Assembly (NCBI RefSeq): GCF_008271695.1
Contig: NZ_VKKY01000002.1
Span: 1,116,001-1,180,000, forward strand
Length of the DNA: 64,000 bases
Origin: Rufibacter hautae
Lineage (GTDB): Bacteria; Bacteroidota; Bacteroidia; Cytophagales; Hymenobacteraceae
Reading direction: 5' to 3'
The translations under genes were made by a program, and so were the position numbers. This document shows, in pieces, positions 1 through 64,000 of this stretch. Position 1 is the first letter of the stretch; every line of letters begins with the position of its first letter. Below the pieces are notes generated by a model. That model made no database searches. It was not told the origin of the DNA and saw only the letters and a program-made list of their open reading frames with translations.

Positions 1-13
1 AGGACGTGCGTCT

Positions 14-1426
14 TTGCATGGCTATTCTTCCACCTTTAAATCCGTTCGTGTGCAGACAGTTAGTAAACCCCGCAAACGAGCCGCTAAGTCGGCTGGTGAG
101 GCAACGAAACAGAAAAAAGCCTTTGTGTTGGACACATCCGTCATCTTGTACGACCACAGCGCCGTGGAGCATTTCGGGGAACATGACGTGGCCATCCCCA
201 TCACGGTGCTGGAGGAACTGGACAACTTCAAAAAAGGAAACGACATCAAGAACTTTGAGGCGCGGGAGTTTATCCGCTACATAGACAACCTTTCCTCGCA
301 GCACATGCTCCAGAGTTGGATTCCGTTGGAAGGCTCTAACAAAGGACGGTTTAAAGTGCTGATGGGCAACGGATCTCCAATTGACGCGGAGAAGATCTTC
401 AACGAAGACAAAGCCGATCACAAGATCCTGAACGCTACCCTGTCCCTACAGCACGAAATGCCCGACCACCGGGTTACCCTGGTGACAAAGGACATCAACC
501 TGCGGCTTAAGGCCCGAGCCCTCAATTTATCCGCGGAGGATTACGAGACCGGCAAGATCCAGAACGTAACCAACCTGTACCGCGGCAACGACTTGGTAGA
601 GGATATTCCGCATACGGTGATCACCAAGCTGTACGAGGAGGGCGAGTGCCCGGTGGAGGAAGCCCTGCCCAATCCGCCCAAAGACAACCACTACTTTATT
701 CTGCGCAGCGCCAAATCTTCTGCCCTGGCGTATTACAACCCCGAGGACCGGATTCTGGAACGCGTAGACAAGCCGCATGCCGTGGGCATCAAACCCCGCA
801 ACGCCGAGCAGACCTTTGCCTTGCACGCCATCCTGCACCCTGATATCAAACTGGTTTCGATCCAAGGCGTGGCCGGAACCGGCAAAACTTTGCTGGCCTT
901 GGCCGGTGCGTTGGAACAACGGGAAGTGTACCGGCAGATTTACCTCGCCCGCCCCATCATTCCGCTCAGTAACCGGGACCTGGGTTTCCTGCCCGGCGAC
1001 GTAAACTCAAAAATTGGGCCTTACATGGAGCCATTATGGGACAACCTCAAGTTCATCCAGAACCAGTTTCCCGAGCACAGCAAGGAAAGCAACCGCATCA
1101 AAGAAATGGTAGAGGATGACCGCTTAGTCATTACACCGTTGGCGTATATCAGAGGTCGGAGCTTGTCTAACATCATCTTCATCGTGGACGAGGCCCAGAA
1201 CCTGACCCCGCACGAAATTAAAACGATTATCTCCCGAGCCGGCGAAAACACCAAGATCATCTTCACCGGTGACATCTACCAAATAGACACACCCTACCTG
1301 GACAGCCAAAGCAACGGCCTCTCCTACCTCATTGACAAAGTGAAGAACCATCCGTTGTACGCCCACGTGACCCTGCAACGCGGCGAGCGCTCTGAACTAG
1401 CCAACTTGGCCAACCAGCTTCTTTGA
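14..1426 (+). CDS. PhoH-family ATPase with N-terminal PIN domain
   Basis: PIN-PhoH protein (YlaK/PhoH2-like), a predicted cytoplasmic RNA-directed ATPase fused to a PIN ribonuclease domain. The PIN domain covers about residues 36-170 and opens with FVLDTSVILYD, whose Asp40 would be a metal ligand. The PhoH ATPase half has a Walker A GVAGTGKT near residue 285, a Walker B IIFIVDEAQN near 390 and FTGDIYQID near 418. Length (about 470) is normal for the fused family. The start is uncertain: TTG at 14 is the first possible start in the window, the frame is open to base 2, and GTG at 50 would leave a shorter basic N-terminus, so the true start may lie upstream of the window. It is convergent with the next gene and ends in a shared hairpin. 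Family function in RNA metabolism is known only in outline. Confidence 0.9.
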   Translation: MHGYSSTFKSVRVQTVSKPRKRAAKSAGEATKQKKAFVLDTSVILYDHSAVEHFGEHDVAIPITVLEELDNFKKGNDIKNFEAREFIRYIDNLSSQHMLQSWIPLEGSNKGRFKVLMGNGSPIDAEKIFNEDKADHKILNATLSLQHEMPDHRVTLVTKDINLRLKARALNLSAEDYETGKIQNVTNLYRGNDLVEDIPHTVITKLYEEGECPVEEALPNPPKDNHYFILRSAKSSALAYYNPEDRILERVDKPHAVGIKPRNAEQTFALHAILHPDIKLVSIQGVAGTGKTLLALAGALEQREVYRQIYLARPIIPLSNRDLGFLPGDVNSKIGPYMEPLWDNLKFIQNQFPEHSKESNRIKEMVEDDRLVITPLAYIRGRSLSNIIFIVDEAQNLTPHEIKTIISRAGENTKIIFTGDIYQIDTPYLDSQSNGLSYLIDKVKNHPLYAHVTLQRGERSELANLANQLL

Positions 1427-1472
1427 TTGTTGGTTGTTGATTGTTAGTTGTTTTAGAACAAGCCTGTAAAGT

Positions 1473-1524
1473 AAGAATCCCTTTTGGAGCCGTTTTATGT
1501 AAAACAGCCCCAAAAGGGATTCTT
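1473..1524. terminator. Bidirectional hairpin with palindromic core (repeat copy 1)
   Basis: Perfect 15-bp arms (AAGAATCCCTTTTGG at 1473-1487, its complement at 1510-1524) enclose a 22-nt spacer containing CCGTTTTATGTAAAACAG (1490-1507), a copy of the dispersed palindrome found throughout the window. It lies between two convergent genes and has A/T-rich flanks on both sides, so it probably terminates both. Confidence 0.75.
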
Positions 1525-1583
1525 AATTAATATTACGCCGTAAAAAAGAACAATCAGTAATTAACAATCAGCCATCAGCCAAA

Positions 1584-2108
1584 TTACAATTTAACCAGGT
1601 ACCGTTCTTTGAGGATGTTCAGGTGGTGGCGCTCATGGCCGGCAATGATAAAGGCCAGGGCGGCTGGGGTCACGGGGCTTCCGTTGGCGTTGCCAAGCCT
1701 GGTCAAACTTACCTCAGGCAGAGAATCAAATAGAGAGATAGTGGCTTCCCTTACAGTATTGTGCTCGGCCAGGAGACCGTTGATGGTGCGGTCTTTGAAA
1801 AATGCATGGGCCACATACGTATTCTCATCGAAGCCCGGCAGCGGATTCTGTTCTCCCCGGGCCACGCACAGCGCCCGGTACGCCATGATGCGTTCGGTAT
1901 CATTCATGTGGCCCAACAATTCTTTTACTGACCATTTCCCTGGCTCATAGGCGAAGTTTGCCTCTCCCTCACTCACGCGGCCAAACAACTGCACCACTTC
2001 CTGCCGTTGCTTCTGCAACAGCTCCAGGATATCGGCCTGGTCAGAGATGTTCTGGATATATCTTTCGAAATACTCGTTGTACTCGCCGGGTATGGGTTTC
2101 GGAATCAT
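1584..2108 (-). CDS. DinB-family four-helix protein
   Basis: DinB-like (YfiT/DUF664-type) protein of 174 residues. It shows the pattern of a four-helix metal-binding fold: one His in ELLGHMNDTERI (about residue 67) and a second group in IIAGHERHHLNIL near the C-terminus, which together would form the usual three-His metal site. Members are candidate thiol (bacillithiol/mycothiol-like) transferases or hydrolases, but the substrate cannot be read from the sequence. It is a single gene, convergent with the PhoH gene. A second, more diverged DinB-type protein lies at 37165-37608. Confidence 0.8.
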   Translation of the reverse strand: MIPKPIPGEYNEYFERYIQNISDQADILELLQKQRQEVVQLFGRVSEGEANFAYEPGKWSVKELLGHMNDTERIMAYRALCVARGEQNPLPGFDENTYVAHAFFKDRTINGLLAEHNTVREATISLFDSLPEVSLTRLGNANGSPVTPAALAFIIAGHERHHLNILKERYLVKL

Positions 2109-2203
2109 AGTCTGGGGTGTTTAGAATGGAGAACTAAGTACGCAACACTGTGGCAAATTACCAAGGAAAAAGCCACCGCGCAGCGCTTGCTGCCCACCGA
2201 CCT

Positions 2204-2971
2204 TTACTTCTGGTCTTTCTGCGGCAAAGCGAAAAATTCAGATTCCTGCTGCGCCTTTTTGCGCTCTGAACTCAGTTTGTTTTTCCTTTTCAGGATGTCT
2301 ACCCTTATTCGTTCCTGCTTGTCTAAGTACGCCTTGAGTTCTTGGGTGGAGACAAAGGAAACCTTCTGAACTACCGGGTCCTCGCCTTTTTGGCTAAAGT
2401 CTTTTATGTTACACTTCAGGGCTTTCAGCTCCCTGATGATGGCCTCATACTTACTGTTGGAGTTGGTAAGCAGAAAGGAATATTGGTCTTCCTCAATGAT
2501 GCCGTACCGCACAAAAGCCCCGGCCAAAAAAGAGCATTTTTCCTGGTTTGTGGCAAAAGCCTTGGGTTTGAGAACTCCGGTATAGATTTTCTGCTGCTTT
2601 TCATCTACCTGGTCTTTCCACTTGAACGTATAAGCCTCGTTCATCTGCTCTACCAGGCGCTTGGCGTGAATCCTCCTGAAATCCTGGCAATAAAAGCAGT
2701 TCGGCTTTTCCCATTTCACGTTAGTGAACTGGATTTTATCATAGGTTCTCTTGTTCTCGGCTTTAATAAGGGAATCCAGGAACGTAACCAGGGTGATCTC
2801 GGCGGAATGGAATTTGTCCACTACCGTGCTTTCCTCTGGATCGTCTTTGATCCAGTTCCTTCCGTTTGAATCGTCTACCAGCCCCAACACATACGGGGTC
2901 AAGGTCAGTCTTTGGGCATTTACCTGCAGCAGAGAAAGGCTGAAAATAGCCAGGAGTAGGAGTTTTTTCAT
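2204..2971 (-). CDS. Secreted protein of unknown function
   Basis: 255-residue protein with a clear signal peptide (MKKLLLLAIFSLSLLQVNAQ, cleavage probably after the Ala before Gln). I do not recognise a family. The mature part contains a CFYCQDF Cys pair and a third Cys in NQEKCSFLAG, and ends in a highly charged Lys/Glu/Gln-rich tail (about residues 210-255) likely to be helical or coiled coil. It probably acts in the periplasm or at the cell surface. It is monocistronic as far as can be seen, 95 bp upstream (in its own direction) of the DinB-like gene, so weak read-through into that gene is possible. Confidence 0.65.
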   Translation of the reverse strand: MKKLLLLAIFSLSLLQVNAQRLTLTPYVLGLVDDSNGRNWIKDDPEESTVVDKFHSAEITLVTFLDSLIKAENKRTYDKIQFTNVKWEKPNCFYCQDFRRIHAKRLVEQMNEAYTFKWKDQVDEKQQKIYTGVLKPKAFATNQEKCSFLAGAFVRYGIIEEDQYSFLLTNSNSKYEAIIRELKALKCNIKDFSQKGEDPVVQKVSFVSTQELKAYLDKQERIRVDILKRKNKLSSERKKAQQESEFFALPQKDQK

Positions 2972-3156
2972 TTGGTAAGACCAGTCAGGGTCAGTGGAGA
3001 GTCAATCGTTTACTTAAAAACAAGCGCTTCTCAAAGAATGTGACAGCAGACATCTGCGATTCACTTTCTTGAAAAAACACCTTTTTTAAGCTTGACTGTT
3101 GTTTGTCGCTTAAATATATGAAAATTCTATATATCCAAAGTAGACGCCCTCCGTTT

Positions 3157-3186
3157 CGTGGCTATTTTCCCAAAACAGGCTCCTAA
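3157..3186. repeat. Dispersed palindrome, copy 2
   Basis: GGCTATTTTCCCAAAACAGG at 3160-3179 followed by CTCCTAA fits the palindromic family. It lies in the 287-bp space between the divergent secreted-protein and DUF1232 genes, so here it is not at a 3' end. I see nothing else in that space apart from A/T-rich sequence. Confidence 0.5.
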
Positions 3187-3258
3187 CCGAATGCCTATAT
3201 CTATCCTGTAAAGGCGAACGTATAAGTGGCAAAACTATGAACCTAAACCACCTAGAAG

Positions 3259-3696
3259 ATGAACTCACTCGCAGACAAAGGCTTGAAGATATTCAATAAT
3301 CCCTTTTTCAAATTCATAATCTCCAAAGCCTCCGGAATCATGAGAAAACCAGTGAAGATTGGGATGCTGCTGACCACCGCCTATGAAAAACTGACCGATG
3401 CTAACAGCTCTGAGAGCGGCGTGGATCAGATCAAAGGCATTGGCCAGCGCCTGGTACGTCTGGTGAAAGCCTACTACAACGGCTCTTACCGCGATGTTAG
3501 CTCCAAAACGCTGTTACTGGGAGTAGCCGTGCTCTTGTATCTGGTGACCCCGCTGGATTTGGTGCCGGACTTCATTCCGATCATCGGGTTTGCCGATGAC
3601 CTCAGCCTGATGGCATGGTTTATTTCTTCTTTCCAGGACGAATTGGAAAAATTCCAGGTGTGGGAAGAAGGCACCGTGGCCGTAGGTCATTCTTAA
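3259..3696 (+). CDS. YkvA/DUF1232-family membrane protein
   Basis: 145-residue protein with the DUF1232 (YkvA) signature in its C-terminal half: LLLGVAVLLYLVTPLDLVPD followed by FIPIIGFADDLSLMAWFISS. This gives one hydrophobic segment running into the conserved PxDLxPDFIPxxGxxDDL motif. The N-terminal 75 residues are basic and amphipathic. The molecular function of the family is unknown; members are membrane-associated. The ATG at 3259 (MNSLADKGLK) is the only sensible start. A strong hairpin follows the stop codon, so it is transcribed separately from the peptidase gene downstream. Confidence 0.85.
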   Translation: MNSLADKGLKIFNNPFFKFIISKASGIMRKPVKIGMLLTTAYEKLTDANSSESGVDQIKGIGQRLVRLVKAYYNGSYRDVSSKTLLLGVAVLLYLVTPLDLVPDFIPIIGFADDLSLMAWFISSFQDELEKFQVWEEGTVAVGHS

Positions 3697-3727
3697 GGAG
3701 TATCAAATAGCACGTAGCACGATTTTT

Positions 3728-3792
3728 AAACCACTGGCTGCGTTCCGGGACTGTTTTCTTAAAAAATAGGCCCGGAACGCAGCCAGTGGTTT
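3728..3792. terminator. 22-bp perfect hairpin with palindromic core (repeat copy 3)
   Basis: Arms 3728-3749 and 3771-3792 are perfectly complementary (22 bp, ending in a T run, 3790-3795). The 21-nt loop 3750-3770 carries CTGTTTTCTTAAAAAATAG, a copy of the dispersed palindrome. It is 31 bp after the DUF1232 stop codon and should terminate that gene. It is the longest nested example in the window. Confidence 0.8.
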
Positions 3793-3892
3793 TTTGTGAT
3801 CAGGATTATTTGCGCCTACTTTCCTATTTTAGTTTCATTTCCCCTGCCCTATCCTCCACAATACAAACATCAGGATACTTGCTACTTCTTCG

Positions 3893-3900
3893 TACTTTTG
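3893..3900 (+). promoter_or_regulatory. Candidate -7 box for the S46 peptidase gene
   Basis: TACTTTTG matches the Bacteroidetes -7 consensus TAnnTTTG, 24 bp before the ATG at 3925. The only upstream TTG (3879-3881) is spaced 11 bp away, shorter than usual, so the -33 half is weak. Confidence 0.35.
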
Positions 3901-3924
3901 GTTTTCTCAATTATAAACTAACGT

Positions 3925-6192
3925 ATGTTTAACCGCAAACAACTTTGTCTTTGGGTATTACTGGCCCTAAGCTCTTTCTCGGCTTACGCCGATGAGGGCA
4001 TGTGGCTTCCTATGTTGCTCAAACAGCTCAACGAAGCCGATATGCAGAAAAAAGGCATGCGCCTTTCTGCCGAGGACATTTACAGCGTAAACAAATCCAG
4101 CCTGAAAGACGCCATTGTGCAGTTCGGGGCTGGCTGTACCGGCGAGATCATCTCTAACCAGGGACTGTTGCTTACCAATCACCACTGCGGCTACGGCCAG
4201 ATTCAGTCGCACAGTTCCGTGGAGAACGATCTGCTCACCAACGGCTTCTGGGCCATGACCAAAGACCAGGAGAAACCAAACCCGGGCCTTACCGCCACGT
4301 TCATCGTGCGCATGGAAGACGTTACCAAACAGATTCTGGACGATGTGCCGGCTGGCTTACCGGAGGCTGAGCGGGAGAAACGGGTGCAGGCGAACATCAA
4401 GAAGGTGCAGGCCCAAACCACTGCGGGCACGCACTATGATGCCATTATCCGGCCGTTCTTCTATGGCAACGAGTACTACATGTATGTAACCGAGACCTTC
4501 AAAGACATCCGCCTGGTAGGCGCTCCGCCCGAAAGCATCGGCAAGTTCGGGGGCGACACCGACAACTGGATGTGGCCGCGCCACACCGGAGATTTCTCTT
4601 TGTTCCGCATCTACGCCGGCCCGGACAACAAACCCGCCGCCTACTCGCCCAACAACAAACCCTACGTGCCCAAGCACCACCTGCCCATCTCACTTGCCGG
4701 CATACAGGAAGGCGATTTTACCATGGTTTTCGGATTTCCGGGCAGAACCACCGAGTACCTTCCCTCCCAGGCCGTTCGTGAGATCGCCGAGATCTCAGAT
4801 CCGGCTAAGGTGAAAATCCGCACGGTGAAACTGGGTATCCTGGACCAGGACATGAAAGCCGATCCCAGAGTGCGCATCCAGTACGCGGCCAAATACGCCA
4901 GCGTGAGCAATGCCCACAAGAAATGGATCGGGGAAATGCGCGGCCTCCGCAAGCTGAATGCCATCGCTAAAAAGCAAGAATTGGAAAGGCAGTTCGCCAA
5001 CTGGGTGGCGCAGGAAACCGGCCGCAAAGCCACGTACAGCCAGGTGATGCCGCAGTTTGAGCAGAACTACGCTACGTTGGCCAAGGGCATCACGCTGGCC
5101 CGAGACTATTTCAACGAGGCTGTTTTAGGCGTAGAATTGCTAAACTACGCCCAAAACTATATGAACCTGGCCTCGATGCTGCAGGGAACCCCTGAAAACA
5201 AAACCGAGGCCCAGGAGCAAGTAGACAAGCTGAGCAAAGGAACCGCTGGGTTCTTCAAGAACTACAACCTTGCCACGGATAAGAAAGTGTTCAGCGCCCT
5301 GCTGCAATTGTACGCCAAAGACCTGGAGGCCCAGTTCCAGCCCGAGGTGCTGCAGATCCTGGCCAAACAGTTCAACGGCAACTGGGCGGCATACGCCGAT
5401 TACGTGTACGCCAACTCCAACCTGACCTCAGAGGAAAAAGTACAGAGCCTCTTGAAATTACCGCCCACGCAACTCCAGGCCAAACTAGTAGCCGACCCGG
5501 CAGTGCAGTTGATCCATGGCTTCGCGACAGTGTACCGGAGCAAGGTGCTGCCTACCTACACCACCCTCAATGACCAGAACACCCTCTTGAACCGCACCTA
5601 CCTGCAAGGCCTGCGCGAGATGCAGAAAGACCGGAAGTTCTACCCAGACGCCAACCTTACCCTCCGGGTTTCTTACGGACAGGTAGATACCTACAAGCCC
5701 GCCGACGGGGTGACCTATGACTACTACACCACGTTAGAAGGCATCATTGAAAAAGAAGACCCCACCATTCCGGACTACAAGGTGCCTGCCAAACTGAAAG
5801 AGCTGTACCAGAAAAAGGACTACGGGGCTTACGGCATGAACGGCCAGATGCCGGTGGCTTTCATCGCCTCTAACCATACCACGGGCGGCAACTCAGGCTC
5901 ACCGGTCATCAACGCCCGCGGCGAACTCATAGGAACCAACTTTGACCGTAACTGGGAAGGCACCATGTCTGACATCATGTATGACCCTGACCGGGTAAGA
6001 AACATCAGCATGGACGCGCGCTACTTCCTCTTCATCGTGGACAAATTTGCCGGGGCCGGTCACTTAGTAAAGGAAATGACCCTGGTGAACAACGGTCCGC
6101 AGCCTCCTGCCCTTGGCACCAACAAAACAAAGCCTGAAGTGAAAATAAAAAGGGGAAAGAATACATCAAAGATGAAGGTAAAAGCCAACTAA
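3925..6192 (+). CDS. S46-family dipeptidyl-peptidase, DPP11-like
   Basis: Exported serine exopeptidase that removes dipeptides from peptide N-termini in the periplasm. A signal peptide ends after SSFSAYA, and the mature protein starts DEGMWLP, the usual start of S46 enzymes. Catalytic residues are readable: His86/His87 in TNHHCGYG, Asp223 in HTGDFSLFRIY, and Ser657 in GGNSGSPV. Eighteen residues after the Ser is Arg675 (TNFDRNWEG); in Porphyromonas gingivalis this position separates DPP11 (Arg, prefers Asp/Glu at P1) from DPP7 (Gly), so acidic specificity is inferred. The length of 755 is slightly longer than family norm because of a basic Lys-rich C-terminal tail. It is monocistronic, followed by a strong terminator. 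Confidence 0.95.
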   Translation: MFNRKQLCLWVLLALSSFSAYADEGMWLPMLLKQLNEADMQKKGMRLSAEDIYSVNKSSLKDAIVQFGAGCTGEIISNQGLLLTNHHCGYGQIQSHSSVENDLLTNGFWAMTKDQEKPNPGLTATFIVRMEDVTKQILDDVPAGLPEAEREKRVQANIKKVQAQTTAGTHYDAIIRPFFYGNEYYMYVTETFKDIRLVGAPPESIGKFGGDTDNWMWPRHTGDFSLFRIYAGPDNKPAAYSPNNKPYVPKHHLPISLAGIQEGDFTMVFGFPGRTTEYLPSQAVREIAEISDPAKVKIRTVKLGILDQDMKADPRVRIQYAAKYASVSNAHKKWIGEMRGLRKLNAIAKKQELERQFANWVAQETGRKATYSQVMPQFEQNYATLAKGITLARDYFNEAVLGVELLNYAQNYMNLASMLQGTPENKTEAQEQVDKLSKGTAGFFKNYNLATDKKVFSALLQLYAKDLEAQFQPEVLQILAKQFNGNWAAYADYVYANSNLTSEEKVQSLLKLPPTQLQAKLVADPAVQLIHGFATVYRSKVLPTYTTLNDQNTLLNRTYLQGLREMQKDRKFYPDANLTLRVSYGQVDTYKPADGVTYDYYTTLEGIIEKEDPTIPDYKVPAKLKELYQKKDYGAYGMNGQMPVAFIASNHTTGGNSGSPVINARGELIGTNFDRNWEGTMSDIMYDPDRVRNISMDARYFLFIVDKFAGAGHLVKEMTLVNNGPQPPALGTNKTKPEVKIKRGKNTSKMKVKAN

Positions 6193-6215
6193 CCCCGTTT
6201 TAGCCTTGATTTCAT

Positions 6216-6248
6216 AAAAAAAGCCCGGAAATGCTCCGGGCTTTTTTT
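6216..6248. terminator. Bidirectional intrinsic terminator
   Basis: A 14-bp perfect stem AAAAAAAGCCCGGA / TCCGGGCTTTTTTT with a 5-nt loop lies between the convergent S46 and SRPBCC genes; the minus-strand stop codon sits at its edge. This is an ordinary terminator without the palindromic core. Confidence 0.9.
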
Positions 6249-6699
6249 ATGCTTGTAATACTCCTGCTTCTACCGCTTCCTTGAAGTACTTTAACCGGTT
6301 TTTAATGTCAGCGTGCAACAACCAGTTGATGAATGGGTTCAGTATAAGACCTGCGAATCTTACCTGGAAGTTATACCTGAAATATACCCGGGTAAGTTCT
6401 TCTTTTTCAGGCTTAAAACGCCAGCTACCTGAAAACTTCCGGAACAGCCAAGGACCTTTGGTCATCTCCATGGCCACCTGGGTGGGCGGATGAAAACTGA
6501 TGTAGCGCACCGTCATCCCTATGCCTTTCCGGCTTTCGCAATAGGCTTCCACTCCTTTGGCTGCCTGGGTAGCGCCGTGTTCCAGTCGGGCTACGCCCAG
6601 GTACTTGTCCCACACTAACCGCTGGTCATAGTCCTGCGAAAACCAGAACAATGCCTCCGGCGTGCCTTTCACCAACACAGAGCCTTCCAGGGTGGGCAT
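6247..6699 (-). CDS. SRPBCC-family (START-like) protein
   Basis: 150-residue helix-grip protein of the SRPBCC/polyketide-cyclase-like superfamily. The typical layout is present: N-terminal strand MPTLEGSVLVKGTPEALFWF, central strands around GMTVRYISFHPPTQVAMEMT, and a long C-terminal helix (INWLLHADIKNRLKYFKEAV). These proteins bind hydrophobic ligands in a cavity; the ligand is not predictable. It starts only 3 bp after the stop of the SDR gene upstream, so the two are almost certainly co-transcribed and may act in the same lipid pathway. Confidence 0.75.
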   Translation of the reverse strand: MPTLEGSVLVKGTPEALFWFSQDYDQRLVWDKYLGVARLEHGATQAAKGVEAYCESRKGIGMTVRYISFHPPTQVAMEMTKGPWLFRKFSGSWRFKPEKEELTRVYFRYNFQVRFAGLILNPFINWLLHADIKNRLKYFKEAVEAGVLQA

Positions 6700-6702
6700 A
6701 AA

Positions 6703-7602
6703 CTATTCTTTGTCTGGCTTTGAACCTGTTTTTTTGCCCCGCACCATCTGCTCAATGGTATCCCACATCTCGTGCGGAACCTGGTCCAGGTAGTTGAACT
6801 CGCCGCCGCCGTACAGCCACTCGCCTCCGTCAATGGTGACCACTTCGCCGTTCACGTAAGCGGAGTAATCTGAGATAAGGTAAGCCGCCAGGTTAGCCAG
6901 TTCCTGGTGCTCGCCGTAGCGCTTCACCGGGATGCGGTTCAAAGGATCAAGCTTCTTGGCCAATGCCTCGGGGAAAAGGCGGCTCCAGGCGCCTTCCGTT
7001 GGGAACGGCCCCGGCGCGATGGCGTTTGAACGAATGCCGTACTTGGCCCACTCTGCGGCCAGGGAACGGGTCATGGCCAGCACGCCCGCCTTGGCCGTAG
7101 CCGAAGGCACCACGTACCCAGAACCGGTCCAGGCATAGGTGGTCACGATGTTGAGAATGGTGCCGGGTTGTTGGTTTTCAATCCAATGCTTCCCTAAGGT
7201 GAGCGTACAGTTGTAGCTGCCTTTCAGGACGATATCCACGATTACGTCAAAGGCTTTGGGAGACAATCTTTCCGTTGGGCTGATGAAGTTTCCGGCCGCG
7301 TTGTTTAATAATCCGTGCACCGCCCCAAACTTGTTCAGGGTGGCTTGCAGCATGGCTTCCACTTCCAGGGGCTTGCGAACGTCGCAGGCAACGGGCAGTA
7401 CCTGTCCGCCGGTCTGCTCTTCCATTTCCCGGGCCGTTTTCTCCAAAACTTCCATTTTCCGACTGGTGATCACCAGGTTGGCCCCCAGTTGCAGAAAGTA
7501 GATTCCCATGGATTTACCAAGGCCGGTTCCGCCGCCGGTAATAATGATTGTTTTGCCTTTAAGCGCCCCATCGCGGAGCATTGGTTCTGAATAGGTTCCC
7601 AT
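6703..7602 (-). CDS. SDR oxidoreductase, 2,4-dienoyl-CoA reductase-like
   Basis: 299-residue classical-SDR-like enzyme with NAD(P) motif TGGGTGLGKS near residue 22 and NNAAGNF near 98. The usual catalytic Tyr-x-x-x-Lys is replaced by Ser-Ala-Thr-Ala-Lys (VVPSATAKAG), exactly as in mammalian-type dienoyl-CoA reductases, where a Ser/Lys pair plus an upstream Tyr/Asn do the chemistry. This supports reduction of 2,4-dienoyl-CoA in beta-oxidation of unsaturated fatty acids, or a related enoyl-CoA substrate. It leads a two-gene operon with the SRPBCC protein. The substrate is inference; SDR membership is secure. Confidence 0.85.
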   Translation of the reverse strand: MGTYSEPMLRDGALKGKTIIITGGGTGLGKSMGIYFLQLGANLVITSRKMEVLEKTAREMEEQTGGQVLPVACDVRKPLEVEAMLQATLNKFGAVHGLLNNAAGNFISPTERLSPKAFDVIVDIVLKGSYNCTLTLGKHWIENQQPGTILNIVTTYAWTGSGYVVPSATAKAGVLAMTRSLAAEWAKYGIRSNAIAPGPFPTEGAWSRLFPEALAKKLDPLNRIPVKRYGEHQELANLAAYLISDYSAYVNGEVVTIDGGEWLYGGGEFNYLDQVPHEMWDTIEQMVRGKKTGSKPDKE

Positions 7603-7811
7603 ACGTGAATTTCTAAGTTGGAAAGATAATATTTCTGCCCTGCTTTAGAATTAGTTTGAAAAATAATATATTTATCAAAAGATAAAATTGCACCCAAAAT
7701 GGGGTAATGCGCTACGCCAGAATACTTAAAACTAAGTATTTCAAAAGAATTGCAGTTTACTTAAACTGACCGGACAAACACTTCTGAGTTTTTGGCCAAG
7801 CTGTGAATGTA

Positions 7812-9788
7812 ATGAAAAAATTATACTTCCTTTTTTTGTGGTTCATTCTGGCAGCGTTCCCCCTCCTGGGCCGGTCTCCGGTGGTCCTGATGCAGGAGCT
7901 GGAGCGGGCTTCCACGCCCCAGAAAAAAGTAGAGCTCTACAACCGGATCAGTGAGTATTACCGGGAAGTAAACCCCCAGCAAGCCATTTTGTACGGCCAA
8001 AAAGCCGCAGACTTGGCCCAGCAAATAGATGAACAGAAACAACTGGGGGCGGCTTACAACAACATCAGTATTGGCTATTATTGGCTCAACAACCTCATCA
8101 AGGCCTCTGAATTCACCTACAAAGCCCTTAAAATACGGGAAGACCTGCATGATTCCGTGGGCATGGCCTCCAGTTACAATGCGCTGGGAAACATCCACCG
8201 GGGCCAGCAGAACTACGAAGAGTCTTTGGCGTTCTTCCAGAAAGCCTTGAACATAGGGCGGCGCATCCAGCGGCGGCGTACCATCAGCACCTCGCTGAAC
8301 AACATAGGCGCCACCTATGAGCTCATGGAGCAACCCGCAAAAGCCCTGGACTATTACCTGCAGGTGAAGGAAATAAACAAAGAAGACGGAGACAAATATG
8401 ACCAGGCGCTCAGCGACCTGAACTTAGGCAACATCTATTTCCTTTTGGGGCAGAATAAGAAAGCCCTTGCCCACTTGTATAACTCCCTGGAGATTAGTGA
8501 GCAAACGCGAAATGAGATAAACAAAATCTACATTTACCGGTGTCTGGCCCGCATCTATCTGCAAACCAAGGATTTTGCCAAAGCCGCTAGCCTTGGCCAG
8601 AAAAGCCTGGGGATTTCACAACAGGTTCCCTCCCCGGAAGGTGTGCAGGAAGCGTCTTTGCTTTTGAATGAAGTGTACCTGGCTCAGAAGAATTACCCTT
8701 TGGCGCACAAGTACCTTGCGCTGCATACGGCCTACAAAGACAGCCTTTATAACCGGCAACAAAACGAAGCCCAGGCAGAAATGCACGCCAAGTACGAGTT
8801 GGAGAAAAAGGAGGCCGAAAACCACCGCTTACGCGTAGAGCAGGAACTACAGAAAGAGAAACTGGCCCAGAAAGGATTGATTCAGTACGCCACGGGTATT
8901 TTACTTTTGATGGCGCTGGCCTTGGCTTACGTTTTCTTTAAAGGTCGCCGGCGAGCAAAAACGGCCAATGAGCAGTTGTCTGATTTCAATCTTGTCATTT
9001 TGGAGAAGAACCAGGACATCCAGCACCAAAAGGAGGAACTGGAGAAACTGAACCATCAAAAAGACATCCTTTTCTCCATCATAGCGCATGATCTAAGAAG
9101 CCCGCTCATTTCCTTGCAGTCGCTGTTGCAACTGTTGGCCATGGGGAAACTTCCGCCGGAGAAGCTGGACCGCTTTGTAAAAGAACTGGATACCCAACAG
9201 CAAAACACCTTGAGTTTGCTGGACAACTTACTTGTCTGGGCCAAGATCCAGATGAAAGGAGTGAGCCTGGAGCCAGAACCGCTGCAGTTGCATGAGTTGG
9301 TAGAACAGAACATCAGGTTACTGTTACCGCAGGCGCAGAAAAAAGGCATCCACCTGATTAACCATGTCTCCCCGGATCTCTGGGCCTTGGTAGATGAAGA
9401 GACGCTGAAACTGGTCTTCCGGAACCTTATTTCCAACTCCATCAAATTCTGCCATGAAGGCGCTGAGGTGGAAATCATGGCTGAATCCTTGGACGAGGAG
9501 CAATTGGTGGTGACGGTGAAAGACTGCGGCGTGGGCATCAGCCCCCAAAACCAGTTGAAACTCTTCGGGGCAAATAATTTCAAGGAAAAAGGTACGGCCA
9601 ATGAAAAAGGCAACGGTTTGGGTCTGATGCTTTGCAAAGAGTTTATTGAGAAAAACGGCGGCGAGATCTGGGTGGAAAGCGAAGAAGGCGTGGGTTCCCT
9701 TTTCCATTTCACCGTGCCGGCCTATCAGTTGCTTGAACACGAAGAAAGCTTCTCCCCTTCGCCCGAGGAAGAGGAATCACTGGTGTAG
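7812..9788 (+). CDS. TPR-containing sensor histidine kinase
   Basis: Membrane histidine kinase with a periplasmic tetratricopeptide sensor, a common Bacteroidetes architecture. Order: signal peptide (residues 1-20), about six TPR-type helix pairs (60-320; motifs such as AAYNNISIGYY and SYNALGNIHRG), coiled coil (315-350), transmembrane segment (about 354-375, ATGILLLMALALAYVFF), second coiled coil, HisKA with phospho-acceptor His426 in FSIIAHDLRSPL, and HATPase with NLISNSIKF, DCGVGIS and GNGLGLMLC. I chose ATG 7812 rather than in-frame GTG 7803 because it begins MKKLYFLF, a clean signal peptide. No partner response regulator is adjacent, so the target is unknown. The 3' end overlaps the convergent flavoprotein gene by 12 bp. 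Confidence 0.92.
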   Translation: MKKLYFLFLWFILAAFPLLGRSPVVLMQELERASTPQKKVELYNRISEYYREVNPQQAILYGQKAADLAQQIDEQKQLGAAYNNISIGYYWLNNLIKASEFTYKALKIREDLHDSVGMASSYNALGNIHRGQQNYEESLAFFQKALNIGRRIQRRRTISTSLNNIGATYELMEQPAKALDYYLQVKEINKEDGDKYDQALSDLNLGNIYFLLGQNKKALAHLYNSLEISEQTRNEINKIYIYRCLARIYLQTKDFAKAASLGQKSLGISQQVPSPEGVQEASLLLNEVYLAQKNYPLAHKYLALHTAYKDSLYNRQQNEAQAEMHAKYELEKKEAENHRLRVEQELQKEKLAQKGLIQYATGILLLMALALAYVFFKGRRRAKTANEQLSDFNLVILEKNQDIQHQKEELEKLNHQKDILFSIIAHDLRSPLISLQSLLQLLAMGKLPPEKLDRFVKELDTQQQNTLSLLDNLLVWAKIQMKGVSLEPEPLQLHELVEQNIRLLLPQAQKKGIHLINHVSPDLWALVDEETLKLVFRNLISNSIKFCHEGAEVEIMAESLDEEQLVVTVKDCGVGISPQNQLKLFGANNFKEKGTANEKGNGLGLMLCKEFIEKNGGEIWVESEEGVGSLFHFTVPAYQLLEHEESFSPSPEEEESLV

Positions 9789-11282
9789 CTGCTTCACTTT
9801 ATCTGTGAAATGGTCACGCAAAAGTTTGTGGGCCGCAATGATTCCGCTCAGGCAAACCCCAGGGATACCCTGCCCTGGATAAACGGTATCTCCGCAGACA
9901 TAGGCTTTCTCACCATCTAAGCGCGCGTCTTTCATTTGCCAGGGCTTGATGCGCTGGTATTGCGGATAACCTCCTACCTGGCCCCACTCTCTTCCGGTCC
10001 AATCAATCCAGGCGCCGGGCGTTGCTGCCTGAACAAACCTTACCTGATCTTCGGTGAAGAAACCCTGGCCTACCAGGAAATGGATAACCCATCTTTCCAA
10101 TTCCTTTTTCTCATGAACCCAATTTTCCGGGGGATTTGGCACATGCGTACTCACGGAGGCTACGCACATTCCCTTGGGTGCTCTTTGCTCATCTTCGAGG
10201 TGGCTGAGGCTTACAAAGATGCTTTTGCTTTGAAGGTAGGGCACCCCGCCGGGCACGTGCAACTGGTGGTGCAACACTTTGGGGGTGGCACTACTCCTGG
10301 CAAAGACAATTCCCCAGGTAACCGCTCCGTTGATCTGCTTTGCAGGCAATAGATACTTCTGCAACTTCTTATTTACCTTTTCACTCTGGAAAAGTGCGCT
10401 CACGTTGTTCAAGGGCAATCCGCAGACCAGGAACTCCGCATAGACGAGTCCTTTGTCCGTATCAATCCGATACCCCTTTCCTGGTTCAGGGGTGATTTGT
10501 TTTACAAAGCGGCGGTACAGCATTTGGCCATGATGCTGCTCCAAGTACTGAACTACGTGCTCACTCACTTGGCGCAACCCGCCGGGCATATAATAGTTGC
10601 CGTATTGGGTGTAGCACAGGGCCGTAGCCCCGAAGAGGACATTCACCTCAGGGTGGTGGTTCTGGGCTGTGATCAACAACTGCTGGTCAACAAAATCCAC
10701 GAAGCGGGCATTCTGCAGCAACCCGTGCTTTTGTAGGAGGTCCTGCATGTTCTGGAAAGCCATGGGTACCAGACTAACCTGTTCCCATCTGACGGACTTT
10801 GCCGCCTGCCAAAGGTCTGAAAAAGAGCTGAACGGAAAACTTAACTGCCGCAACGAGGTGCGCCACACCTTCTGGCTGAGGTCATAACAGGTTTCCCAAA
10901 AAGGTCGCTGCCCTTCAACCCCGAAAACTCGCTCCGCTTCTCTGATCCATTCCTCCAGATTCTGGAAACGGGTAATCAACGTTCCGTCTGTCAGGCGAAC
11001 CTGCATGGGTACTTCTAGTGGGATAATGGGCAGGGATAATTGGAGTTGGTCTACCAGGTACCGAACCGGCATGTGCTCATCTAAGCCAACCAGGGTAGTA
11101 GCTCCGGTTTCAAACCAATACCCTTTGCGCTTGTAAGAGGAGGCACATCCCCCGGGATAGTTGTTTTGTTCCAGAACCGTCACCTGCAGTCCAGCTTTCG
11201 CCAGCAGCGCCGCCGCCGTGAGTCCCCCAAAACCAGAGCCGATGACCGCCACCTGTACCTGTTGTGCATCCATGTACAGCAT
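9777..11282 (-). CDS. CrtI/CrtD-like FAD-dependent oxidoreductase
   Basis: 501-residue flavoprotein of the phytoene desaturase / carotenoid isomerase / retinol-saturase superfamily. It opens with a dinucleotide-binding motif VAVIGSGFGGLTAAALLAKAG and continues LEQNNYPGGCASSYKRKGYWFETGATTL, the typical CrtI-type FAD contact region. The C-terminal FAD motif is AYVCGDTVYPGQGIPGVCLSG. Reaction could be a desaturation, saturation or isomerisation on a carotenoid or related polyene; sequence alone does not choose. No other carotenoid gene adjoins it; a CrtA-like gene lies at 48286-49011. It overlaps the end of the convergent kinase gene by 12 bp. Start ATG 11282 or the ATG nine bases downstream (MDAQQVQ) are both possible. 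Confidence 0.85.
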   Translation of the reverse strand: MLYMDAQQVQVAVIGSGFGGLTAAALLAKAGLQVTVLEQNNYPGGCASSYKRKGYWFETGATTLVGLDEHMPVRYLVDQLQLSLPIIPLEVPMQVRLTDGTLITRFQNLEEWIREAERVFGVEGQRPFWETCYDLSQKVWRTSLRQLSFPFSSFSDLWQAAKSVRWEQVSLVPMAFQNMQDLLQKHGLLQNARFVDFVDQQLLITAQNHHPEVNVLFGATALCYTQYGNYYMPGGLRQVSEHVVQYLEQHHGQMLYRRFVKQITPEPGKGYRIDTDKGLVYAEFLVCGLPLNNVSALFQSEKVNKKLQKYLLPAKQINGAVTWGIVFARSSATPKVLHHQLHVPGGVPYLQSKSIFVSLSHLEDEQRAPKGMCVASVSTHVPNPPENWVHEKKELERWVIHFLVGQGFFTEDQVRFVQAATPGAWIDWTGREWGQVGGYPQYQRIKPWQMKDARLDGEKAYVCGDTVYPGQGIPGVCLSGIIAAHKLLRDHFTDKVKQLHQ

Positions 11283-11339
11283 GAACCAAATCCCTAGCGT
11301 TTTGTTGCGCTACTGATCATTTAGGGCGTTCTTTGCGAC

Positions 11340-12161
11340 ATGCAAAAGACTAGAATCAGTGTGATGGGCTGTGGTTGGCTGGGCTTCCCTTTGGCTCAGG
11401 AATTAGTAAAAAAGGGCTATGAAGTGAAAGGCTCTACCACCACTCCGGCCAAAGTGGACGTATTACAGACCGCCGGGATAGAACCGTTTTTGCTCTCTTT
11501 TCCGGAAAACAGCTCTGAAACGGACCTGCAGGATTTCTTAGCCACCGATGTTCTGGTCTTCAACCTGCCGCCTTCCAGATCAGCCACAGACCAAAATTCT
11601 TATGAGCAGCTTCTGCAAACCGTTTTGGCAGCAGCCCCGGCTGCTTTAAAAGTTATTTTTGTCTCCTCCACCTCTGTCTATCCAGACCTGAACCGCGAGG
11701 TAAAGGAAGAAGATGCCGTGGCTTCCCCTAGCGCGGCTTCCCTTATGCTACGGTGCGAATATCTGGTGCAGCAAGCCACCGCCCAGTCAACGGTCGTTCG
11801 GTTTGGGGGTTTGATGGGCGGAACCAGGCACCCGGGCAGGTTTCTGGCCGGTAAAACCGAGGTTCCGCAGCCAAACGGTCCGGTAAACATGATTCACTTA
11901 GCCGATTGCGTGGGCCTGCTTCTGGAAATCCTCCAACAGGAAAAATGGGGGTTCACCTTTAACGCCTGTGCGCCGGAACATCCAACCCGGCAGGAATTCT
12001 ACACGCTTGCCGCCAAGGGATTGGGCCTTACGCCTCCTGCTTTTGCCTTAGCTGAAGAAGAAAAGTACAAGATCATCAACAGTGATTTCATTCAGCAGGA
12101 ATTGGATTATACTTTCTTGTTTCCAGATCCTTTGCAATGCCTTTTTGCACCTAACTTTTAG
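11340..12161 (+). CDS. SDR-family NAD-binding protein (YeeZ-like)
   Basis: 273-residue atypical short-chain dehydrogenase with an N-terminal nucleotide-binding motif MGCGWLGFPLAQELVKKGYEV and a conserved VIFVSSTSVYP segment near residue 105. These features match the YeeZ/NAD-dependent epimerase-like group, which resembles nucleotide-sugar epimerases but has no well-established substrate. It is divergent from the CrtI-like gene with a 57-bp gap, so the two promoters must overlap. The last residues are near the HI0933-type gene that follows by 72 bp, with possible read-through. Confidence 0.8.
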   Translation: MQKTRISVMGCGWLGFPLAQELVKKGYEVKGSTTTPAKVDVLQTAGIEPFLLSFPENSSETDLQDFLATDVLVFNLPPSRSATDQNSYEQLLQTVLAAAPAALKVIFVSSTSVYPDLNREVKEEDAVASPSAASLMLRCEYLVQQATAQSTVVRFGGLMGGTRHPGRFLAGKTEVPQPNGPVNMIHLADCVGLLLEILQQEKWGFTFNACAPEHPTRQEFYTLAAKGLGLTPPAFALAEEEKYKIINSDFIQQELDYTFLFPDPLQCLFAPNF

Positions 12162-12205
12162 TATTCCATTTGCCTGTTCTAAACTAATGCGTGCTGTTTT
12201 TTGTC

Positions 12206-12213
12206 TAATTTTG
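12206..12213 (+). promoter_or_regulatory. Candidate -7 box for the HI0933-family gene
   Basis: TAATTTTG fits TAnnTTTG 20 bp before ATG 12234. No good -33 TTG at the usual spacing is visible, so this is tentative. If real, it rules out the in-frame TTG at 12201 as start. Confidence 0.35.
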
Positions 12214-12233
12214 TAGAAGAAAGCGAAAAACAA

Positions 12234-13475
12234 ATGCAAGAGACAGTTGTCATTATTGGAGGAGGCGCGGCAGGTTTCTTCGGGGCCATTACCTGTGCCG
12301 AAACCAACCCCTGCCTACAGGTAATTCTATTGGAGAAGACAACTAAACTGCTTTCCAAAGTGCGGGTATCTGGCGGTGGCCGCTGCAACGTGACCCATGC
12401 CTGTTTCCAAACTTCCGCCTTTTCCCAGCACTACCCACGGGGCCAGAAAGCCCTGAAAAAGCTACTTCCTTCCTTCGGCGCCGAGGACACCGTGGCTTGG
12501 TTTGAGAACCGTGGGGTAAAACTCAAAACCGAGGCTGACGGGCGTATGTTTCCGCAGTCCAATTCCTCAGAAACCATTGTAGACTGCTTAATGCAATCTG
12601 CCAAAAAAGCGGGAGTAGAAATTAAGACTGGACTTGGCGTGAATGAGATCCAGGTACAAGGGGAAGCCAACCCCCAAGAGCGGTTTGTCTTGCATTTGAG
12701 TAACGGGGAAAGAATCACTGCCTCTAAGCTATTGGTAGCGACCGGGGGCAATCCTAAACCCGAAAATTACCAATGGCTCATTAAACTTGGTCATACCATT
12801 GAGTCTCCGGTTCCGTCATTGTTCACCCTTAACGTTCCCTCTTCTCCTTTCAAAGACTTACAGGGTGTGTCAGTCCCAAAAGCTAAGGTGAAACTTACAG
12901 GTCAGAAACTGGAAACGGATGGACCTTTGCTTATTACCCATTGGGGTTTAAGCGGACCTGCTGTATTGCGGTTCTCCGCATGGGGCGCCAAGGTCATGCA
13001 TGGTCTGGCTTACACCGGCACCGCCTTAGTCAACTGGGTGCCCGATTTTTCAGAGGACCAGGTACGTCAGCAGATCCTTCAGCAACGGCAGTCCTCACCC
13101 AGAAAGACCGTGTTCACCAATGCACTTTTTGGTCTACCAAGTAGGCTTTGGCAACGGTTATGCGAATTGGCCGAGGTGCCTGACACAGTAAAATGGTCTG
13201 AACTGGCCGGGAAAGCCCAAAACAAGCTAATAGAGCTTTTGCTGAGGACTCCTTTTGAAGTGAAGGGCAAGACTACCTTCAAAGAAGAATTTGTTACCTG
13301 CGGCGGTATTAAGTTGGAGGAACTGCACCTTGACCGAATGGAAAGCCGCTTGGTACCTGGGCTTTTCTTTGCCGGAGAAGTGGTGGACATTGATGGGATT
13401 ACTGGCGGGTTCAACTTTCAAGCGGCGTGGACAGGAGGGTTTCTTGCAGGGAAGGCTATGGCGCAAACAGCTTAA
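12234..13475 (+). CDS. HI0933/YhiN-family flavoprotein
   Basis: 413-residue NAD(P)/FAD-dependent oxidoreductase of the HI0933 (YhiN, BaiN-like) family. The N-terminus VVIIGGGAAGFFGAI is the FAD-binding beta-alpha-beta motif, followed by KVRVSGGGRCNVTHA, a signature of the family, and the C-terminal motif LFFAGEVVDIDGITGGFNFQ with AWTGGFLAGKAMA. Family members are soluble flavoenzymes of largely unknown substrate; one gut member reduces bile-acid intermediates. ATG 12234 is chosen because translation from the upstream TTG 12201 would add 11 residues not needed for the fold. An 8-bp hairpin (13490-13518) follows the stop. Confidence 0.88.
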   Translation: MQETVVIIGGGAAGFFGAITCAETNPCLQVILLEKTTKLLSKVRVSGGGRCNVTHACFQTSAFSQHYPRGQKALKKLLPSFGAEDTVAWFENRGVKLKTEADGRMFPQSNSSETIVDCLMQSAKKAGVEIKTGLGVNEIQVQGEANPQERFVLHLSNGERITASKLLVATGGNPKPENYQWLIKLGHTIESPVPSLFTLNVPSSPFKDLQGVSVPKAKVKLTGQKLETDGPLLITHWGLSGPAVLRFSAWGAKVMHGLAYTGTALVNWVPDFSEDQVRQQILQQRQSSPRKTVFTNALFGLPSRLWQRLCELAEVPDTVKWSELAGKAQNKLIELLLRTPFEVKGKTTFKEEFVTCGGIKLEELHLDRMESRLVPGLFFAGEVVDIDGITGGFNFQAAWTGGFLAGKAMAQTA

Positions 13476-13489
13476 CTCTGCTTTTCATA

Positions 13490-13518
13490 AAATAAGGTTC
13501 AAAGGCATTTCCTTATTT
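13490..13518. terminator. Weak hairpin after the HI0933-family gene
   Basis: AAATAAGG (13490-13497) pairs with CCTTATTT (13511-13518) across a 13-nt loop, 12 bp past the stop. The A/T-rich stem makes it a modest terminator candidate. Confidence 0.4.
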
Positions 13519-13557
13519 CACTTTATAGGCAATTATCTGCCAACCTAGTCCGCTTTT

Positions 13558-13860
13558 GCTGGCGTAACGCCGCATTTTGCGTGGATTCACCCACTATACT
13601 GTTGCATAGCTAGGCTCCGAGCGCTCACGGCCGCGGGGCCCCTCCTTCCGGCCTCGCGCTGCGCCAGCTTCCTTTGCTCCCTTCGTTCACAATGCCTTCG
13701 GCACCGGAACCTGACAAGGCGCTTAACCGAAAGGCTGGAAACGGAAATGCGTGACAATTCCACAACAATGGCATCACCATCCTTTCACATGGTTCAAGTC
13801 TGTGACTTGGACCTACCATGACCGGCAGTTTGCAACTGCCGTGTGGCGAGAGCCTCAGAA
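13558..13860 (-). repeat. Long intergenic repeat, copy A (~290 bp)
   Basis: This GC-rich block is nearly identical, in reverse orientation, to 16379-16664 (copy B). Landmarks shared in order include TTTGCTCCC, GCACCGGAACCTGACAAGGC, GAAAGGCTGGAAACGGAAAT, TTCCACAACAATGGCATCA and GGCAGTTTGCAACTGCC. By eye it differs at roughly one base in seven outside the conserved blocks. It contains no reading frame that is kept in both copies, so I treat it as non-coding. The strand is arbitrary: minus is chosen so that copy B is plus. The end module (about 13790-13860) recurs alone at 23241-23314. Confidence 0.85.
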
Positions 13861-13870
13861 GGAACAATTG

Positions 13871-13900
13871 GGCCCATGTTTACAAAAACAGGTCTAAAAC
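13871..13900. repeat. Dispersed palindrome, copy 4
   Basis: CATGTTTACAAAAACAGG (13875-13892) then TCTAAAAC fits the family. It sits between repeat copy A and the helicase terminator. Confidence 0.5.
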
Positions 13901-13914
13901 GTTGAAGTATGGGC

Positions 13915-13953
13915 AAAAAAAAATCGCGGTCTCTTCTGGACCGCGATTTTTTT
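13915..13953. terminator. Intrinsic terminator of the DEAD-box gene
   Basis: A strong stem AAATCGCGGTC / GACCGCGATTT with a 7-nt loop, flanked by A and T runs on both sides, lies about 95 bp beyond the minus-strand stop codon of the helicase. Confidence 0.85.
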
Positions 13954-14047
13954 AAAACAGATACTAAACCCTTTATTAACTTTTAAGCTCTGTCCCTCAA
14001 TTAAACGGGAGGTTTGTAGCTTGGGTTACAGGATCTGGAAAATATTT

Positions 14048-15955
14048 CTAGAAATCTCTTCTTTTTCTTTCCCGGAACCCACCGCCGCTGTTTCCACGGT
14101 CACGGTCTCCTCCGCCGAAGCTTCTGCCACCGCGGTCACCGCCACCGTAGCTTCTTCCGCCACGATCACCACCACGGTCTCTGTCGCCACCGCCGTAAGA
14201 ACGGCCGCCTCTGTCTCCTCCACGGTCTCCGCCGTAGCCGCCTCTGCTGCCACCACGGTCACCGCCTCTGTCGCGGTCGCCGCCACGGTTGTTGAAAGGT
14301 CCATCGTAGAATTTCTTTCTAGGACGGTCTTCCAGTTCTTGCAGCTCACGGCCACCTTCGGCGGGATCCATGTTTTTCTTCTCGGCCTTCTGGAACTTCA
14401 CGGTCATGCCGTTGATCTCAGATACCGCTAAGCGTTCCAGGATCTCAGAGGTGTACTCGGTTGGTACCTCAATAAAGCTGAAGCGGTCATATAGGTCAAT
14501 ATCGCCTACTTTACCGCCCGGGATGCTGGTGCTGTTGGTAAGGATATCTACCAGGTCTTTCGGGTGCAGACGGTCTTTCTTGCCCAGGGTCACGAACAAA
14601 CGATCGAAACCTGGTTTAGGACCACCCTTACCTTCAGCGGCCTCGGCGCTTTTCTCTTTGTTTTTGGTGTCTTTCATCACCATTTTCAACAAAGCCGCGG
14701 CAATGTCAATAGTGGTGAAGTCCTGATCTACCAGACGCTCAATCTTGAGGATGTGCTTAGACAAGCCACCTTTCTGAATGACTTCTTTCACCTGATCCAA
14801 CACCAGCGTGGTGCGAACTTCGGCTACGTCTTCATAAGTAGGAACGTTCTGACGAACGATCTTGGCTTTGGTAAAACGCTCAATGTCGCGCAGTTTGTAC
14901 AAGTCACGACCAGCCACAAAAGAGAAGGCTTTCCCTGATTTACCGGCGCGTCCTGTACGCCCGATGCGATGTACGTAGTTCTCTTCGTCCTGCGGAAGGT
15001 CATAGTTGATTACGGCTTCCACATCGTCTACGTCAATACCACGGGCGGCAACGTCAGTGGCTACCAGGATTTCCAGGGTACCCGCTTTGAACTTAGTCAT
15101 CACGTTGTTCCGCTGGTTCTGGTTCAGGTCACCGTGCAGACCATCGGCGAAGTAGCCGCGGGCCTGGAGGTTGCTCACCAGCTCGTCTACCATACGCTTG
15201 GTGTTACAGAAGATGATCACCACTTTGAAATTGTACATGTCAATGAGGCGAGTGGTGGTTTCCATCTTGCCGCCGCTGCGTACTTCAAAGTAGACCTGCT
15301 CAATGTTGGTCACTGTCAGCTGCTGCTGGGTTACCTTCACCACCTCGGGGTTGGTCTGGTACTTGCGCGTCAGCTCCATGATTGGCTTGCTCATGGTAGC
15401 CGAGAAGAAAACCGTCTGGCGGTCTTCCGGCATTTTGGTCAGAACAAACTCAATGTCTTCTCTAAAACCCATGTCCAACATTTCGTCGGCCTCATCTAAG
15501 ATGATGGTTTTAGTGGTTTCTAGACGAAGGGTTCCTCTTTCAATGTGGTCCATCACGCGACCGGGCGTCCCGATCACGATCTGTACCCCTTGCTTGAGGG
15601 CGCGTAACTGGCGCTCATAGGGCTGACCACCATAAATAGGCACTACGCTGATGCCTTTTTTGTATTTGATTAGTTTTTGGATCTCTTCTGATACCTGAAT
15701 GGCCAACTCACGGGTTGGGCACAGAATCAACGCCTGCACCTCGCGGTTGTTAGGGTCAATTCCTTCAATAGTAGGGATCGCGAAGGCGGCAGTCTTGCCA
15801 GTACCGGTTTGGGCTTGTCCGATAACGTCGCGGCCTTCCATTAAAATTGGAATAGCAGCAGTCTGAATAGGAGAAGCCTCTTCGTAGCCTAAGTCCACGA
15901 TAGCGCGCTGGATTTCTTCCGACAACGGAAGCTCCTGGAATTTAATTCTTTCCAT
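14048..15955 (-). CDS. DEAD-box RNA helicase with DbpA-type domain and RGG tail
   Basis: 635-residue ATP-dependent RNA helicase of the DeaD/CshA type. All core motifs are present: Q motif SPIQTAAIP (about residue 28), AQTGTGKT, PTRELA, TPGRVMDH, DEADEMLDMGF, SAT, ATDVAARGIDV and HRIGRTGRAG. A DbpA-like RNA-binding domain follows at roughly 465-550 (DRLFVTLGKKDRLHPKDLVD). The last ~55 residues are almost entirely Gly/Arg/Asp repeats (GGDRGGDRGG type), an RGG-box RNA-binding tail. Such proteins unwind structured RNA in ribosome assembly, mRNA decay and cold adaptation. A ~150-nt structured leader precedes the ATG (see 15956-16118). An inverted pair of long repeats brackets the locus. Confidence 0.95.
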   Translation of the reverse strand: MERIKFQELPLSEEIQRAIVDLGYEEASPIQTAAIPILMEGRDVIGQAQTGTGKTAAFAIPTIEGIDPNNREVQALILCPTRELAIQVSEEIQKLIKYKKGISVVPIYGGQPYERQLRALKQGVQIVIGTPGRVMDHIERGTLRLETTKTIILDEADEMLDMGFREDIEFVLTKMPEDRQTVFFSATMSKPIMELTRKYQTNPEVVKVTQQQLTVTNIEQVYFEVRSGGKMETTTRLIDMYNFKVVIIFCNTKRMVDELVSNLQARGYFADGLHGDLNQNQRNNVMTKFKAGTLEILVATDVAARGIDVDDVEAVINYDLPQDEENYVHRIGRTGRAGKSGKAFSFVAGRDLYKLRDIERFTKAKIVRQNVPTYEDVAEVRTTLVLDQVKEVIQKGGLSKHILKIERLVDQDFTTIDIAAALLKMVMKDTKNKEKSAEAAEGKGGPKPGFDRLFVTLGKKDRLHPKDLVDILTNSTSIPGGKVGDIDLYDRFSFIEVPTEYTSEILERLAVSEINGMTVKFQKAEKKNMDPAEGGRELQELEDRPRKKFYDGPFNNRGGDRDRGGDRGGSRGGYGGDRGGDRGGRSYGGGDRDRGGDRGGRSYGGGDRGGRSFGGGDRDRGNSGGGFRERKRRDF

Positions 15956-16118
15956 TAATTTTTGATAGTGTGATTAAAAGACAATACACCTGCCCTAGGG
16001 TATTCGTCATTTATCAAGATTTCGTTGCGGGATTCCGCACAGAGGATTGCTTGAGAAGTGCCTTTTTGCCAAAAATGAGACCAAACGGAGTCTCGGCGTG
16101 TATTGTTGTGCAAAGGTA
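15956..16118 (-). promoter_or_regulatory. Structured leader and candidate promoter of the helicase gene
   Basis: A minus-strand -7 box TACCTTTG (complement of 16111-16118) predicts a transcript start near 16105 and a leader of about 150 nt. Within it, ACAATACAC at the 5' end (complement of 16098-16106) can pair with GTGTATTGT (complement of 15981-15989), ending 25 nt before the ATG. Two local hairpins lie between: GAGAC/GTCTC and TGCGG/CCGCA. No clear -33 element is seen. Regulation by temperature or by the helicase itself is inference from what is known of deaD/csdA-type genes. Confidence 0.45.
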
Positions 16119-16180
16119 CGCAAAAAAATAGTCGGTTCCTATTATATAAAAGAAACCAGCTAATATAACGCAAATAGTTG

Positions 16181-16234
16181 AAGGCCTATTTAATTTGAGA
16201 CCTATTTTGTCGTGGTTTCCTGAAAATAGGCCTT
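16181..16234. repeat. Dispersed palindrome, copy 5 (expanded)
   Basis: AAGGCCTATT (16181-16190) pairs with AATAGGCCTT (16225-16234); a nested pair CCTATTTT / AAAATAGG (16201-16208, 16223-16230) gives the familiar core, followed by TTAAAAC. It lies upstream of the helicase promoter. Confidence 0.5.
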
Positions 16235-16378
16235 AAAACGCGTTGTCTGCCCTACATTGATTTTGCTTTGCTAGTTAAGGCAAGTGTGAACAACCCTAAT
16301 CTAAAAACCTCGTCTGCTGCTTCAACATCTAGTATTAGCCATTCTTAAGAGGATACTCATGTTGTAGAAAGATCGATA

Positions 16379-16664
16379 CACACGGCAGTTGCAAACTGCC
16401 ATCAAGTTGGGTCCAAGTCACAGACTTGAACCATGTGTAAGGTAATGATGCCATTGTTGTGGAATTGTCACGCATTTCCGTTTCCAGCCTTTCGGTTGAG
16501 CGCCTTGTCAGGTTCCGGTGCCGCAGGCATTGCGACCGCAGGGAGCAAAGGAAGCTGGCGCAGCGCGAGGCTGGAAGGCGGGGCCTCGCGGCCGTGAGCG
16601 CACGGAGCCCAGCTATGGAACAATACAGCTAATGCACACACGCAAACAGCGGCGCCACGCCAGC
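16379..16664 (+). repeat. Long intergenic repeat, copy B (~286 bp)
   Basis: This is the inverted partner of 13558-13845. It starts with CACACGGCAGTTGCAAACTG and ends with GGCGCCACGCCAGC. Internal dyads GGCAGTTGCAAACTGCC and CAAGTCACAGACTTG recur in copies A and the short copy at 23241-23314. Short open frames on both strands across it are not conserved between A and B. No transposase, terminal inverted repeat or target duplication is visible. Confidence 0.85.
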
Positions 16665-16712
16665 ACAAACAGACTAAAATTTTCCATCAGAAAACAAAAA
16701 AATGCCTCACCG

Positions 16713-16746
16713 TTTTAAAGCCATTTTCTAAAACCAAGGGCTAAAA
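16713..16746. repeat. Dispersed palindrome, copy 6
   Basis: GCCATTTTCTAAAACCAAGG (16720-16739) followed by GCTAAAAC; preceded by GTTTTAAA. It is 15 bp beyond the stop of the minus-strand YedK-like gene and could act as its terminator. Confidence 0.55.
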
Positions 16747-16761
16747 CTTTTAACCTACATC

Positions 16762-17523
16762 TTATTTTGAATTAAGCGCCGGCGCAACATAATTCCCCAA
16801 CACACTCTCATACTCATCAATCGCCATGACCCGCATTTTGTGTGAGTCATAGGGCTGCAGCACGTTATACCATTGGCGTTCCTGCAGGCGGTTGTCCATC
16901 CAAATGTTCTCGCTTTGGGGCGAGAGAATGACGGGCATGCGGTCATGGTAGGGCATGACGGCGCTGTTGGCTTGGGTAGTGATGATACTGAAGCAGGAAA
17001 CCAACTCTCCGGTGTCGGGAAGAAGGCTTTCGCGCCAGAGACCAGCTAATCCGAAGGGCTCTTCGTTTTTGAGGGTGAACCGATACTTCTGCTTCTGAGG
17101 CTTGGCTTTTTTTGAGCGGCTTTTCTCCTCCTTGCTCCGGATGGGGTTGCCAAAAAGGTCCAGCCCCAAATCAGGTTGCGGAGCAGGCGCGGGTTCTTCT
17201 AGGTCTTCCTCCAGTTCTTTCCACTCAAAGAATCCGTCAATGGGGATGATGCAACGGTGATGGGGCAACAAGGCCCGAAAACGAGGAATGCGCAGCAGGT
17301 TTTCCTGGCGCACGTTGAAGGGAAACGTGGGTTTTCCATCGGGTTCCTTCTCCGGAGAAGCCCAGGTAGCCATGATCGCTTTCTCGGCATCGGGAATGAT
17401 GACGGGCAGTTTTTGCGAGGGCCGCGCATCAAAATTAGGCTCAAACACCAAGCCTTCCAGCTTGGAGGAAAACCGGTGCTCCTGGGGTACTTTTTTCTTG
17501 CTCACCGAGTAACGGCCACACAT
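16762..17523 (-). CDS. HMCES/YedK-type abasic-site-protecting protein (SRAP)
   Basis: SOS-response-associated peptidase (SRAP) family. It forms a covalent DNA-protein crosslink to abasic sites in single-stranded DNA through Cys2, exposed after Met removal. Key residues are visible: Cys2 in MCGRYSV, Asn70 in FNVRQE, Glu100 in GFFEWK and His193 in YHDRMPVIL. The start is fixed by Cys2, so the in-frame ATG six bases upstream is rejected. Unusual is a ~45-residue Pro/Glu- then Lys/Ser-rich insertion (about 104-147) between the FEWK motif and the next strand, which contains a short LGLDLFGNP. No LexA-like operator was recognised. Confidence 0.92.
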   Translation of the reverse strand: MCGRYSVSKKKVPQEHRFSSKLEGLVFEPNFDARPSQKLPVIIPDAEKAIMATWASPEKEPDGKPTFPFNVRQENLLRIPRFRALLPHHRCIIPIDGFFEWKELEEDLEEPAPAPQPDLGLDLFGNPIRSKEEKSRSKKAKPQKQKYRFTLKNEEPFGLAGLWRESLLPDTGELVSCFSIITTQANSAVMPYHDRMPVILSPQSENIWMDNRLQERQWYNVLQPYDSHKMRVMAIDEYESVLGNYVAPALNSK

Positions 17524-17651
17524 AAGCATTGGGTTTAAGGCTCAACAGATAAGGAAATATACGCTTTTGCCACAGCATAGGCAAGGATGCCCCTAAGCGC
17601 GAAACTCTTCAGACCAATAAATCAAGGGGAATGCTTTGACGTCTTTTGGTT

Positions 17652-17682
17652 AAAGCACCGTTTTCAGAAATCAGGCATAAAA
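17652..17682. repeat. Dispersed palindrome, copy 7
   Basis: GCACCGTTTTCAGAAATCAG (17655-17674) followed by GCATAAAA. It is in the space between divergent YedK-like and VLRF1 genes, about 100 bp before the latter. Confidence 0.5.
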
Positions 17683-17778
17683 TGGAGTAAAGTAGGAAAC
17701 TAAATACAATAATTTTCACGCAGGCCTTCCCCAAAGATTGTGCATCTTCGTGGTTCAGGAATTCCGTTTAACGTGTCT

Positions 17779-18543
17779 ATGAACAGATTTGTCTCCCGAG
17801 AAGCCGCTGCCAAGGTACTGCAGAAAATACAGGAGTTGGCCTTGCCCGCCACGTATGACTATGAGAAGCACCGAGTGATTCTTTTGGATGCGCAGGGAAA
17901 CGAACAGGTACTATTCAGGTTGCCCATTACAGTGCCGCCCTTGAAGGAGGACCTCAAGCCTAAGCTTGACAAACCGGCACAGTACGTGATACTGCTCATC
18001 CAAGCGGGAAATTGCGCGATGGGTTACTTCAGAGATGGCGTGAACCTCAATCACAAGGTTTTCCGGTCCTATATGGTCCGCAAGAAGCAGGGCAAAAGCC
18101 AGATTAAATACCTGAAAACGAAGGGCAAATCAAGGGCGGGCTCTAGGGTGCGGCTAGGCGAAACGGCGGAGTTCTTTGAGAACATTAACGGGCGCCTGCA
18201 GGACTACTTTGAGCACCATGAGATCCACCGCATCGCGCTGAGCTGTTCCAAAACGCTCCTCCCCTTCCTCTACGACGCCAAAGTGCCTACTCCTTTCAAT
18301 AAACGAGATGAGCGCATCTTCAAAATCCCGAAGCACATTCATACGCCTATTTACGAGGTGATGATGAATGCAAACCTTTTCCTGCTGAAAGGCGAACTGA
18401 TCTATGAACCCATTCATGAAGATCTAATCAACCAACTTCTCCCAGAGGGCTATGGCGAGGGAGATGCAGAAGAAGACTTACCAGAGGAGGAGTATGGTGA
18501 TGATGAGTTTGGAATAGATACTGATTTTGAGAACTACGAATAG
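17779..18543 (+). CDS. VLRF1-domain protein, Vms1/ANKZF1-like peptidyl-tRNA hydrolase candidate
   Basis: 254-residue protein whose core (about residues 55-190) resembles the eRF1-like VLRF1 domain of eukaryotic Vms1/ANKZF1, which cleaves peptidyl-tRNA on stalled 60S ribosomes. The segment FRSYMVRKKQGKSQ aligns with the Vms1/ANKZF1 loop of pattern RxKxGxxQ, placing Gln108 at the catalytic Gln; RAGSRVRLGE follows as in ANKZF1 (SAG-x-x-RR). A Ser-Cys segment (IALSCSKTLLPFL) and a strongly acidic C-terminal tail (about 222-254) follow. ATG 17779 is preferred to the upstream GTG 17740. Cytoplasmic ribosome rescue is inferred from fold similarity; the family in Bacteroidetes has, to my knowledge, little experimental work. 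Confidence 0.7.
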   Translation: MNRFVSREAAAKVLQKIQELALPATYDYEKHRVILLDAQGNEQVLFRLPITVPPLKEDLKPKLDKPAQYVILLIQAGNCAMGYFRDGVNLNHKVFRSYMVRKKQGKSQIKYLKTKGKSRAGSRVRLGETAEFFENINGRLQDYFEHHEIHRIALSCSKTLLPFLYDAKVPTPFNKRDERIFKIPKHIHTPIYEVMMNANLFLLKGELIYEPIHEDLINQLLPEGYGEGDAEEDLPEEEYGDDEFGIDTDFENYE

Positions 18544-18584
18544 CCATAAGGCTCTTATTCCTCAGGAAAGTCAAGCCAAGGAAA

Positions 18585-19535
18585 TTATAGCCACTTCTTG
18601 CGCTTGAAGTACCACAGGAACGCCAGTGAGGAAATCACCATCATAGTAAGGGCAAACGGGTACCCTCCTACCCAGTTCAGCTCCGGCATCACCTTGAAGT
18701 TCATGCCGTAAATGCTGGCAATTAAGGTAGGTGGCATGAACACCACCGTCATTACGGTGAAGATCTTAATGACCTGGTTTTGCTCAATGTTCACCAAACC
18801 CAGAAAAGTGTTCTGCAGATATTCAAGACGCTCAAAGCTGAATTGGGTGTGTTGCAAGAGGGAGTTAATGTCTTTGATGATGGTGCGCAGCCGCTCTTTC
18901 TCCGGCTCTTCCACGGCGTAGCTGCGCAACAGCGAAGAAACCAGCCGCTGCTTATCCACGATGCTCTCCCTGATGAGGATGGTGTTCTCCTGGAGTTCGG
19001 TAATCCTGATCAGGATCTCTTCTTCAATGGACTGCTCTTTCACCAGGCGCTTACTTACCACGTTGGTAGTGCGGGTCAGCAACTCAATAAAGTCGGCGTC
19101 ATAGTCAATCTGGGTTTCCAGGAGCAAGAGCCAGATCTGGAAGGCTTTGGTGGTGGTGCTCCGGAAGGTTTTCATCTTGCGCACGGTCTCCCCGAAGGAT
19201 TTCATTTCGGTGCGGCGCAGGGTGAACAGTATCTCGTTCTTGAGGATAAAGGAAACCTGGCGGGTGATGTAGGAACCCTCCTGGTGCATGACAAAGGCAC
19301 TGTTCGCCTCAAAGATGTTATCATCCTCAAAGTAACGGGAAGAACTCTCAATCTCGGCGGCCTCCTGCTGGGTGAAGAACTCTATCCCGAACTCCTCCTC
19401 CACCAGGCGCTGCTCATGGTCGGTGGGCGACTGCAGGTCTACCCAGATTATGCGTCCTTTCTCCGGGTCATGGAAGCTCTCCGGGTTTTTCTCCCAGTGG
19501 ATCTCCCCTCCTCTTATATAGAAGCCTCTAATCAT
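18585..19535 (-). CDS. corA: CorA-family Mg2+/Co2+ transporter
   Basis: 316-residue inner-membrane divalent-cation channel. The first ~250 residues form the cytoplasmic alpha/beta funnel and long helix; two transmembrane helices occupy about 255-275 and 290-310. The ion-selectivity motif Gly-Met-Asn is present in SIYGMNFKV between the helices, and the protein ends in a basic cluster (KRKKWL), as CorA proteins do. It forms a pentamer in characterised members. A possible -7 box TAAGTTTG (complement of 19596-19603) lies about 60 bp upstream of the ATG. It is convergent with the VLRF1 gene, with only 41 bp between them and no obvious hairpin. Confidence 0.93.
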   Translation of the reverse strand: MIRGFYIRGGEIHWEKNPESFHDPEKGRIIWVDLQSPTDHEQRLVEEEFGIEFFTQQEAAEIESSSRYFEDDNIFEANSAFVMHQEGSYITRQVSFILKNEILFTLRRTEMKSFGETVRKMKTFRSTTTKAFQIWLLLLETQIDYDADFIELLTRTTNVVSKRLVKEQSIEEEILIRITELQENTILIRESIVDKQRLVSSLLRSYAVEEPEKERLRTIIKDINSLLQHTQFSFERLEYLQNTFLGLVNIEQNQVIKIFTVMTVVFMPPTLIASIYGMNFKVMPELNWVGGYPFALTMMVISSLAFLWYFKRKKWL

Positions 19536-19857
19536 CTCAGCTCATCTAGATTATCCTTCTGCCCGGCGCAACCAGACCATACTCAATTCACGGTGCAAAC
19601 TTATAGAATAATGTTGGCATGCCGACTATTACCTTCTTGTGATCTGGCTTCTAAATAGGCCATAATCATTTGCATACTAATTCTTCTACTAAAGCTAAAA
19701 GCAAATGCACCTTTCCTGCTTGCCCACTTCCGCCACTTGCCTGTGGCGAAGGTTAGATTCACCTTCGGCAACATCCATGTTTATATATAAGCATGTTTAT
19801 TATTAGATAGGCTAAAAACTTATTCAGGACACCTTCTCTCCTATTCCAATAGTTTTT

Positions 19858-19895
19858 CTACTAACGCATTAGGATTTCTCCTAATTAATTAGTAG
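19858..19895. promoter_or_regulatory. Nested 38-bp dyad, candidate BlaI-family operator
   Basis: Perfect two-shell inverted repeat: CTACTAA-cgc-ATTAGGA-tttc-TCCTAAT-taa-TTAGTAG. It ends 22 bp before the blaI-like ATG, an ideal place for autorepression. The rest of the 19536-19917 spacer shows a GC-containing dyad CGAAGGT/ACCTTCG near 19747-19767 and extra TACTAA half-sites near 19675-19692, but no gene. Confidence 0.6.
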
Positions 19896-19917
19896 TATTG
19901 GTTAAACATTTACCATT

Positions 19918-20283
19918 ATGCAGAAACTAGGGAAACGGGAAGAGCAGATCATGCAGATCATCTGGCGGTTAGAGAAGGCCTTTATCAAGGATATCATAGA
20001 CGCGCTGCCAGAACCGAAACCACACTACAACACCGTGGCCACCATGGTGAAGATCCTGGACGAAAAAGGATTCCTGCGGTCAGAGAAAGTGGGCAATACC
20101 CTGCAATACACCCCGCAGGTGCCCCTGTCCGAGTACCGCACCCAGGATGTTGCCAGCATCAAGCAGAAGTACTTCGGGAATTCTTTCTCCAAGATGATCA
20201 CTCATTTCGCGAAGGAAGAGAACCTGTCTGATGCGGAGTTAGACGAGCTCATCCAGATCATTAAATCAAAGAAATCATCCTAA
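19918..20283 (+). CDS. BlaI/MecI/CopY-family repressor
   Basis: 121-residue winged-helix repressor. The N-terminal part (LGKREEQIMQIIWRLEKAFI, then HYNTVATMVKILDEKGFL) is the DNA-binding domain with the recognition helix around residues 40-55; the C-terminal part is the dimerisation helix pair. These repressors are inactivated by cleavage or conformational change triggered by an M56 (BlaR1-type) membrane protease, and the next gene, 11 bp downstream, encodes such a protease. The upstream nested dyad is the likely operator. In Bacteroidetes such pairs occur outside beta-lactam resistance, and no beta-lactamase gene is present here, so the inducing signal is unknown. Confidence 0.92.
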   Translation: MQKLGKREEQIMQIIWRLEKAFIKDIIDALPEPKPHYNTVATMVKILDEKGFLRSEKVGNTLQYTPQVPLSEYRTQDVASIKQKYFGNSFSKMITHFAKEENLSDAELDELIQIIKSKKSS

Positions 20284-20294
20284 CTCCATAAGCC

Positions 20295-22703
20295 ATGATA
20301 GAATACCTCCTCAAAGTTTCTTTCGTGATTGGCGTGGTTTTCCTGTTCTACAAGATGGTGCTGCAGCAGGAAAGCTTTTTCTCCACCAATCGGTTGTACC
20401 TGCTCTGCGGCATCGCGCTGGCGTTTGCGCTGCCTTTTGTCACGCTACCCAAACTGGTGAACAACCAGGGGTTTATCGCAGAGGCTTTCAAGGTAGCCCA
20501 GACCGCCGAGGTTAAAGCCACCACCGTTTTAAGCCCCAAAGCCGGAAAACAAGCCCAAAACATTCCGGCCATTGAGGAAACCGCTTCCTCAGCGCAGGTC
20601 TTAGCGCAAGAGGAGGTTCTCAGGCAAAGCCAAACTGCTAGCACCTCAAACGCTACCTCTGCGGAGGCGGAGGCCCCTACCACCTGGGTTTTCTGGCTTG
20701 TGTTGCTGTACCTGTTCGGGGTGGCGGTCTGCGGGCTCAACCTGCTTTTCCAGATTGCCGGAACGCTCTGGAAAGCCATCCGCAGCCAGGACAAGATTGA
20801 GGACGGCGATTACATGATTGTGAACGTGGAAAGCAAACAGGCGCCCTGCTCCTTTTTCAAGTACATCTTCATCCACCCAGACGACTATGACTTTGACACC
20901 TATGAGCAGATTATCGCGCACGAGAAAATACACGTGCGACAGGGCCACACCCTTGACTTGCTCCTTGCAGAAGTGGCTGTTATTCTCTTGTGGTTCAACC
21001 CTTTGATGTGGTTTTTCAAAAAAGAGGTCGAAAAGAACCTGGAGTACCAGACAGATGCGCTGCTGCTGGAAAAAGAGCAGGTCAGCAAAACCCAGTACCA
21101 GTTCAACCTGCTGCAGATTGCCTGCCCGCACAAGCCGCTTTCCATCACCACCAACTACAACCAGTCACTTCTTAAACAACGCATTTTCATGATGAACGCC
21201 AAAAAATCTACCCCGCATGCCTTCTGGAAATACACCTTCCTGGCGCCGCTGTTCTTCGGGACGCTGCTGTTGTTGAATGAGCCCGCCACCAGCAAAACCA
21301 TTTTGGAAGAGATGTCTGACACCTACTCAGCGGTAGCCAGCAGAATGCCCCAGATTCCTTTGGTAAACCCCGGCCCTCAGCTTCAAGACAACACAGTGGC
21401 TGAAGCAAGGCCACTTACCGAAGGTCCGGGATCCATCCCGGGACTTGAAAACCTGCCGCCGAACCCTGCCGCACCCCAGGGAATAAAATCCATTCCTTCA
21501 CTCGGCACCCCTGGCAGCAACCGACCCGCACCATCCAGATTCCGGAACCGGATGAACATCATCGGCAACGCCAACATGACCGAGGGATTCTGGTATGGCC
21601 ACGCAAACCAAAACGAATACTGCCTGGACCTGAAAGGCAAAAGCAATAACTCTAATTGGAACATCTCCCGGTGCTATCCTAAAAATGCCTTCACCAAGCA
21701 AGCCGACAATGTGTTCCAATTGACCCGCGAGGCCGGCACGCTGAAACTGACCGGTAACCTAACCGAGGAAGTAAGCCAGGGTAAATACGTCTTCAGCCAG
21801 GATGATGATTTTAAAAACTACCTGTCTAAGAAGGGCATTGCTAACTCAGAGGAGAACCTCCTTTTCCACCTCTTCCTGGCCGACGTGAACAAGAAGTATG
21901 TTGATTTCCTGAAATCTACCTACAACGATGTAGACGGAGACCGTCTGCAAGAACTCGCCATCCACGGCATCACCCTAGATGCTTTCCAGAGCTATTTGAC
22001 TCTGTTCAAGAACCACAGCGCCCAAAAACCGTCTATGGAAGATGTGATTGGCGCCAGAATCCACGGCATCACACAGGAATACGTGCAACAGTTGCAGAAT
22101 CTGGGTTTCAAGAACCTTTCTATGGAAAAGATGATGGAAGCCAAGATCCACGGCGTGACCCCGGCCTACGTAGGCGATCTGCGGAAAGCCGGTTACAACG
22201 ACCTTTCCATTGATAAAATCATCGAGGCCAAAATCCACGGCATCACTCCTACCTACCTGACCGAGGTGAAATCCATGGGCTTCGGGGAGTTTACCCTGGA
22301 CAAATACATCCAGCTCAAAATCCACGGGGTCAATACCGCCTACGTCAAGGACCTGAAAGCCGCGGGGTTCAACAACCTGAGCCTGGATCAAGTGGTGGAT
22401 GCCAAGATACACGGGGTAAGCGCCAAAGCTGTGGAAGAACTGAGATCCTACGGCTTCAAAGACCTGTCTCTAGACAAATACATGGAGCTCAAAATACATG
22501 GCGTCAACAAAGCCTACCTGGATGACCTAGCCAACGCTGGTTTCAAAAACCTATCCGCAGACAAAGCCGTCGAGGCAAGAATCCACGGCGTCAACAGCAA
22601 CTTCATCAAAATAGCCCGCCAGGAAGGCTACAACCTCAAAACCCTGGACGAATACATTAACGTGAAAATCATGGGCATGGCCCGAAGATCAAAACGCGAC
22701 TAA
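20295..22703 (+). CDS. M56 (BlaR1-type) metallopeptidase with C-terminal IHG repeats
   Basis: 802-residue membrane protease. Transmembrane segments lie near residues 3-20, 35-52, 130-150 and 325-345. The zinc motif HEKIH (HExxH, about 208-212; IIAHEKIHVRQGHTLD) and the downstream Glu in NLEYQTDAL are intact. After the last membrane segment comes a Pro-rich linker (350-420), a strand-rich domain (430-520), then eight tandem ~29-residue units each opening with (K/R)IHG(V/I) and ending L-S-x-D-K-x-x-E-A (about 550-790). The protein thus carries a large periplasmic repeat domain, plausibly a sensor. It should be co-transcribed with the BlaI-type repressor and cleave or release it. Confidence 0.9.
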   Translation: MIEYLLKVSFVIGVVFLFYKMVLQQESFFSTNRLYLLCGIALAFALPFVTLPKLVNNQGFIAEAFKVAQTAEVKATTVLSPKAGKQAQNIPAIEETASSAQVLAQEEVLRQSQTASTSNATSAEAEAPTTWVFWLVLLYLFGVAVCGLNLLFQIAGTLWKAIRSQDKIEDGDYMIVNVESKQAPCSFFKYIFIHPDDYDFDTYEQIIAHEKIHVRQGHTLDLLLAEVAVILLWFNPLMWFFKKEVEKNLEYQTDALLLEKEQVSKTQYQFNLLQIACPHKPLSITTNYNQSLLKQRIFMMNAKKSTPHAFWKYTFLAPLFFGTLLLLNEPATSKTILEEMSDTYSAVASRMPQIPLVNPGPQLQDNTVAEARPLTEGPGSIPGLENLPPNPAAPQGIKSIPSLGTPGSNRPAPSRFRNRMNIIGNANMTEGFWYGHANQNEYCLDLKGKSNNSNWNISRCYPKNAFTKQADNVFQLTREAGTLKLTGNLTEEVSQGKYVFSQDDDFKNYLSKKGIANSEENLLFHLFLADVNKKYVDFLKSTYNDVDGDRLQELAIHGITLDAFQSYLTLFKNHSAQKPSMEDVIGARIHGITQEYVQQLQNLGFKNLSMEKMMEAKIHGVTPAYVGDLRKAGYNDLSIDKIIEAKIHGITPTYLTEVKSMGFGEFTLDKYIQLKIHGVNTAYVKDLKAAGFNNLSLDQVVDAKIHGVSAKAVEELRSYGFKDLSLDKYMELKIHGVNKAYLDDLANAGFKNLSADKAVEARIHGVNSNFIKIARQEGYNLKTLDEYINVKIMGMARRSKRD
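21955..22690 (+). repeat. 87-bp tandem coding repeat (IHG units)
   Basis: Eight in-frame units, period 87 bp (29 codons), each containing an ATCCACGG or ATACACGG/ATACATGG word encoding Ile-His-Gly. Units have diverged at the DNA level, so this is an old expansion rather than a recent slippage array. Confidence 0.85.
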
Positions 22704-22728
22704 ATGCCTTTGAATTTCAATCTTCATT

Positions 22729-22780
22729 AATCAAGTGTTTAAAGCATGATTTCAGAAATTCATATTTAAAACACTTGATT
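22729..22780. terminator. Hairpin with palindromic core after the M56 gene (repeat copy 8)
   Basis: AATCAAGTGTTT (22729-22740) pairs with AAACACTTGATT (22769-22780). The 28-nt loop contains GCATGATTTCAGAAATTCAT (22744-22763), a core-like palindrome. It is 26 bp past the stop and probably terminates the blaI-M56 operon. Confidence 0.6.
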
Positions 22781-23137
22781 TAAAATGCCTCACAATGGCT
22801 GAACCATTACCTTATATAAGTAAAGTAAGGCCATTAGTACCTTGTGACAATTACAGTAACAAAAGTAAAACCTATTAGAACAAGTAAGTACATACCACCA
22901 TTCACCCGTCCTGCAGGACGATGCAAGCATTGCAGCAGCTCTAGAGCAAAATGTAACATACAGGGAGTTGGAGGTTGGGCGCATGCGTAACCCAACCTCC
23001 GACGAGCGCAGGCAGTGGCTCTTCCAGCTGCAGTGGCGTAAGTTATCTATGCAACAGAGGACGGCAGCCAGGTGTCACAAGAATGAAGAAAAGACTGTCT
23101 GAGCGTCAGCGAGTTTCTTTTCTTCTTGATTCTTTTG

Positions 23138-23167
23138 GTTACTTTTCTCATCAAGGAGAAAAGTGAC
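23138..23167. repeat. Hairpin element GTTACTTTTCTC / GAGAAAAGTGAC
   Basis: A near-perfect 12-bp stem with a 6-nt loop, preceded by CTGTCTGAGCGTCAGCGAG. From memory, similar sequence blocks recur between genes in related genomes, which makes this a likely dispersed repeat rather than a gene; only one copy is in this window. Confidence 0.4.
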
Positions 23168-23240
23168 AAACGCGGGCAGACCGCGACTGCAGCCATAAGA
23201 CTTGGTAAGTAGGAAATAGAAAGAACTACCTCCAAAGTGA

Positions 23241-23314
23241 TTTTGAGGCTAGCGCCTCACTGCAGTTGCAAACTGCAGACCATGGTAGGTCTAAGTCACA
23301 GACTTGAACCAGAG
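23241..23314 (+). repeat. Solo end module of the long A/B repeat
   Basis: Contains CAGTTGCAAACTG and CATGGTAGGTC then AAGTCACAGACTTGAACC, matching about 70 bp of one end of copies A and B, including the TGAGGCT-x-x-CGCC edge of copy A. The remaining ~220 bp of the repeat are absent. Confidence 0.7.
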
Positions 23315-23346
23315 GAAGTGGGAGAAGAAGGATCAGCACCAGAAGT

Positions 23347-23374
23347 CATCCCCCTACCCCCTTCAAAGGGGGAC
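23347..23374 (+). repeat. C-tract palindromic repeat, copy 1
   Basis: A 28-bp word starting CATCCCCCTACCCCC and containing the 7-bp dyad CCCCCTT-CA-AAGGGGG. An identical 28-bp copy in the same orientation is at 35687-35714. Confidence 0.8.
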
Positions 23375-23742
23375 ATGCGTTTTGTAAGCATTTTTGCCAG
23401 AAAGTTGAAGAACAAACCGTTACAAAGCCTAAAATTTAGGCTAACAAATAGAACCAATCTTTAATCTAGACAAAGGAACCACAGTACACATTTACCTAAA
23501 CACAATACACTTTCCTTTTCCACTGCCTTTTCCAAATAACAACCACAAACCGAACCACCTAAGCTATTTGTGAATTAATCCCACAACTCAACAGAATACC
23601 TTCTATTTCAACAGGTAAAGCAACAAGCAGCTATAATTCTTAAAAAATTATCAGCACCCGTGCAACCGATAAAAGAAACCGGTGTCTTTAGAATACAAAT
23701 AGCCAGTCTCATCAAAATCTAAAGAAACTACAACTCTAGCTT

Positions 23743-26211
23743 ATGAAAAAAAGATACCTCTTTTTAATGGGGCTGCTATGCCTATGCCTTTTCTTTTCGG
23801 AGGAGGTGAAAGCGCAAACCAACCCAGGCACCCCGCCGGCAGCCCAAAACGTGGGGAAAATCTCCGGTGTAGTGACCGACTCAACAACCGGAAAACCGGT
23901 GCAATACACAACAGTGTCCTTGGTTAAAAAAGGCTCCAGCACCTCGGTAGACGGAACCCTTACCGATGCGCAGGGGCAATTCACCTTCAAGGGGGTAGCC
24001 GCCGGAGAGTACAGTTTGGCGTTCAGCTTTATCGGGTATGAGGCGGTTTCCAGGCACAACCTTGTGCTTACGAATCAGAAGCCTGAGGTATCGGTGGGCA
24101 CGATCAGGCTGAAGGTAGCGGCCACTAAGTTGAAGGAGGTGACGGTACAAGGCTTGCGGCCCACCATCACCCAGGAAGCCGACAAAATGGTAGTGAGTGT
24201 GCAAGGCACCGCCCTGGCCGCCGGAAGAACCGCTTATGATGTGCTTACCCGGGCTCCGGGCGTTTTCATTGACCAGGAAGGGAATATTCAGTTGAACGGC
24301 CGTTCTGGGGTAACGGTGATGCTGGACGGAAAACTCACGTACCTTTCGGCGCGGGATCTGCGGTCTCTCCTGGAGGGCATGCCCGCCGAGAACCTCAAAA
24401 ACATAGAGGTTATCACCAACCCCTCGGCGAAGTATGACGCGGAAGGTTCCTCGGGTATTCTGAACATCAACCTCAGGAAGAACGAGGTGCAGGGCATGAA
24501 CGGCAGTGTCTACGGGGGCTCTACGTATAACTTCAAGCAGGTGGGCTTCACGCTGGGCAGTACCTTCAACTACAAAACCGGACCCTGGAACTCGTTCCTG
24601 AACCTGGATGTGGCCCGGCGCGTGGGCGGCCGCGAAGCCACCTTCACCCGCGTTTTCTACGGCGAGCAGAACACCACCTATTTTGACCAGGTGGCCACCG
24701 GTAACTTTGAAGTACAAGGTCCGCCCGCCGTTCGCCTGGGCACCGATTACAGCCTGAACGACAACCACAGCGTGGGTTTCATGACGTACTTCAACACAAA
24801 CAAACTGCACGCAGATTTCCTCACCGACACTTACATTGGCGGGGCGCCTAATAGCGCCACCCAGTACATAGACGCCAACAACTACAATTCCAACCGGTTC
24901 ACCAACTTCACCACTAACCTGCATTACCTGGGCAAGCTGGATACGGCCGGCACCACCCTCTCAGCGAACCTGGACTTTGTCCGGATCACGAACCGCGGAG
25001 ATGCCAACTTCTACAATTACTACTTTGACCTCACCGGAACCAAGCGCGACAGCATAGACTTCCTCTACACCGATACGCCTAACGGGTACAACATTTACTC
25101 CGCCAAAATAGATTACACCCATCCGTTCTCCCGAGGACGTAAAGTGGAGTTCGGTGCCAAAGCCAGCCGAGTGGCCTCAGACAATGACTCGCGCTTCTTT
25201 TTCAACAACTCAGAAGCCCTGGTGCTAGACCCCCAGCGTACGAACCATTTCATCTACGACGAGGACATTTATGCGCTTTATGCCAACTGGAGCAGCAAGC
25301 TAGGCGAGCGGTATTCCCTCCAGGCGGGTTTAAGGGCTGAGCAGACCGTTTCAAGGGGCGAATCCATCACCTATGACCAGGTGAACAAACGCAGCTACCT
25401 GAACTTCTTTCCCAGCTTGTTCCTGCAGCAGAAGGTAACCGAGAACTACCAGATCAACTACAGCTACAGCCGCCGGTTGCAGCGGCCCAATTACGGAAAC
25501 CTGAACCCCTTCATTGCCTACCGAGATCCGTACACCTATTGGCAGGGCAACCCGGGCTTGCGGCCCCAGTACACCCACGCCATCGGGGTAACCCAGACCT
25601 TCAAAAAAGATTACTCGCTGGTGGCCAATTACCAGTTGATCAAAGATGTGATGGCCGAGATTCCTATTCTGGATGTGGAACGGGCACTCACCATTTACAC
25701 CATCGGGAACGTGGATGATGGCCATAACCTCAGCCTCACCGCTAACGTGCCCGTGAAGATCATGAAGAACTGGGACACCCAGAACACCGCGCTGGTATCG
25801 TACAGCAAATACATGACCATGGTGGGCGAACAGAAAGCCACCAATGACCAAGTGTTCTATTCCTTCCAGACAAACCACAACATCCTATTGCCCGGCAAGC
25901 TGAAAATGGAGATTAATGCCGGGTACCGCGGTCCGGGGGCCTACGGCCTGTACGAGGTGTATAGCCAGTCTTGGGTGAACGTGGGCTTCAAGAAAAGCTT
26001 CCTGGAGGACAAGCTGGACCTGAGCGTCAACGCCAACGACATCTTCAAAGGGCAGCGCATCAAAGTGGGTACTATTGGTAGAAACATCAATGAGTTTGAC
26101 CAATATTTCCGGGCCCGCAGCATAGGCATCAACCTGCGGTACAATTTCAGCCGGGGTGCCAAGTTTGACCCTAAACGCCAGAACAGCATAGATGAGGTAA
26201 ACAGAACGTAA
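23743..26211 (+). CDS. Outer-membrane beta-barrel receptor (TonB-dependent-like)
   Basis: 822-residue outer-membrane protein. Order: signal peptide (1-27, ending EEVKAQ), carboxypeptidase-regulatory-like Ig domain (about 40-125, GKISGVVTDSTTGKPVQYT), plug domain (about 135-235, with ITNPSAKYDAEGSSGILNI), and a C-terminal beta barrel rich in alternating aromatic strands up to SIGINLRYNFSRGAK. This is the medium-size barrel family of Bacteroidetes, not a SusC (~1000 residues), and no SusD partner is adjacent. The transported substrate is unknown. The last ~20 residues extend past the usual terminal aromatic strand and are hydrophilic. A strong terminator follows. Confidence 0.9.
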   Translation: MKKRYLFLMGLLCLCLFFSEEVKAQTNPGTPPAAQNVGKISGVVTDSTTGKPVQYTTVSLVKKGSSTSVDGTLTDAQGQFTFKGVAAGEYSLAFSFIGYEAVSRHNLVLTNQKPEVSVGTIRLKVAATKLKEVTVQGLRPTITQEADKMVVSVQGTALAAGRTAYDVLTRAPGVFIDQEGNIQLNGRSGVTVMLDGKLTYLSARDLRSLLEGMPAENLKNIEVITNPSAKYDAEGSSGILNINLRKNEVQGMNGSVYGGSTYNFKQVGFTLGSTFNYKTGPWNSFLNLDVARRVGGREATFTRVFYGEQNTTYFDQVATGNFEVQGPPAVRLGTDYSLNDNHSVGFMTYFNTNKLHADFLTDTYIGGAPNSATQYIDANNYNSNRFTNFTTNLHYLGKLDTAGTTLSANLDFVRITNRGDANFYNYYFDLTGTKRDSIDFLYTDTPNGYNIYSAKIDYTHPFSRGRKVEFGAKASRVASDNDSRFFFNNSEALVLDPQRTNHFIYDEDIYALYANWSSKLGERYSLQAGLRAEQTVSRGESITYDQVNKRSYLNFFPSLFLQQKVTENYQINYSYSRRLQRPNYGNLNPFIAYRDPYTYWQGNPGLRPQYTHAIGVTQTFKKDYSLVANYQLIKDVMAEIPILDVERALTIYTIGNVDDGHNLSLTANVPVKIMKNWDTQNTALVSYSKYMTMVGEQKATNDQVFYSFQTNHNILLPGKLKMEINAGYRGPGAYGLYEVYSQSWVNVGFKKSFLEDKLDLSVNANDIFKGQRIKVGTIGRNINEFDQYFRARSIGINLRYNFSRGAKFDPKRQNSIDEVNRT

Positions 26212-26234
26212 GCACCAAATTTAAAAATCACCTA

Positions 26235-26274
26235 TGAAAACGCCTGCTCCTCACTTGAGGAGCAGGCGTTTTCA
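26235..26274. terminator. Intrinsic terminator of the receptor gene
   Basis: A perfect 18-bp stem TGAAAACGCCTGCTCCTC with its complement and a 4-nt loop (ACTT), 24 bp past the stop. Confidence 0.9.
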
Positions 26275-26382
26275 TTCACAGAAAGAATTACTTTAAGAAC
26301 ATACAAAAAATTTATCATCTCTTTATTTATAAGAAGCACAGCATCTTACAAGGACAAAAACAAGAATCTCTTTAAGCCTCAA

Positions 26383-26390
26383 TACCTTTG
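26383..26390 (+). promoter_or_regulatory. Candidate -7 box for the NELRLGN gene
   Basis: TACCTTTG fits TAnnTTTG. If used, the leader to ATG 26525 would be about 130 nt. No good -33 TTG at the right spacing. The rest of 26275-26524 shows no gene. Confidence 0.3.
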
Positions 26391-26524
26391 TCTTTCAATT
26401 GCCGTTTTCCCATAGGGCTATTCAACCGCTACGTGAATTGATTTTGGGTAAGCGAAACCCTATTTCCAAGAAACAGTCTTCTAAATCACCGACGGCCAAA
26501 AAAGTTTTACTCTTATATTGCAGC

Positions 26525-26872
26525 ATGTTTGCGAACGAACTACGGCTGGGCAACATACTTCTGGAAGCGGGCAAACCAGTTGCCTTAGACGCTCCCAGAT
26601 TAATTTCTATCCTAAGCGGAGACGGGAAGGAGTACGCGCCTATGCCCCTCACGGAAGAATGGCTGTCTGGTGCCACATACAATCCCCTGGAGCACGAGTT
26701 CACCTTCCCGCAACTGAGCCAGTGGGCCCTAGACCCCGAGTATAAAGAGATTGTCTTCAACGGCGGCTACATTGCCACCAGCGCTCCGGTAGAATTCGTA
26801 CACCAACTCCAAAACTTCTTCTTCGTGATGACCGGCGAGGAACTGCCCCTTCCCCTGGAATCTTTCCAGTAA
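26525..26872 (+). CDS. Small NELRLGN-type protein
   Basis: 115-residue protein beginning MFANELRLGNILLEAGKPV and containing YAPMPLTEEWL. This resembles, from memory, small proteins common in Bacteroidetes prophages and phages that begin with NELRxGNW and carry a PIxLTEEWL motif. Here no phage gene adjoins it, so it may be a domesticated or relic copy. Function is unknown; no membrane segment, signal or metal site is seen. ATG 26525 is preferred over an in-frame TTG at 26399, because the family starts right at this Met. Confidence 0.6.
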   Translation: MFANELRLGNILLEAGKPVALDAPRLISILSGDGKEYAPMPLTEEWLSGATYNPLEHEFTFPQLSQWALDPEYKEIVFNGGYIATSAPVEFVHQLQNFFFVMTGEELPLPLESFQ

Positions 26873-26907
26873 GCAATTGTGCCGCGGCGGGTATTCCGTT
26901 TTGCGTC

Positions 26908-26932
26908 TATATTTCAAAAAAGGCTTCAAAAT
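26908..26932. repeat. Dispersed palindrome, degenerate copy
   Basis: TATATTTCAAAAAAGGCTTC followed by AAAAT keeps the right half of the family pattern. A further pair AAGGCT/AGCCTT spans to 26944, possibly a weak terminator for the gene ending at 26872. Confidence 0.35.
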
Positions 26933-26967
26933 AAAAAAGCCTTAGCCTCTCGTCAGGAAGGATTATT

Positions 26968-27222
26968 CTAATGCCTGGCAGCTTTCTCGGCTTCTTCTAC
27001 CCCAGCCTCGGTGAGGCGGCAGAGCAAGGTCATGTCTTCTGCGTGGTCTAACTGCACCAGTTTCTTGATCTCCAAATCCCGCATCTCCTGCTCAATCTCG
27101 CCCAGCGAAAGTCCGGGCGTTTGTTGAGAAATTGCCGCCGCATCTAAGGGGAATTCGGTTTTACTTTCCTGGTCATTTACCAGGGCATACATCGCTTTTA
27201 GTATTCTGCTTTCTTTTGCCAT
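26968..27222 (-). CDS. Small winged-helix-like protein
   Basis: 84-residue acidic protein (starts MAKESRILKAMYALVND). The pattern helix, PLDAAAISQQTPGLSLGEIEQEMRDLEIKKLVQL, then LLCRLTEAGVEEAEKA looks like a winged-helix fold: two helices, a putative recognition helix and a wing followed by a helix. I cannot assign a family. A role as a small transcription factor or a degenerate wHTH is inference. Monocistronic: it is convergent with the NELRLGN gene and about 250 bp from the permease gene. Confidence 0.6.
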   Translation of the reverse strand: MAKESRILKAMYALVNDQESKTEFPLDAAAISQQTPGLSLGEIEQEMRDLEIKKLVQLDHAEDMTLLCRLTEAGVEEAEKAARH

Positions 27223-27375
27223 TATTTATCCTTTTAGAACCTTGATTGTATTTAGTTGAGCCGATGGAGCCAAAGTCACCAGCTTTTCTGTTCTGAGATT
27301 GTACGGATAAGGTTTAAAGAAGGACTACCCGCCTTGATGGTTAAAGACTAACAAGGGGCAAGCTTATGAAAAAAA

Positions 27376-27427
27376 GCTCCCGTGCTTTAAGCCTGTTTCT
27401 TGTAAAACAGACCCAAAACGCGGGAGC
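27376..27427. terminator. Hairpin with palindromic core (repeat copy 9)
   Basis: GCTCCCG (27376-27382) pairs with CGGGAGC (27421-27427), extended by a partly paired T/A region; the loop carries GCCTGTTTCTTGTAAAACAG (27391-27410). It lies about 45 bp beyond the stop of the minus-strand ABC permease gene and should terminate that operon. Confidence 0.65.
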
Positions 27428-27469
27428 CTTAATTTAGAACCTTTTGTAAGAAAGAATTTGATTCAGAAA

Positions 27470-29890
27470 TCAATCCATCCGGAGGTTTTTGACTGGGTTG
27501 AGGGTGGCAGCCCTGAGGGCCTGATAACTCACGGTAAGGAAGGCAACCACGCCGGCTAAAATTACCGCGGCCCCAAACACCCAAAGTGGAATGTCAATGC
27601 GGTAAGCGAAGTCCTCCAGCCACTTGCGCATGGCGAACCAGGCCAACGGCATGGCAATCAGGGCGGCAATTAGAACCAGTTTCAGGAATTCCTTAGACAG
27701 CAAGGATACGATGGAAGAGGTTTCTGCACCCAGAATCTTCCGGATTCCGATTTCCTTTTTCCGGCGCTCAGCGGCGTAGGCCGCCAACCCGAACAATCCC
27801 AGGCAACCCACAAATATTGCCATGCCGGTAAAGATCCAGAGCAGGGTTTTCAGCTTGTCCTCAGATTTGTACATCACCTCAAAGTTGTCATCCATGAACT
27901 TGTATTCAATGGGGTACTCCGGAGAGAAACCATCCCAGACGTTCTTCACGTGGGCAATGCCTCCAGCCACGTTGCTGCTTTTCATTTTAACGGCCACCTT
28001 CCAGTTGGCACCCGGGAAAATCTGCAGGATGGTAGGGTCCATTTTATCGAACAGGCTCTTGAAGTGGAAATCCTTTACCACGCCCACCACTTCGCCTTTT
28101 TTAATGGTGTCTTTTTCGGCCCACATCTTCCATTCCATCTTTTGCCCCAAAGCCTTCTGCGGCGTTCCAAATCCCAGTTCCTTTACGGCCGTCTCGTTGA
28201 TGACGAAAGCCGCGTCTTTATCGGTGGGAAACTCTTTGGATAAACCGCGGCCTGCTACCAACTTCAGCCCCAACGTATTAATGTAGTCATAGTCTACCAT
28301 GAGGTGCGTGACCGAGTGGCTCACCCGCTCCCCGTTTTTGGTAATATAGATGCCATCTCCGGCGGTAGCATCTCCCGGAAAACCGTACCCGATGGATACG
28401 CTGGCCACGTTGGGGTTTTTCAGTAACTCGGTTTTGAAGGTTTCATAGTTTTTGTACATGTTGTCACCCCGCATCTCAAAGAACATAATTTGGTCTTTGT
28501 TGAACCCCAGGTCTTTGTTGTGCAGGAAACTCACCTGCTGGTAAACCACCACGGCGCAAATGATGAGGAACACCGACAAGGAGAACTGCAGCACAATAAG
28601 GCTATGTCGCAACCACGGGGTTTTACCAGGACCGTTGGTAATTGCTAACCCGCCTTTAAGTACGCTCACCGGCTTGAAGTTCGCCAGCACTACCGCGGGG
28701 TAAAGCCCGGCCAGAATACCCACCACCAGTAACAAGCCTAACAGCAGCAAGAGCAATCCAGGGCTGGAGAAGATATTGAACGCCATTTCCTTTTCGGTAA
28801 ATGCATTCAATGAAGGCAAGAGCAAGGACGTAAGCGCCGCAGCGAACACCACGCTGATGAACGTAAGCAACAAGGTCTCGCCCAGGAACTGCAACATCAA
28901 CTGCCCACGGCTAGCCCCGATGGTTTTCCGCACCCCCACTTCCTTGGCCCGCTGCAGGGATTTGGCCGTTGCCAGGTTCACGAAGTTAAAGCAGGCAATG
29001 ACCAGGATGAAGAGGGCAATCACGCTTAAGGCCTTCACATAGGTAATGTTGCCCCGGATAGATTGGTCATATTTGAAACTGGCGGAGTACAGGTGCACTT
29101 CCCGCAGGGGCTGCAGGGCCGGCGTGTACTTGAAAGGCTGGTGGGTTTCTTCGTCAATCTGCTTTCTTGTCTCGGCCTGGAACTTGGAAAGCAGTAAAGC
29201 TGGATCTGCACCTTTCTTCAATTTAACATAAGTATAGAACTGTTGCCAACCCCAGCTTTTCATGCGTTCAGGCTCCAGCTGCATTCTGGCGATGTTTACC
29301 ACAAAGTTGACCGGCAGGTGAAACTTGGGGTTGCTTTCAAATACCCCTTTCACCAGGTAAGATTCTTTGTCAATGGTAATTTTCTTCCCCACCGGGTCAG
29401 CCGTCCCGAAAACCCTGTCGGAAAACTTATCTGAGATCACCACCGAGGCAGGGTCATCCAACACTTTCTCCGGCGAGCCATAGATGAATTTGAGCGGAAA
29501 TACCTGGAAGAACGTAGGGTCAGAGACCAAGCCGCCCTTTTCATACATCTTCTTATCGCCCGCCTCCACCAGGCTCTGCCCCTCCCAAGGTTGCATGATG
29601 ATGCGTAACATGGTCTCTACCTCCGGAAAATCTTCCTTAAGGGTGGTGCCAAACATTGGGGGCACACAGGCAATCTGGTCCGTGGATTCTTCTGACTGCA
29701 CGTTGTTATAGACGCGGTACACCCGCTCCCCTTCGGGCAGGAATTTGTCGTACTGCAGCTCGTCGTACACAAACAGCCCCAGCAGCAGGCAGGCGGTCAA
29801 ACCCAAAGCCAGACCGGCAATATTAATGAAGCTGAAGCCTTTGTGTCGAAGCAGGTTACGGTAGGCTATCTTAAAGTAGTTCTGGAACAT
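27470..29890 (-). CDS. MacB/FtsX-type ABC transporter permease
   Basis: 806-residue permease with two FtsX modules, typical of Bacteroidetes. A first membrane helix (about 20-42, GFSFINIAGLALGLTACLLL) is followed by a large MacB periplasmic-core domain (45-260), three helices with a FtsX domain (about 280-405; ASRGQLMLQFLGETLLLTF), another helix near 430, a second periplasmic domain (470-670), and three terminal helices (about 680-800) ending NPVKNLRMD. Such permeases are mechanotransmission proteins that export peptides or lipids or remodel the envelope rather than import solutes. The ATPase gene lies 79 bp upstream in the same direction; the NtrC-type regulator and kinase are divergent. Confidence 0.92.
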   Translation of the reverse strand: MFQNYFKIAYRNLLRHKGFSFINIAGLALGLTACLLLGLFVYDELQYDKFLPEGERVYRVYNNVQSEESTDQIACVPPMFGTTLKEDFPEVETMLRIIMQPWEGQSLVEAGDKKMYEKGGLVSDPTFFQVFPLKFIYGSPEKVLDDPASVVISDKFSDRVFGTADPVGKKITIDKESYLVKGVFESNPKFHLPVNFVVNIARMQLEPERMKSWGWQQFYTYVKLKKGADPALLLSKFQAETRKQIDEETHQPFKYTPALQPLREVHLYSASFKYDQSIRGNITYVKALSVIALFILVIACFNFVNLATAKSLQRAKEVGVRKTIGASRGQLMLQFLGETLLLTFISVVFAAALTSLLLPSLNAFTEKEMAFNIFSSPGLLLLLLGLLLVVGILAGLYPAVVLANFKPVSVLKGGLAITNGPGKTPWLRHSLIVLQFSLSVFLIICAVVVYQQVSFLHNKDLGFNKDQIMFFEMRGDNMYKNYETFKTELLKNPNVASVSIGYGFPGDATAGDGIYITKNGERVSHSVTHLMVDYDYINTLGLKLVAGRGLSKEFPTDKDAAFVINETAVKELGFGTPQKALGQKMEWKMWAEKDTIKKGEVVGVVKDFHFKSLFDKMDPTILQIFPGANWKVAVKMKSSNVAGGIAHVKNVWDGFSPEYPIEYKFMDDNFEVMYKSEDKLKTLLWIFTGMAIFVGCLGLFGLAAYAAERRKKEIGIRKILGAETSSIVSLLSKEFLKLVLIAALIAMPLAWFAMRKWLEDFAYRIDIPLWVFGAAVILAGVVAFLTVSYQALRAATLNPVKNLRMD

Positions 29891-29969
29891 ATAACTAGGC
29901 TTTCAAGGATTCTTTTAAAGTTAATTACAGCGAGGGATTCGTACATGGATTTCTGGAAAGTACCAATGG

Positions 29970-30671
29970 CTATGCCAGGGTAACCTGGGCCTGATCAGCG
30001 GTCACTTCGGTCATGATGGTCTGGCCATCCAGCATCCGGATAATTCGGTGGCTGTAGCGGGCATCGTGCTCCGAGTGGGTCACCATGATGATGGTGGTGC
30101 CCTGGCGGTTGAGTTCAGAAAGCAGGTCCATGACCTCGTTGCCGTTGCTGGAATCCAGGTTCCCGGTGGGCTCATCGGCGAGGATGAGCGGCGGCTGGTT
30201 CACCACGGCCCGGGCCACGGCTACGCGCTGCTGCTGTCCGCCCGAGAGCTGTTGCGGGTAATGGTTCATGCGGTGCGTGATCTGCACTTTCTCCAGCACC
30301 TCCTCTACCCGCCGGCGCCGCTCCGGGTTCTTCACGCCCAGGTAGATCAAAGGCAATTCCACGTTCTCAAACACGGTGAGCTCGTCAATGAGGTTGAAGC
30401 TCTGGAACACGAACCCGATGCTACTTTTGCGAAGATCGGCGCGCTGGCGCTCTGAGAAATGGGCTACCTCGGTGCCGTTGAACACCAGGCTGCCCGCATC
30501 CGGGTCGTCCAGCAGGCCCAGCAGGTTCAGCAGGGTTGATTTTCCGCAGCCCGAGGGGCCCATGACCGCCACAAACTCTCCGGCTTTTACCTCCAGGTTC
30601 ACCTTGTTCAGGGCGGTGGTATGGATTTCATCGGTGCGGTACACTTTCTCTAAGTTCTGGGTCTGTATCAT
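29970..30671 (-). CDS. MacB/LolD-type ABC transporter ATP-binding protein
   Basis: 233-residue ATPase subunit of the adjacent FtsX-type permease. Motifs: Walker A GPSGCGKST near residue 38, signature LSGGQQQRVAVARA near 142, Walker B LILADEPTGNLDS near 162, and switch His in MVTHSEHDARYS. The Q-loop (VFQSFNLIDELTVFENVELP) matches the LolD/MacB group. It should bind the coupling helices of the permease at the inner membrane. It is the first gene of the operon and is probably controlled from the 30679-30813 region. Confidence 0.93.
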   Translation of the reverse strand: MIQTQNLEKVYRTDEIHTTALNKVNLEVKAGEFVAVMGPSGCGKSTLLNLLGLLDDPDAGSLVFNGTEVAHFSERQRADLRKSSIGFVFQSFNLIDELTVFENVELPLIYLGVKNPERRRRVEEVLEKVQITHRMNHYPQQLSGGQQQRVAVARAVVNQPPLILADEPTGNLDSSNGNEVMDLLSELNRQGTTIIMVTHSEHDARYSHRIIRMLDGQTIMTEVTADQAQVTLA

Positions 30672-31064
30672 AGGTGTAGGTCTGGACTAATATTCCTACC
30701 GCAGAATATACAGAACAAATGCCAAAAACGCTTCGCACACATTTTCAACCACTTACAGGTTTTACCAGCAATCCGCGCGTGCAGATTCGCTCCCATAGTG
30801 TGCGATTTCGCACGTGGTTTCCCAAGGCTAATGCCTAAAAACATTCACTTTCAGGCAGTTGTAAGAATGGCATAATTATCGTTTTTTCGTCTGGCAGAAG
30901 ATGAACCGGATCCTTTTAGAAATTCATCCACAATTCGGCTTACTGTTTCAGGCCTGTTTTATTGAAATCAGCCTTAAAACAAACTTCTTCTGGCAAGTGC
31001 CTGGGCAGTTTAACCACTGCGAGTTGACGATGACAACCCTACATACCCTTTATACCTTTTACCT
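30672..31064. promoter_or_regulatory. Divergent control region between ABC operon and NtrC-type genes
   Basis: Contains a perfect dyad GTGCGATTTCGCAC (30800-30813) and a related GTGCAGATTCGCTC (30779-30792) starting exactly 21 bp earlier, plus a half site TTCGCAC near 30732-30738. On the minus strand, TGGCATTTGTTCTGT (complement of 30710-30724) is a partial sigma-54 -24/-12 match, 39 bp before the ATPase ATG. This layout suggests activator sites upstream of a sigma-54 promoter for the ABC operon. A palindrome copy (30950-30979) lies towards the regulator gene. The -12 element lacks its usual GC, so confidence is limited. Confidence 0.45.
30950..30979. repeat. Dispersed palindrome, copy 10
   Basis: GGCCTGTTTTATTGAAATCA (30951-30970) followed by GCCTTAAAA, one of the best matches. 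It lies 86 bp before the regulator ATG, not at a 3' end. Confidence 0.6.
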
Positions 31065-32423
31065 ATGCAATTGAAGAAGGCCTCTGTTCTGGTGATTGAC
31101 GATGACCCCGATGTGCTGACCGCGGTACGGCTCCTGCTGCGGCCACAGGTAAAAGAGATTGTGGTAGATAAAAACCCCGAGAACCTGCCCTCGCTTTTGA
31201 AGCAGCACAGTTTTGACGTGATTTTGCTGGACATGAACTTCGCCTCTTCCATCAACACGGGCAACGAGGGCATTTTCTGGCTAAAAGAAATAAAACGGCT
31301 CAAATCCAGCGCCGCCGTGATCATGATCACCGCCTACGGCGATATTGACCTGGCCATCCGGTCGCTTAAGGAAGGCGCCTATGATTTTGTGGTGAAGCCG
31401 TGGCACAACGAGAAACTGCTCAACACGCTGCAGGAAGCCGTAAGCGGACAGGTGAAAGGCGCTTCTTCGGCCGCAGCCCCGGACAAAACACTTGGCTTTG
31501 GGATGGAACTGCTGGGCGAGTCGGAGGCCATGCAGGACATCTTCTACAAGATCAAGAAAGTAGCGCCCACCGATGCCAACATCCTCATCCTGGGCGAAAA
31601 CGGCACGGGCAAGGAACTCATCGCCAAGGCGCTGCACCAACACTCTTTGCGCGCTAACCAGCCATTCATCAAGGTAGACGTGGGTGCGCTGACTGAGTCG
31701 TTGTTTGAAAGTGAGTTGTTCGGGCACAAGAAAGGCGCCTTCACCGATGCCCGCGAAGAACGCGCTGGTCGGTTTGAGGCGGCGAACAAAGGCACCATTT
31801 TCCTGGACGAAATCGGCAACATCTCTTTGCAGCAGCAAGCCAAACTATTGAGTGTGTTGCAGAACCGCCAGGTGATACGGGTAGGTTCCAACGAGCCGAT
31901 CAACGTGGACGTGCGGCTCCTTTGCGCCACCAACGTTTCCTTAGCAGACCTGGCCAGTGATGCCCGGTTCCGGAAAGACTTGATTTACCGCATCAATACC
32001 GTGGAGATTGTGGTGCCGCCCCTGCGCAAACGCGGCAATGATGTGATTCTGCTGGCCCGCCACTACATCAAAGTCTACGCAGATAAATACCTGAAACCCC
32101 AGCTGGACCTTACCAACCGGGCCGTAGAAAAACTGAAAAGCTATCCTTTCCCCGGCAACGTGCGCGAACTGCAGTACGCCATAGAGCGCGCTGTGATCAT
32201 GGCCGATGACCAGGCGCTGGACGCCAAGGACATCATCTTCTCCCCCATTGAAACGTCTCAGGAAGTGGCGGTTCAACCCACGGCTACCAACCTGGAGGAG
32301 CTGGAGAAAGCTACCATCATCAGGGTACTGGAGAAACACAACGGGGTCATGACCAAAGCCGCCAAAGAACTGGGCATCACCCGCACCGCGCTGTACAGAA
32401 GACTAGGCAAGTATGAGCTTTAA
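31065..32423 (+). CDS. Sigma-54-dependent response regulator (NtrC family)
   Basis: 452-residue bacterial enhancer-binding protein. Receiver domain (1-125) with phospho-acceptor Asp56 in VILLDMNF and acidic pocket DDD near 12-14; AAA+ domain (about 150-380) with Walker A GENGTGKE, the sigma-54 contact loop as GAFTDA (canonical GAFTGA; Asp is frequent in Bacteroidetes to my knowledge), and arginine finger region ENVREL-like PGNVRELQYAIERAV; Fis-type helix-turn-helix at the C-terminus (AAKELGITRTALYRRLGKY). It overlaps the kinase gene by 11 bp, so the two are translationally coupled. It probably activates the divergent ABC operon. Confidence 0.94.
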   Translation: MQLKKASVLVIDDDPDVLTAVRLLLRPQVKEIVVDKNPENLPSLLKQHSFDVILLDMNFASSINTGNEGIFWLKEIKRLKSSAAVIMITAYGDIDLAIRSLKEGAYDFVVKPWHNEKLLNTLQEAVSGQVKGASSAAAPDKTLGFGMELLGESEAMQDIFYKIKKVAPTDANILILGENGTGKELIAKALHQHSLRANQPFIKVDVGALTESLFESELFGHKKGAFTDAREERAGRFEAANKGTIFLDEIGNISLQQQAKLLSVLQNRQVIRVGSNEPINVDVRLLCATNVSLADLASDARFRKDLIYRINTVEIVVPPLRKRGNDVILLARHYIKVYADKYLKPQLDLTNRAVEKLKSYPFPGNVRELQYAIERAVIMADDQALDAKDIIFSPIETSQEVAVQPTATNLEELEKATIIRVLEKHNGVMTKAAKELGITRTALYRRLGKYEL

Positions 32424-33765
32424 GAACTTTGAAGCCAAGCTGCTATTGCGGGTTTTCCTGCTGCTATTGACGTTGAGCACGCCTTCCATTGTCATAGTCA
32501 AAGGCTGGGCCGAGTTGCTGGTGTTTTTGGTACCGCTGCTGCTGTACCAAGTGTATGAGCTGTACCATTTTCTGAAAAAAGCCCAGGAAGAGCTGAACCT
32601 GTTCATTGAGGCCATCCACTACCGCGACTTCAACCGGTACTTCAGTGAAAAACCTACTTCGCCGCAGCTGCTGCACCTGAGAAAAGGCTTCAACCAGATC
32701 AACACCACGTTTAAAACCATCAACCAGGAAAAAGAGACCCAGCACCAGCACCTGCAACGCATTCTTGAACTGGTAGACACGGGCATCATGTCGTATAACC
32801 TGGACAGCGGCGAGGTGGTGTTGATGAATGAGTCACTGAAAAAGCTCTTGCAGATGCCTTTCTTGAAATCGGTGCACGCGCTGGAGAGACGGGACCCCAG
32901 CCTGTACGCCGAGGTGCAGAGCCTGCCGCCGGGCCACCCCAAGATTGCGCTTATCCAGACGCCCAGCCTGGAACGAAGCACCTACAAGTTCATGCTTTCG
33001 GCCACGGTATTCCAGAACGAGGGCAAAAGGTACAAACTGGTGGCCTTCCAGAACGTGAACGATGCCCTGGAGGAAACCGAATCGGCGGCCTGGCAGAAGC
33101 TTTTGAACGTGATGACCCACGAGATTATGAACTCCATTGCGCCCATCTCTTCCCTCGCTGATACCTTGAAAGACCGGCTGCAAATCACCGTACCCAACGG
33201 CGTCTCGGCCACCGATCTGGAGGATTTAGAGGAAGGCATCAGCACGATCAAATACCGGAGCCAGGGCTTGTTGAAGTTCGCGCAGACGTACCGCAACTTA
33301 AGCAAGATCACGCACCTGAACAAAGAGCGCCTGTTGGTACAGGACATTTTCCAGAACCTGCGCCGGCTCATGCTGCCTTCCCTAGCCCAGAAGAACATCC
33401 AGCTCAACCTGCTCCTACAGGAAGAAAACCTGACTTTGGAAGCCGATCCCAATCTCCTGGACCAGGTTCTGATCAACCTGCTGGTCAACGCCGTGGATGC
33501 CGTGAAAGAACAACCCGCCCCGGAAATCACCTTATCGGCCTACGCTTCCTCTGAGGGAAAAGTAGTACTCAAAATCTCCGACAACGGCAGCGGCATGTCC
33601 AAGCAAGTGCAGGAGAAAATCTTTATCCCATTCTTCAGCAGCAAGAAAAACGGCAGCGGCATTGGCCTGAGCCTTTGCAAACAGATCATCATGCTGCACA
33701 AAGGCACCATCCAAGTGCAGTCTGAAGAAGGCAAAGGCACCTCGTTTTTCCTGTTTTTTAAGTAA
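32413..33765 (+). CDS. Sensor histidine kinase partner of the NtrC-type regulator
   Basis: 450-residue membrane kinase. Two transmembrane helices (about 12-32 and 35-53) are separated by a very short periplasmic turn, so sensing is likely intramembrane or cytoplasmic. A PAS-like segment follows (about 105-210), then an H-box MTHEIMNSIAPISSLADTL with His236, and the HATPase domain with NLLVNAVDA, DNGSGMS and GSGIGLSLC. Kinases of this kind sit beside FtsX-type ABC transporters in many Bacteroidetes and are thought to sense envelope stress or antimicrobials; the ligand here is unknown. A palindromic repeat overlaps the last codons and the stop. Confidence 0.93.
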   Translation: MSFKNFEAKLLLRVFLLLLTLSTPSIVIVKGWAELLVFLVPLLLYQVYELYHFLKKAQEELNLFIEAIHYRDFNRYFSEKPTSPQLLHLRKGFNQINTTFKTINQEKETQHQHLQRILELVDTGIMSYNLDSGEVVLMNESLKKLLQMPFLKSVHALERRDPSLYAEVQSLPPGHPKIALIQTPSLERSTYKFMLSATVFQNEGKRYKLVAFQNVNDALEETESAAWQKLLNVMTHEIMNSIAPISSLADTLKDRLQITVPNGVSATDLEDLEEGISTIKYRSQGLLKFAQTYRNLSKITHLNKERLLVQDIFQNLRRLMLPSLAQKNIQLNLLLQEENLTLEADPNLLDQVLINLLVNAVDAVKEQPAPEITLSAYASSEGKVVLKISDNGSGMSKQVQEKIFIPFFSSKKNGSGIGLSLCKQIIMLHKGTIQVQSEEGKGTSFFLFFK

Positions 33766-33779
33766 AACAGGCTTGAAAT
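33751..33779. repeat. Dispersed palindrome, copy 11, overlapping a stop codon
   Basis: CTGTTTTTTAAGTAAAACAG (33751-33770) followed by GCTTGAAA. The TAA of the kinase gene is inside it (33763-33765), so the element encodes the last residues Leu-Phe-Phe-Lys. Confidence 0.6.
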
Positions 33780-33814
33780 AGATGTATAATCAAATTCAGC
33801 GAGTACTTACAGTG

Positions 33815-34000
33815 GAGACTCTCCCCTTGAGGGGAGATTAAGAGGGGTGTTTACACAGGAGAACACGCATAGCTGATAATTTCTCATTACATGGATTGGC
33901 TAGCGCAAGGGCAACCACAAGGGATTGCCCCTACAGTTCAAATAAGCGTTATCAGCGGATGTAAACACCCCTCTTCGCTCCCCTCAAGGGGAGAATCTCT
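33815..34000. repeat. Composite inverted repeat between two convergent genes
   Basis: Arm 33815-33855 (with CTCCCCTTGAGGGGAG and AGAGGGGTGTTTAC) is repeated inverted at 33961-34000, differing at a few bases. Each arm is itself a CTCCCCTTGAGGGGAG palindrome. Between them is a third hairpin GGGCAACCACAAGGGATTGC (33909-33928), completed by CC; this word resembles a REP-like repeat that I recall from several phyla. The 253-bp spacer has no gene. Confidence 0.7.
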
Positions 34001-34018
34001 CTTTTATGAAACTGATAA

Positions 34019-35419
34019 CTACTCCAACTTCGGTTCTGGTCCTCTGAACGCGTCTTTTTTGGATACTGCTGGCAGTTTTACCGAGCGACCTTCTTTGGCG
34101 GAATGGTAGATGGCTTCCATGATGCGGTGGTCTTGCAGGCCTTCTTCGCCTGGGGTGTAGGGCGTAAGGTCTTTTAGCACGCACTCAGAGAAATGGTCCA
34201 TCTCGGTGGCGAACTGGTTTTTGTGGGCGATGTCTATGTCTTCTTTCCGGACCAGCATTCCGTCGGCGCGGGAGGTTTTCATCTGTTGGCCGGTGTAGGA
34301 AAAAGCCGGATCCATGTTGATCCATCCGCGCTCGCAAAGCACCCGGTAACGGCGGCTCTCGTGGGTGTTGTAGTGGGTGGCGCACGAGGCGTAAATGCCG
34401 TTTGGGAACTTCATTTGCCAGGACATCAGCTCTTCCACCTCCTTGAACAGCGGGTTGCCGGGCGTGCTGTATTGGTACGCAGAGACCTCGGTGGGTTCTG
34501 TGCCCAGCAAAAACCGCAGCGTGTTGAGGCAGTACAAGCCAATATCGGGCAGGGCGCCACCGCCGGCTAAGGCTTTCTTGTGCCGCCAATGCTGTGGGTT
34601 GGCCGAGCTTTGGCAGTTGAACGCTTCTATAAATTTCACCTCGCCAAATTTCTTGTCCTGCACCAACTGCCGCACGTGCCGGTTGTACGGCTCGTACTGG
34701 ATGCGGTAGGCCACCATGAGTTTGCGGTTGGCTTTGCGGCAAGCGTCAATCATGGCCTGGCATTCTGCCGATGAGTTGGCCATGGGCTTTTCACAGAGAA
34801 TGTGCTTGCCCGCTTTGGCGCCACGGATGGTGTACTCGGCGTGAAGGGCGTTGGGCAGCACAATGTAGATGACCTGTACCTCGGGATTGTCTTTGAGCTG
34901 ATCGTAGGTCTCGTAGCTGTAACAGTTCTCGGGTTTGATGCCGTACTGCTGGGCTACCTTGCGCATCTTCTCGGGACTGCCGCTCACCAGGGCGACTGGT
35001 TTTGACTTCTTGCATTGCCCAAAAGCAGGCAGCAACTCTTCTAGAGTTAAGTGGCCTAATCCTACCAGGGCATAGCCTACCCGCTGGTCCGGGGGCATGG
35101 GTGTAGGCGTGGGTCCGGACTGGCGATCAGCGTCTGATTTCCAGGCTTCCAGTTTAATGGGCTCGTCTGGCTTGGAAGGCACCTGCGCCGGGGGTGAGAC
35201 CGCCGGCAGTTTGGGTACGTTCTGGCCAGTGGGTGCGTTAGTACTTCCTACCTCGGAGGCTTGACCTGTGGTCGTTTTGGTGGTTTGGCAGGAAGCCATA
35301 AACCCGCCTACTACGCCGGCGGCCATGCCTTTTCCAGCCATTTGCAGAAAACTTTTCCGGCTTACCGGTTGGGTAAATTCATCGGGTACCAGCGTCAACA
35401 GTCTGTCTAGGGGAAACAT
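34019..35419 (-). CDS. Exported Gfo/Idh/MocA-family oxidoreductase
   Basis: 466-residue NAD(P)-dependent sugar-type oxidoreductase resembling glucose-fructose oxidoreductase. Residues 19-45 (SRKSFLQMAGKGMAAGVVGG then FMASC) look like a Tat signal with a lipobox Cys, so the protein is probably exported folded with its cofactor and possibly lipid-anchored. A Pro/Thr-rich linker (47-115) follows. The Rossmann domain starts YALVGLGHLTLEEL (about 123), the conserved CEKPMA motif is near 217, and the C-terminal alpha/beta domain has GGGALPDIGLYCLNTLRFLL near 300. Substrate unknown. It is monocistronic and convergent with the kinase gene. Confidence 0.88.
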   Translation of the reverse strand: MFPLDRLLTLVPDEFTQPVSRKSFLQMAGKGMAAGVVGGFMASCQTTKTTTGQASEVGSTNAPTGQNVPKLPAVSPPAQVPSKPDEPIKLEAWKSDADRQSGPTPTPMPPDQRVGYALVGLGHLTLEELLPAFGQCKKSKPVALVSGSPEKMRKVAQQYGIKPENCYSYETYDQLKDNPEVQVIYIVLPNALHAEYTIRGAKAGKHILCEKPMANSSAECQAMIDACRKANRKLMVAYRIQYEPYNRHVRQLVQDKKFGEVKFIEAFNCQSSANPQHWRHKKALAGGGALPDIGLYCLNTLRFLLGTEPTEVSAYQYSTPGNPLFKEVEELMSWQMKFPNGIYASCATHYNTHESRRYRVLCERGWINMDPAFSYTGQQMKTSRADGMLVRKEDIDIAHKNQFATEMDHFSECVLKDLTPYTPGEEGLQDHRIMEAIYHSAKEGRSVKLPAVSKKDAFRGPEPKLE

Positions 35420-35686
35420 ACTATTTGTTTAAAATGAACAGAAAACGCCTGCCTTCCTGACAGACTTCTTTTTTAAACCCTCCTTTTTCAGAAATGTTTA
35501 CCCGATTATAATAGAATGCGCATCCGTAACATAGCGGTAATAGGAACGCTCCAAGGGCCAAAGCAATACCACCCTTGCCGTTCCCTTTGATGAGGGATGA
35601 CAAAAGCAGGAGAAGAAGCAATAGACGATTGCCAAGACCAAGACGACTTTATTAGATATAAAAATACTTTGATCAGCAAACGTCAT

Positions 35687-35714
35687 CATCCCCCTACCCC
35701 CTTCAAAGGGGGAC
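35687..35714 (+). repeat. C-tract palindromic repeat, copy 2
   Basis: Identical over 28 bp to 23347-23374, same orientation, with dyad CCCCCTT-CA-AAGGGGG. Confidence 0.8.
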
Positions 35715-35786
35715 GGCTAGAACACGTACTAGTAGTAAGACGTAGCAGAGCAGATCAGAACAGAAATCATCTTGTTCTAGAGAAAA

Positions 35787-35831
35787 GGTTATGCTGTTTC
35801 CAACGTCTTTTAAAAAAAACAGCCTATAATC
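35787..35831. terminator. Degenerate palindrome, candidate MFS terminator
   Basis: TTATGCTGTTT and AAACAGCCTATAA pair imperfectly over a 17-nt loop, 28 bp past the minus-strand MFS stop. It is the weakest of the nested examples. Confidence 0.35.
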
Positions 35832-35858
35832 AGAGGCTTACCCACGCATCCGTTACGT

Positions 35859-37055
35859 TCACTTGACTGCTGCTGTACTCCTTAGTAATCGCCGCATGGC
35901 CAGCAAACCCAACAGTGGGCCGAGGGCCAGGAACAGAAACCAGTAGCGGGGAGACACATCGGCTTGCAGGCTGCGCAGAAACTGGATGCTCATGATGGTG
36001 ATGGCAAACCCCAGGGAGTTCACGATGGTCAGGGCCGTTCCTTTGGCTTGCGCCGGGGCAGATTGGGCCACCAGCGTGGAGAACTGCGGCGAATCCATGA
36101 CCACGGCCAGGCCCCACACCAGCAACAAGCCTAGGAACAACGGCAAGGACATCTGAAACAGCCACGGCGATACCAGGCAGCACACCATGGAAACCGCCAA
36201 GGCGCCGAAAGCCGTTTTGGCGCTCCCGATGTTCCCGGCCAGAAAACCACCGGCTACGCAGGCCAGGGCGCCCACCGCAATAATGGTAAAGGAAAGCAAA
36301 GGATTGTTGAGGGGCGTTTCAGGATGGGCTTCGGCGTACAGGGCCAGGATGAAGGGCACAAACGCCCAGAACGTGTACAGCTCCCACATGTGTCCGAAGT
36401 ACCCAAAAGCAGCCGCCCGAAACTCTTTTTGCCGGAAGATCTGGAAAAAGGCCTTGAAATCTGGTTGGCTGCTATGGCTTCTGAAAGGACCGTTTGGCAC
36501 CAGCGCAAACAAACTGAATCCGCCTAGCACGGCTAAGCCTGAGGTGGCCCAAATCACGTAGCGCCAGGGCAATCCCTCTGTCATACTTTTAAGCAGATGC
36601 GGAAACGCAGTGCCCAACACCAAGGCTCCTACCAGAAATCCCAAAGCCTTGCCCAATCCTTTCTGGTGGTAATCCGAGGCTATTTTCATGCCCACCGGGT
36701 AAATGCCGGCCAGGCAGAAGCCCGTGAGAAACCGGGAAAGAACCAGGGCCGGAAAACCATTGGCTAGCAAAAGACTCAAGTTAAACCCCGCTCCTGCCAC
36801 AGCGCACACCAGGAACACCCAGGAAGGCGAAAACCGGTCAGAAATGGTAAACACGGCAAAAACCAGCGTACCCAGAATAAAGCCCAACTGCACCGCCGAG
36901 GTAAGATGACTGAGCGAACTGGCCTCTAAGTGAAACTGCGGAATAAGGTTTGGCAGCACCGCATTGCCCGCGAACCACAACGAGGTACAGGCAAATTGAG
37001 CCAGCACAATGGTGGGAAGGATATGCTTTGGGGTTGAAGGCAGCGTGTTGGTCAA
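35859..37055 (-). CDS. MFS transporter
   Basis: 398-residue major-facilitator permease with about 12 predicted membrane helices, the first at TIVLAQFACTSLWFAGNAVL. The loop between helices 2 and 3 is reduced (SDRFSPSW) compared with the classical G-x-x-x-D-R-x-G-R-[RK] motif. The central cytoplasmic loop (about 190-215, NGPFRSHSSQPDFKAF) separates two six-helix halves. Substrate is not predictable. No ATG starts this frame; TTG at 37055 (complement of 37053-37055) is the probable initiator, giving MTNTLPSTPKHIL. Confidence 0.88.
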   Translation of the reverse strand: MTNTLPSTPKHILPTIVLAQFACTSLWFAGNAVLPNLIPQFHLEASSLSHLTSAVQLGFILGTLVFAVFTISDRFSPSWVFLVCAVAGAGFNLSLLLANGFPALVLSRFLTGFCLAGIYPVGMKIASDYHQKGLGKALGFLVGALVLGTAFPHLLKSMTEGLPWRYVIWATSGLAVLGGFSLFALVPNGPFRSHSSQPDFKAFFQIFRQKEFRAAAFGYFGHMWELYTFWAFVPFILALYAEAHPETPLNNPLLSFTIIAVGALACVAGGFLAGNIGSAKTAFGALAVSMVCCLVSPWLFQMSLPLFLGLLLVWGLAVVMDSPQFSTLVAQSAPAQAKGTALTIVNSLGFAITIMSIQFLRSLQADVSPRYWFLFLALGPLLGLLAMRRLLRSTAAVK

Positions 37056-37164
37056 CTAAAAACAGGTTATTGAAAGAGACAAGATAAAGGAATACCAAAA
37101 GAATGGTTCGGCGGTGTGTAGGCAGCGTTAGTACCCGTAGTACAGCAAACTGATGCTGAACGCT

Positions 37165-37608
37165 TTATTCTTCTAAAACCCTTCTTAGGTAGTTGATCTG
37201 CCCTAAATGGTAAGACAGGTGAGCTAGTAAATGGATTAGAAAATACTGGTTTGTCATGGCATACCCCAGCACCTCCTCTTTGTGGGGTTCTTCTAATTGT
37301 TCTTCCCTCAGGTGGTGAAAAGATTGTAGCACAACTTCTTTTGTTTCCTCCATCTGCTTTACCAGTTCTTGTGCAGGCACATCTTTCAAGCTAAACTCGG
37401 CCTCTCGGTTTCTTACATACGGGTAATTACCTAAGTTCTTCCCGATATACGTTTTCAGATTCCCGACCAGATGTAAGGATAAGTTCCCGGCTGAATTCTT
37501 TACCTCTCCTTTGGTTACCCAAAGATTGCTCTCCACCTGAAATGCTTCTATTTCACTTTTAAATCTGTCAAGGTCTCGGATATACAACTTGATCAATTCA
37601 GATTTCAT
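37165..37608 (-). CDS. DinB-superfamily (DUF1572-like) protein
   Basis: 147-residue protein fitting the four-helix DinB fold. His residues are in LSLHLVGNLKTYIG (about 46), SFHHLREEQ and the pair LIHLLAHLSYHLGQINYLR near the C-terminus, giving a plausible metal triad. Its pattern (NLSLHLVGNLKTYIGK) resembles the DUF1572 branch. Enzymatic role is not known. It is the second DinB-like gene in the window and is only distantly related to 1584-2108. A T/A-rich 173-bp spacer separates it from the AT-rich DUF4062 gene. Confidence 0.72.
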   Translation of the reverse strand: MKSELIKLYIRDLDRFKSEIEAFQVESNLWVTKGEVKNSAGNLSLHLVGNLKTYIGKNLGNYPYVRNREAEFSLKDVPAQELVKQMEETKEVVLQSFHHLREEQLEEPHKEEVLGYAMTNQYFLIHLLAHLSYHLGQINYLRRVLEE

Positions 37609-37781
37609 TTTATTGGTTTAAAACTTAGGCAAAAAGAATAAAAAGTATCTGCACTGCTGAGGTCAAATGGCTGAATAAACTTGTTTATAGATGAAACTTA
37701 GGAATTAGCTTAAGAAGCTCTGCATTGCCCACAAATTAGAGAGAGGTACAGGCTAATTGGGTTAAGACAATAGTAGGGAGA

Positions 37782-39005
37782 TTAATTTAAACTTTTAATA
37801 AATTCTAAAGCATCAATTTGCACATTTTCTTTATCTACAACAATCGATTTTTCGATATTTAATGGCTTAGGAAAACAATCAGCATAAACTTTAGCAGTTA
37901 AAATAATATTAGTTTGATTAAATACTGATAAATAAAACCCTTTATATAAATCTATTGACCTTTGAGGCTGCAAAGCACTTACCTCAAAAGAAATATAATA
38001 TTTATCTTTACCTTCTTCAATTTTAAACATTGTAGAATTAAAATTAGACAAATTTATATCTCCGCCCCCATAAAACCTATTTTTGGTTTTATATGGCACT
38101 TTCAATGCAGTTTCAGATAAAATGTAATCAGGACTGAAGGGTATTTCGATTTCAACATAGATATCTCTAATACTTATTTGACTAGTATTCGTTAAATAAA
38201 AATTAATTTGTTCAGTCTTTTCATTTAACACAAAGTATTCGATGTACTCTCTATAAAAATCCTTATTAACTGTATCTATAGAATTGTGTGAAATTATAAA
38301 TGCTGTACCATCTTTAGTTTTTGTTATACTATTGTCTATCTTTTTAATCTCTTTATAATCAGGAACATCATCAATACTCTCTACAATAAAATTTTTTAAT
38401 TTTAAATTAATTTTATCCTTAAATTTAAAATCATTACTTAAAAATCCTAATTCTAAATTTGGAAGTAAAGAAAAATCTTTACTTGAAATAGATTCATTTA
38501 TTAATTGCCTAGTTTTAATTTCTAAATGCTTGTAAAGCTTATCCCTAAAATCTAAAATATTTTTGTAATTTTCAACTAAGCCATTATCATATGTTTTTTT
38601 CTTAAATTCTTTTAACTTTTTATATTGTTCTAAGTCAACATTATCTAATTCAACTTTGGCTTTAGAAAAATAGAGCATAACAATTTTACCATTGGCACCC
38701 ACTTTTTCAATTTCCTCTATTGTTCCACTATCAAAATCTTCAGTTGGCGAACCTATTCTTGTCCAAAAAACTCCTATTGCCATATCACAATAGTCAACTA
38801 CATCCCTATTAATAAATTCTTGAGGTCTTTTACCCATTTCTGGTGAAGCATGCGTTTCCCATCTCAAAGGCAATAGAACAACTTTTTTATCATATGAATG
38901 CAAATCATTCCATTCTTGAATAACTCTTGCTATAATTTCTCTTTCTTCTTCAACATCACTTGGAGATGCTATTAGAATTCGGAATACTTTAGCAGTATAT
39001 GGCAT
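37782..39005 (-). CDS. DUF4062 protein with unknown C-terminal domain (AT-rich)
   Basis: 407-residue protein. Residues 1-165 match a DUF4062 domain: FRILIASPSDVEEEREI, VVLLPLRWETHASPEMG, CDMAIGVFWTRIGSPT and GKIVMLYFSKA. This is a Rossmann-like, TIR/SEFIR-related domain found next to STAND NTPases and other effectors in defence-type loci. Residues 165-407 are unfamiliar and strand-rich (IEIPFSPDYI, YYISFEVSALQ), suggesting a beta-sandwich. The gene is strikingly AT-rich (about 30% G+C by eye) against neighbours near 50%, implying recent transfer. It lies 31 bp after thyA on the same strand, so transcription may come from the thyA promoter. Defence function is inference. Confidence 0.7.
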   Translation of the reverse strand: MPYTAKVFRILIASPSDVEEEREIIARVIQEWNDLHSYDKKVVLLPLRWETHASPEMGKRPQEFINRDVVDYCDMAIGVFWTRIGSPTEDFDSGTIEEIEKVGANGKIVMLYFSKAKVELDNVDLEQYKKLKEFKKKTYDNGLVENYKNILDFRDKLYKHLEIKTRQLINESISSKDFSLLPNLELGFLSNDFKFKDKINLKLKNFIVESIDDVPDYKEIKKIDNSITKTKDGTAFIISHNSIDTVNKDFYREYIEYFVLNEKTEQINFYLTNTSQISIRDIYVEIEIPFSPDYILSETALKVPYKTKNRFYGGGDINLSNFNSTMFKIEEGKDKYYISFEVSALQPQRSIDLYKGFYLSVFNQTNIILTAKVYADCFPKPLNIEKSIVVDKENVQIDALEFIKSLN

Positions 39006-39036
39006 ATTTTTTCTAAATTAAATAAGTGAATAAAGT

Positions 39037-39831
39037 TTACACCGCCACCGGCGCCTTAATCCCCGGCCACGGCTGGTAGTCTTCCAGCGTGAAATCCTCA
39101 AAAGAAAACCCGAAAATATCTTTCACTTCGGGGTTAATCTTCATCTTAGGCAGCGGGCGCGGCTCGCGGGAAAGCTGCAGTTCAGTTTGCTCCAGGTGGT
39201 TCGTGTAGAGGTGCGTGTCACCGCCGGTCCAGATGAACTCGCCGGGTTCCAGGTCGCACACCTGGGCTACCATCATGGTGAGCAGCGCGTACGAGGCAAT
39301 GTTGAAGGGTACGCCTAAGAAAACATCGGCGGAGCGTTGGTAGAGTTGGCAGGATAGTTTGCCCTCGGCTACGTAGAACTGGAAAAAGGCATGGCAAGGC
39401 GGCAGTTTCATGTTGTTGACCTCGGCCACGTTCCAGGCACTCACAATGAGGCGGCGCGAGTCGGGGTTGTTTTTGATCTGGTTGATCACCTGGGTGATCT
39501 GGTCAATGTGGCCACCGTCGGGGGTTGGCCAGGAACGCCACTGCGAGCCATACACCGGTCCCAGGTCCCCGTTTTCATCGGCCCATTCGTTCCAGATGCT
39601 TACGCCTCGCTCCTGCAGCCAGCGCACGTTGGTCTCGCCGCGCAGAAACCATAGCAGCTCGTAGATAATAGACTTCAGGTGCACTTTCTTGGTAGTCACC
39701 AACGGGAAGCCCTCCTGCAGGTTAAACCGCATCTGATAGCCAAACACACTCAACGTACCCGTGCCGGTACGGTCTTCTTTCTTCACGCCGTTGTCCAGAA
39801 TGTGGCGCATTAAATCTAAGTAAGCCTGCAT
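39037..39831 (-). CDS. thyA: Thymidylate synthase
   Basis: 264-residue ThyA. It methylates dUMP to dTMP with 5,10-methylenetetrahydrofolate. The catalytic Cys146 is in [12 protein letters not shown], at the same number as in Escherichia coli; folate and dUMP contacts include RTGTGT (21-26), RRLIVSAWN (126-134), QRSADVFLG and [10 protein letters not shown]. The length equals that of classical bacterial enzymes. In many Bacteroidetes a dihydrofolate reductase gene follows; here the AT-rich DUF4062 gene does, so folA is not in its usual place. Start ATG 39831 is unambiguous. Confidence 0.98.
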
Positions 39832-39980
39832 ATGGTTAATAAGTAAGGTCTGATGGAAAATAGAGGGTTAGAAGCTTGAAGTTAGCAAAAAGTGCCCACT
39901 ACCAAAGGGAAGCCCCTAAAAGTACCCCCTCCATTTCGCCACGCAATACCCGTAATACCATCTTGAAATAGGTGCCCGTA

Positions 39981-40012
39981 TTAGGGGCGTTTTCCTGAAA
40001 ACGCCTCTAAAA
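39981..40012. repeat. Dispersed palindrome, copy 13 (perfect core)
   Basis: GGCGTTTTCCTGAAAACGCC (39986-40005) is an exact palindrome with loop CCTG, followed by TCTAAAA. It lies between divergent thyA and the DUF885 gene, 114 bp before the latter. Confidence 0.6.
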
Positions 40013-40125
40013 GAGTTGGTTAAAACCCCGCTCCTATTTTTTCTGCGGTCTATGCGCCTGAAGGAACGGGCCAAGCTTTTTGTTACCTATCTTTAGAGCC
40101 CTTAGCCAACCACAAACAAGACCCT

Positions 40126-41913
40126 ATGAAAAAATTGATGCTATCGGCTGTATTGGCCGGAGCGCTGCTTTCCTCCTGCCAGAAAAAGGCAGAGACCACC
40201 GCGGCCGCTAACGTGGCCAACAATACGCAGCTTACCACCCTATTTGAGAACTATTGGGAGCAGAACGCCCGGTTCTTTCCGCTGGATGCCACCGCCCAGG
40301 GCGATAACCGGTACAACCACCTCCTGCCCAATGACAACACCCAAGCCTTTCGGGACAGCCTTAAAACCTTCTACCAGCAATACCAAGACAAGTTGCACCA
40401 GTTTAAGCGCGAGGACCTGAACGCCAACGACCAGATCAGCTACGACATTTTTGAGTACGAGACCAAAACCCGCCTGGAAGGACTCCAACGCAACACCTGG
40501 ATGATCCCGTTCCAGCAGTTCTGGGGCTTGCCGCTCACCATGGGCCAACTGGGATCGGGCACCGGAAACCAGCCGTTCAAGACCACCAAGGACTACGAGA
40601 ACTGGCTGGGCCGGGTGCAGGGCTTCACCCTTTGGGCCGATAGCGCTATCAGCAACCTGAGAAGAGGCATGGCGGCCGGGGTGGTGTTGCCTAAACCACT
40701 TGTCACCAAAATGATCCCGCAGATGCAGAGCATGGTGGTCTCTGACCCTACCAAAAGCTTGTTCTACGGACCCATCCAGAATTTCCCCGCCGAGGTTCCG
40801 GCGGCAGACCGGCAGCGCCTGACCCAGGCCTACAAACAAGCCATCAGCACGCAGTTAGTGCCTACGTATCAAAAACTTGCCACTTTTCTGCAGCAGGAAT
40901 ATCTGACTAAATCCCGCACCAACACCGGCATACAGGACATTCCGGGCGGCAAGGACCTCTATACCTACTATGTGAAGTATTGGACCACTACGGACCAGAC
41001 CCCGAACGAAATCTACAAAACCGGCCAGCAGGAAGTAAAGCGCATCCACGGCGAAATGGTGAAGGTGAAAGAACAGGTGGGCTTCAAAGGAACCATGGAG
41101 GAGTTCTTCACTTTCCTCCGCAACGATCCCAAGTTCACGCCTTACAAAAATCCGGAGGAGGTGTTGAATGCCTTCCGCGCTATCCAGGCCAAGATTACTC
41201 CCAACCTCCAGAAGATGTTTGGCCGCACGCCTAAGACTCCGTTTGAGATCCGCCAGACCGAGGCTTTCCGGGCGGCTTCTGCCTCGGCTGAGTACAACCA
41301 GGGCTCGCCAGACGGTTCCCGGCCCGGTATTTTCTACGTGCCTATCTTAGACGCCACCAAGTTCAACACCACCTCGGGCATGGAATCACTGTTCCTGCAC
41401 GAGGCCATTCCGGGCCACCACTACCAGATTTCTTTGCAGCAGGAAAACGAGAATCTGCCTAAGTTCCGTCGCTTCAGCTGGTACGGAGCCTACGGCGAAG
41501 GCTGGGCACTCTACACCGAATCACTAGGCAAGGAATTGGGCCTCTACTCAGATCCGTACCAAAACATGGGCGCCCTGGGTGACGAGATGCACCGGGCCAT
41601 CCGCCTGGTGGTAGACGTTGGCATGCACACCAAAGGCATGACCCGCGAGGAAGCCATCCAGTACATGATGGCCAACGAAGCCATTTCTGAGGAAGGCGCC
41701 ATTGCGGAGATTGAGCGGTACATGGCTATTCCCGGCCAGGCGTTGTCTTACAAGATTGGCCAATTGAAGATCAGGGAACTGCGGGCCAAATACGAGAAAG
41801 AACTAGGCGATCAGTTCAAGCTGGCTTCTTTCCATGATGAACTGCTCAAAGACGGCAACATGCCTTTGAGCGTGTTGGAGAAGAAAATGGACAGCTGGGC
41901 CAAAGCGCAGTAG
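40126..41913 (+). CDS. DUF885-family lipoprotein, putative metallopeptidase
   Basis: 595-residue exported lipoprotein. The signal peptide MKKLMLSAVLAGALLSSCQKK ends in a lipobox with Cys18. The family signature HEAIPGHHYQ (His425-Glu426 ... His431-His432) is present, a zinc-protease-like motif, followed by YGAYGEGWALYTESLG with a second acidic ligand candidate. DUF885 proteins are helical, related to gluzincins, and are probably periplasmic or outer-membrane peptidases; specificity unknown. Length of ~600 is standard. It is monocistronic, ending in a clear terminator at 41973-42006. Confidence 0.9.
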   Translation: MKKLMLSAVLAGALLSSCQKKAETTAAANVANNTQLTTLFENYWEQNARFFPLDATAQGDNRYNHLLPNDNTQAFRDSLKTFYQQYQDKLHQFKREDLNANDQISYDIFEYETKTRLEGLQRNTWMIPFQQFWGLPLTMGQLGSGTGNQPFKTTKDYENWLGRVQGFTLWADSAISNLRRGMAAGVVLPKPLVTKMIPQMQSMVVSDPTKSLFYGPIQNFPAEVPAADRQRLTQAYKQAISTQLVPTYQKLATFLQQEYLTKSRTNTGIQDIPGGKDLYTYYVKYWTTTDQTPNEIYKTGQQEVKRIHGEMVKVKEQVGFKGTMEEFFTFLRNDPKFTPYKNPEEVLNAFRAIQAKITPNLQKMFGRTPKTPFEIRQTEAFRAASASAEYNQGSPDGSRPGIFYVPILDATKFNTTSGMESLFLHEAIPGHHYQISLQQENENLPKFRRFSWYGAYGEGWALYTESLGKELGLYSDPYQNMGALGDEMHRAIRLVVDVGMHTKGMTREEAIQYMMANEAISEEGAIAEIERYMAIPGQALSYKIGQLKIRELRAKYEKELGDQFKLASFHDELLKDGNMPLSVLEKKMDSWAKAQ

Positions 41914-41972
41914 AAGTAAACCCAATTCCTATTCCACAGAAGTTAGAATTCTGACTTTCTCCACCAAAAATT

Positions 41973-42006
41973 AAAAAGCCTGCAGTCACTTCACTGCAGG
42001 CTTTTT
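41973..42006. terminator. Intrinsic terminator of the DUF885 gene
   Basis: A 14-bp perfect stem AAAAAGCCTGCAGT / ACTGCAGGCTTTTT with a 6-nt loop, 60 bp past the stop. Confidence 0.9.
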
Positions 42007-42465
42007 ATTTAACTAAAGAATGATGCTTTGTGAAGCCCCATCAGCTACTCTAAACTGCTTATTTCGGAATCCTTTATAGGGTATTTTTCCGTAGTAATAT
42101 TAACACAGGCAGTGAACCCCCTACACTGCCGGAAAACACCTATAGATAAAGGCTTTATCCAAATAAGAACGCCCTGTTTCTACCTTGGCTTCACCTTAAA
42201 GCTTGCGCTTGTATAGAACTAAAGATTGAAATATTTTCATATATTAGATACATATTCAAAGGGCTCTACTTACACATCAAAATTCATCTTCCACCTTGGT
42301 AGTTATTTATAATAGCAAGTAGAAGAGCCTGAATGAATATCTGGCAGGATTAATGTAAGCCATCTGTCGTTTTTGGCGTATTTTTACAACATCAATCCTT
42401 AACCAGAAAGCTGGAGAAAGGATAATCACCTTAAGTGCAAGTATTTATAGTAGCATTTCGAATTT
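42007..42465. other. Gene-free A/T-rich spacer
   Basis: About 460 bp without a supported gene or RNA. It is A/T-rich, with no strong dyad and no clear TAnnTTTG box; the promoter of the coiled-coil gene must lie in its right part but I cannot place it. Confidence 0.5.
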
Positions 42466-43320
42466 ATGAAGATCGTATACCCTGCCCTGATTGCTTTCTG
42501 TTTGCTGCAGCCCGCTGTGAACGCCACGGCCCAAACCCTGGCCACGCCTCCTGCCAGCAGCAAGCCTGCTGTCGCCAAAGGACAAGATTCTAACCTGGGA
42601 GCGAAAGTCAATGCTATTATAAAGAAGCAGAGTCCCCAAACCACTACCACACCGGTAAAGCCAGGTACGGCGGTTTCTACCTCGGCAGCCACTACCACCC
42701 AAACGCCTACGGGCCAAACCAACCCTACTGCTGCGGCAGCGGGTGCGACGGCAGGTGCTGCGGCGGAGAGCCCAAACAAACCCTCTGCCGTTACCCAGCG
42801 GCTGAGCAAAGTAGACCGGCTTATCATTGAGCGGGAGCAGTTGGTGCTCAAATATGACTACCTCAAAACCCAGAGCAACAATTTCTGGGGCAAGGCCTCT
42901 AAAGAAGACCTGCTGGCTGTGGTAGAAGCCCTCAAAGAAGTTCTGCAGAAAGATGAGCAGATCATTCAGGCGGTAGAGCAGTCTAACCTGGAGACCCGCC
43001 GTGCCATGGCCAAACGGGCCGCTGAATTGGAAGCCGAGTCCAAAAAACTCAACAGCCAGGTACGCGGCGACAAACGCGTCATCACCGACAACATCTACGA
43101 CCTCAAAACCTCCCTGGCCAACGCCCAGAACCTGCTCAGAAACAAAGACCGCAAGGTGAAAGACCTGGAGGAGCAATTGCAGGCGTCTAAAGATGCCCGG
43201 TTTGACCATGACGCCATTGCCGCTTTCTTCGCCATGCTGTGCCTGGTGCTGGTGGGCTATATTGTGCGGCTCCGAGGTCAGTTGGCCAGCAACCGCGATG
43301 CGAAGCGCGTGAAAGCATGA
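42466..43320 (+). CDS. Exported coiled-coil protein with C-terminal membrane helix
   Basis: 284-residue protein of no family known to me. A signal peptide (1-23, ending NATAQ) is followed by an Ala/Thr/Pro/Gln-rich linker (about 25-105), a long helical coiled coil (about 108-240, rich in Glu/Lys heptads such as LKEVLQKDEQIIQAVEQ), a membrane helix (about 248-266, IAAFFAMLCLVLVGYIV) and a short basic tail. It would therefore be a periplasmic coiled coil tethered to the inner membrane. Its stop codon overlaps the start of the zinc-ribbon gene (ATGA), so the two proteins are probably made together. Confidence 0.7.
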   Translation: MKIVYPALIAFCLLQPAVNATAQTLATPPASSKPAVAKGQDSNLGAKVNAIIKKQSPQTTTTPVKPGTAVSTSAATTTQTPTGQTNPTAAAAGATAGAAAESPNKPSAVTQRLSKVDRLIIEREQLVLKYDYLKTQSNNFWGKASKEDLLAVVEALKEVLQKDEQIIQAVEQSNLETRRAMAKRAAELEAESKKLNSQVRGDKRVITDNIYDLKTSLANAQNLLRNKDRKVKDLEEQLQASKDARFDHDAIAAFFAMLCLVLVGYIVRLRGQLASNRDAKRVKA

Positions 43321-43682
43321 GTGAACGCCTGGTGCCCGCGGCCAAATACCTAACCTACACCGAGGCCATCGGGCTGTACAATGCCCTTACCCAGGTGGGC
43401 GTAGTGGCTATGGTCAAAACCTGCGGGCCGCCCAGCCTACCCTTCGGCGATGGGTTGTACTACCAGCTTCAGCTCCAGAAAAAAGACCTCGCGGCGGCTC
43501 AGCCCGTTTTAGAGGAGTTTTCCCAAAAACAAGCTCAAATCAGCGAGGAGGCGCAAACCTGCCCCCATTGCGGCTCCGTATACGTATGGCCTGAGCGCGA
43601 TCTGGCCTGGTGGAAGAAGTTGGTTTACGCCGGCACCACCGTGTACAAGTGCCAGAACTGCAGCCATTCATTCTTTTCATAA
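43317..43682 (+). CDS. DUF2007-like protein with zinc ribbon
   Basis: 121-residue cytoplasmic protein. The N-terminal part (LTYTEAIGLYNALTQVGVVA) looks like a DUF2007 domain, a small alpha/beta fold for which a signalling role has been proposed without proof. The C-terminal part has two Cys pairs, CPHC-G and CQNC, a typical four-Cys zinc ribbon. The start is ATG 43317 (MSERLVPAA), which overlaps the TGA of the previous gene by four bases; an upstream in-frame start at 43239 would lie deep in that gene and is rejected. Translational coupling to the coiled-coil gene is likely. Confidence 0.7.
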   Translation: MSERLVPAAKYLTYTEAIGLYNALTQVGVVAMVKTCGPPSLPFGDGLYYQLQLQKKDLAAAQPVLEEFSQKQAQISEEAQTCPHCGSVYVWPERDLAWWKKLVYAGTTVYKCQNCSHSFFS

Positions 43683-43782
43683 GACATTAGTATTTAAGCG
43701 CTAGATGTTAGAAAGACTGATTCTGGAGAGATATCTAAGAATCCAGTATCCAAAATCTACTATCTAGCGTCTTACCACATAA

Positions 43783-45747
43783 ATGGACAAAATTCTGAAC
43801 GAATTATTAGACGTGCGGGCGCTCCTGAAACTAGAGCAGGACGAGGACCGCAAACAATACCAACTCAAAAACGCCCAGACCAGCATCACCGAGCGCAAGC
43901 GCCTGGGCATCTGCTGGTATCCGGTGAACGTGATCAAACAGCAGGTGGGTTTTGGCAACAAGATGGTGGTGGAACTGGAGCGCATCTCGGGCCGCGACCA
44001 GCTGCACATGTTCCAGGCCGGTTCCTCGGCGGCTCTTTTCACCAACGGCGAAGGCGGTGCCCTCAACGGCGTGGTGCTGGAAGTGAAGCGCAACAAACTG
44101 CGCCTGGCCACTTCCCGCGAAGACCTCCCCGACTGGATTGAAGGCGGCTCGCGCCTAGGCGTGGAATTGACCTTTGACGAGGTGAGTTACCGTGAGATGG
44201 AGTTCGCCCTCATGAAGGTGATGGAGGCGGAGAAAACCCGGTTGGCGCAATTGCGTGATATCCTCCTGGGTGCCGAACCCGCCATCTTCCGCCGCGAGCG
44301 CGAGGTCACCCCCATTCCGGCCCTCAATGACTCGCAGAACGCCGCCGTCAAGAACATGATGCAGGCCAAGGATGTAGCCATCATCCACGGACCTCCGGGC
44401 ACTGGCAAAACCACCACCCTGGTACAAGCCATCCTGAAGACTTTGGAAGCGGGTGAGAAGAAACTGTTGGTCACGGCTCCCAGCAACACCGCCGTGGACC
44501 TGCTCACCGAGAAACTGGCCGAACAAGGCGTGAATGTCATCCGCATCGGGAACCCGTCCAGGGTGTCTGAGGTCCTGCTGGAACACACCCTGGATTCCCA
44601 GATCATGCACCACCGCGAATACAAGCAACTCAAAAAGCTCCGGAAACAGGCGCAGGAATACAAGTCCATGGCGGGCCAGTACAAGCGCAATTTCGGACAT
44701 GAGGAGCGGCAGCAACGCCAGTTCATGAAAGAGGAAAGCAAGCGCATCCTGTCCCAGGCCGATGACATAGAAGATTACATCACCGAGGATCTGCTGGACC
44801 ACGTGGAGGTAATCACCTGTACGCTGGTGGGCTCTGCGAACCGGGCCATTCGCCACCTGCAGTACGACACCGTGTTCATTGACGAGGCCGCACAGGCCCT
44901 GGAACCCGCCTGCTGGATTCCCATCACCCGGGCAAACCGCGTGGTGCTGGCCGGCGACCACCACCAGTTGCCGCCCACCGTCAAATCCATGGCTGCCGAG
45001 CGCGGCGGACTGGCCAGAACCCTGTTTGAGAAGTGCATTGAGCGCCAACCCGAGACCGCCGTCATGCTCACCACCCAGTACCGCATGCACGAGCACATCA
45101 TGGGCTTCTCCAACGGGCAGTTTTACCGCGGCGAGCTGCAGGCCCACCAAAGCGTGGCCTCTGCCACCCTGCCCGACGTACACCCGGTGTTCCAGCCCGG
45201 ACTCATTGTGGAGTTCATTGACACGGCCGGCTGCGGCTTCAATGACCAGACCATTGGCGAGGGCAGCAGTACCGCCAACCCCGAGGAAGCCGATGTCCTG
45301 ATCAAGCACCTGGTGAACCTGCTCATGCCGTATGAACCCGTGGGCAAGGACGAGGAACTCCCCGAGAAACCGTTGCGCATCGGGATTATTTCGCCGTACC
45401 GCGCCCAGATCAACTACCTCAATGATCAGGTAGAGCATCAGCCCAAACTGGCGGCCATGCAGGCGCGCCGGCAACTCTCGGTGGGGACGGTAGACTCTTT
45501 CCAGGGCCAGGAGCGCGACATTATCTACATCAGCATGGTGCGCAGCAACCCTGAGGGAGAGATAGGTTTCCTGGCGGATATCAGGCGGATGAACGTGGCC
45601 ATGACCAGGGCCAAAAAGAAGATGGTGATTGTGGGCGACAGCGCCACGCTGGGGCAGCACCCCTTCTACCAGGAATTCCTGACATACGCCGAGAACATTG
45701 GGGCTTACCGCAGCGCCTGGGAACTGCTTTCCACCGACCCTGAATAA
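43783..45747 (+). CDS. IGHMBP2/SMUBP2-like superfamily 1 helicase
   Basis: 654-residue Upf1-like SF1B helicase acting on DNA or RNA. An N-terminal OB-like part (1-190) precedes motif Q/I: NDSQNAAV and IHGPPGTGKTTTL (about 200-212), motif II VFIDEAAQALEPACWIPI (near 366), motif III VVLAGDHHQLPPTV, motif IV region QYRMHEHIM, motif V GTVDSFQGQERDIIYIS, and motif VI NVAMTRAKKKMVIVGD. The C-terminal R3H and zinc-finger domains of human IGHMBP2 are absent, as usual in bacteria. In vivo role unknown. Its 3' flank has a hairpin with a palindromic core. Confidence 0.92.
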   Translation: MDKILNELLDVRALLKLEQDEDRKQYQLKNAQTSITERKRLGICWYPVNVIKQQVGFGNKMVVELERISGRDQLHMFQAGSSAALFTNGEGGALNGVVLEVKRNKLRLATSREDLPDWIEGGSRLGVELTFDEVSYREMEFALMKVMEAEKTRLAQLRDILLGAEPAIFRREREVTPIPALNDSQNAAVKNMMQAKDVAIIHGPPGTGKTTTLVQAILKTLEAGEKKLLVTAPSNTAVDLLTEKLAEQGVNVIRIGNPSRVSEVLLEHTLDSQIMHHREYKQLKKLRKQAQEYKSMAGQYKRNFGHEERQQRQFMKEESKRILSQADDIEDYITEDLLDHVEVITCTLVGSANRAIRHLQYDTVFIDEAAQALEPACWIPITRANRVVLAGDHHQLPPTVKSMAAERGGLARTLFEKCIERQPETAVMLTTQYRMHEHIMGFSNGQFYRGELQAHQSVASATLPDVHPVFQPGLIVEFIDTAGCGFNDQTIGEGSSTANPEEADVLIKHLVNLLMPYEPVGKDEELPEKPLRIGIISPYRAQINYLNDQVEHQPKLAAMQARRQLSVGTVDSFQGQERDIIYISMVRSNPEGEIGFLADIRRMNVAMTRAKKKMVIVGDSATLGQHPFYQEFLTYAENIGAYRSAWELLSTDPE

Positions 45748-45780
45748 ATCCTTTGGCGCGGCTGCCACGTTAGAGGCAAT

Positions 45781-45826
45781 AAAGGGACTTTTTCAAAAAC
45801 GAGCCCAAAACCGATGGTCTCCCTTT
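45781..45826. terminator. Hairpin with palindromic core (repeat copy 14)
   Basis: AAAGGGA (45781-45787) pairs with TCCCTTT (45820-45826), followed by TT; the 32-nt loop includes GACTTTTTCAAAAACGAGCC overlap (45786-45805). It lies 34 bp beyond the helicase stop. Confidence 0.55.
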
Positions 45827-45903
45827 TTGGCCCCGGCCGAAATGCGTGATACTTTCCGCTGAATTTCTACCTTTACATCTATCAACCATAAACGGTTCAC
45901 CAA

Positions 45904-46416
45904 ATGAAAATAGAAGAGAACAAAGTGGTGTCGCTCACCTACGAGCTACGTGTTACCGACGAAGAAGGCGAAGACACCCTGGTGGAAACCGCCGACGAAG
46001 AAAATCCGATGGTCTTTTTGTTTGGTGTGAGCGGTCTGCCTGAGAAATTTGAGCAGGAACTGGAAGGCAAAGCTGCGGGTGACACATTCAAATTCACCGT
46101 GGCCTCTGATGAAGGATACGGCGACCTGGACGAGTCTGCCATTGTACCCGTACCTAAGAACGTGTTTGAGGTAGACGGCAAAATTGACGAGGATATGGTG
46201 CAGGTAGGCAACTACATTCCCATGTCTGACAACGAAGGCAACCACATGCAGGGCCGCATTGTAAGCGTGGAGCAAGACCACGTACTCATGGACTTCAACC
46301 ACCCACTTGCCGGCATGGACATGCACTTTGAAGGCAAAGTGATCAGCGTACGCGAAGCCACCAAAGAAGAAATCTCCCACGGCCACGTGCACGGCGAAGG
46401 CGGGCACCACCATTAA
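45904..46416 (+). CDS. slyD: SlyD-like FKBP-type peptidyl-prolyl isomerase
   Basis: 170-residue cytoplasmic prolyl isomerase and chaperone. It contains an FKBP core (KIEENKVVSLTYELRVTDEEGEDTLVET) interrupted by an insert-in-flap chaperone domain (about 65-130), with conserved LPEKFEQELEGKAAGD and GNHMQGRIVSVEQDHVLMDFNHPLAGM. The C-terminal tail HGHVHGEGGHHH is His-rich and may bind nickel, shorter than the Escherichia coli tail. Proposed roles are folding and nickel supply to hydrogenase; no hydrogenase genes are here. A strong terminator follows. Confidence 0.93.
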   Translation: MKIEENKVVSLTYELRVTDEEGEDTLVETADEENPMVFLFGVSGLPEKFEQELEGKAAGDTFKFTVASDEGYGDLDESAIVPVPKNVFEVDGKIDEDMVQVGNYIPMSDNEGNHMQGRIVSVEQDHVLMDFNHPLAGMDMHFEGKVISVREATKEEISHGHVHGEGGHHH

Positions 46417-46470
46417 TATTCAACCAGTAACCACAAGAAACCAAGTTGTTTCTAATCTGGTAATATAAGC

Positions 46471-46512
46471 AAACAGAACAGCCAACCTTAATGGGTTGGC
46501 TGTTCTGTTTTT
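46471..46512. terminator. Intrinsic terminator of slyD
   Basis: 17-bp perfect stem AAACAGAACAGCCAACC (46471-46487) with its complement (46494-46510), 6-nt loop, then TT. A palindrome copy follows directly. Confidence 0.9.
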
Positions 46513-46541
46513 AAGGCTTTTTCAAGAAACTGGCCTTTAAA
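46513..46541. repeat. Dispersed palindrome, copy 15
   Basis: GCTTTTTCAAGAAACTGGCC (46516-46535) then TTTAAA; abuts the slyD terminator. A weaker copy AAAAATTTCAAAAACGTGCC lies at 46870-46889. Confidence 0.55.
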
Positions 46542-46954
46542 TAAAAACGGTTCAAAACCCTTTTAGCATCCTCTCTTTAACTCGTCCTCCACAAGTTTAT
46601 ATTGCTTCAGGGTGCCAGCATTGTCAATTGAAAGTTTCAGTGCGCGTTTGTAGTTCTAAAGACTAAGTTTAAGGAAGTTAAAGCCAAAAATGATGTTGGA
46701 AGTGATGGAAGTTTTAGACTCCAAAGTTGCAATGGCAAAGCGTCTGTACATCACAGTCTTCCCATAATGCTTCTTTCCTTCTCAAGACCATGTGTTTTGT
46801 TTTTGGTCACTAAAAAATTATAAAAACCGATGGATGATATGGAGTACAACTGGTGCTTTGTTTCAGTGGAAAAATTTCAAAAACGTGCCAAAAAGAAACA
46901 CCCGTAACTTCCTTAGAAAAGCTCCTATTAAGGTCCATGAGTTCCTCTTTTCAA
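46542..46954. other. Gene-free spacer of about 410 bp
   Basis: No gene is supported. An open frame beginning at 46792 runs antisense into the AcpH-like gene and has a composition unlike a protein. Apart from a degenerate palindrome at 46870-46889 I see nothing. Confidence 0.45.
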
Positions 46955-47542
46955 TCAGGATAAAAGAATTACTTCTTTCTGAACGTAGTGCTGAAGCTCT
47001 GGGAAAAACCGCTCGAACTCCAACTGGTAGAACGAATAATTTAGGAGTAGCTCCTCTCCTGCAGTTTCCATCCCAGAGTCAAACTTTGCCCGTGAACTCA
47101 GGCCCTGGAGCGCCCTGGTAATGCCTTCTATTTGAGCATACGAAACTAGCCAGTTGTGGCGCACCATGTACGGCAAAAAATGGTGCACCCTTTCGGGTAG
47201 CAGCTCAGGGCGGGCTTGTACCTGGGCATAGGCTAATTGGGCGAAATCTGGTAAGGGCTGCGGGCTGAAGGCCTGGAAATTGGCCGCCAAAAAATGGTCA
47301 TAGTAGACATCGGCGACTACGGCGGCGTACTTCCTGAATTTAGGCCTTAACCGCTCTTTCGTTTCTGCCACAATGGGGTGCGAATCAGTGAAGGAGTCTA
47401 TGAGGCGGTGTAGCCTGATGCCCTGCTGCACGCGGTCTGGGTAAAGCAGGGTCTGGGCCCCGCGCACGCTGTCGGCAATGAAGTTTCCCAGGCGCAGGTC
47501 CTCATCGTCACCAGATAGAAATAAATGGGCCAGGTAATTCAA
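46955..47542 (-). CDS. ACP phosphodiesterase-like protein (AcpH)
   Basis: 195-residue protein of the AcpH (HD-related) family, which hydrolyses the phosphopantetheine arm from acyl-carrier protein. It begins MNYLAHLFLSGDDEDLRLGN, the typical N-terminus, and keeps FIADSVRG, GIRLHRLIDSFTDSHP and VADVYYDHFLA, which together supply the metal-binding His and Asp residues. The start codon is TTG (complement of 47540-47542), fixed by the family N-terminus. It is monocistronic. A candidate -7 box TACCTTTG (complement of 47559-47566) is only 17 bp upstream. Confidence 0.85.
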   Translation of the reverse strand: MNYLAHLFLSGDDEDLRLGNFIADSVRGAQTLLYPDRVQQGIRLHRLIDSFTDSHPIVAETKERLRPKFRKYAAVVADVYYDHFLAANFQAFSPQPLPDFAQLAYAQVQARPELLPERVHHFLPYMVRHNWLVSYAQIEGITRALQGLSSRAKFDSGMETAGEELLLNYSFYQLEFERFFPELQHYVQKEVILLS

Positions 47543-47558
47543 GGCATCGGGTTTAAAC

Positions 47559-47566
47559 CAAAGGTA
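47559..47566 (-). promoter_or_regulatory. Candidate -7 box for the AcpH-like gene
   Basis: TACCTTTG on the minus strand fits TAnnTTTG, 17 bp before the TTG start; no -33 TTG at the normal spacing. Confidence 0.3.
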
Positions 47567-47661
47567 CGTATTCTGGTTATGAAAAGACGATTGGCCGCAA
47601 AAAGAACCCTAGGCGGATGCCACCCGTATTCCTGTAAAGCATTTATTGACCTCATCTAACT

Positions 47662-48165
47662 ATGGAAAATCAACAAAGCGAAAAACAGGGCGACTTGAAA
47701 GCCCTTATAGACAAGATCAAAGACATTGACACGGCTATGTTCAGCACCGTGGAGCCCGATGGCACCATCCGGTCGCGGCCCATGCGCCACATGACGGTGC
47801 AGCAAGATGGCACCATCTGGTTTTTCACCGGCTATGAGTCAGGCAAATCACACGAGATAAAGCAGGACAGCCACGTGAACCTGAGCTACGCAAAACCCAA
47901 TGACACCCTGTATGTGTCCGTATCTGGCCATGCGCAGGTGCTGCGGGACCAGCAGAAGATTGACGAACTCTGGAACCCAGCCCTGAAAGCCTGGTTCCCC
48001 GAAGGAAAGGATGATCCAAACATTGGGCTCATCAAAGTGACCATTGACCAGGCCGAGTACTGGGATACGCCCAACAGCGCGGTGGTTCACCTCTTCGGCG
48101 TGGTGAAGGCGGCGCTCACCGGCGAGCCGGCCAGGCCAGGCGAAAACAAAAAGATCAATTTGTAG
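47662..48165 (+). CDS. Pyridoxamine 5'-phosphate oxidase-like general stress protein
   Basis: 167-residue split-barrel flavin-binding protein of the PNPOx-like general stress group. It shows IDTAMFSTVEPDGTIRSRPM, IWFFTGYESGKSHEIK and VNLSYAKPNDTLYVSVSG, all typical, and WNPALKAWFPEGKDDPNIGLIKV near 105-128. These proteins bind FMN, FAD or F420 but usually lack the residues for true pyridoxamine phosphate oxidation. A stress role is inferred from the family. It is divergent from the AcpH-like gene and ends in a terminator. Confidence 0.88.
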   Translation: MENQQSEKQGDLKALIDKIKDIDTAMFSTVEPDGTIRSRPMRHMTVQQDGTIWFFTGYESGKSHEIKQDSHVNLSYAKPNDTLYVSVSGHAQVLRDQQKIDELWNPALKAWFPEGKDDPNIGLIKVTIDQAEYWDTPNSAVVHLFGVVKAALTGEPARPGENKKINL

Positions 48166-48175
48166 TTCTGTTAAG

Positions 48176-48200
48176 AAAGGGAGTTTCGGCTCCCTTTTTT
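48176..48200. terminator. Intrinsic terminator of the PNPOx-like gene
   Basis: AAAGGGAG / CTCCCTTT with a 6-nt loop and TTT tail, 11 bp past the stop. Confidence 0.85.
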
Positions 48201-48232
48201 CATGCCTGCGCGGGTGTTTGTTTGGCTTCCGA

Positions 48233-48265
48233 TTTTAGGCTACTTTTAAGAAAACAGGCGTAAAA
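48233..48265. repeat. Dispersed palindrome, copy 17
   Basis: GCTACTTTTAAGAAAACAGG (48239-48258), flanked by TTTTAG and CGTAAAA. It lies 20 bp before the CrtA-like start, so it may affect that gene's translation. Confidence 0.6.
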
Positions 48266-48285
48266 CCTTCATTACATATCCTTGC

Positions 48286-49011
48286 TTGGCACCTCCCGCT
48301 CCTTCTGCTCCCGCCCATACCACCCTTTCCCTGTTTGGCGTGAAGCCCGGCCATTGGCGCTGGGGATTGGCCCAGATGGGTACCTCCCTCCCAGCGCTGC
48401 AGAAGGTAAAAGGCCTCAGTTTTTATAAGCTGTTGGGCAGCGGCCAGGGCCGAGGCTTCAGCCTTAAGCCCAACTGGTACCGCTACGGCTTTATGGCTAC
48501 CTGGGAGAGCCCGGCCGCGGCCGAAGACTTTTACCAGGGCCACCCCCTGCTGGAAGAATACCGCCAGCACACCTTTGAGCAGTACACTCTGGCCTTGCGT
48601 CCGCTGCAGGCGCACGGCCTGTGGAGCGGCCGCAATCCATTCACCCAGGAGACCCATCCCTCCCCGGTAAACGCGCCCATCGCTGTGCTTACCCGGGCCT
48701 CTATCCGCCTGACGAAAGCCATCGATTTTTGGAAAAACGTGCCAAAAGCCAGTGCCAGCCTAGATCATGCGGAGGGACTATTGGGCTCCATCGGGTTGGG
48801 TGAGGCTCCCTTTGTCCGGCAGGCTACCTTCAGCCTCTGGCGTGATGAGGCCACCATGAAAGCCTATGCTTACCGGATGGCCGAGCACCGTGAGGTTATC
48901 AAACGCACCCGCACCCAGGGCTGGTACTCAGAGGAGCTGTTCGCGCGTTTTACGCCGCTCTCCAGCCAAGGCACCTGGAACGGCGAAGATCCGCTTGCCG
49001 GGTTGCTGTAG
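48286..49011 (+). CDS. CrtA-like carotenoid (spheroidene-type) monooxygenase
   Basis: 241-residue protein resembling the spheroidene monooxygenase (CrtA) family. Typical segments are TLSLFGVKPGHWRWGLAQMG, AIDFWKNVPKAS, LGEAPFVRQATFSLW and HREVIKRTRTQGWYSEELFARF. CrtA adds a keto oxygen to acyclic carotenoids in purple bacteria; in Bacteroidetes homologues the substrate is uncertain. No ATG or GTG fits: TTG 48286 is the best initiator, giving a Pro/Ala-rich N-terminus. A palindrome copy lies in the leader and a second sequence of the same pattern is inside the gene at 48724-48747. The closest carotenoid-like partner is at 9777-11282. Confidence 0.78.
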   Translation: MAPPAPSAPAHTTLSLFGVKPGHWRWGLAQMGTSLPALQKVKGLSFYKLLGSGQGRGFSLKPNWYRYGFMATWESPAAAEDFYQGHPLLEEYRQHTFEQYTLALRPLQAHGLWSGRNPFTQETHPSPVNAPIAVLTRASIRLTKAIDFWKNVPKASASLDHAEGLLGSIGLGEAPFVRQATFSLWRDEATMKAYAYRMAEHREVIKRTRTQGWYSEELFARFTPLSSQGTWNGEDPLAGLL

Positions 49012-49015
49012 ATTT

Positions 49016-49061
49016 AATATAAAAAGCCTTGTACAAAAATTTGTACAAGGCTTTTTATATT
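49016..49061. terminator. 22-bp perfect hairpin with 2-nt loop
   Basis: Arms 49016-49037 and 49040-49061 are exact complements around AA; core GCCTTGTACAAA. It begins 5 bp past the CrtA-like stop and ends in T-rich sequence. It has no palindromic core of the dispersed type. Confidence 0.9.
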
Positions 49062-49193
49062 TAGATTACCTAATTAGTCAATGTTTATGGTGATGTTACT
49101 GAGATAGATGGTCCTAAGTAATGTAAATAATTATCCTCAAGCTTTAGTTATCATTCTTAAAAATAAACAAGAACAGGCTAAGAAAACATCTTC

Positions 49194-49847
49194 TTATATC
49201 TCTCCAAGTCTCAATTTAGCAGGTCCCACATCATTACTAGATACTTTTAAGAACTCAGATGAATCACTTAAAACAATAACGTGATTTTTAAATAGGTCTA
49301 ACCAAATTGAGGGCCTGTAAATATATTTGACATCGTTGTAAGTAAGCCAAATACCGGCCAAGGCAGTTGCATTGGTTCCACCAATAAAGATAGACTCGGA
49401 ATAGATTATGTCCGAAATACTTCCGGCGCCAAGTTTAAGGTTTACAGAACCATTGACTTCGGGATTATCAATGTAAGTCTCTAAAATCAATTCTTGTTTA
49501 GTAGTATTTTTGATTTGGTAGCTTAACGTTCCCGGATAAACATGTACTTCTTTAGAACTACTAATATTCCCAACTGTTAAAGTAACAGAATAGGTACCTG
49601 GCATTTTATAACTATGAGTAACATTATAACTTGCCACTAAGGATGTTCCATCTCCAAAATTCCATTTGTAATCTATACCTTTTAACGAATCTTCAGCCAT
49701 AAACTCAAAATCATTATGCAAATAATCTGTGTCTTTTTGTATAATGAAATTGGCGTTAAGTTGATCAACTTCCTCGAATCGATCTTTACAAAAAGAAAAC
49801 AATAAAGAAATAAAACAAATCAGCAGTAAATAAATCTTTCTCACCAT
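49194..49847 (-). CDS. PKD-domain lipoprotein-like protein (AT-rich)
   Basis: 217-residue exported protein. A signal peptide MVRKIYLLLICFISLLFSFCK has a probable lipobox Cys20. A PKD domain follows (about 35-105) with the hallmark YKWNFGDGTSLVAS and THSYKMPGTYSVTLTVGN. The second half (105-217) is strand-rich and unfamiliar. PKD domains mediate protein or glycan contacts at the cell surface. The gene and the 400 bp before it are AT-rich compared with neighbours, consistent with transfer or weak constraint. No partner gene adjoins it. Confidence 0.7.
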   Translation of the reverse strand: MVRKIYLLLICFISLLFSFCKDRFEEVDQLNANFIIQKDTDYLHNDFEFMAEDSLKGIDYKWNFGDGTSLVASYNVTHSYKMPGTYSVTLTVGNISSSKEVHVYPGTLSYQIKNTTKQELILETYIDNPEVNGSVNLKLGAGSISDIIYSESIFIGGTNATALAGIWLTYNDVKYIYRPSIWLDLFKNHVIVLSDSSEFLKVSSNDVGPAKLRLGEI

Positions 49848-50240
49848 TAAAATTTAATAATTAATTATAAAAACTTATTTAATAAAAATCAACACAATTA
49901 TAAGCAATAATTTAAGCTTCTATTTTGGGGTATTTCAATCCAATACTGGAAATATAATGGTCAACCTATATTTTTTACTTCTTAATATCATAAATTCAAG
50001 AAGCTACTGTTCAATAGATATTAAAAGCTAAATATAGTTTATTAAAAATATACTTTCAAACCAACTAGTGGAATATTTGAGATTCCAAATGTTTATTAGA
50101 GTTGCCTAGAACAAGCTAATCTTCTTTGAGCATCAATAATTAATCTGTAGTAATCTAGAGCCGACTTTAATCAATTAAAATTTTATTACTTATCTATTCT
50201 TACGATTTTAATCAAGCAGCCCTGCGGATAAACTAGTAAA
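49848..50240. other. AT-rich gene-free spacer
   Basis: About 390 bp of strongly A/T-rich DNA. No open frame, RNA or dyad of note. A degenerate palindrome CACATCAAGCAAAAACGGCC follows at 50244-50263. Confidence 0.5.
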
Positions 50241-50298
50241 AGGCACATCAAGCAAAAACGGCCACAAAACGTATTGATTAGGCTACAAAGAAATTCCT

Positions 50299-50306
50299 TA
50301 CTTTTG
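50299..50306 (+). promoter_or_regulatory. Candidate -7 box for leuS
   Basis: TACTTTTG fits TAnnTTTG, with TTG at 50274-50276 (spacing 22). The implied leader is about 50 nt to ATG 50361 and argues against starts further upstream. Confidence 0.45.
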
Positions 50307-50360
50307 CCTTTGGCCCTTTCTGGCCTGTTGAACCTGAACCTAATACCTGAAACCATACCC

Positions 50361-53132
50361 ATGTCTGAGTACGATTACCGGAATATTGAGCAGAAGTGGC
50401 AGCGCTTCTGGAGCGAGAACAAGACGTTCAAAACCGATATCAACCCAAGCAAACCCAAGTTCTACTCCCTGGACATGTTCCCGTATCCGTCTGGGGCCGG
50501 GCTGCACGTAGGGCACCCGCTGGGCTACATCGCCTCTGACATTGTGAGCCGCTACAAGCGCCTCAAGGGCTTTAACGTGTTGCATCCCATGGGCTTTGAC
50601 TCGTTTGGCTTGCCCGCCGAGCAGTACGCCATCCAGACCGGGCAGCACCCTGCCGTGACCACCAAACAGAACATTGAGCGCTACATTGAGCAGCTGAACA
50701 ACCTGGGATTCTCTTTTGACTGGGACCGCGAAGTGCGCACCTCAGACCCCGATTACTACAAGTGGACCCAGTGGATCTTCATGCAGCTCTTCAACAGCTG
50801 GTACAACTATGCCACGGACAAAGCCGAACCAATTGACACGCTCGTAGCGGAGTTCAAGATGCGCGGCAACACCCACGTGAACGCCGCCTGCGACGAAGAC
50901 ACCCCGCACCTGACCGCCGATGCCTGGTCCCGTTTGTCTGAGAAAGAACAACAGGATTTTCTGCTCAAATACCGCCTGACGTTCCTCTCCGAAGCCGTAG
51001 TGAACTGGTGCCCGCAGTTGGGAACCGTTCTGGCCAATGACGAGGTGAAGGACGGCGTTTCTGAGCGCGGTGGTTACCCGGTGGAGCGCAAACTCATGAA
51101 GCAATGGATGATGCGCATCACGGCTTACGCCGAGCGCCTGCTTCAAGGCCTAGACACCATTGACTGGCCAGAGCCGGTGAAAGAGATGCAGCGTAACTGG
51201 ATCGGGAAATCGGTGGGTGCTGAGCTGCACTTTCAGGTAGACGGCCACGAGCACAAGCACATCACCGTGTTCACCACCCGCATAGACACCATCTTCGGGG
51301 CGAGCTTTGTGGTGCTGGCGCCTGAGCACGAGTACGTGGAGGACATCACCACCCCTGAGCAGCGCGCCGAAGTAGAAGAATACGTGACCTGGGCCAAGAA
51401 CCGCTCTGAGCGCGACCGCATGTCTGATGTGAAGCACGTGACGGGAACGTTCACGGGTTCTTACGCCATCAATCCTATCTCTGGGGAGAAAATCCCGGTT
51501 TGGATCGCGGATTACGTGCTGGCGGGTTACGGAACCGGTGCCGTGATGGCCGTACCGGGCCACGATACCCGTGACTACGCCTTCGCGAAGAAATTCAACC
51601 TGCCTATCCCGGAAGTAGTGGCCGGTGGTGACCTTACCAAAGAAGCGCACGCGGCTAAGGAAGGAAAAATCATCAACTCGGATTTCCTAAACGGATTGGA
51701 CGTGAAAGACGCCATCAAGGCCGGAATCCAACGCGCTGAGGAACTGGGCGTAGGCAAGGCCCGCATCAACTACCGCATGCGCGATGCCGTGTTCGGCCGT
51801 CAGCGGTACTGGGGTGAGCCGGTGCCGGTGTACTACCAAGATGACATTCCAGCCCTGCTGGAAGAAAAGGAACTGCCTTTGGTTTTGCCAGAGGTAGACG
51901 CTTACCTGCCCACCGAGACCGGTGAGCCGCCGCTGGGACGGGCGCAAGGTTGGAAATACCGTGGCAAGTATGAGTATGAACTGAGCACCATGCCCGGTTG
52001 GGCCGGCTCCAGCTGGTACTGGTACCGCTACATGGACCCTCAGAACGACCAGGAATTCGCCAGCAAGGAAGCCATTGACTACTGGCAGAACGTGGATTTG
52101 TACATCGGTGGATCTGAGCACGCCACGGGTCACCTCCTCTACTCCCGCTTCTGGAACAAATTCCTCTTTGACCTCGGGCTTGTGAATCAGGACGAGCCGT
52201 TCAAAAAGCTCATCAACCAAGGCATGATCCAGGGCCGGTCTAACTTTGTGTACCGCATCAAAGATTCCAACACGTTTGTTTCCTACGGGTTGAAAGACCA
52301 ACACGAGACCACTGCCCTGCACGTGGATGTGAACATCGTGGAGAATGATGTGCTTGACCTTGAGAAATTCAAAGCCTGGAGACCTGACTTTGCAGATGCG
52401 GAGTTCATTCTGGAGGAGGGCAAATACGTGGTGGGCGTGGAGATTGAGAAGATGTCCAAATCCAAGCACAACGTGGTGAACCCCGATGTCTTGGTAGAGG
52501 AATACGGCGCCGATACGTTGCGCATGTACGAAATGTTCCTGGGGCCCTTGGAGCAGTTCAAACCCTGGAATACCAACGGCATGGACGGCGTGTACAAATT
52601 CCTGCGCCGCTTCTGGAAACTGTTCTTTGATGAGGAAGGTACTTTTACCGTGACCGACGAGCAACCTACCCCGGCCGAGCTGAAGTCGCTGCACAAGACC
52701 ATCAAAAAAGTAGAGGAAGACATTGAGCGTTTCTCCTTCGGGACCAGCGTGAGTCAGTTCATGATCTGCGTAAACGAACTCACCTCGGCTAAAACGAAGA
52801 AGCGCGCCATCCTAGAACCATTGACGGTTGTATTGGCCCCTTTCGCGCCGCACATCACGGAGGAACTTTGGAGCAGATTGGGCCACCAGGAGAGCATCAC
52901 CTACGCCGCTTACCCAGCATGGAAAGAGGAATTCCTCACCGAGAGCACCTTTGACTATCCTATCTCCATTAACGGCAAGGTAAAAACCAAACTCACCTTC
53001 GACCTTAAAACTCCTAAGGAGGAAGTAGAGAAAGTAGTTCTGGCCTCTGAGCAGGTGCAAAAACTTCTGGAAGGCAAACCGGTGAAGAAAGTGATCGTGG
53101 TTCCGGGTAAAATCGTGAACGTGGTGATCTAA
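50361..53132 (+). CDS. leuS: Leucyl-tRNA synthetase
   Basis: 923-residue class I aminoacyl-tRNA synthetase charging tRNA-Leu. The HIGH-type motif is [16 protein letters not shown] (about 38-53), the editing domain CP1 lies at about 230-440 with [20 protein letters not shown] and [21 protein letters not shown], and the KMSKS motif is [14 protein letters not shown] near 698. ATG 50361 (MSEYDYRN) is the family start; the frame is open further upstream to a TTG at 50274, but that would add a hydrophobic leader not found in LeuRS and lies before the -7 box. A bidirectional terminator follows. Confidence 0.97.
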
Positions 53133-53139
53133 GGTTTTT

Positions 53140-53167
53140 GCCTGATTTTCTAAAATAACCCTAAAAA
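53140..53167. repeat. Dispersed palindrome, copy 20
   Basis: CCTGATTTTCTAAAATAACC (53141-53160) then CTAAAAAC, directly after the leuS stop and touching the terminator that follows. Confidence 0.55.
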
Positions 53168-53204
53168 CAGAAAAGGTCAGCTACTATAGCTGGCCTTTTC
53201 TGTT
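53166..53204. terminator. Bidirectional terminator, leuS / TonB-like gene
   Basis: AACAGAAAAGGTCAGCTA (53166-53183) pairs with TAGCTGGCCTTTTCTGTT (53187-53204) with one G-U pair and a 3-nt loop. The minus-strand stop codon of the next gene is within it. Confidence 0.85.
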
Positions 53205-53711
53205 CACATGCCCCTTATTTCTTCTGGTTTCCTTTACCGGCCCAAACCTAATGGGGATAACATACCTGATGGGCATTTTCCTTCCGTTGTGCATTCCAGG
53301 GGTAAACTCCAGTAATTGAACCACCCGCATCGCTTCTGCATCGGTTTCTTTTGTAAGGCTTTTCAGGAGAATTGGCTCCCTTACCTGACCTGTGGAATCA
53401 ATAACGAATTGCACCACTACCGTACCTTCCGCACACTCCTTGTATCTTAAATTACGTTGAATAAACGTTAACATGGAAGGCAATCCTCCGTGTTTGTATT
53501 CAGGTTGTTGTTCAATTGGAAAAATACAGATCAGTGTATCTGTTACTTCACCTTTTGCCTTCTGAATGGTTGAATAATCAGGTGGCCTATTTTGCCCCAA
53601 GCTACACTTGGAGGACAGAAAAAGAGAAAGGATAATTAAGAGTATAGCAGTAGGTTTTAGAATCTTTTTGTAAAATGCAGGTCTAAAACAGGACGCTATC
53701 CTGCCCTGCAT
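53184..53711 (-). CDS. TonB C-terminal-domain lipoprotein-like protein
   Basis: 175-residue exported protein with a membrane/signal segment ILKPTAILLIILSLFLSSKC whose Cys may be lipidated, then GQNRPPDYS. Residues about 85-165 match the energy-transducer TonB C-terminal fold: LRYKECAEGTVVVQFVID, STGQVREPILLKSL and MRVVQLLEFTPGMHNGRKMP. No Pro-rich periplasmic spanner is present, so it is not a full TonB; such short TonB-C proteins are common in Bacteroidetes and of unclear role. I prefer ATG at 53711 over the TTG at 53726. The tail after FGPVKETR is basic. Confidence 0.75.
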   Translation of the reverse strand: MQGRIASCFRPAFYKKILKPTAILLIILSLFLSSKCSLGQNRPPDYSTIQKAKGEVTDTLICIFPIEQQPEYKHGGLPSMLTFIQRNLRYKECAEGTVVVQFVIDSTGQVREPILLKSLTKETDAEAMRVVQLLEFTPGMHNGRKMPIRYVIPIRFGPVKETRRNKGHVNRKGQL

Positions 53712-53743
53712 TCCATACAATATCAACCCTATACAAGATAAAA

Positions 53744-53777
53744 TTTATCATCTATGAACATTTATCATCTATGAACA
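53744..53777 (+). repeat. 17-bp tandem duplication over a start codon
   Basis: TTTATCATCTATGAACA occurs twice back to back (53744-53760, 53761-53777). The second copy contains the start codon of the gene at 53771; the first yields a 6-codon open frame (53754-53774) ending in TGA that overlaps that ATG. Confidence 0.85.
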
Positions 53778-54046
53778 AACGCTATGATATTCTCCTGGGC
53801 TTAGCCTTGTTAGCGGCCGTAGCAACCGGATACTTCTTCAACCAGAACAGGTATTTTCATGTGACCACCGGCGAGGAAGTCAACAAAGCAGTTTTTAATG
53901 GCTTTGAGAACAAAGCCAAATGGCAGGTGGAGTGGCACTTCAACTATGAGGCTGGCTTTACTGCCGGAATCGGTACCCTGGGCCTCGGGTTAATCCTGTT
54001 TGGCGTGGCTGGAAAAAACCGGAGAAGAGTCTCCAGAGTAAGCTGA
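53771..54046 (+). CDS. Small two-helix membrane protein
   Basis: 91-residue protein with two predicted membrane helices (about 8-24, ILLGLALLAAVATGYFF, and 62-80, FTAGIGTLGLGLILFGVA) and a basic C-terminus (KNRRRVSRVS). Both ends are probably cytoplasmic by the positive-inside rule. I do not recognise a family. The start is set by the second copy of a 17-bp tandem duplication and is overlapped by the stop of a 6-codon upstream frame. It converges with the YjbR-like gene, leaving only 16 bp. Confidence 0.6.
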   Translation: MNKRYDILLGLALLAAVATGYFFNQNRYFHVTTGEEVNKAVFNGFENKAKWQVEWHFNYEAGFTAGIGTLGLGLILFGVAGKNRRRVSRVS

Positions 54047-54062
54047 TTTGTTCCGGTTTCCT

Positions 54063-54416
54063 TTACAGCCCTAACTCCGCTCTCACCTTCTTCGTCATTC
54101 CGGCTACCACCAGATCATACGAGTGGTCAATGAGTTCGGTCATCAAACCCATCGGGAGGAAAGCCTCCGGGAGGACGGTGTTCCAGTGTTTCTTGCTCAT
54201 GTGGTACCCTTCCTTGATGGCAGGGTACTGCTCTCTTAGTTCCACCGCCCGCTCCGGGTCACATTTCAAAGCAATGCCAGCGACGTAGTCAGACAGGCTG
54301 CAAAGGGCAAACATTTTACCAGCCACTTTGAAGACCAGCGTGTCCTGGTCAAACGGAAGGGTTTCTTCTACGTGCGGTTTGCTTAGGCAATACTCTCTTA
54401 ATTCTTCAATGTTCAT
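54063..54416 (-). CDS. MmcQ/YjbR-family protein
   Basis: 117-residue cytoplasmic protein of the MmcQ/YjbR family. It starts MNIEELREYCLSKPHVEETLPFDQDTLVFKV and has MFALCSLSDYVAGIALKCDPERAVELREQYPAI and HWNTVLPEAF, all diagnostic. The fold is CyaY-like and a double-wing DNA-binding role has been proposed; functional proof is limited. Monocistronic and near the DUF2167 gene in the same direction. Confidence 0.88.
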   Translation of the reverse strand: MNIEELREYCLSKPHVEETLPFDQDTLVFKVAGKMFALCSLSDYVAGIALKCDPERAVELREQYPAIKEGYHMSKKHWNTVLPEAFLPMGLMTELIDHSYDLVVAGMTKKVRAELGL

Positions 54417-54435
54417 AGGGCTTGAAGGTAACTAA

Positions 54436-54493
54436 AAAAGCCGCCTTCCCAAAGCGGGAAAGCGGCTCCTATTTTAAGCCTTGGCCTAAATAG
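54436..54493. terminator. Double hairpin after the DUF2167 gene
   Basis: AGCCGCCTTCCC and GGGAAAGCGGCT pair with one mismatch, and CTATTTTAAGCC (54469-54480) pairs with GGCCTAAATAG (54483-54493). The second is 1 bp from the minus-strand DUF2167 stop. It shares the TTTTAAGCC/GGCCTAAA words of the dispersed family but lacks the inner core. Confidence 0.6.
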
Positions 54494-54494
54494 A

Positions 54495-55541
54495 CTACGC
54501 TACCGTTTCTTTCTCGGCAGTAGGCTCCTGCACCAGCGTTGTCTCAGTTGCGTGCTCCGCAGCGGTGAGTTGCTCATAGGTAAGAGGCTTTTCAAAGTCC
54601 ATAGCGGTTTCCTCTTCAGCGGAGGCAAGCTCTGACGCTGTACCTTTTTTACGGTTGAAGAACCTTTTCAGGCCGCTGAACAACGCCACCAAAGCCAGGG
54701 CAATCAGTTTCCAGAACTTCAGGGCAGCTAACAAAATCACTTTGAAGAACTTGGCGAACAAAGCGAAAAACCCAACCTTGGCCAATACCTTACCAGCAAT
54801 TAGCCCTCCTATTCCGTAGGAAGCCACTTTGTCTAAGGAAGGATTGAAGTCGGCGTACTGGTTTCCATCGTTGAACTCCACGCTGGCCAGCAGGGCCGGA
54901 ATATCTTTCTTAATACCCGGCAGCATGTTCATATCCCCGATGGCGTTCAGCATCAGGTAGCCTTTCCGGCCCAGAATCCGGATGTTGTAGTTGAGCGTGT
55001 TCACGCCTTCTTCCTCGCCAAACTTCAGCTCCTTGGCCCAGTGCAGTTTATGGGAAGCAGCGTCGTAGAAAGGCGCCACGGCCCAACCCACCAGTTCCAC
55101 CGGCTGATAGCCTTGTTCCACCCGTGCCTCGTTCTCAGACTCCGTATCGGCTTGCATCTCCTCCAGCAGGTCGGTATAGTTGATGTCTTTGGCGTCATCG
55201 TCTTTGATGTACCCGTCTTCTGAGTAGGTCACGTCAATGGCCCACGATTCCGCATCGGCGGGCCCGCTGGCTTCCGGGAAAAGCATGCCCAAAGAACCAT
55301 CTCCGGGAGGGTTGCCCCAAAGATCGGTCAAGACCTGGTTACTTTTTTTCGCGTCAAGGTACTTGTAACCTTTGGGAACCATGATTTTGGCGATGCCGTC
55401 TTTAAGCACGATTTCGCCGGTCTTAAAGGAATAGGAGGCGTTGACACTGTCTCGCCACACCTTTAGAGAATCTACCCCGGCAGCATACATCAGCTGAGGC
55501 AAGGCGCAAAAAAGAAAGGTAAAGAGTAAAAGTTTTCTCAT
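54495..55541 (-). CDS. DUF2167-family membrane protein
   Basis: 348-residue exported membrane protein. Signal peptide (1-20, ending MYAAG), then the DUF2167 domain (about 30-240) with WGNPPGDGSLGMLFPE, SWAIDVTYSEDGYIKDDDA and LVGWAVAPFYDAASHKLHWA, a Gly-rich membrane-associated stretch GIGGLIAGKVLAKVGFFALF (about 242-262), and a second hydrophobic helix (about 270-285), then a charged tail. The family is described as membrane-anchored with unproven function. Monocistronic with its own 3' hairpin. Confidence 0.85.
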   Translation of the reverse strand: MRKLLLFTFLFCALPQLMYAAGVDSLKVWRDSVNASYSFKTGEIVLKDGIAKIMVPKGYKYLDAKKSNQVLTDLWGNPPGDGSLGMLFPEASGPADAESWAIDVTYSEDGYIKDDDAKDINYTDLLEEMQADTESENEARVEQGYQPVELVGWAVAPFYDAASHKLHWAKELKFGEEEGVNTLNYNIRILGRKGYLMLNAIGDMNMLPGIKKDIPALLASVEFNDGNQYADFNPSLDKVASYGIGGLIAGKVLAKVGFFALFAKFFKVILLAALKFWKLIALALVALFSGLKRFFNRKKGTASELASAEEETAMDFEKPLTYEQLTAAEHATETTLVQEPTAEKETVA

Positions 55542-55700
55542 GTACTAATTGAATAAAGGGTGTAGGTTAGATTTTAGAACTAAATTAAGCTTATTTGTTG
55601 AATCTCAGTGGCGTAGAGCTGAAAATAAAAAATCCGGCGCCGGGCCGGATTCCTATAATAATCTTCTTGAGGTCTCTGAAAGACCGCCTCTAACATGAAA

Positions 55701-55748
55701 ATTCCCATTTAAGGGCCGTTTTCTAGAAACTGCCTCCTAAATGGGAAT
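55701..55748. terminator. Hairpin with palindromic core (repeat copy 21)
   Basis: ATTCCCATTTA (55701-55711) pairs with TAAATGGGAAT (55738-55748). The loop has GCCGTTTTCTAGAAACTGCC (55715-55734). It lies 22 bp beyond the minus-strand stop of the small membrane protein. A further hairpin AATCCGGC/GCCGGATT is at 55629-55651. Confidence 0.7.
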
Positions 55749-55769
55749 ATATCCTTATAGTTGAAACAA

Positions 55770-55940
55770 TTAGCGCATCATCAGTTTAAACACAAGGTAG
55801 ACTAACCCGCACAGGAACATGATCATAGACACCTTATTAATGGTGTGCATGGTGCGCAGGTTGAAATTGGTTTTGCGGTTTGGGTCCTTCTTGCGGAAGA
55901 AGTAAGTTGCCACTTCGGTGAAATCAAATAGGCCTTTCAT
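55770..55940 (-). CDS. Small single-pass membrane protein (DUF6728-like)
   Basis: 56-residue protein starting MKGLFDFTEVATYFFRKKDP, with a conserved-looking Arg/Lys/Asn segment NRKTNFNLRTMHTINK and one membrane helix near the C-terminus (VSMIMFLCGLVYLVFKLMM). From memory it resembles a short Bacteroidetes family labelled DUF6728; I am not certain of the number. An in-frame upstream start would add a polar 26-residue extension (to 56021) and is less likely. It is downstream of and on the same strand as ispG. Confidence 0.6.
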   Translation of the reverse strand: MKGLFDFTEVATYFFRKKDPNRKTNFNLRTMHTINKVSMIMFLCGLVYLVFKLMMR

Positions 55941-56027
55941 ATAGGTTATTATCTGCTGTTTAGTGTGCTTCTGTATACTATTAGAACAATCTTGGGCCTG
56001 GAATGATTTACCTGAATGCAAATATAT

Positions 56028-58037
56028 TTAGGCCTCTACTCCTACCGGCTCATTCCAATTTCCGTCTTCCCTAATGAGCTCAATCAACTCATCCACCGCG
56101 CGTTCCTCGGGCACCGATTTCTTGATCACCTGCTGTCCGCGGTACAACGCGATCTTGCCTTTGCCCACGCCCACGTAGCCGTAATCGGCGTCGGCCATCT
56201 CGCCGGGACCGTTCACAATGCAACCCATGATGCCAATCTTCACGCCCTTGAGGTGATCGGTGCGCTTCCGGATCATGGCGGTGGTTTCCTGCAAATCAAA
56301 CAAGGTGCGCCCGCAGCTTGGGCAGCTGATGTACTCGGTCTTGCTCATGCGCGTGCGCGCCGCCTGCAGAATCCCGAAGGAGAGTTTGTTCAGGCTTTCC
56401 AGGGTGAAAAGCCAGTCTTCTTTGCTGCGGGTGCTCAGGTCCTGGGTGCTTAGCAGCACGCCGTCCCCGAAACCGTCAATCAGCAGCCCACCCACATCCG
56501 TGGCCGCGTAGAGCTGCACCTGTTCATCGGTGAGGTCTTCGTAAGAGCGCTTGATGATGACCGGCACGGGTTGCCCCTGGTTCATGAGCCGGATGAACGC
56601 CTTGCGCTGCTCGGGCATGGCATGCTCGTTCTCCGTCTCCAAAACCAAAACCACATCCGGCCGATTATGGAGCGTTTCTATGAAATCATTGGTTAACTGG
56701 CCCAGCGATACCTGCACGAAGTTCAGCTGCGGATGAAAGCTGCTGGCCATTTCAAACTGCACAGCAGTGTACAGCGGGTAACGCTCCTCGCGCTGCTCCG
56801 CCTCCAGCCATGCGGTGTAATCCACGATCTCTTTGAGGCCGTTGGGCAACATGAACGAGATAGGTGCGCTGCCGGTGTAGACGTAATCCGTGCCTTGGTC
56901 AGACATATGGAATTTGTCCAGCGCAGGTGAGTAAATGTGCCCTACCGGACGCAGGTCCTCGTAGGTGATTTCTTCCATGCGACTCAAGTCAGCAATTACC
57001 CGGGGTACGTTGTGGCCGCCCAGGTTCAGGACTTCGCGTGTTTCGCGGCGGTGGTACTGGTACGGGTTGTACGGTAAATTGCAGATGGGTTTGATAGGCG
57101 TGTGCCCAGCCCGGGTGGTGTAGCGGTCAATGAGCATTTTGGCCACCGGCGCTTCCAGTTCAGGAGCCTCAGTAAGGGAAACCCGCACGGTATCGCCTAA
57201 GCCATCTTCCAGCAAAGTACCAATGCCCACCGCTGATTTCACGCGGCCGTCCTCGCCTTCCCCGGCCTCGGTCACGCCTAGGTGCAATGGATAAGGCTGT
57301 AGTTTTTCTTCTTCCAGTTTCTGCACCAACAAACGGTAGGCCTGCACCATCACCTGGGTATTGCTCGCTTTCATGGAAAGCACCACGTCATAGTAGTTAA
57401 GGTCTTCGCAGATGCGCAGGAACTCCAGCGCGCTTTCCACCATGCCTAGCGGCGTATCGCCGTAGCGGCTCAGGATGCGGTCAGACAAGGAGCCGTGGTT
57501 CGTGCCAATGCGCATGGCCGTGCCATACTCCTTACAGATTTTCACCAAAGGCGTGAAGCGTTCCCGGATGCGGTCCAGCTCGGCCTGGTACGTAATGTCT
57601 GTGTATTCAATTACCTGAAATTTCTTTTTATCGGCGTAGTTGCCGGGGTTTACGCGCACTTTCTCTACCAACCTCGCGGCCAGTTCGGCGGCGTTGGGCG
57701 TAAAGTGGATGTCGGCGATCAAGGGCACGTGGTAGCCGCGCAGGCGCAGCTCCTTTTTGATCTCGCCCAGGTTCTCGGCTTCCTTCACGCTGGGCGCGGT
57801 GATGCGCACGTACTCACAGCCGGCCTCCACCATCCGGATGACCTGCTCCACCGAGCCCAATGTATCCATGGTGTCTACGGTAGTCATAGACTGCACCCTG
57901 ATGGGGTTTTCGCCCCCCATGGCCAAATCGCCAATACGGACTTCACGGCTGAGGCGACGGGTATAATCGGTGAGGCTAGGGCAATAGATTCCGCCCAGAG
58001 AAAGGGATTCTGTGTTCATGGGAAATGATGTTTCCAT
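56028..58037 (-). CDS. ispG: (E)-4-hydroxy-3-methylbut-2-enyl-diphosphate synthase, long form
   Basis: 669-residue IspG (GcpE), the penultimate enzyme of the non-mevalonate isoprenoid pathway. It reduces methylerythritol cyclodiphosphate using a 4Fe-4S cluster. The N-terminal TIM barrel (about 25-300, with RVQSMTTVDTMDT and LIADIHFTPNAAE) is followed by the ~280-residue insert domain found in plants and Bacteroidetes, then the C-terminal cluster domain with SCPSCGRTLFDL and GIMGCIVNGPGEM holding the Cys ligands. The protein supplies isoprenoid units for quinones and carotenoids. Start ATG 58037; a second ATG 18 bases later (MNTESLSL) is also possible. Confidence 0.96.
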   Translation of the reverse strand: METSFPMNTESLSLGGIYCPSLTDYTRRLSREVRIGDLAMGGENPIRVQSMTTVDTMDTLGSVEQVIRMVEAGCEYVRITAPSVKEAENLGEIKKELRLRGYHVPLIADIHFTPNAAELAARLVEKVRVNPGNYADKKKFQVIEYTDITYQAELDRIRERFTPLVKICKEYGTAMRIGTNHGSLSDRILSRYGDTPLGMVESALEFLRICEDLNYYDVVLSMKASNTQVMVQAYRLLVQKLEEEKLQPYPLHLGVTEAGEGEDGRVKSAVGIGTLLEDGLGDTVRVSLTEAPELEAPVAKMLIDRYTTRAGHTPIKPICNLPYNPYQYHRRETREVLNLGGHNVPRVIADLSRMEEITYEDLRPVGHIYSPALDKFHMSDQGTDYVYTGSAPISFMLPNGLKEIVDYTAWLEAEQREERYPLYTAVQFEMASSFHPQLNFVQVSLGQLTNDFIETLHNRPDVVLVLETENEHAMPEQRKAFIRLMNQGQPVPVIIKRSYEDLTDEQVQLYAATDVGGLLIDGFGDGVLLSTQDLSTRSKEDWLFTLESLNKLSFGILQAARTRMSKTEYISCPSCGRTLFDLQETTAMIRKRTDHLKGVKIGIMGCIVNGPGEMADADYGYVGVGKGKIALYRGQQVIKKSVPEERAVDELIELIREDGNWNEPVGVEA

Positions 58038-58404
58038 ATTTCTTTAACCAACGGCCAAACCAGATTGTTCAGCGTAGCTTTTGTAAAAGTACGAGGTTTT
58101 TTTGAGCTGTGCTCTTATGTGTTTGCCTGCCTGTACACCAAAAACTCTTCCAATATTAAATGCTTAAGCTTGACATAGCATTTTATTTTCAGGCTAAAAA
58201 ACCAAAAACAGGCACATTCTGGAAGTATCCACTTGCTTTAACTACTTATACCTTAGAGGTTAAACTCATTACAGGGCAGATTTTTTGATCTTGGGAGCTG
58301 CTTTTTGGGTTCATTGGCCTCATGGCGTTGGGCTTCCATTTGCATGAAACAGAAAACACCTATGTTAAATAGGCGTACAATATTATGGTAAACTAACTGG
58401 AACT
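58038..58404. other. Gene-free spacer between ispG and a divergent gene
   Basis: 367 bp, A/T-rich on average, holding divergent promoters. A degenerate palindrome GGCTAAAAAACCAAAAACAG lies at 58192-58211. No open frame or strong promoter consensus is seen. Confidence 0.4.
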
Positions 58405-58887
58405 ATGTCTCTACTGTTTTTATCCCAAAGCCAACGCCAGGTAACTGCCTTGCTCCGGAAAGCAGGCATGGACAACATCAACATTCCCAACACCATCCAA
58501 ACCACCCGCGAAACCGCTGAGAATTGGCTTTACCAGGAAATGGAGCAGGGCAATCTGCCCCTGGTTTTCCAGATGGTGAAAGGCGATTGCCTGGAGAAAG
58601 ACTCACAGCTTTTGTTTGATGAACTGAAGGATGTGGTGGTGGCCAAGTACATCATGCGCATGGGCATGGCCTATGACGCCGCCTCCAAGACCGCCTCGGT
58701 GATTTTGCCCTTTATCCTGAAGGCCATGGTGGAGTTGCTCCAAAAAAACCCTATGTTCAAGAACTGGTGGGACAACCTGGACCTGCGCAAACACCTGCCC
58801 AGCAAAGAAGACATCAAGTCAAAATTCAGGACCGTGGGCAAATCTTTTTCCGGCAACCAGTCATCAGAAAACAGCGCCTTCGCTTAA
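58405..58887 (+). CDS. Unknown protein, paralogue 1
   Basis: 160-residue protein of no family I recognise. It shares clear similarity with the protein at 59473-59964: (L/A)LLRKAGMxxxxIPxTIQxTRETxExWL near residue 18-45, then LLFDELKDVVV and a hydrophobic helix SVILPFILKAMVELLQKNPMFKNWW (about 95-120). The hydrophobic run flanked by basic residues could be a membrane-associated or buried helix. The C-terminal region is basic. The intervening minus-strand gene at 58974-59348 separates the pair. Confidence 0.6.
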   Translation: MSLLFLSQSQRQVTALLRKAGMDNINIPNTIQTTRETAENWLYQEMEQGNLPLVFQMVKGDCLEKDSQLLFDELKDVVVAKYIMRMGMAYDAASKTASVILPFILKAMVELLQKNPMFKNWWDNLDLRKHLPSKEDIKSKFRTVGKSFSGNQSSENSAFA

Positions 58888-58899
58888 ACAAAAGAATTG

Positions 58900-58933
58900 T
58901 TTTAAGGCCGATTTTTCAAAAGAAGGCTTAAAA
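58900..58933. repeat. Dispersed palindrome, copy 23
   Basis: GCCGATTTTTCAAAAGAAGG (58907-58926) with TTTTAAG before and CTTAAAA after; 12 bp past the stop of paralogue 1. One of the best full-length matches. Confidence 0.65.
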
Positions 58934-58973
58934 TGGCTTTACTGCTTTTCTTTAACTATAAGCCAACGATCCT

Positions 58974-59348
58974 TTACTCCTGCTCTGTATCACCATTCCT
59001 TAGCAAAGGATCTTCTGTGGAGGCATTGGCCTCGCCTTGTTCTTTGAGGCGGTCAATGCGGTTGGCGATGCGGTGATGGACGCGGTCGTCTTGCAGGTAG
59101 GTTTGCTGGTCCAGGTCAAATTCTGCGGGGTTGAACTCCCGGGCCAGTTCATGCAATTGGTAAATATAGGTGTCAATGCGGTTGATGGCCTCCGACACAA
59201 ATTCACTGGCATGGTCATTTTCCTCAGATAGGCCTTCCTTTACTTCCTCAGCCTGCCGTATCTCTTGCTGAATGACCGCCTCGGGCTGGGTTCCTTTCAT
59301 GCGTTCATTCTCTAGCCGTTTCTTGAATTCTGGGATGTCAAAGTCCAT
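58974..59348 (-). CDS. Acidic unknown protein
   Basis: 124-residue acidic protein that I do not recognise. It begins MDFDIPEFKKRLENERMKGT and continues as one or two long helices rich in Glu/Arg (EVKEGLSEENDHASEFVSEAINRIDTYIYQ), with a pattern suitable for coiled coil. Its codon use looks like neighbours, so it is probably a real gene. It lies between the two paralogues in the opposite direction. The start could also be the Met at residue 17. Confidence 0.5.
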   Translation of the reverse strand: MDFDIPEFKKRLENERMKGTQPEAVIQQEIRQAEEVKEGLSEENDHASEFVSEAINRIDTYIYQLHELAREFNPAEFDLDQQTYLQDDRVHHRIANRIDRLKEQGEANASTEDPLLRNGDTEQE

Positions 59349-59472
59349 AAGCGTTGTATTTGATCCTTGTTGGTTTAACCGAGTACGTGTTATCTGCCTC
59401 TGAGTTAAGTCTGTAAACTAACCAAATTGCTGGTTTACCCGTAGCTTCAAGAAAACCCCTTATTACCCAAAT

Positions 59473-59964
59473 ATGCCCGTTCCCTTTCTTCAGAGAAGCC
59501 ATGCCTTTGCGGCGCAGCTGCTGCACAAAGCCGGTTTAAAGGCCAGCCAGATTCCGCAGGCCATTCAGGTTACCCGCGAGACCGTGGAGCAGTGGCTGCA
59601 GAAAGAACTGGAAAGCGGCAACGCTCAACAGGTGCTGGAGGTTCTCAAAGGCCACGTACAGGAGAAAGGCCCCAAACTCTTGTTTGATAAACTGAAGGAT
59701 ATGCTTTTGGTACGGCTTATGCTGCACCTGGGAATCAGAAGCGCTTTGGCTTCCAATATTGTCACCCTCATTCTGCCGTTCGTGCTCAAGCGGATCTTTG
59801 ACCTGGCCAGGCAAAACCCCAAGATGCAAGCCTGGTGGCGCGAACAGGAATGGCGCGAGCAGATGCCTACCCTCAGCCAGATCAAATCCAGGATAAAGGA
59901 ACTGGGGCAAAATTTCTCCCCTAACCGAACGAACCCACCAAGTGATCAACCGCTGTTTATTTGA
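59473..59964 (+). CDS. Unknown protein, paralogue 2
   Basis: 163-residue protein similar to 58405-58887: AAQLLHKAGLKASQIPQAIQVTRETVEQWLQKELESG aligns with its N-terminal half, and LLFDKLKDMLLVRLMLHLGI then VTLILPFVLKRIFDLARQNPKMQAWW with its C-terminal half. Both share the order charged-helix, LLFDxLKD, hydrophobic helix, and an Asn-Pro-x-(F/M)-(K/Q) segment. No known domain. It is probably an old tandem duplicate; the acidic gene now lies between them. The start ATG 59473 follows A/T-rich sequence. Confidence 0.6.
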   Translation: MPVPFLQRSHAFAAQLLHKAGLKASQIPQAIQVTRETVEQWLQKELESGNAQQVLEVLKGHVQEKGPKLLFDKLKDMLLVRLMLHLGIRSALASNIVTLILPFVLKRIFDLARQNPKMQAWWREQEWREQMPTLSQIKSRIKELGQNFSPNRTNPPSDQPLFI

Positions 59965-59990
59965 TTAGAGTCACCTGACCGATACATCGA

Positions 59991-60024
59991 TTTAAGGCTG
60001 ATCTTGAAAAACGAGCCAAATAAA
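59991..60024. repeat. Dispersed palindrome, copy 24
   Basis: GCTGATCTTGAAAAACGAGC (59997-60016) with TTTAAG before and CAAATAAAA after; precedes the glnN terminator. Confidence 0.55.
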
Positions 60025-60030
60025 AGGATA

Positions 60031-60072
60031 GAAACAAAAAGCCCCTGCTCACTGGCAGGGGCTTTTTGTTTC
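60031..60072. terminator. Bidirectional terminator, paralogue 2 / glnN
   Basis: 18-bp perfect stem GAAACAAAAAGCCCCTGC with its complement and a 6-nt loop, between convergent genes. Confidence 0.92.
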
Positions 60073-60087
60073 TAAGAATACGTTCTA

Positions 60088-62280
60088 TTAATGACGGAAC
60101 ATCATCTCGCGGTATTTCACCAATGGCCACTGCTCATCGGCTACAATCAGCTCTAGTTTGTCTACGCTGTAACGGATGGTCTCAAAGAAAGAAAGCACTT
60201 CATCGGTGTACATGATAGCCCGCTCGCGGGTGTCTTCAATCTTGTTGGCCACTTTGCGTTGCTCAATCATGGCATCCACGTTCGACTTGATGGTGGTCAA
60301 GTGACTTGAGATGGTTTTGATGGTTTCCAGCGTGGATTGGGTGTACTCGTTGTCTTCCAATCCAATATCGCGAAGACCTTTGATGTTCTCCACCAGAGTG
60401 GTCTGGTAAGCGATGGCGGTAGGAATGATGTGGTTCATGGCCAGATCCCCCATCACACGGGCCTCAATCTGCACCCGCTTGATATAATCCTCAAGCAGAA
60501 TGTCATGACGGGCATGTAACTCACGGGAACTGAAGATGTTGTGCTTGGTGAAGATCTCCATAGCGGTCTCATCTACCAGTTTGTCCAGAGCCTGCGGTGT
60601 CTTGCGGATGTTGCTCAACCCACGACGCTCGGCTTCTTCTTCCCACTCCTTAGAGTACCCGTTTCCTTCAAAACGCACGGCTTTGGAAGAAATCACGTAC
60701 TCGCGCAGCACATCAATAATGGCTACTTCTTTTTTCTTGCCCTCGGCCATCATGGCATCCACGCTGTTTTTGAAGTCGATCAACTGATCAGCGACAATGG
60801 CGTTGAGGGTGGTCATGGCGTTGGAGCTGTTAGCCGAGGAACCTACCGCGCGGAACTCAAACTTGTTACCAGTGAAGGCAAAAGGCGAGGTACGGTTACG
60901 GTCGGTGTTGTCCAGCAGGATTTCAGGGATCTTGTCGATGCCCAGTTTCAGGTACACGTTATCGCCTTTGTCCAAAGGCAATTTGGCGGTACGCTCCAGT
61001 TCATCCAGAACCTCGGTCAATTTTTTACCCACGAACACAGACATGATGGCCGGTGGAGCTTCGTTAGCACCCAGACGGTGGTCGTTGCTCGCAGACGCGA
61101 TGCTGGCACGCAGCAGATCGGCGTAGCGGTGCACCGCTTTCACGGTGGTGATGAAGAAGGTAAGGAACTGCAGGTTTTCTTTCGGCCGACGGCCCGGGGC
61201 GAACAGGTTCACGCCGGTGTCGGTGCTTAGGGCCCAGTTGTTGTGCTTGCCGCTTCCGTTCACGCCTTTGTATGGCTTCTCGTGCAGCAATACCTTAAAG
61301 TGGTGCTTCTCAGCCACACGGTCTAAGATATCCATTAACAATTGGTTATGGTCTACGGCCAGGTTGGCTTCTTCAAAGGTAGGAGCGCACTCAAACTGGT
61401 TAGGTGCCACCTCATTGTGACGGGTTCTTAACGGAATGCCCAACTTGTGCGACTCGGCCTCAAAGTCAATCATGAAGGCGTGCACGCGGGAAGGAATGGC
61501 TCCGAAGTAGTGGTCTTCCAGCTGCTGGCCTTTGGCCGGCTCATGGCCAAACACGGTTCTGCCGGTCATCACCAGGTCTGGGCGGGCTTCGTACAAGGCG
61601 CGGTCTACCAGGAAGTACTCCTGCTCAATACCCAACGTAGTAGTTACCCTGGTGACGTCTTTGTCAAAGTACTGGCAAACATCCAGGGCCGCTTTCTCTA
61701 CCAGGTTAAGGCTTTTCAGCAAAGGCGCTTTGAAGTCAAGGGCCTCACCGGTATAGGAAACGAAGATAGTAGGGATACAAAGGGTCTTGGCGCCGGCGTT
61801 TTCAATGATGAAGGCCGGTGAGGTTGGGTCCCAGGCAGTATAACCGCGGGCCTCAAACGTGTTCCGGATGCCGCCGCTTGGGAAGGAAGAGGCATCTGGC
61901 TCTTGTTGTACCAGGGCGCTGCCTTTGAATACCTCAATGGCACGTCCGTCTGAGCTCAGGTCAAAGAAAGAGTCGTGTTTCTCGGCGGTCTCCCCGGTCA
62001 ACGGCTGGAACCAGTGGGTGTAGTGGGTAGCACCACGGCTCAGGGCCCAGGTTTTCATGGCTCCCGCCACGGCATCGGCTAGGTTACGGTCTACTTTGCT
62101 GCCGGTTTTAATGGCAAACTGCAGGCGTTTGAAATAATCTCCTGCCAAAGTAGCGCGCATGGCCTCTAAACCGAATACGTTACTTCCATAATAATCAGAG
62201 ATTTTGTCAGAAGGTAGCTTCACCTCTACTGGCGTCCGTTGGTTTACCAACTCAAGCGCCTTAAAACGAAGAATGGCCAT
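60088..62280 (-). CDS. glnN: Glutamine synthetase type III
   Basis: 730-residue GSIII, the long form common in Bacteroidetes and cyanobacteria. It condenses glutamate and ammonium with ATP to glutamine in the cytoplasm. Recognisable segments are MFGHEPAKG-like TVFGHEPAKGQQLEDHYFG, EVAPNQFECAP, VNGSGKHNNWALST, and the C-terminal GSIII-specific helical region (about 560-730). Metal and substrate residues in EQEYFLVD and HEKPYKGVNGSGKHNNW are intact. It is monocistronic with a consensus promoter; no GlnB or GlnK gene is nearby. Confidence 0.97.
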   Translation of the reverse strand: MAILRFKALELVNQRTPVEVKLPSDKISDYYGSNVFGLEAMRATLAGDYFKRLQFAIKTGSKVDRNLADAVAGAMKTWALSRGATHYTHWFQPLTGETAEKHDSFFDLSSDGRAIEVFKGSALVQQEPDASSFPSGGIRNTFEARGYTAWDPTSPAFIIENAGAKTLCIPTIFVSYTGEALDFKAPLLKSLNLVEKAALDVCQYFDKDVTRVTTTLGIEQEYFLVDRALYEARPDLVMTGRTVFGHEPAKGQQLEDHYFGAIPSRVHAFMIDFEAESHKLGIPLRTRHNEVAPNQFECAPTFEEANLAVDHNQLLMDILDRVAEKHHFKVLLHEKPYKGVNGSGKHNNWALSTDTGVNLFAPGRRPKENLQFLTFFITTVKAVHRYADLLRASIASASNDHRLGANEAPPAIMSVFVGKKLTEVLDELERTAKLPLDKGDNVYLKLGIDKIPEILLDNTDRNRTSPFAFTGNKFEFRAVGSSANSSNAMTTLNAIVADQLIDFKNSVDAMMAEGKKKEVAIIDVLREYVISSKAVRFEGNGYSKEWEEEAERRGLSNIRKTPQALDKLVDETAMEIFTKHNIFSSRELHARHDILLEDYIKRVQIEARVMGDLAMNHIIPTAIAYQTTLVENIKGLRDIGLEDNEYTQSTLETIKTISSHLTTIKSNVDAMIEQRKVANKIEDTRERAIMYTDEVLSFFETIRYSVDKLELIVADEQWPLVKYREMMFRH

Positions 62281-62308
62281 GAAATTTGTTTGTGATGAAA
62301 AGATGCAT

Positions 62309-62338
62309 CAAATGTAGGGTAGAAAATCATACTTTCAA
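62309..62338 (-). promoter_or_regulatory. Consensus promoter of glnN
   Basis: Minus strand: TTG (complement of 62336-62338), 19-bp spacer, TACATTTG (complement of 62309-62316). This matches the Bacteroidetes primary-sigma pattern TTG-N19-TAnnTTTG exactly and predicts a leader of about 22 nt. Confidence 0.75.
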
Positions 62339-62489
62339 GCATTGCCCCTATTTTTTTAACTACTTTTTTAAAACTTACCTCTACTTTCAAGAGAACAACC
62401 CTCTATTTACACACCTATTTTCCCAAACAAGCATTAGAATTACCTCAACACCCCCTCAAAATACATAGTCTTCTAAAAAGACGCTCTTT

Positions 62490-62519
62490 TTTGCCGATGT
62501 CCTTTATGCGGTATATTTG
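62490..62519 (+). promoter_or_regulatory. Consensus promoter of the LTA-synthase-family gene
   Basis: TTTG (62490-62493), 18-bp spacer, TATATTTG (62512-62519). The predicted transcript start lies within a few bases of the GTG at 62524, so the mRNA would be leaderless or nearly so. The rest of 62339-62489 is A/T-rich without features. Confidence 0.65.
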
Positions 62520-62523
62520 ACCC

Positions 62524-64000
62524 GTGAAAAGAATACTATTCAAAGCCTTCGGGTATTTTTTCTTCTGGACTCTCTTATTTGAGATATGCCGGGCAGTTTT
62601 CCTCCTCTATCATTCTGCCAAAACCGATGCCTTAACCTCTGGTGAGATCGGGAAAGTGTTCTGGTACGGTCTCCGGATGGACCTTTCCTTCGCCGCTTAC
62701 CTGAGTGTGATTCCGTTCCTGCTCTTTTTGAACGAAGTGGCTTTCAGAAAAAGGGTCTTTTTGAAAATTGTCTCTGTTTTCACCTATGTGCTGCTCCCTA
62801 TTCTGGTGCTGTTGGTGACCATTGACCTGGAGCTGTATTCGGCCTGGGGTTTTAGGCTGGACTCTACCCCTCTGCAGTACCTTAACACGCCCGCCGAGAT
62901 GCTGGCCTCTACGGCATCGGCCCCGGTCTGGCTCTTGGCGCTCCTTTATTTATTGCTGCTGGTAATTGGCGTGGTAGGCTACCGATTCCTCAGCCGGAAT
63001 TGGGCTGTTTCTCCAAAAAGAGGCGTAAAACAACTATCCGGTGAACTTCTGCTCAGTCTGTTTCTGCTTGCGTTGTTGGTGCTGCCTATCCGGGGCGGTT
63101 GGCAGCAGATTCCCCTGAACCAAAGCGACGTTTACTTTTCTTCCAAACTTTTCGCGAACCATGCGGGCGTGAACGTGCCTTGGAACGTGATGCACTCTTT
63201 GCTTAAAAAGAACCACAACACCAAAAACCCTTACCAGTACCTGGACGAGAAACAGGCCCAGGCCATGGTGCAGGAGTTGTACCAGTCCAAAAATGATTCT
63301 GTTCCTTCTTTGCTTCGGGTGAAAAAGCCTAACGTGCTGTTCATCATTCTGGAAAGCTACACCGCCAAGTTCATCGGGGCGCTGGGTGGCCCGGTGGAGG
63401 TGACGCCTAACTTCAACGCATTGGCCAAAGAAGGCATCCTGTTCCAGAACATCTACGCCGCCGGCGACCGAAGCGAGAAAGGCATGGTGGCGCTCCTAAG
63501 CGGCTACCCGGTGCAGACCACCACCTCCATTATCAAAACCCCGAAAAAGACGGAACGCCTGCCCCAATTTGCCTCAGAGCTGAAAAGGCTGGGCTATGGC
63601 ACCAGCTACTACTACGGCGGGGAATTGGCCTTTGCCAACATCAAGTCTTACCTCATCAACGGGCAGTATGACAAGCTGGTGGAGAAGTCTGATTTCCCGA
63701 GCGAGAACTACAACTCCAAGTGGGGTGTGCATGACCATATTCTGTTTGACCGGGTCTTAGCCGAGCACCAAAACCCCAAGCAGCCGTTCTTCACCACCGT
63801 CTATACCCTCAGCAGCCACGAGCCCTATGACATTCCCATTCCGGTCAAGTTCCCGGGCACCGATGAGGAAACCAGGTTCAAGAACGCTTTCTACTACACA
63901 GACTGGGCTTTGGGCCGTTTCCTCTCTGCCGCAAAGAAAATGCCCTGGTGGCAAAACACGCTGGTGGTGCTGGTAGCCGACCATGGGCACCATTTCCCCG
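62524..64000 (+). CDS. LTA-synthase-family membrane sulfatase-fold protein (3' end outside window)
   Basis: At least 492 residues; the frame is open to the end of the window. It starts with GTG (MKRILFKAFGYFFFW), the typical beginning of the family. About five membrane helices (residues 8-28, 50-72, 82-102, 135-155, 175-195) are followed by an extracytoplasmic alkaline-phosphatase-type domain beginning KPNVLFIILESYTAKFIGAL (about 279). The nucleophile position is Ser in AGDRSEKGMVALLSGYP, where LtaS has Thr. The segment ends at LVADHGHHFP, which carries the metal-binding Asp-His. Gram-negative members transfer phosphoglycerol or phosphoethanolamine to glycans; Bacteroidetes have no lipoteichoic acid. 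A palindrome-like sequence lies within the coding region at 63002-63030. Confidence 0.88.
   Translation, partial: MKRILFKAFGYFFFWTLLFEICRAVFLLYHSAKTDALTSGEIGKVFWYGLRMDLSFAAYLSVIPFLLFLNEVAFRKRVFLKIVSVFTYVLLPILVLLVTIDLELYSAWGFRLDSTPLQYLNTPAEMLASTASAPVWLLALLYLLLLVIGVVGYRFLSRNWAVSPKRGVKQLSGELLLSLFLLALLVLPIRGGWQQIPLNQSDVYFSSKLFANHAGVNVPWNVMHSLLKKNHNTKNPYQYLDEKQAQAMVQELYQSKNDSVPSLLRVKKPNVLFIILESYTAKFIGALGGPVEVTPNFNALAKEGILFQNIYAAGDRSEKGMVALLSGYPVQTTTSIIKTPKKTERLPQFASELKRLGYGTSYYYGGELAFANIKSYLINGQYDKLVEKSDFPSENYNSKWGVHDHILFDRVLAEHQNPKQPFFTTVYTLSSHEPYDIPIPVKFPGTDEETRFKNAFYYTDWALGRFLSAAKKMPWWQNTLVVLVADHGHHFP

Follow-up and report, generated by a model that had tools for sequence, protein, structure and literature searches.

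A standalone bVLRF1 (PF18826) gene in Rufibacter hautae encodes a bacterial relative of the Vms1/ANKZF1 release factors

INTRODUCTION

The closest described systems are the eukaryotic ribosome quality-control (RQC) release factors Vms1 and ANKZF1 (eVLRF-1), in which a zinc finger, ankyrin repeats and a VIM are arranged around the core, according to the section of PMC6514570 cited here. According to the cited portion of PMC5989216, yeast Vms1 acts as a tRNA hydrolase, and the reaction of Vms1/ANKZF1 has been described, in the passages cited from PMC11317155 and PMC12868832, as cleavage of the 3' CCA end of the tRNA and not as ester hydrolysis. A bacterial group, bVLRF-1, was described in Bacteroidetes and linked to Vms1 by Burroughs and Aravind in 2019 (PMC6514570, in the parts cited), who proposed it as the source of Vms1. 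The same parts of that paper state that the N-terminal extension is conserved in sequence between bVLRF-1 and eukaryotic VLRF-1 and that the bacterial VLRF-1 members are independent of RQC components. As far as the cited passage of PMC11317155 goes, no dedicated RQC termination factor has been identified in bacteria, and release in Bacillus subtilis is carried out by Pth. In the table cited from a genome survey (PMC11633108), rqcH is present in 404 of 1956 FCB-group genomes, so that RQC is patchy in this group by the method of that survey. Searches of openly licensed papers in PubMed Central gave no experimental study of any bVLRF1.

The family, its host phylum and its predicted role were published in 2019, and the family assignment that we report is already known and not new. 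At the level of sequence the finding is thus an ordinary one. The gene represents the eukaryotic RQC release factor in a clean, conserved bacterial form. It bears on two questions, namely whether a release factor devoted to 50S-bound chains exists in some bacteria in addition to Pth, and whether the Vms1 chemistry is ancestral.

RESULTS

A PF18826 gene in the window

The window, which is the whole analyzed stretch of 64,000 nucleotides (64 kb), carries the gene and its parts as follows.

17779..18543, + strand: standalone bVLRF1 gene with ATG start (254-aa ORF; PF18826, E 8.9e-29)
17779..17970, + strand: N-terminal alpha/beta extension, residues 1-64 (pLDDT of at least 90 in ten-residue blocks; VIA-align)
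17983..18384, + strand: VLRF1 catalytic domain, residues 69-202, with the RNase-H-like fold of eRF1 domain 2 (PF18826 match, model and structure matches)
18052..18156, + strand: residues 92-126, comprising the predicted catalytic loop and the first part of the basic helix (seven invariant residues; pLDDT about 55 at 101-120)
18100..18102, + strand: CAG codon of Gln108, the counterpart of Vms1 Gln295 (single-sequence and profile alignments)
18442..18540, + strand: acidic, low-confidence C-terminal tail, residues 222-254 (sequence and model)

The ORF runs from the ATG at 17779 to the stop codon at 18541-18543. A longer in-frame alternative would start with GTG at 17740, and the ATG was preferred because many close relatives start with a similar MNxF at that position. 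An earlier note on this DNA had described a loop of the form RxKxGxxQ with Gln108, a following R-A-G-S-R-V-R segment and an acidic tail, and all of these are present in the gene: the loop reads RKKQGKSQ (residues 101 to 108, with Q108 as the glutamine), and RAGSRVR occupies residues 119 to 125. By itself the short R.K.G..Q motif is weak evidence that chance could give: a six-frame translation of the window contains it 3 times, and of 20000 shuffled versions of the protein 48 contain it as well. The full-domain match to PF18826 ("Bacteroidetes VLRF1 release factor") is far beyond chance, with 100.8 bits against a cutoff of 27 in Pfam over residues 69 to 202, and all 27 aligned sequences (the query and 26 relatives) matched the same family.

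Relatives were collected from 141 loci besides the window's own and gave 116 distinct sequences, 55 from a pattern scan of contigs (drawn from the best 80 of 274 confirmed relatives) and 61 by profile; the set is weighted to Rufibacter and Pontibacter. The GxuQ feature of the family appears as G105-K-S-Q108, with the glycine and the glutamine in all 116 distinct relatives; in 114 of them residue 107 is S or A. The domain assignment to Vms1/ANKZF1 made in the earlier note was borne out by the PF18826 match, by the profile match to Vms1 and by the AlphaFold model (see below), and the gene is supported as a clear bVLRF1 member and a bacterial relative of Vms1/ANKZF1.

bVLRF1 was the only family above a Pfam cutoff in the 254 residues, weak matches such as NAF being disregarded, and the Pfam search matched neither the zinc finger and ankyrin repeats of Vms1 nor the flanking eRF1 domains or a stop-codon-reading domain. 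The score for baeRF family 10 (PF18854), a family that keeps the glutamine according to the cited part of PMC6514570, was below threshold at 16.5 bits against a cutoff of 27.1. This family was weakly matched by 5 of the 27 aligned members (best E 0.00067), and acVLRF1 was weakly matched by 1 of 27.

Structural comparison with Vms1 and eRF1

The AlphaFold model had a mean pLDDT of 86.8 and a pTM of 0.81, with residues 241 to 253 below 50, and it displayed the feature of the VLRF-1 clade, an RNase-H-like fold with a loop between strand 3 and the helix. The loop (blocks 101-120, about 55) sits after the strand formed by residues 88 to 96 and is the sole low-confidence part within the domain, as expected for a mobile catalytic loop. 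When a profile of the 27 sequences was compared with the PDB, three Vms1 sequences were found (best E 1.2e-10), together with one other, insignificant match up to an E of 1, and the single-sequence search reached Vms1 at an E of 0.0012. PDB entry 4ghb, with an E of 0.022 in the single-sequence search, did not reappear when the profile was searched to an E of 1 and was dropped as a chance match.

In Foldseek, four Vms1 entries came out on top (E 6.3e-06 to 1.6e-05), followed by eRF1 and aRF1, and 17 matches had an E of 0.001 or less, Balon among them; the TM-scores to Vms1 were modest, only 0.41 to 0.48 by query length. The best VIA-align match was ribosome-bound Vms1 (6r84; Z 13.0, 4.2 A, 173 residues, range 1-210), and the four Vms1 entries had Z values of 13.0, 12.8, 11.7 and 11.1 over 159 to 173 residues. 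The named eRF1/aRF1 entries gave Z values of 8.3 to 11.5 over 116 to 130 residues (range about 64-204), the Balon entries 9.4 to 10.1 over 114 to 128 residues, and unrelated RNase-H-like folds such as IscB and PPX/GppA stayed at or below 8.5. Region 64-204 of the model matched the middle domains of Vms1, eRF1/aRF1, Pelota/Dom34 and Balon, mostly above the unrelated RNase-H-like folds. The fold match was not exclusive: the lower two Vms1 entries, at Z 11.7 and 11.1, are hardly separated from eRF1 with its maximum of 11.5. This, the modest TM-scores and the Z of 8.5 attained by unrelated folds were counted against the reading that we propose below. Since 173 residues were aligned over the range 1-210, at least 27 of them fall within residues 1 to 64, a part that the sequence-profile alignment to Vms1 leaves uncovered. 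The structural comparison thus makes the superfamily clear, with the additional aligned residues in this N-terminal part favoring Vms1. Structure prediction against Vms1 and eRF1 domain 2, one of the checks named in the earlier note, came out in favor of its proposal, with a related fold and Vms1 as the best PDB match.

Invariant loop residues and the C-terminal tail

Seventeen columns were invariant in the 27-sequence alignment, including H92, Y98, R101, G105, Q108, R123 and R125, and the same seven residues were invariant in all 116 distinct relatives. Because the scan patterns contain YMVR, KGKS and GSR.RL, selection by the search accounts in part for the constancy of Y98, R101, R123 and R125 in the 55 scan-found relatives; G105 and Q108 were part of no scan pattern, and the 61 distinct relatives that only the profile found all keep R101 and Q108. 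R101, G105 and Q108 align with R288, G292 and Q295 of Vms1 (counted back from GGSQ, in the numbering of PMC5989216). In the cited portion of PMC5989216, yeast Vms1 R288A and G292A/G293A had no release or hydrolysis activity, Q295L and G292A were strongly impaired in release, and in a growth test H279A behaved like the wild type and Y285A was partly impaired. The counterparts of H279 and Y285 are H92 and Y98, both of which are invariant in bVLRF1. Where the yeast GGSQ has its second glycine, the window protein has K106, a difference that was counted against the release-factor reading. The gene is under purifying selection: in comparisons with seven relatives of at most 83% identity to the window protein, dN/dS was 0.08 to 0.17 in four, with dS saturated in the remaining three, and for residues 91 to 127 pN was 0.00 to 0.06 with pS of 0.46 to 0.90 in all seven.

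A tail was scored as acidic when the last 20 residues were net acidic by at least 4. By this measure 82 of the 116 distinct relatives have an acidic tail. The controls were 657 distinct mechanical ORFs from the same loci, each 150 aa or longer, and 40 of them scored as acidic. Tryptophan was found among the last three residues in 64/116 relatives, with EDDW-like ends in, for example, L002, L040, L058 and L064, and the combination of acidic tail and tryptophan occurred in 53/116 relatives versus 2/657 controls. The window protein has the acidic tail, ends in NYE and is without tryptophan. The word "acidic" is absent from the main text of PMC6514570. The tail may be a docking motif and, more speculatively, might dock a partner for extraction or degradation of the chain, replacing the Cdc48-binding motif of Vms1.

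Occurrence and genomic context

The family has a narrow distribution. Of 296 genomes sampled from the phylum, 5 carry PF18826; the genome of the window is one of them, and all five belong to the window's order. The earlier note had set such a protein in a phylum where rescue is poorly mapped; with this distribution, the gene tells little about rescue in Bacteroidetes as a whole. PF18826 was present in 75/291 genomes and 33/115 genera of the order, and in 74/150 genomes and four of six genera of the window's taxonomic family. Within the family, presence sorts cleanly by genus: g2 and g144 are without bVLRF1, and the other four (g1, g141, g142 and g143) have it, except for two incomplete genomes (G332, 78%; G425, 87%). 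This patchiness within its own family means that the function is dispensable, which was counted against the release-factor reading. The named relatives, which are the best 80 of 274 confirmed, came from Rufibacter, Pontibacter, Adhaeribacter, Roseivirga, Echinicola and similar genera, the best being a Rufibacter with 83% identity; as all of these 80 are close, the scan is silent on other phyla and on Heimdallarchaeota. Among viral contigs, 221 pattern matches included no confirmed bVLRF1 relative, and plasmids gave no bVLRF1 match.

Two genes flank bVLRF1 in the window.

16762..17529, - strand: SRAP (SOS response associated peptidase) gene, a neighbor outside any conserved unit (Pfam; neighborhood comparison)
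18585..19535, - strand: CorA magnesium/cobalt transporter gene (family near bVLRF1 in 8/81 loci)

Gene order was compared in 81 loci, namely the 80 named loci (the best 80 of 274 relatives) and the window; in 5 of the 81 the core gene was unmarked by the motif filter, and the gene order of those five is absent from the comparison. No conserved operon was seen among these loci beyond local synteny between related species, and the most widespread neighbor family was present in 22/81. The lack of a conserved partner gene pointing to the ribosome in the 81 loci was counted against the release-factor reading. A small HEAT-repeat protein (L130, 946-1482) is encoded near bVLRF1 in 7/81 loci in part of the order, and look-alikes recognized by eye lie beside bVLRF1 in L002 (2095-2694) and L003 (725-1279). 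In L137, from a record titled as a Flavobacteriaceae MAG, the gene order round bVLRF1 equals that of the Roseivirga loci, and the title is probably wrong.

This genome encodes an NFACT/RqcH-like protein with NFACT_N and NFACT-R matches. It is divergent: its best stretch covers only the second half of NFACT_N, and it scored 63.8 against a cutoff of 400 for NCBIfam RqcH_arch. The NFACT_N profile had two match places in this genome, one of which was examined, and a protein query had one. NFACT_N matches were present in 150/150 sampled genomes of the family, and in the order NFACT was found in at least 232/291 genomes (3 of the 232 below the family cutoff), a lower bound as at most five candidates were scored per genome. 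When the two order listings were compared by eye, NFACT was present in 68/75 genomes with bVLRF1 versus at least 164/216 without it (Fisher p 0.007, a value that ignores relatedness and is not to be leaned on). The seven genomes with bVLRF1 and without NFACT included four 99%-complete genomes of one genus; all seven were again negative with a protein query from that genus and all candidates scored, a search that divergent copies could escape. Conversely, NFACT is present and bVLRF1 absent in two genera of the window's family. Co-occurrence is thus not obligate, and, as bVLRF1 occurs with and without detectable NFACT, it is not strictly tied to RqcH-type alanine-tailing RQC. In this genome bVLRF1 and the NFACT gene share a contig and are widely separated on it. 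As a separate observation, the NFACT/RqcH-like gene is immediately preceded, on its upstream side, by a gene of the metallo-beta-lactamase fold in two genera of the order (L149, 1132-3458, - strand; L151, 1000-3326, - strand), with the Pfam test of that fold confined to L149; the N-terminal part of NFACT is divergent.

Four RF-1-domain proteins are encoded in this genome, PrfH and ArfB being two of them. In L154 (34-1800, + strand; contig C1 near 587857) an RtcB-like RNA ligase gene is directly followed by prfH, the former being below the NCBIfam cutoffs and the latter above its cutoff. The same genome has an ArfB-type rescue hydrolase (L155, 1456-2010, - strand), tmRNA and Pth (L156, L163), and several rescue routes therefore coexist with bVLRF1.

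DISCUSSION

We consider it likely that bVLRF1 is a standalone bacterial release factor of the Vms1 type, with codon-independent release of nascent chains from peptidyl-tRNA as its predicted activity. This reading builds on family membership, fold, invariance of the key residues, purifying selection and the lack of a match to a stop-codon-reading domain; ribosome binding, catalysis and substrate are inferred. The protein would enter the A-site side of a large subunit, or of a stalled ribosome, that carries peptidyl-tRNA, and would insert the basic loop, which bears R101, G105 and Q108, into the peptidyl transferase center, and the nascent chain would then be freed from the P-site tRNA without reading of a codon. 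The putative substrate is 50S-peptidyl-tRNA that remains once a ribosome has been split, whether or not RqcH-like tailing takes place, and bVLRF1 is probably one of several overlapping rescue routes.

By analogy, the chemistry is expected to be the same as that of Vms1/ANKZF1, and we regard cleavage of the CCA end by bVLRF1 as having about an even chance. Hydrolysis of the peptidyl-tRNA ester, as by RF1/eRF1, is a tentative possibility: a GxxQ with an invariant glutamine is the chemistry common to eRF1-type factors in the cited section of PMC6514570, and the hydrolase report for yeast Vms1 agrees with it, whereas Vms1/ANKZF1 are described as CCA endonucleases in the passages cited in the introduction and the bacterial loop has the same R, G and Q. 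A lack of any catalysis by bVLRF1 seems quite unlikely, and a role as a noncatalytic A-site plug or hibernation factor like Balon very unlikely. Balon does share the fold family, at the Z values given above, but conservation of the bVLRF1 loop residues is complete, in contrast to the loops of families presumed inactive, for which the cited parts of PMC6514570 report poor conservation.

That bVLRF1 would be the dedicated termination factor of the RqcH-type alanine-tailing pathway, and so the true bacterial counterpart of Vms1 in RQC, is rather doubtful. The RqcH-like NFACT of this genome, the NFACT_N matches in every sampled genome of the family and the higher NFACT frequency in genomes with bVLRF1 (relatedness being ignored) are in its favor. 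This RqcH-dependent reading is weakened by co-occurrence that is incomplete in both directions, with seven bVLRF1 genomes lacking detectable NFACT and NFACT occurring without bVLRF1 in at least 164 order genomes and in two genera of the family, and by the distance between the genes, the divergence of the NFACT protein and the description of bacterial members as RQC independent in the cited part of PMC6514570. The proposal of a dedicated release factor for a bacterial RQC route acting on 50S-peptidyl-tRNA appears unlikely, and CCA cutting as in Vms1 and docking of a partner by the tail would be speculative extras that this estimate leaves aside. The reading of bVLRF1 as a standalone Vms1-type release factor is compared below with the known systems.

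Compared with the PF18826 family, the protein is alike in domain match, Bacteroidota host, GxuQ motif, N-terminal extension and standalone gene, and no difference from the family was found; this orthologue is without the C-terminal tryptophan of 64/116 distinct relatives. Balon and the baeRF-type factors represent the same superfamily fold in bacteria, with bVLRF1 below the cutoff of baeRF family 10. The RNase-H-like fold with a glutamine loop is common to the middle domain of eRF1/aRF1, whereas the bVLRF1 loop is GKSQ and not GGQ and the flanking eRF1 domains are unmatched in Pfam. Relative to eukaryotic Vms1/ANKZF1, bVLRF1 is a protein of 254 aa without matched zinc finger or ankyrin repeats, would act on a bacterial ribosome and has no obligatory RqcH-like partner, whereas the core fold, the R, G and Q of the loop and the downstream AGS-R segment are alike in both, and the structural alignment also covers part of the N-terminal region of bVLRF1.
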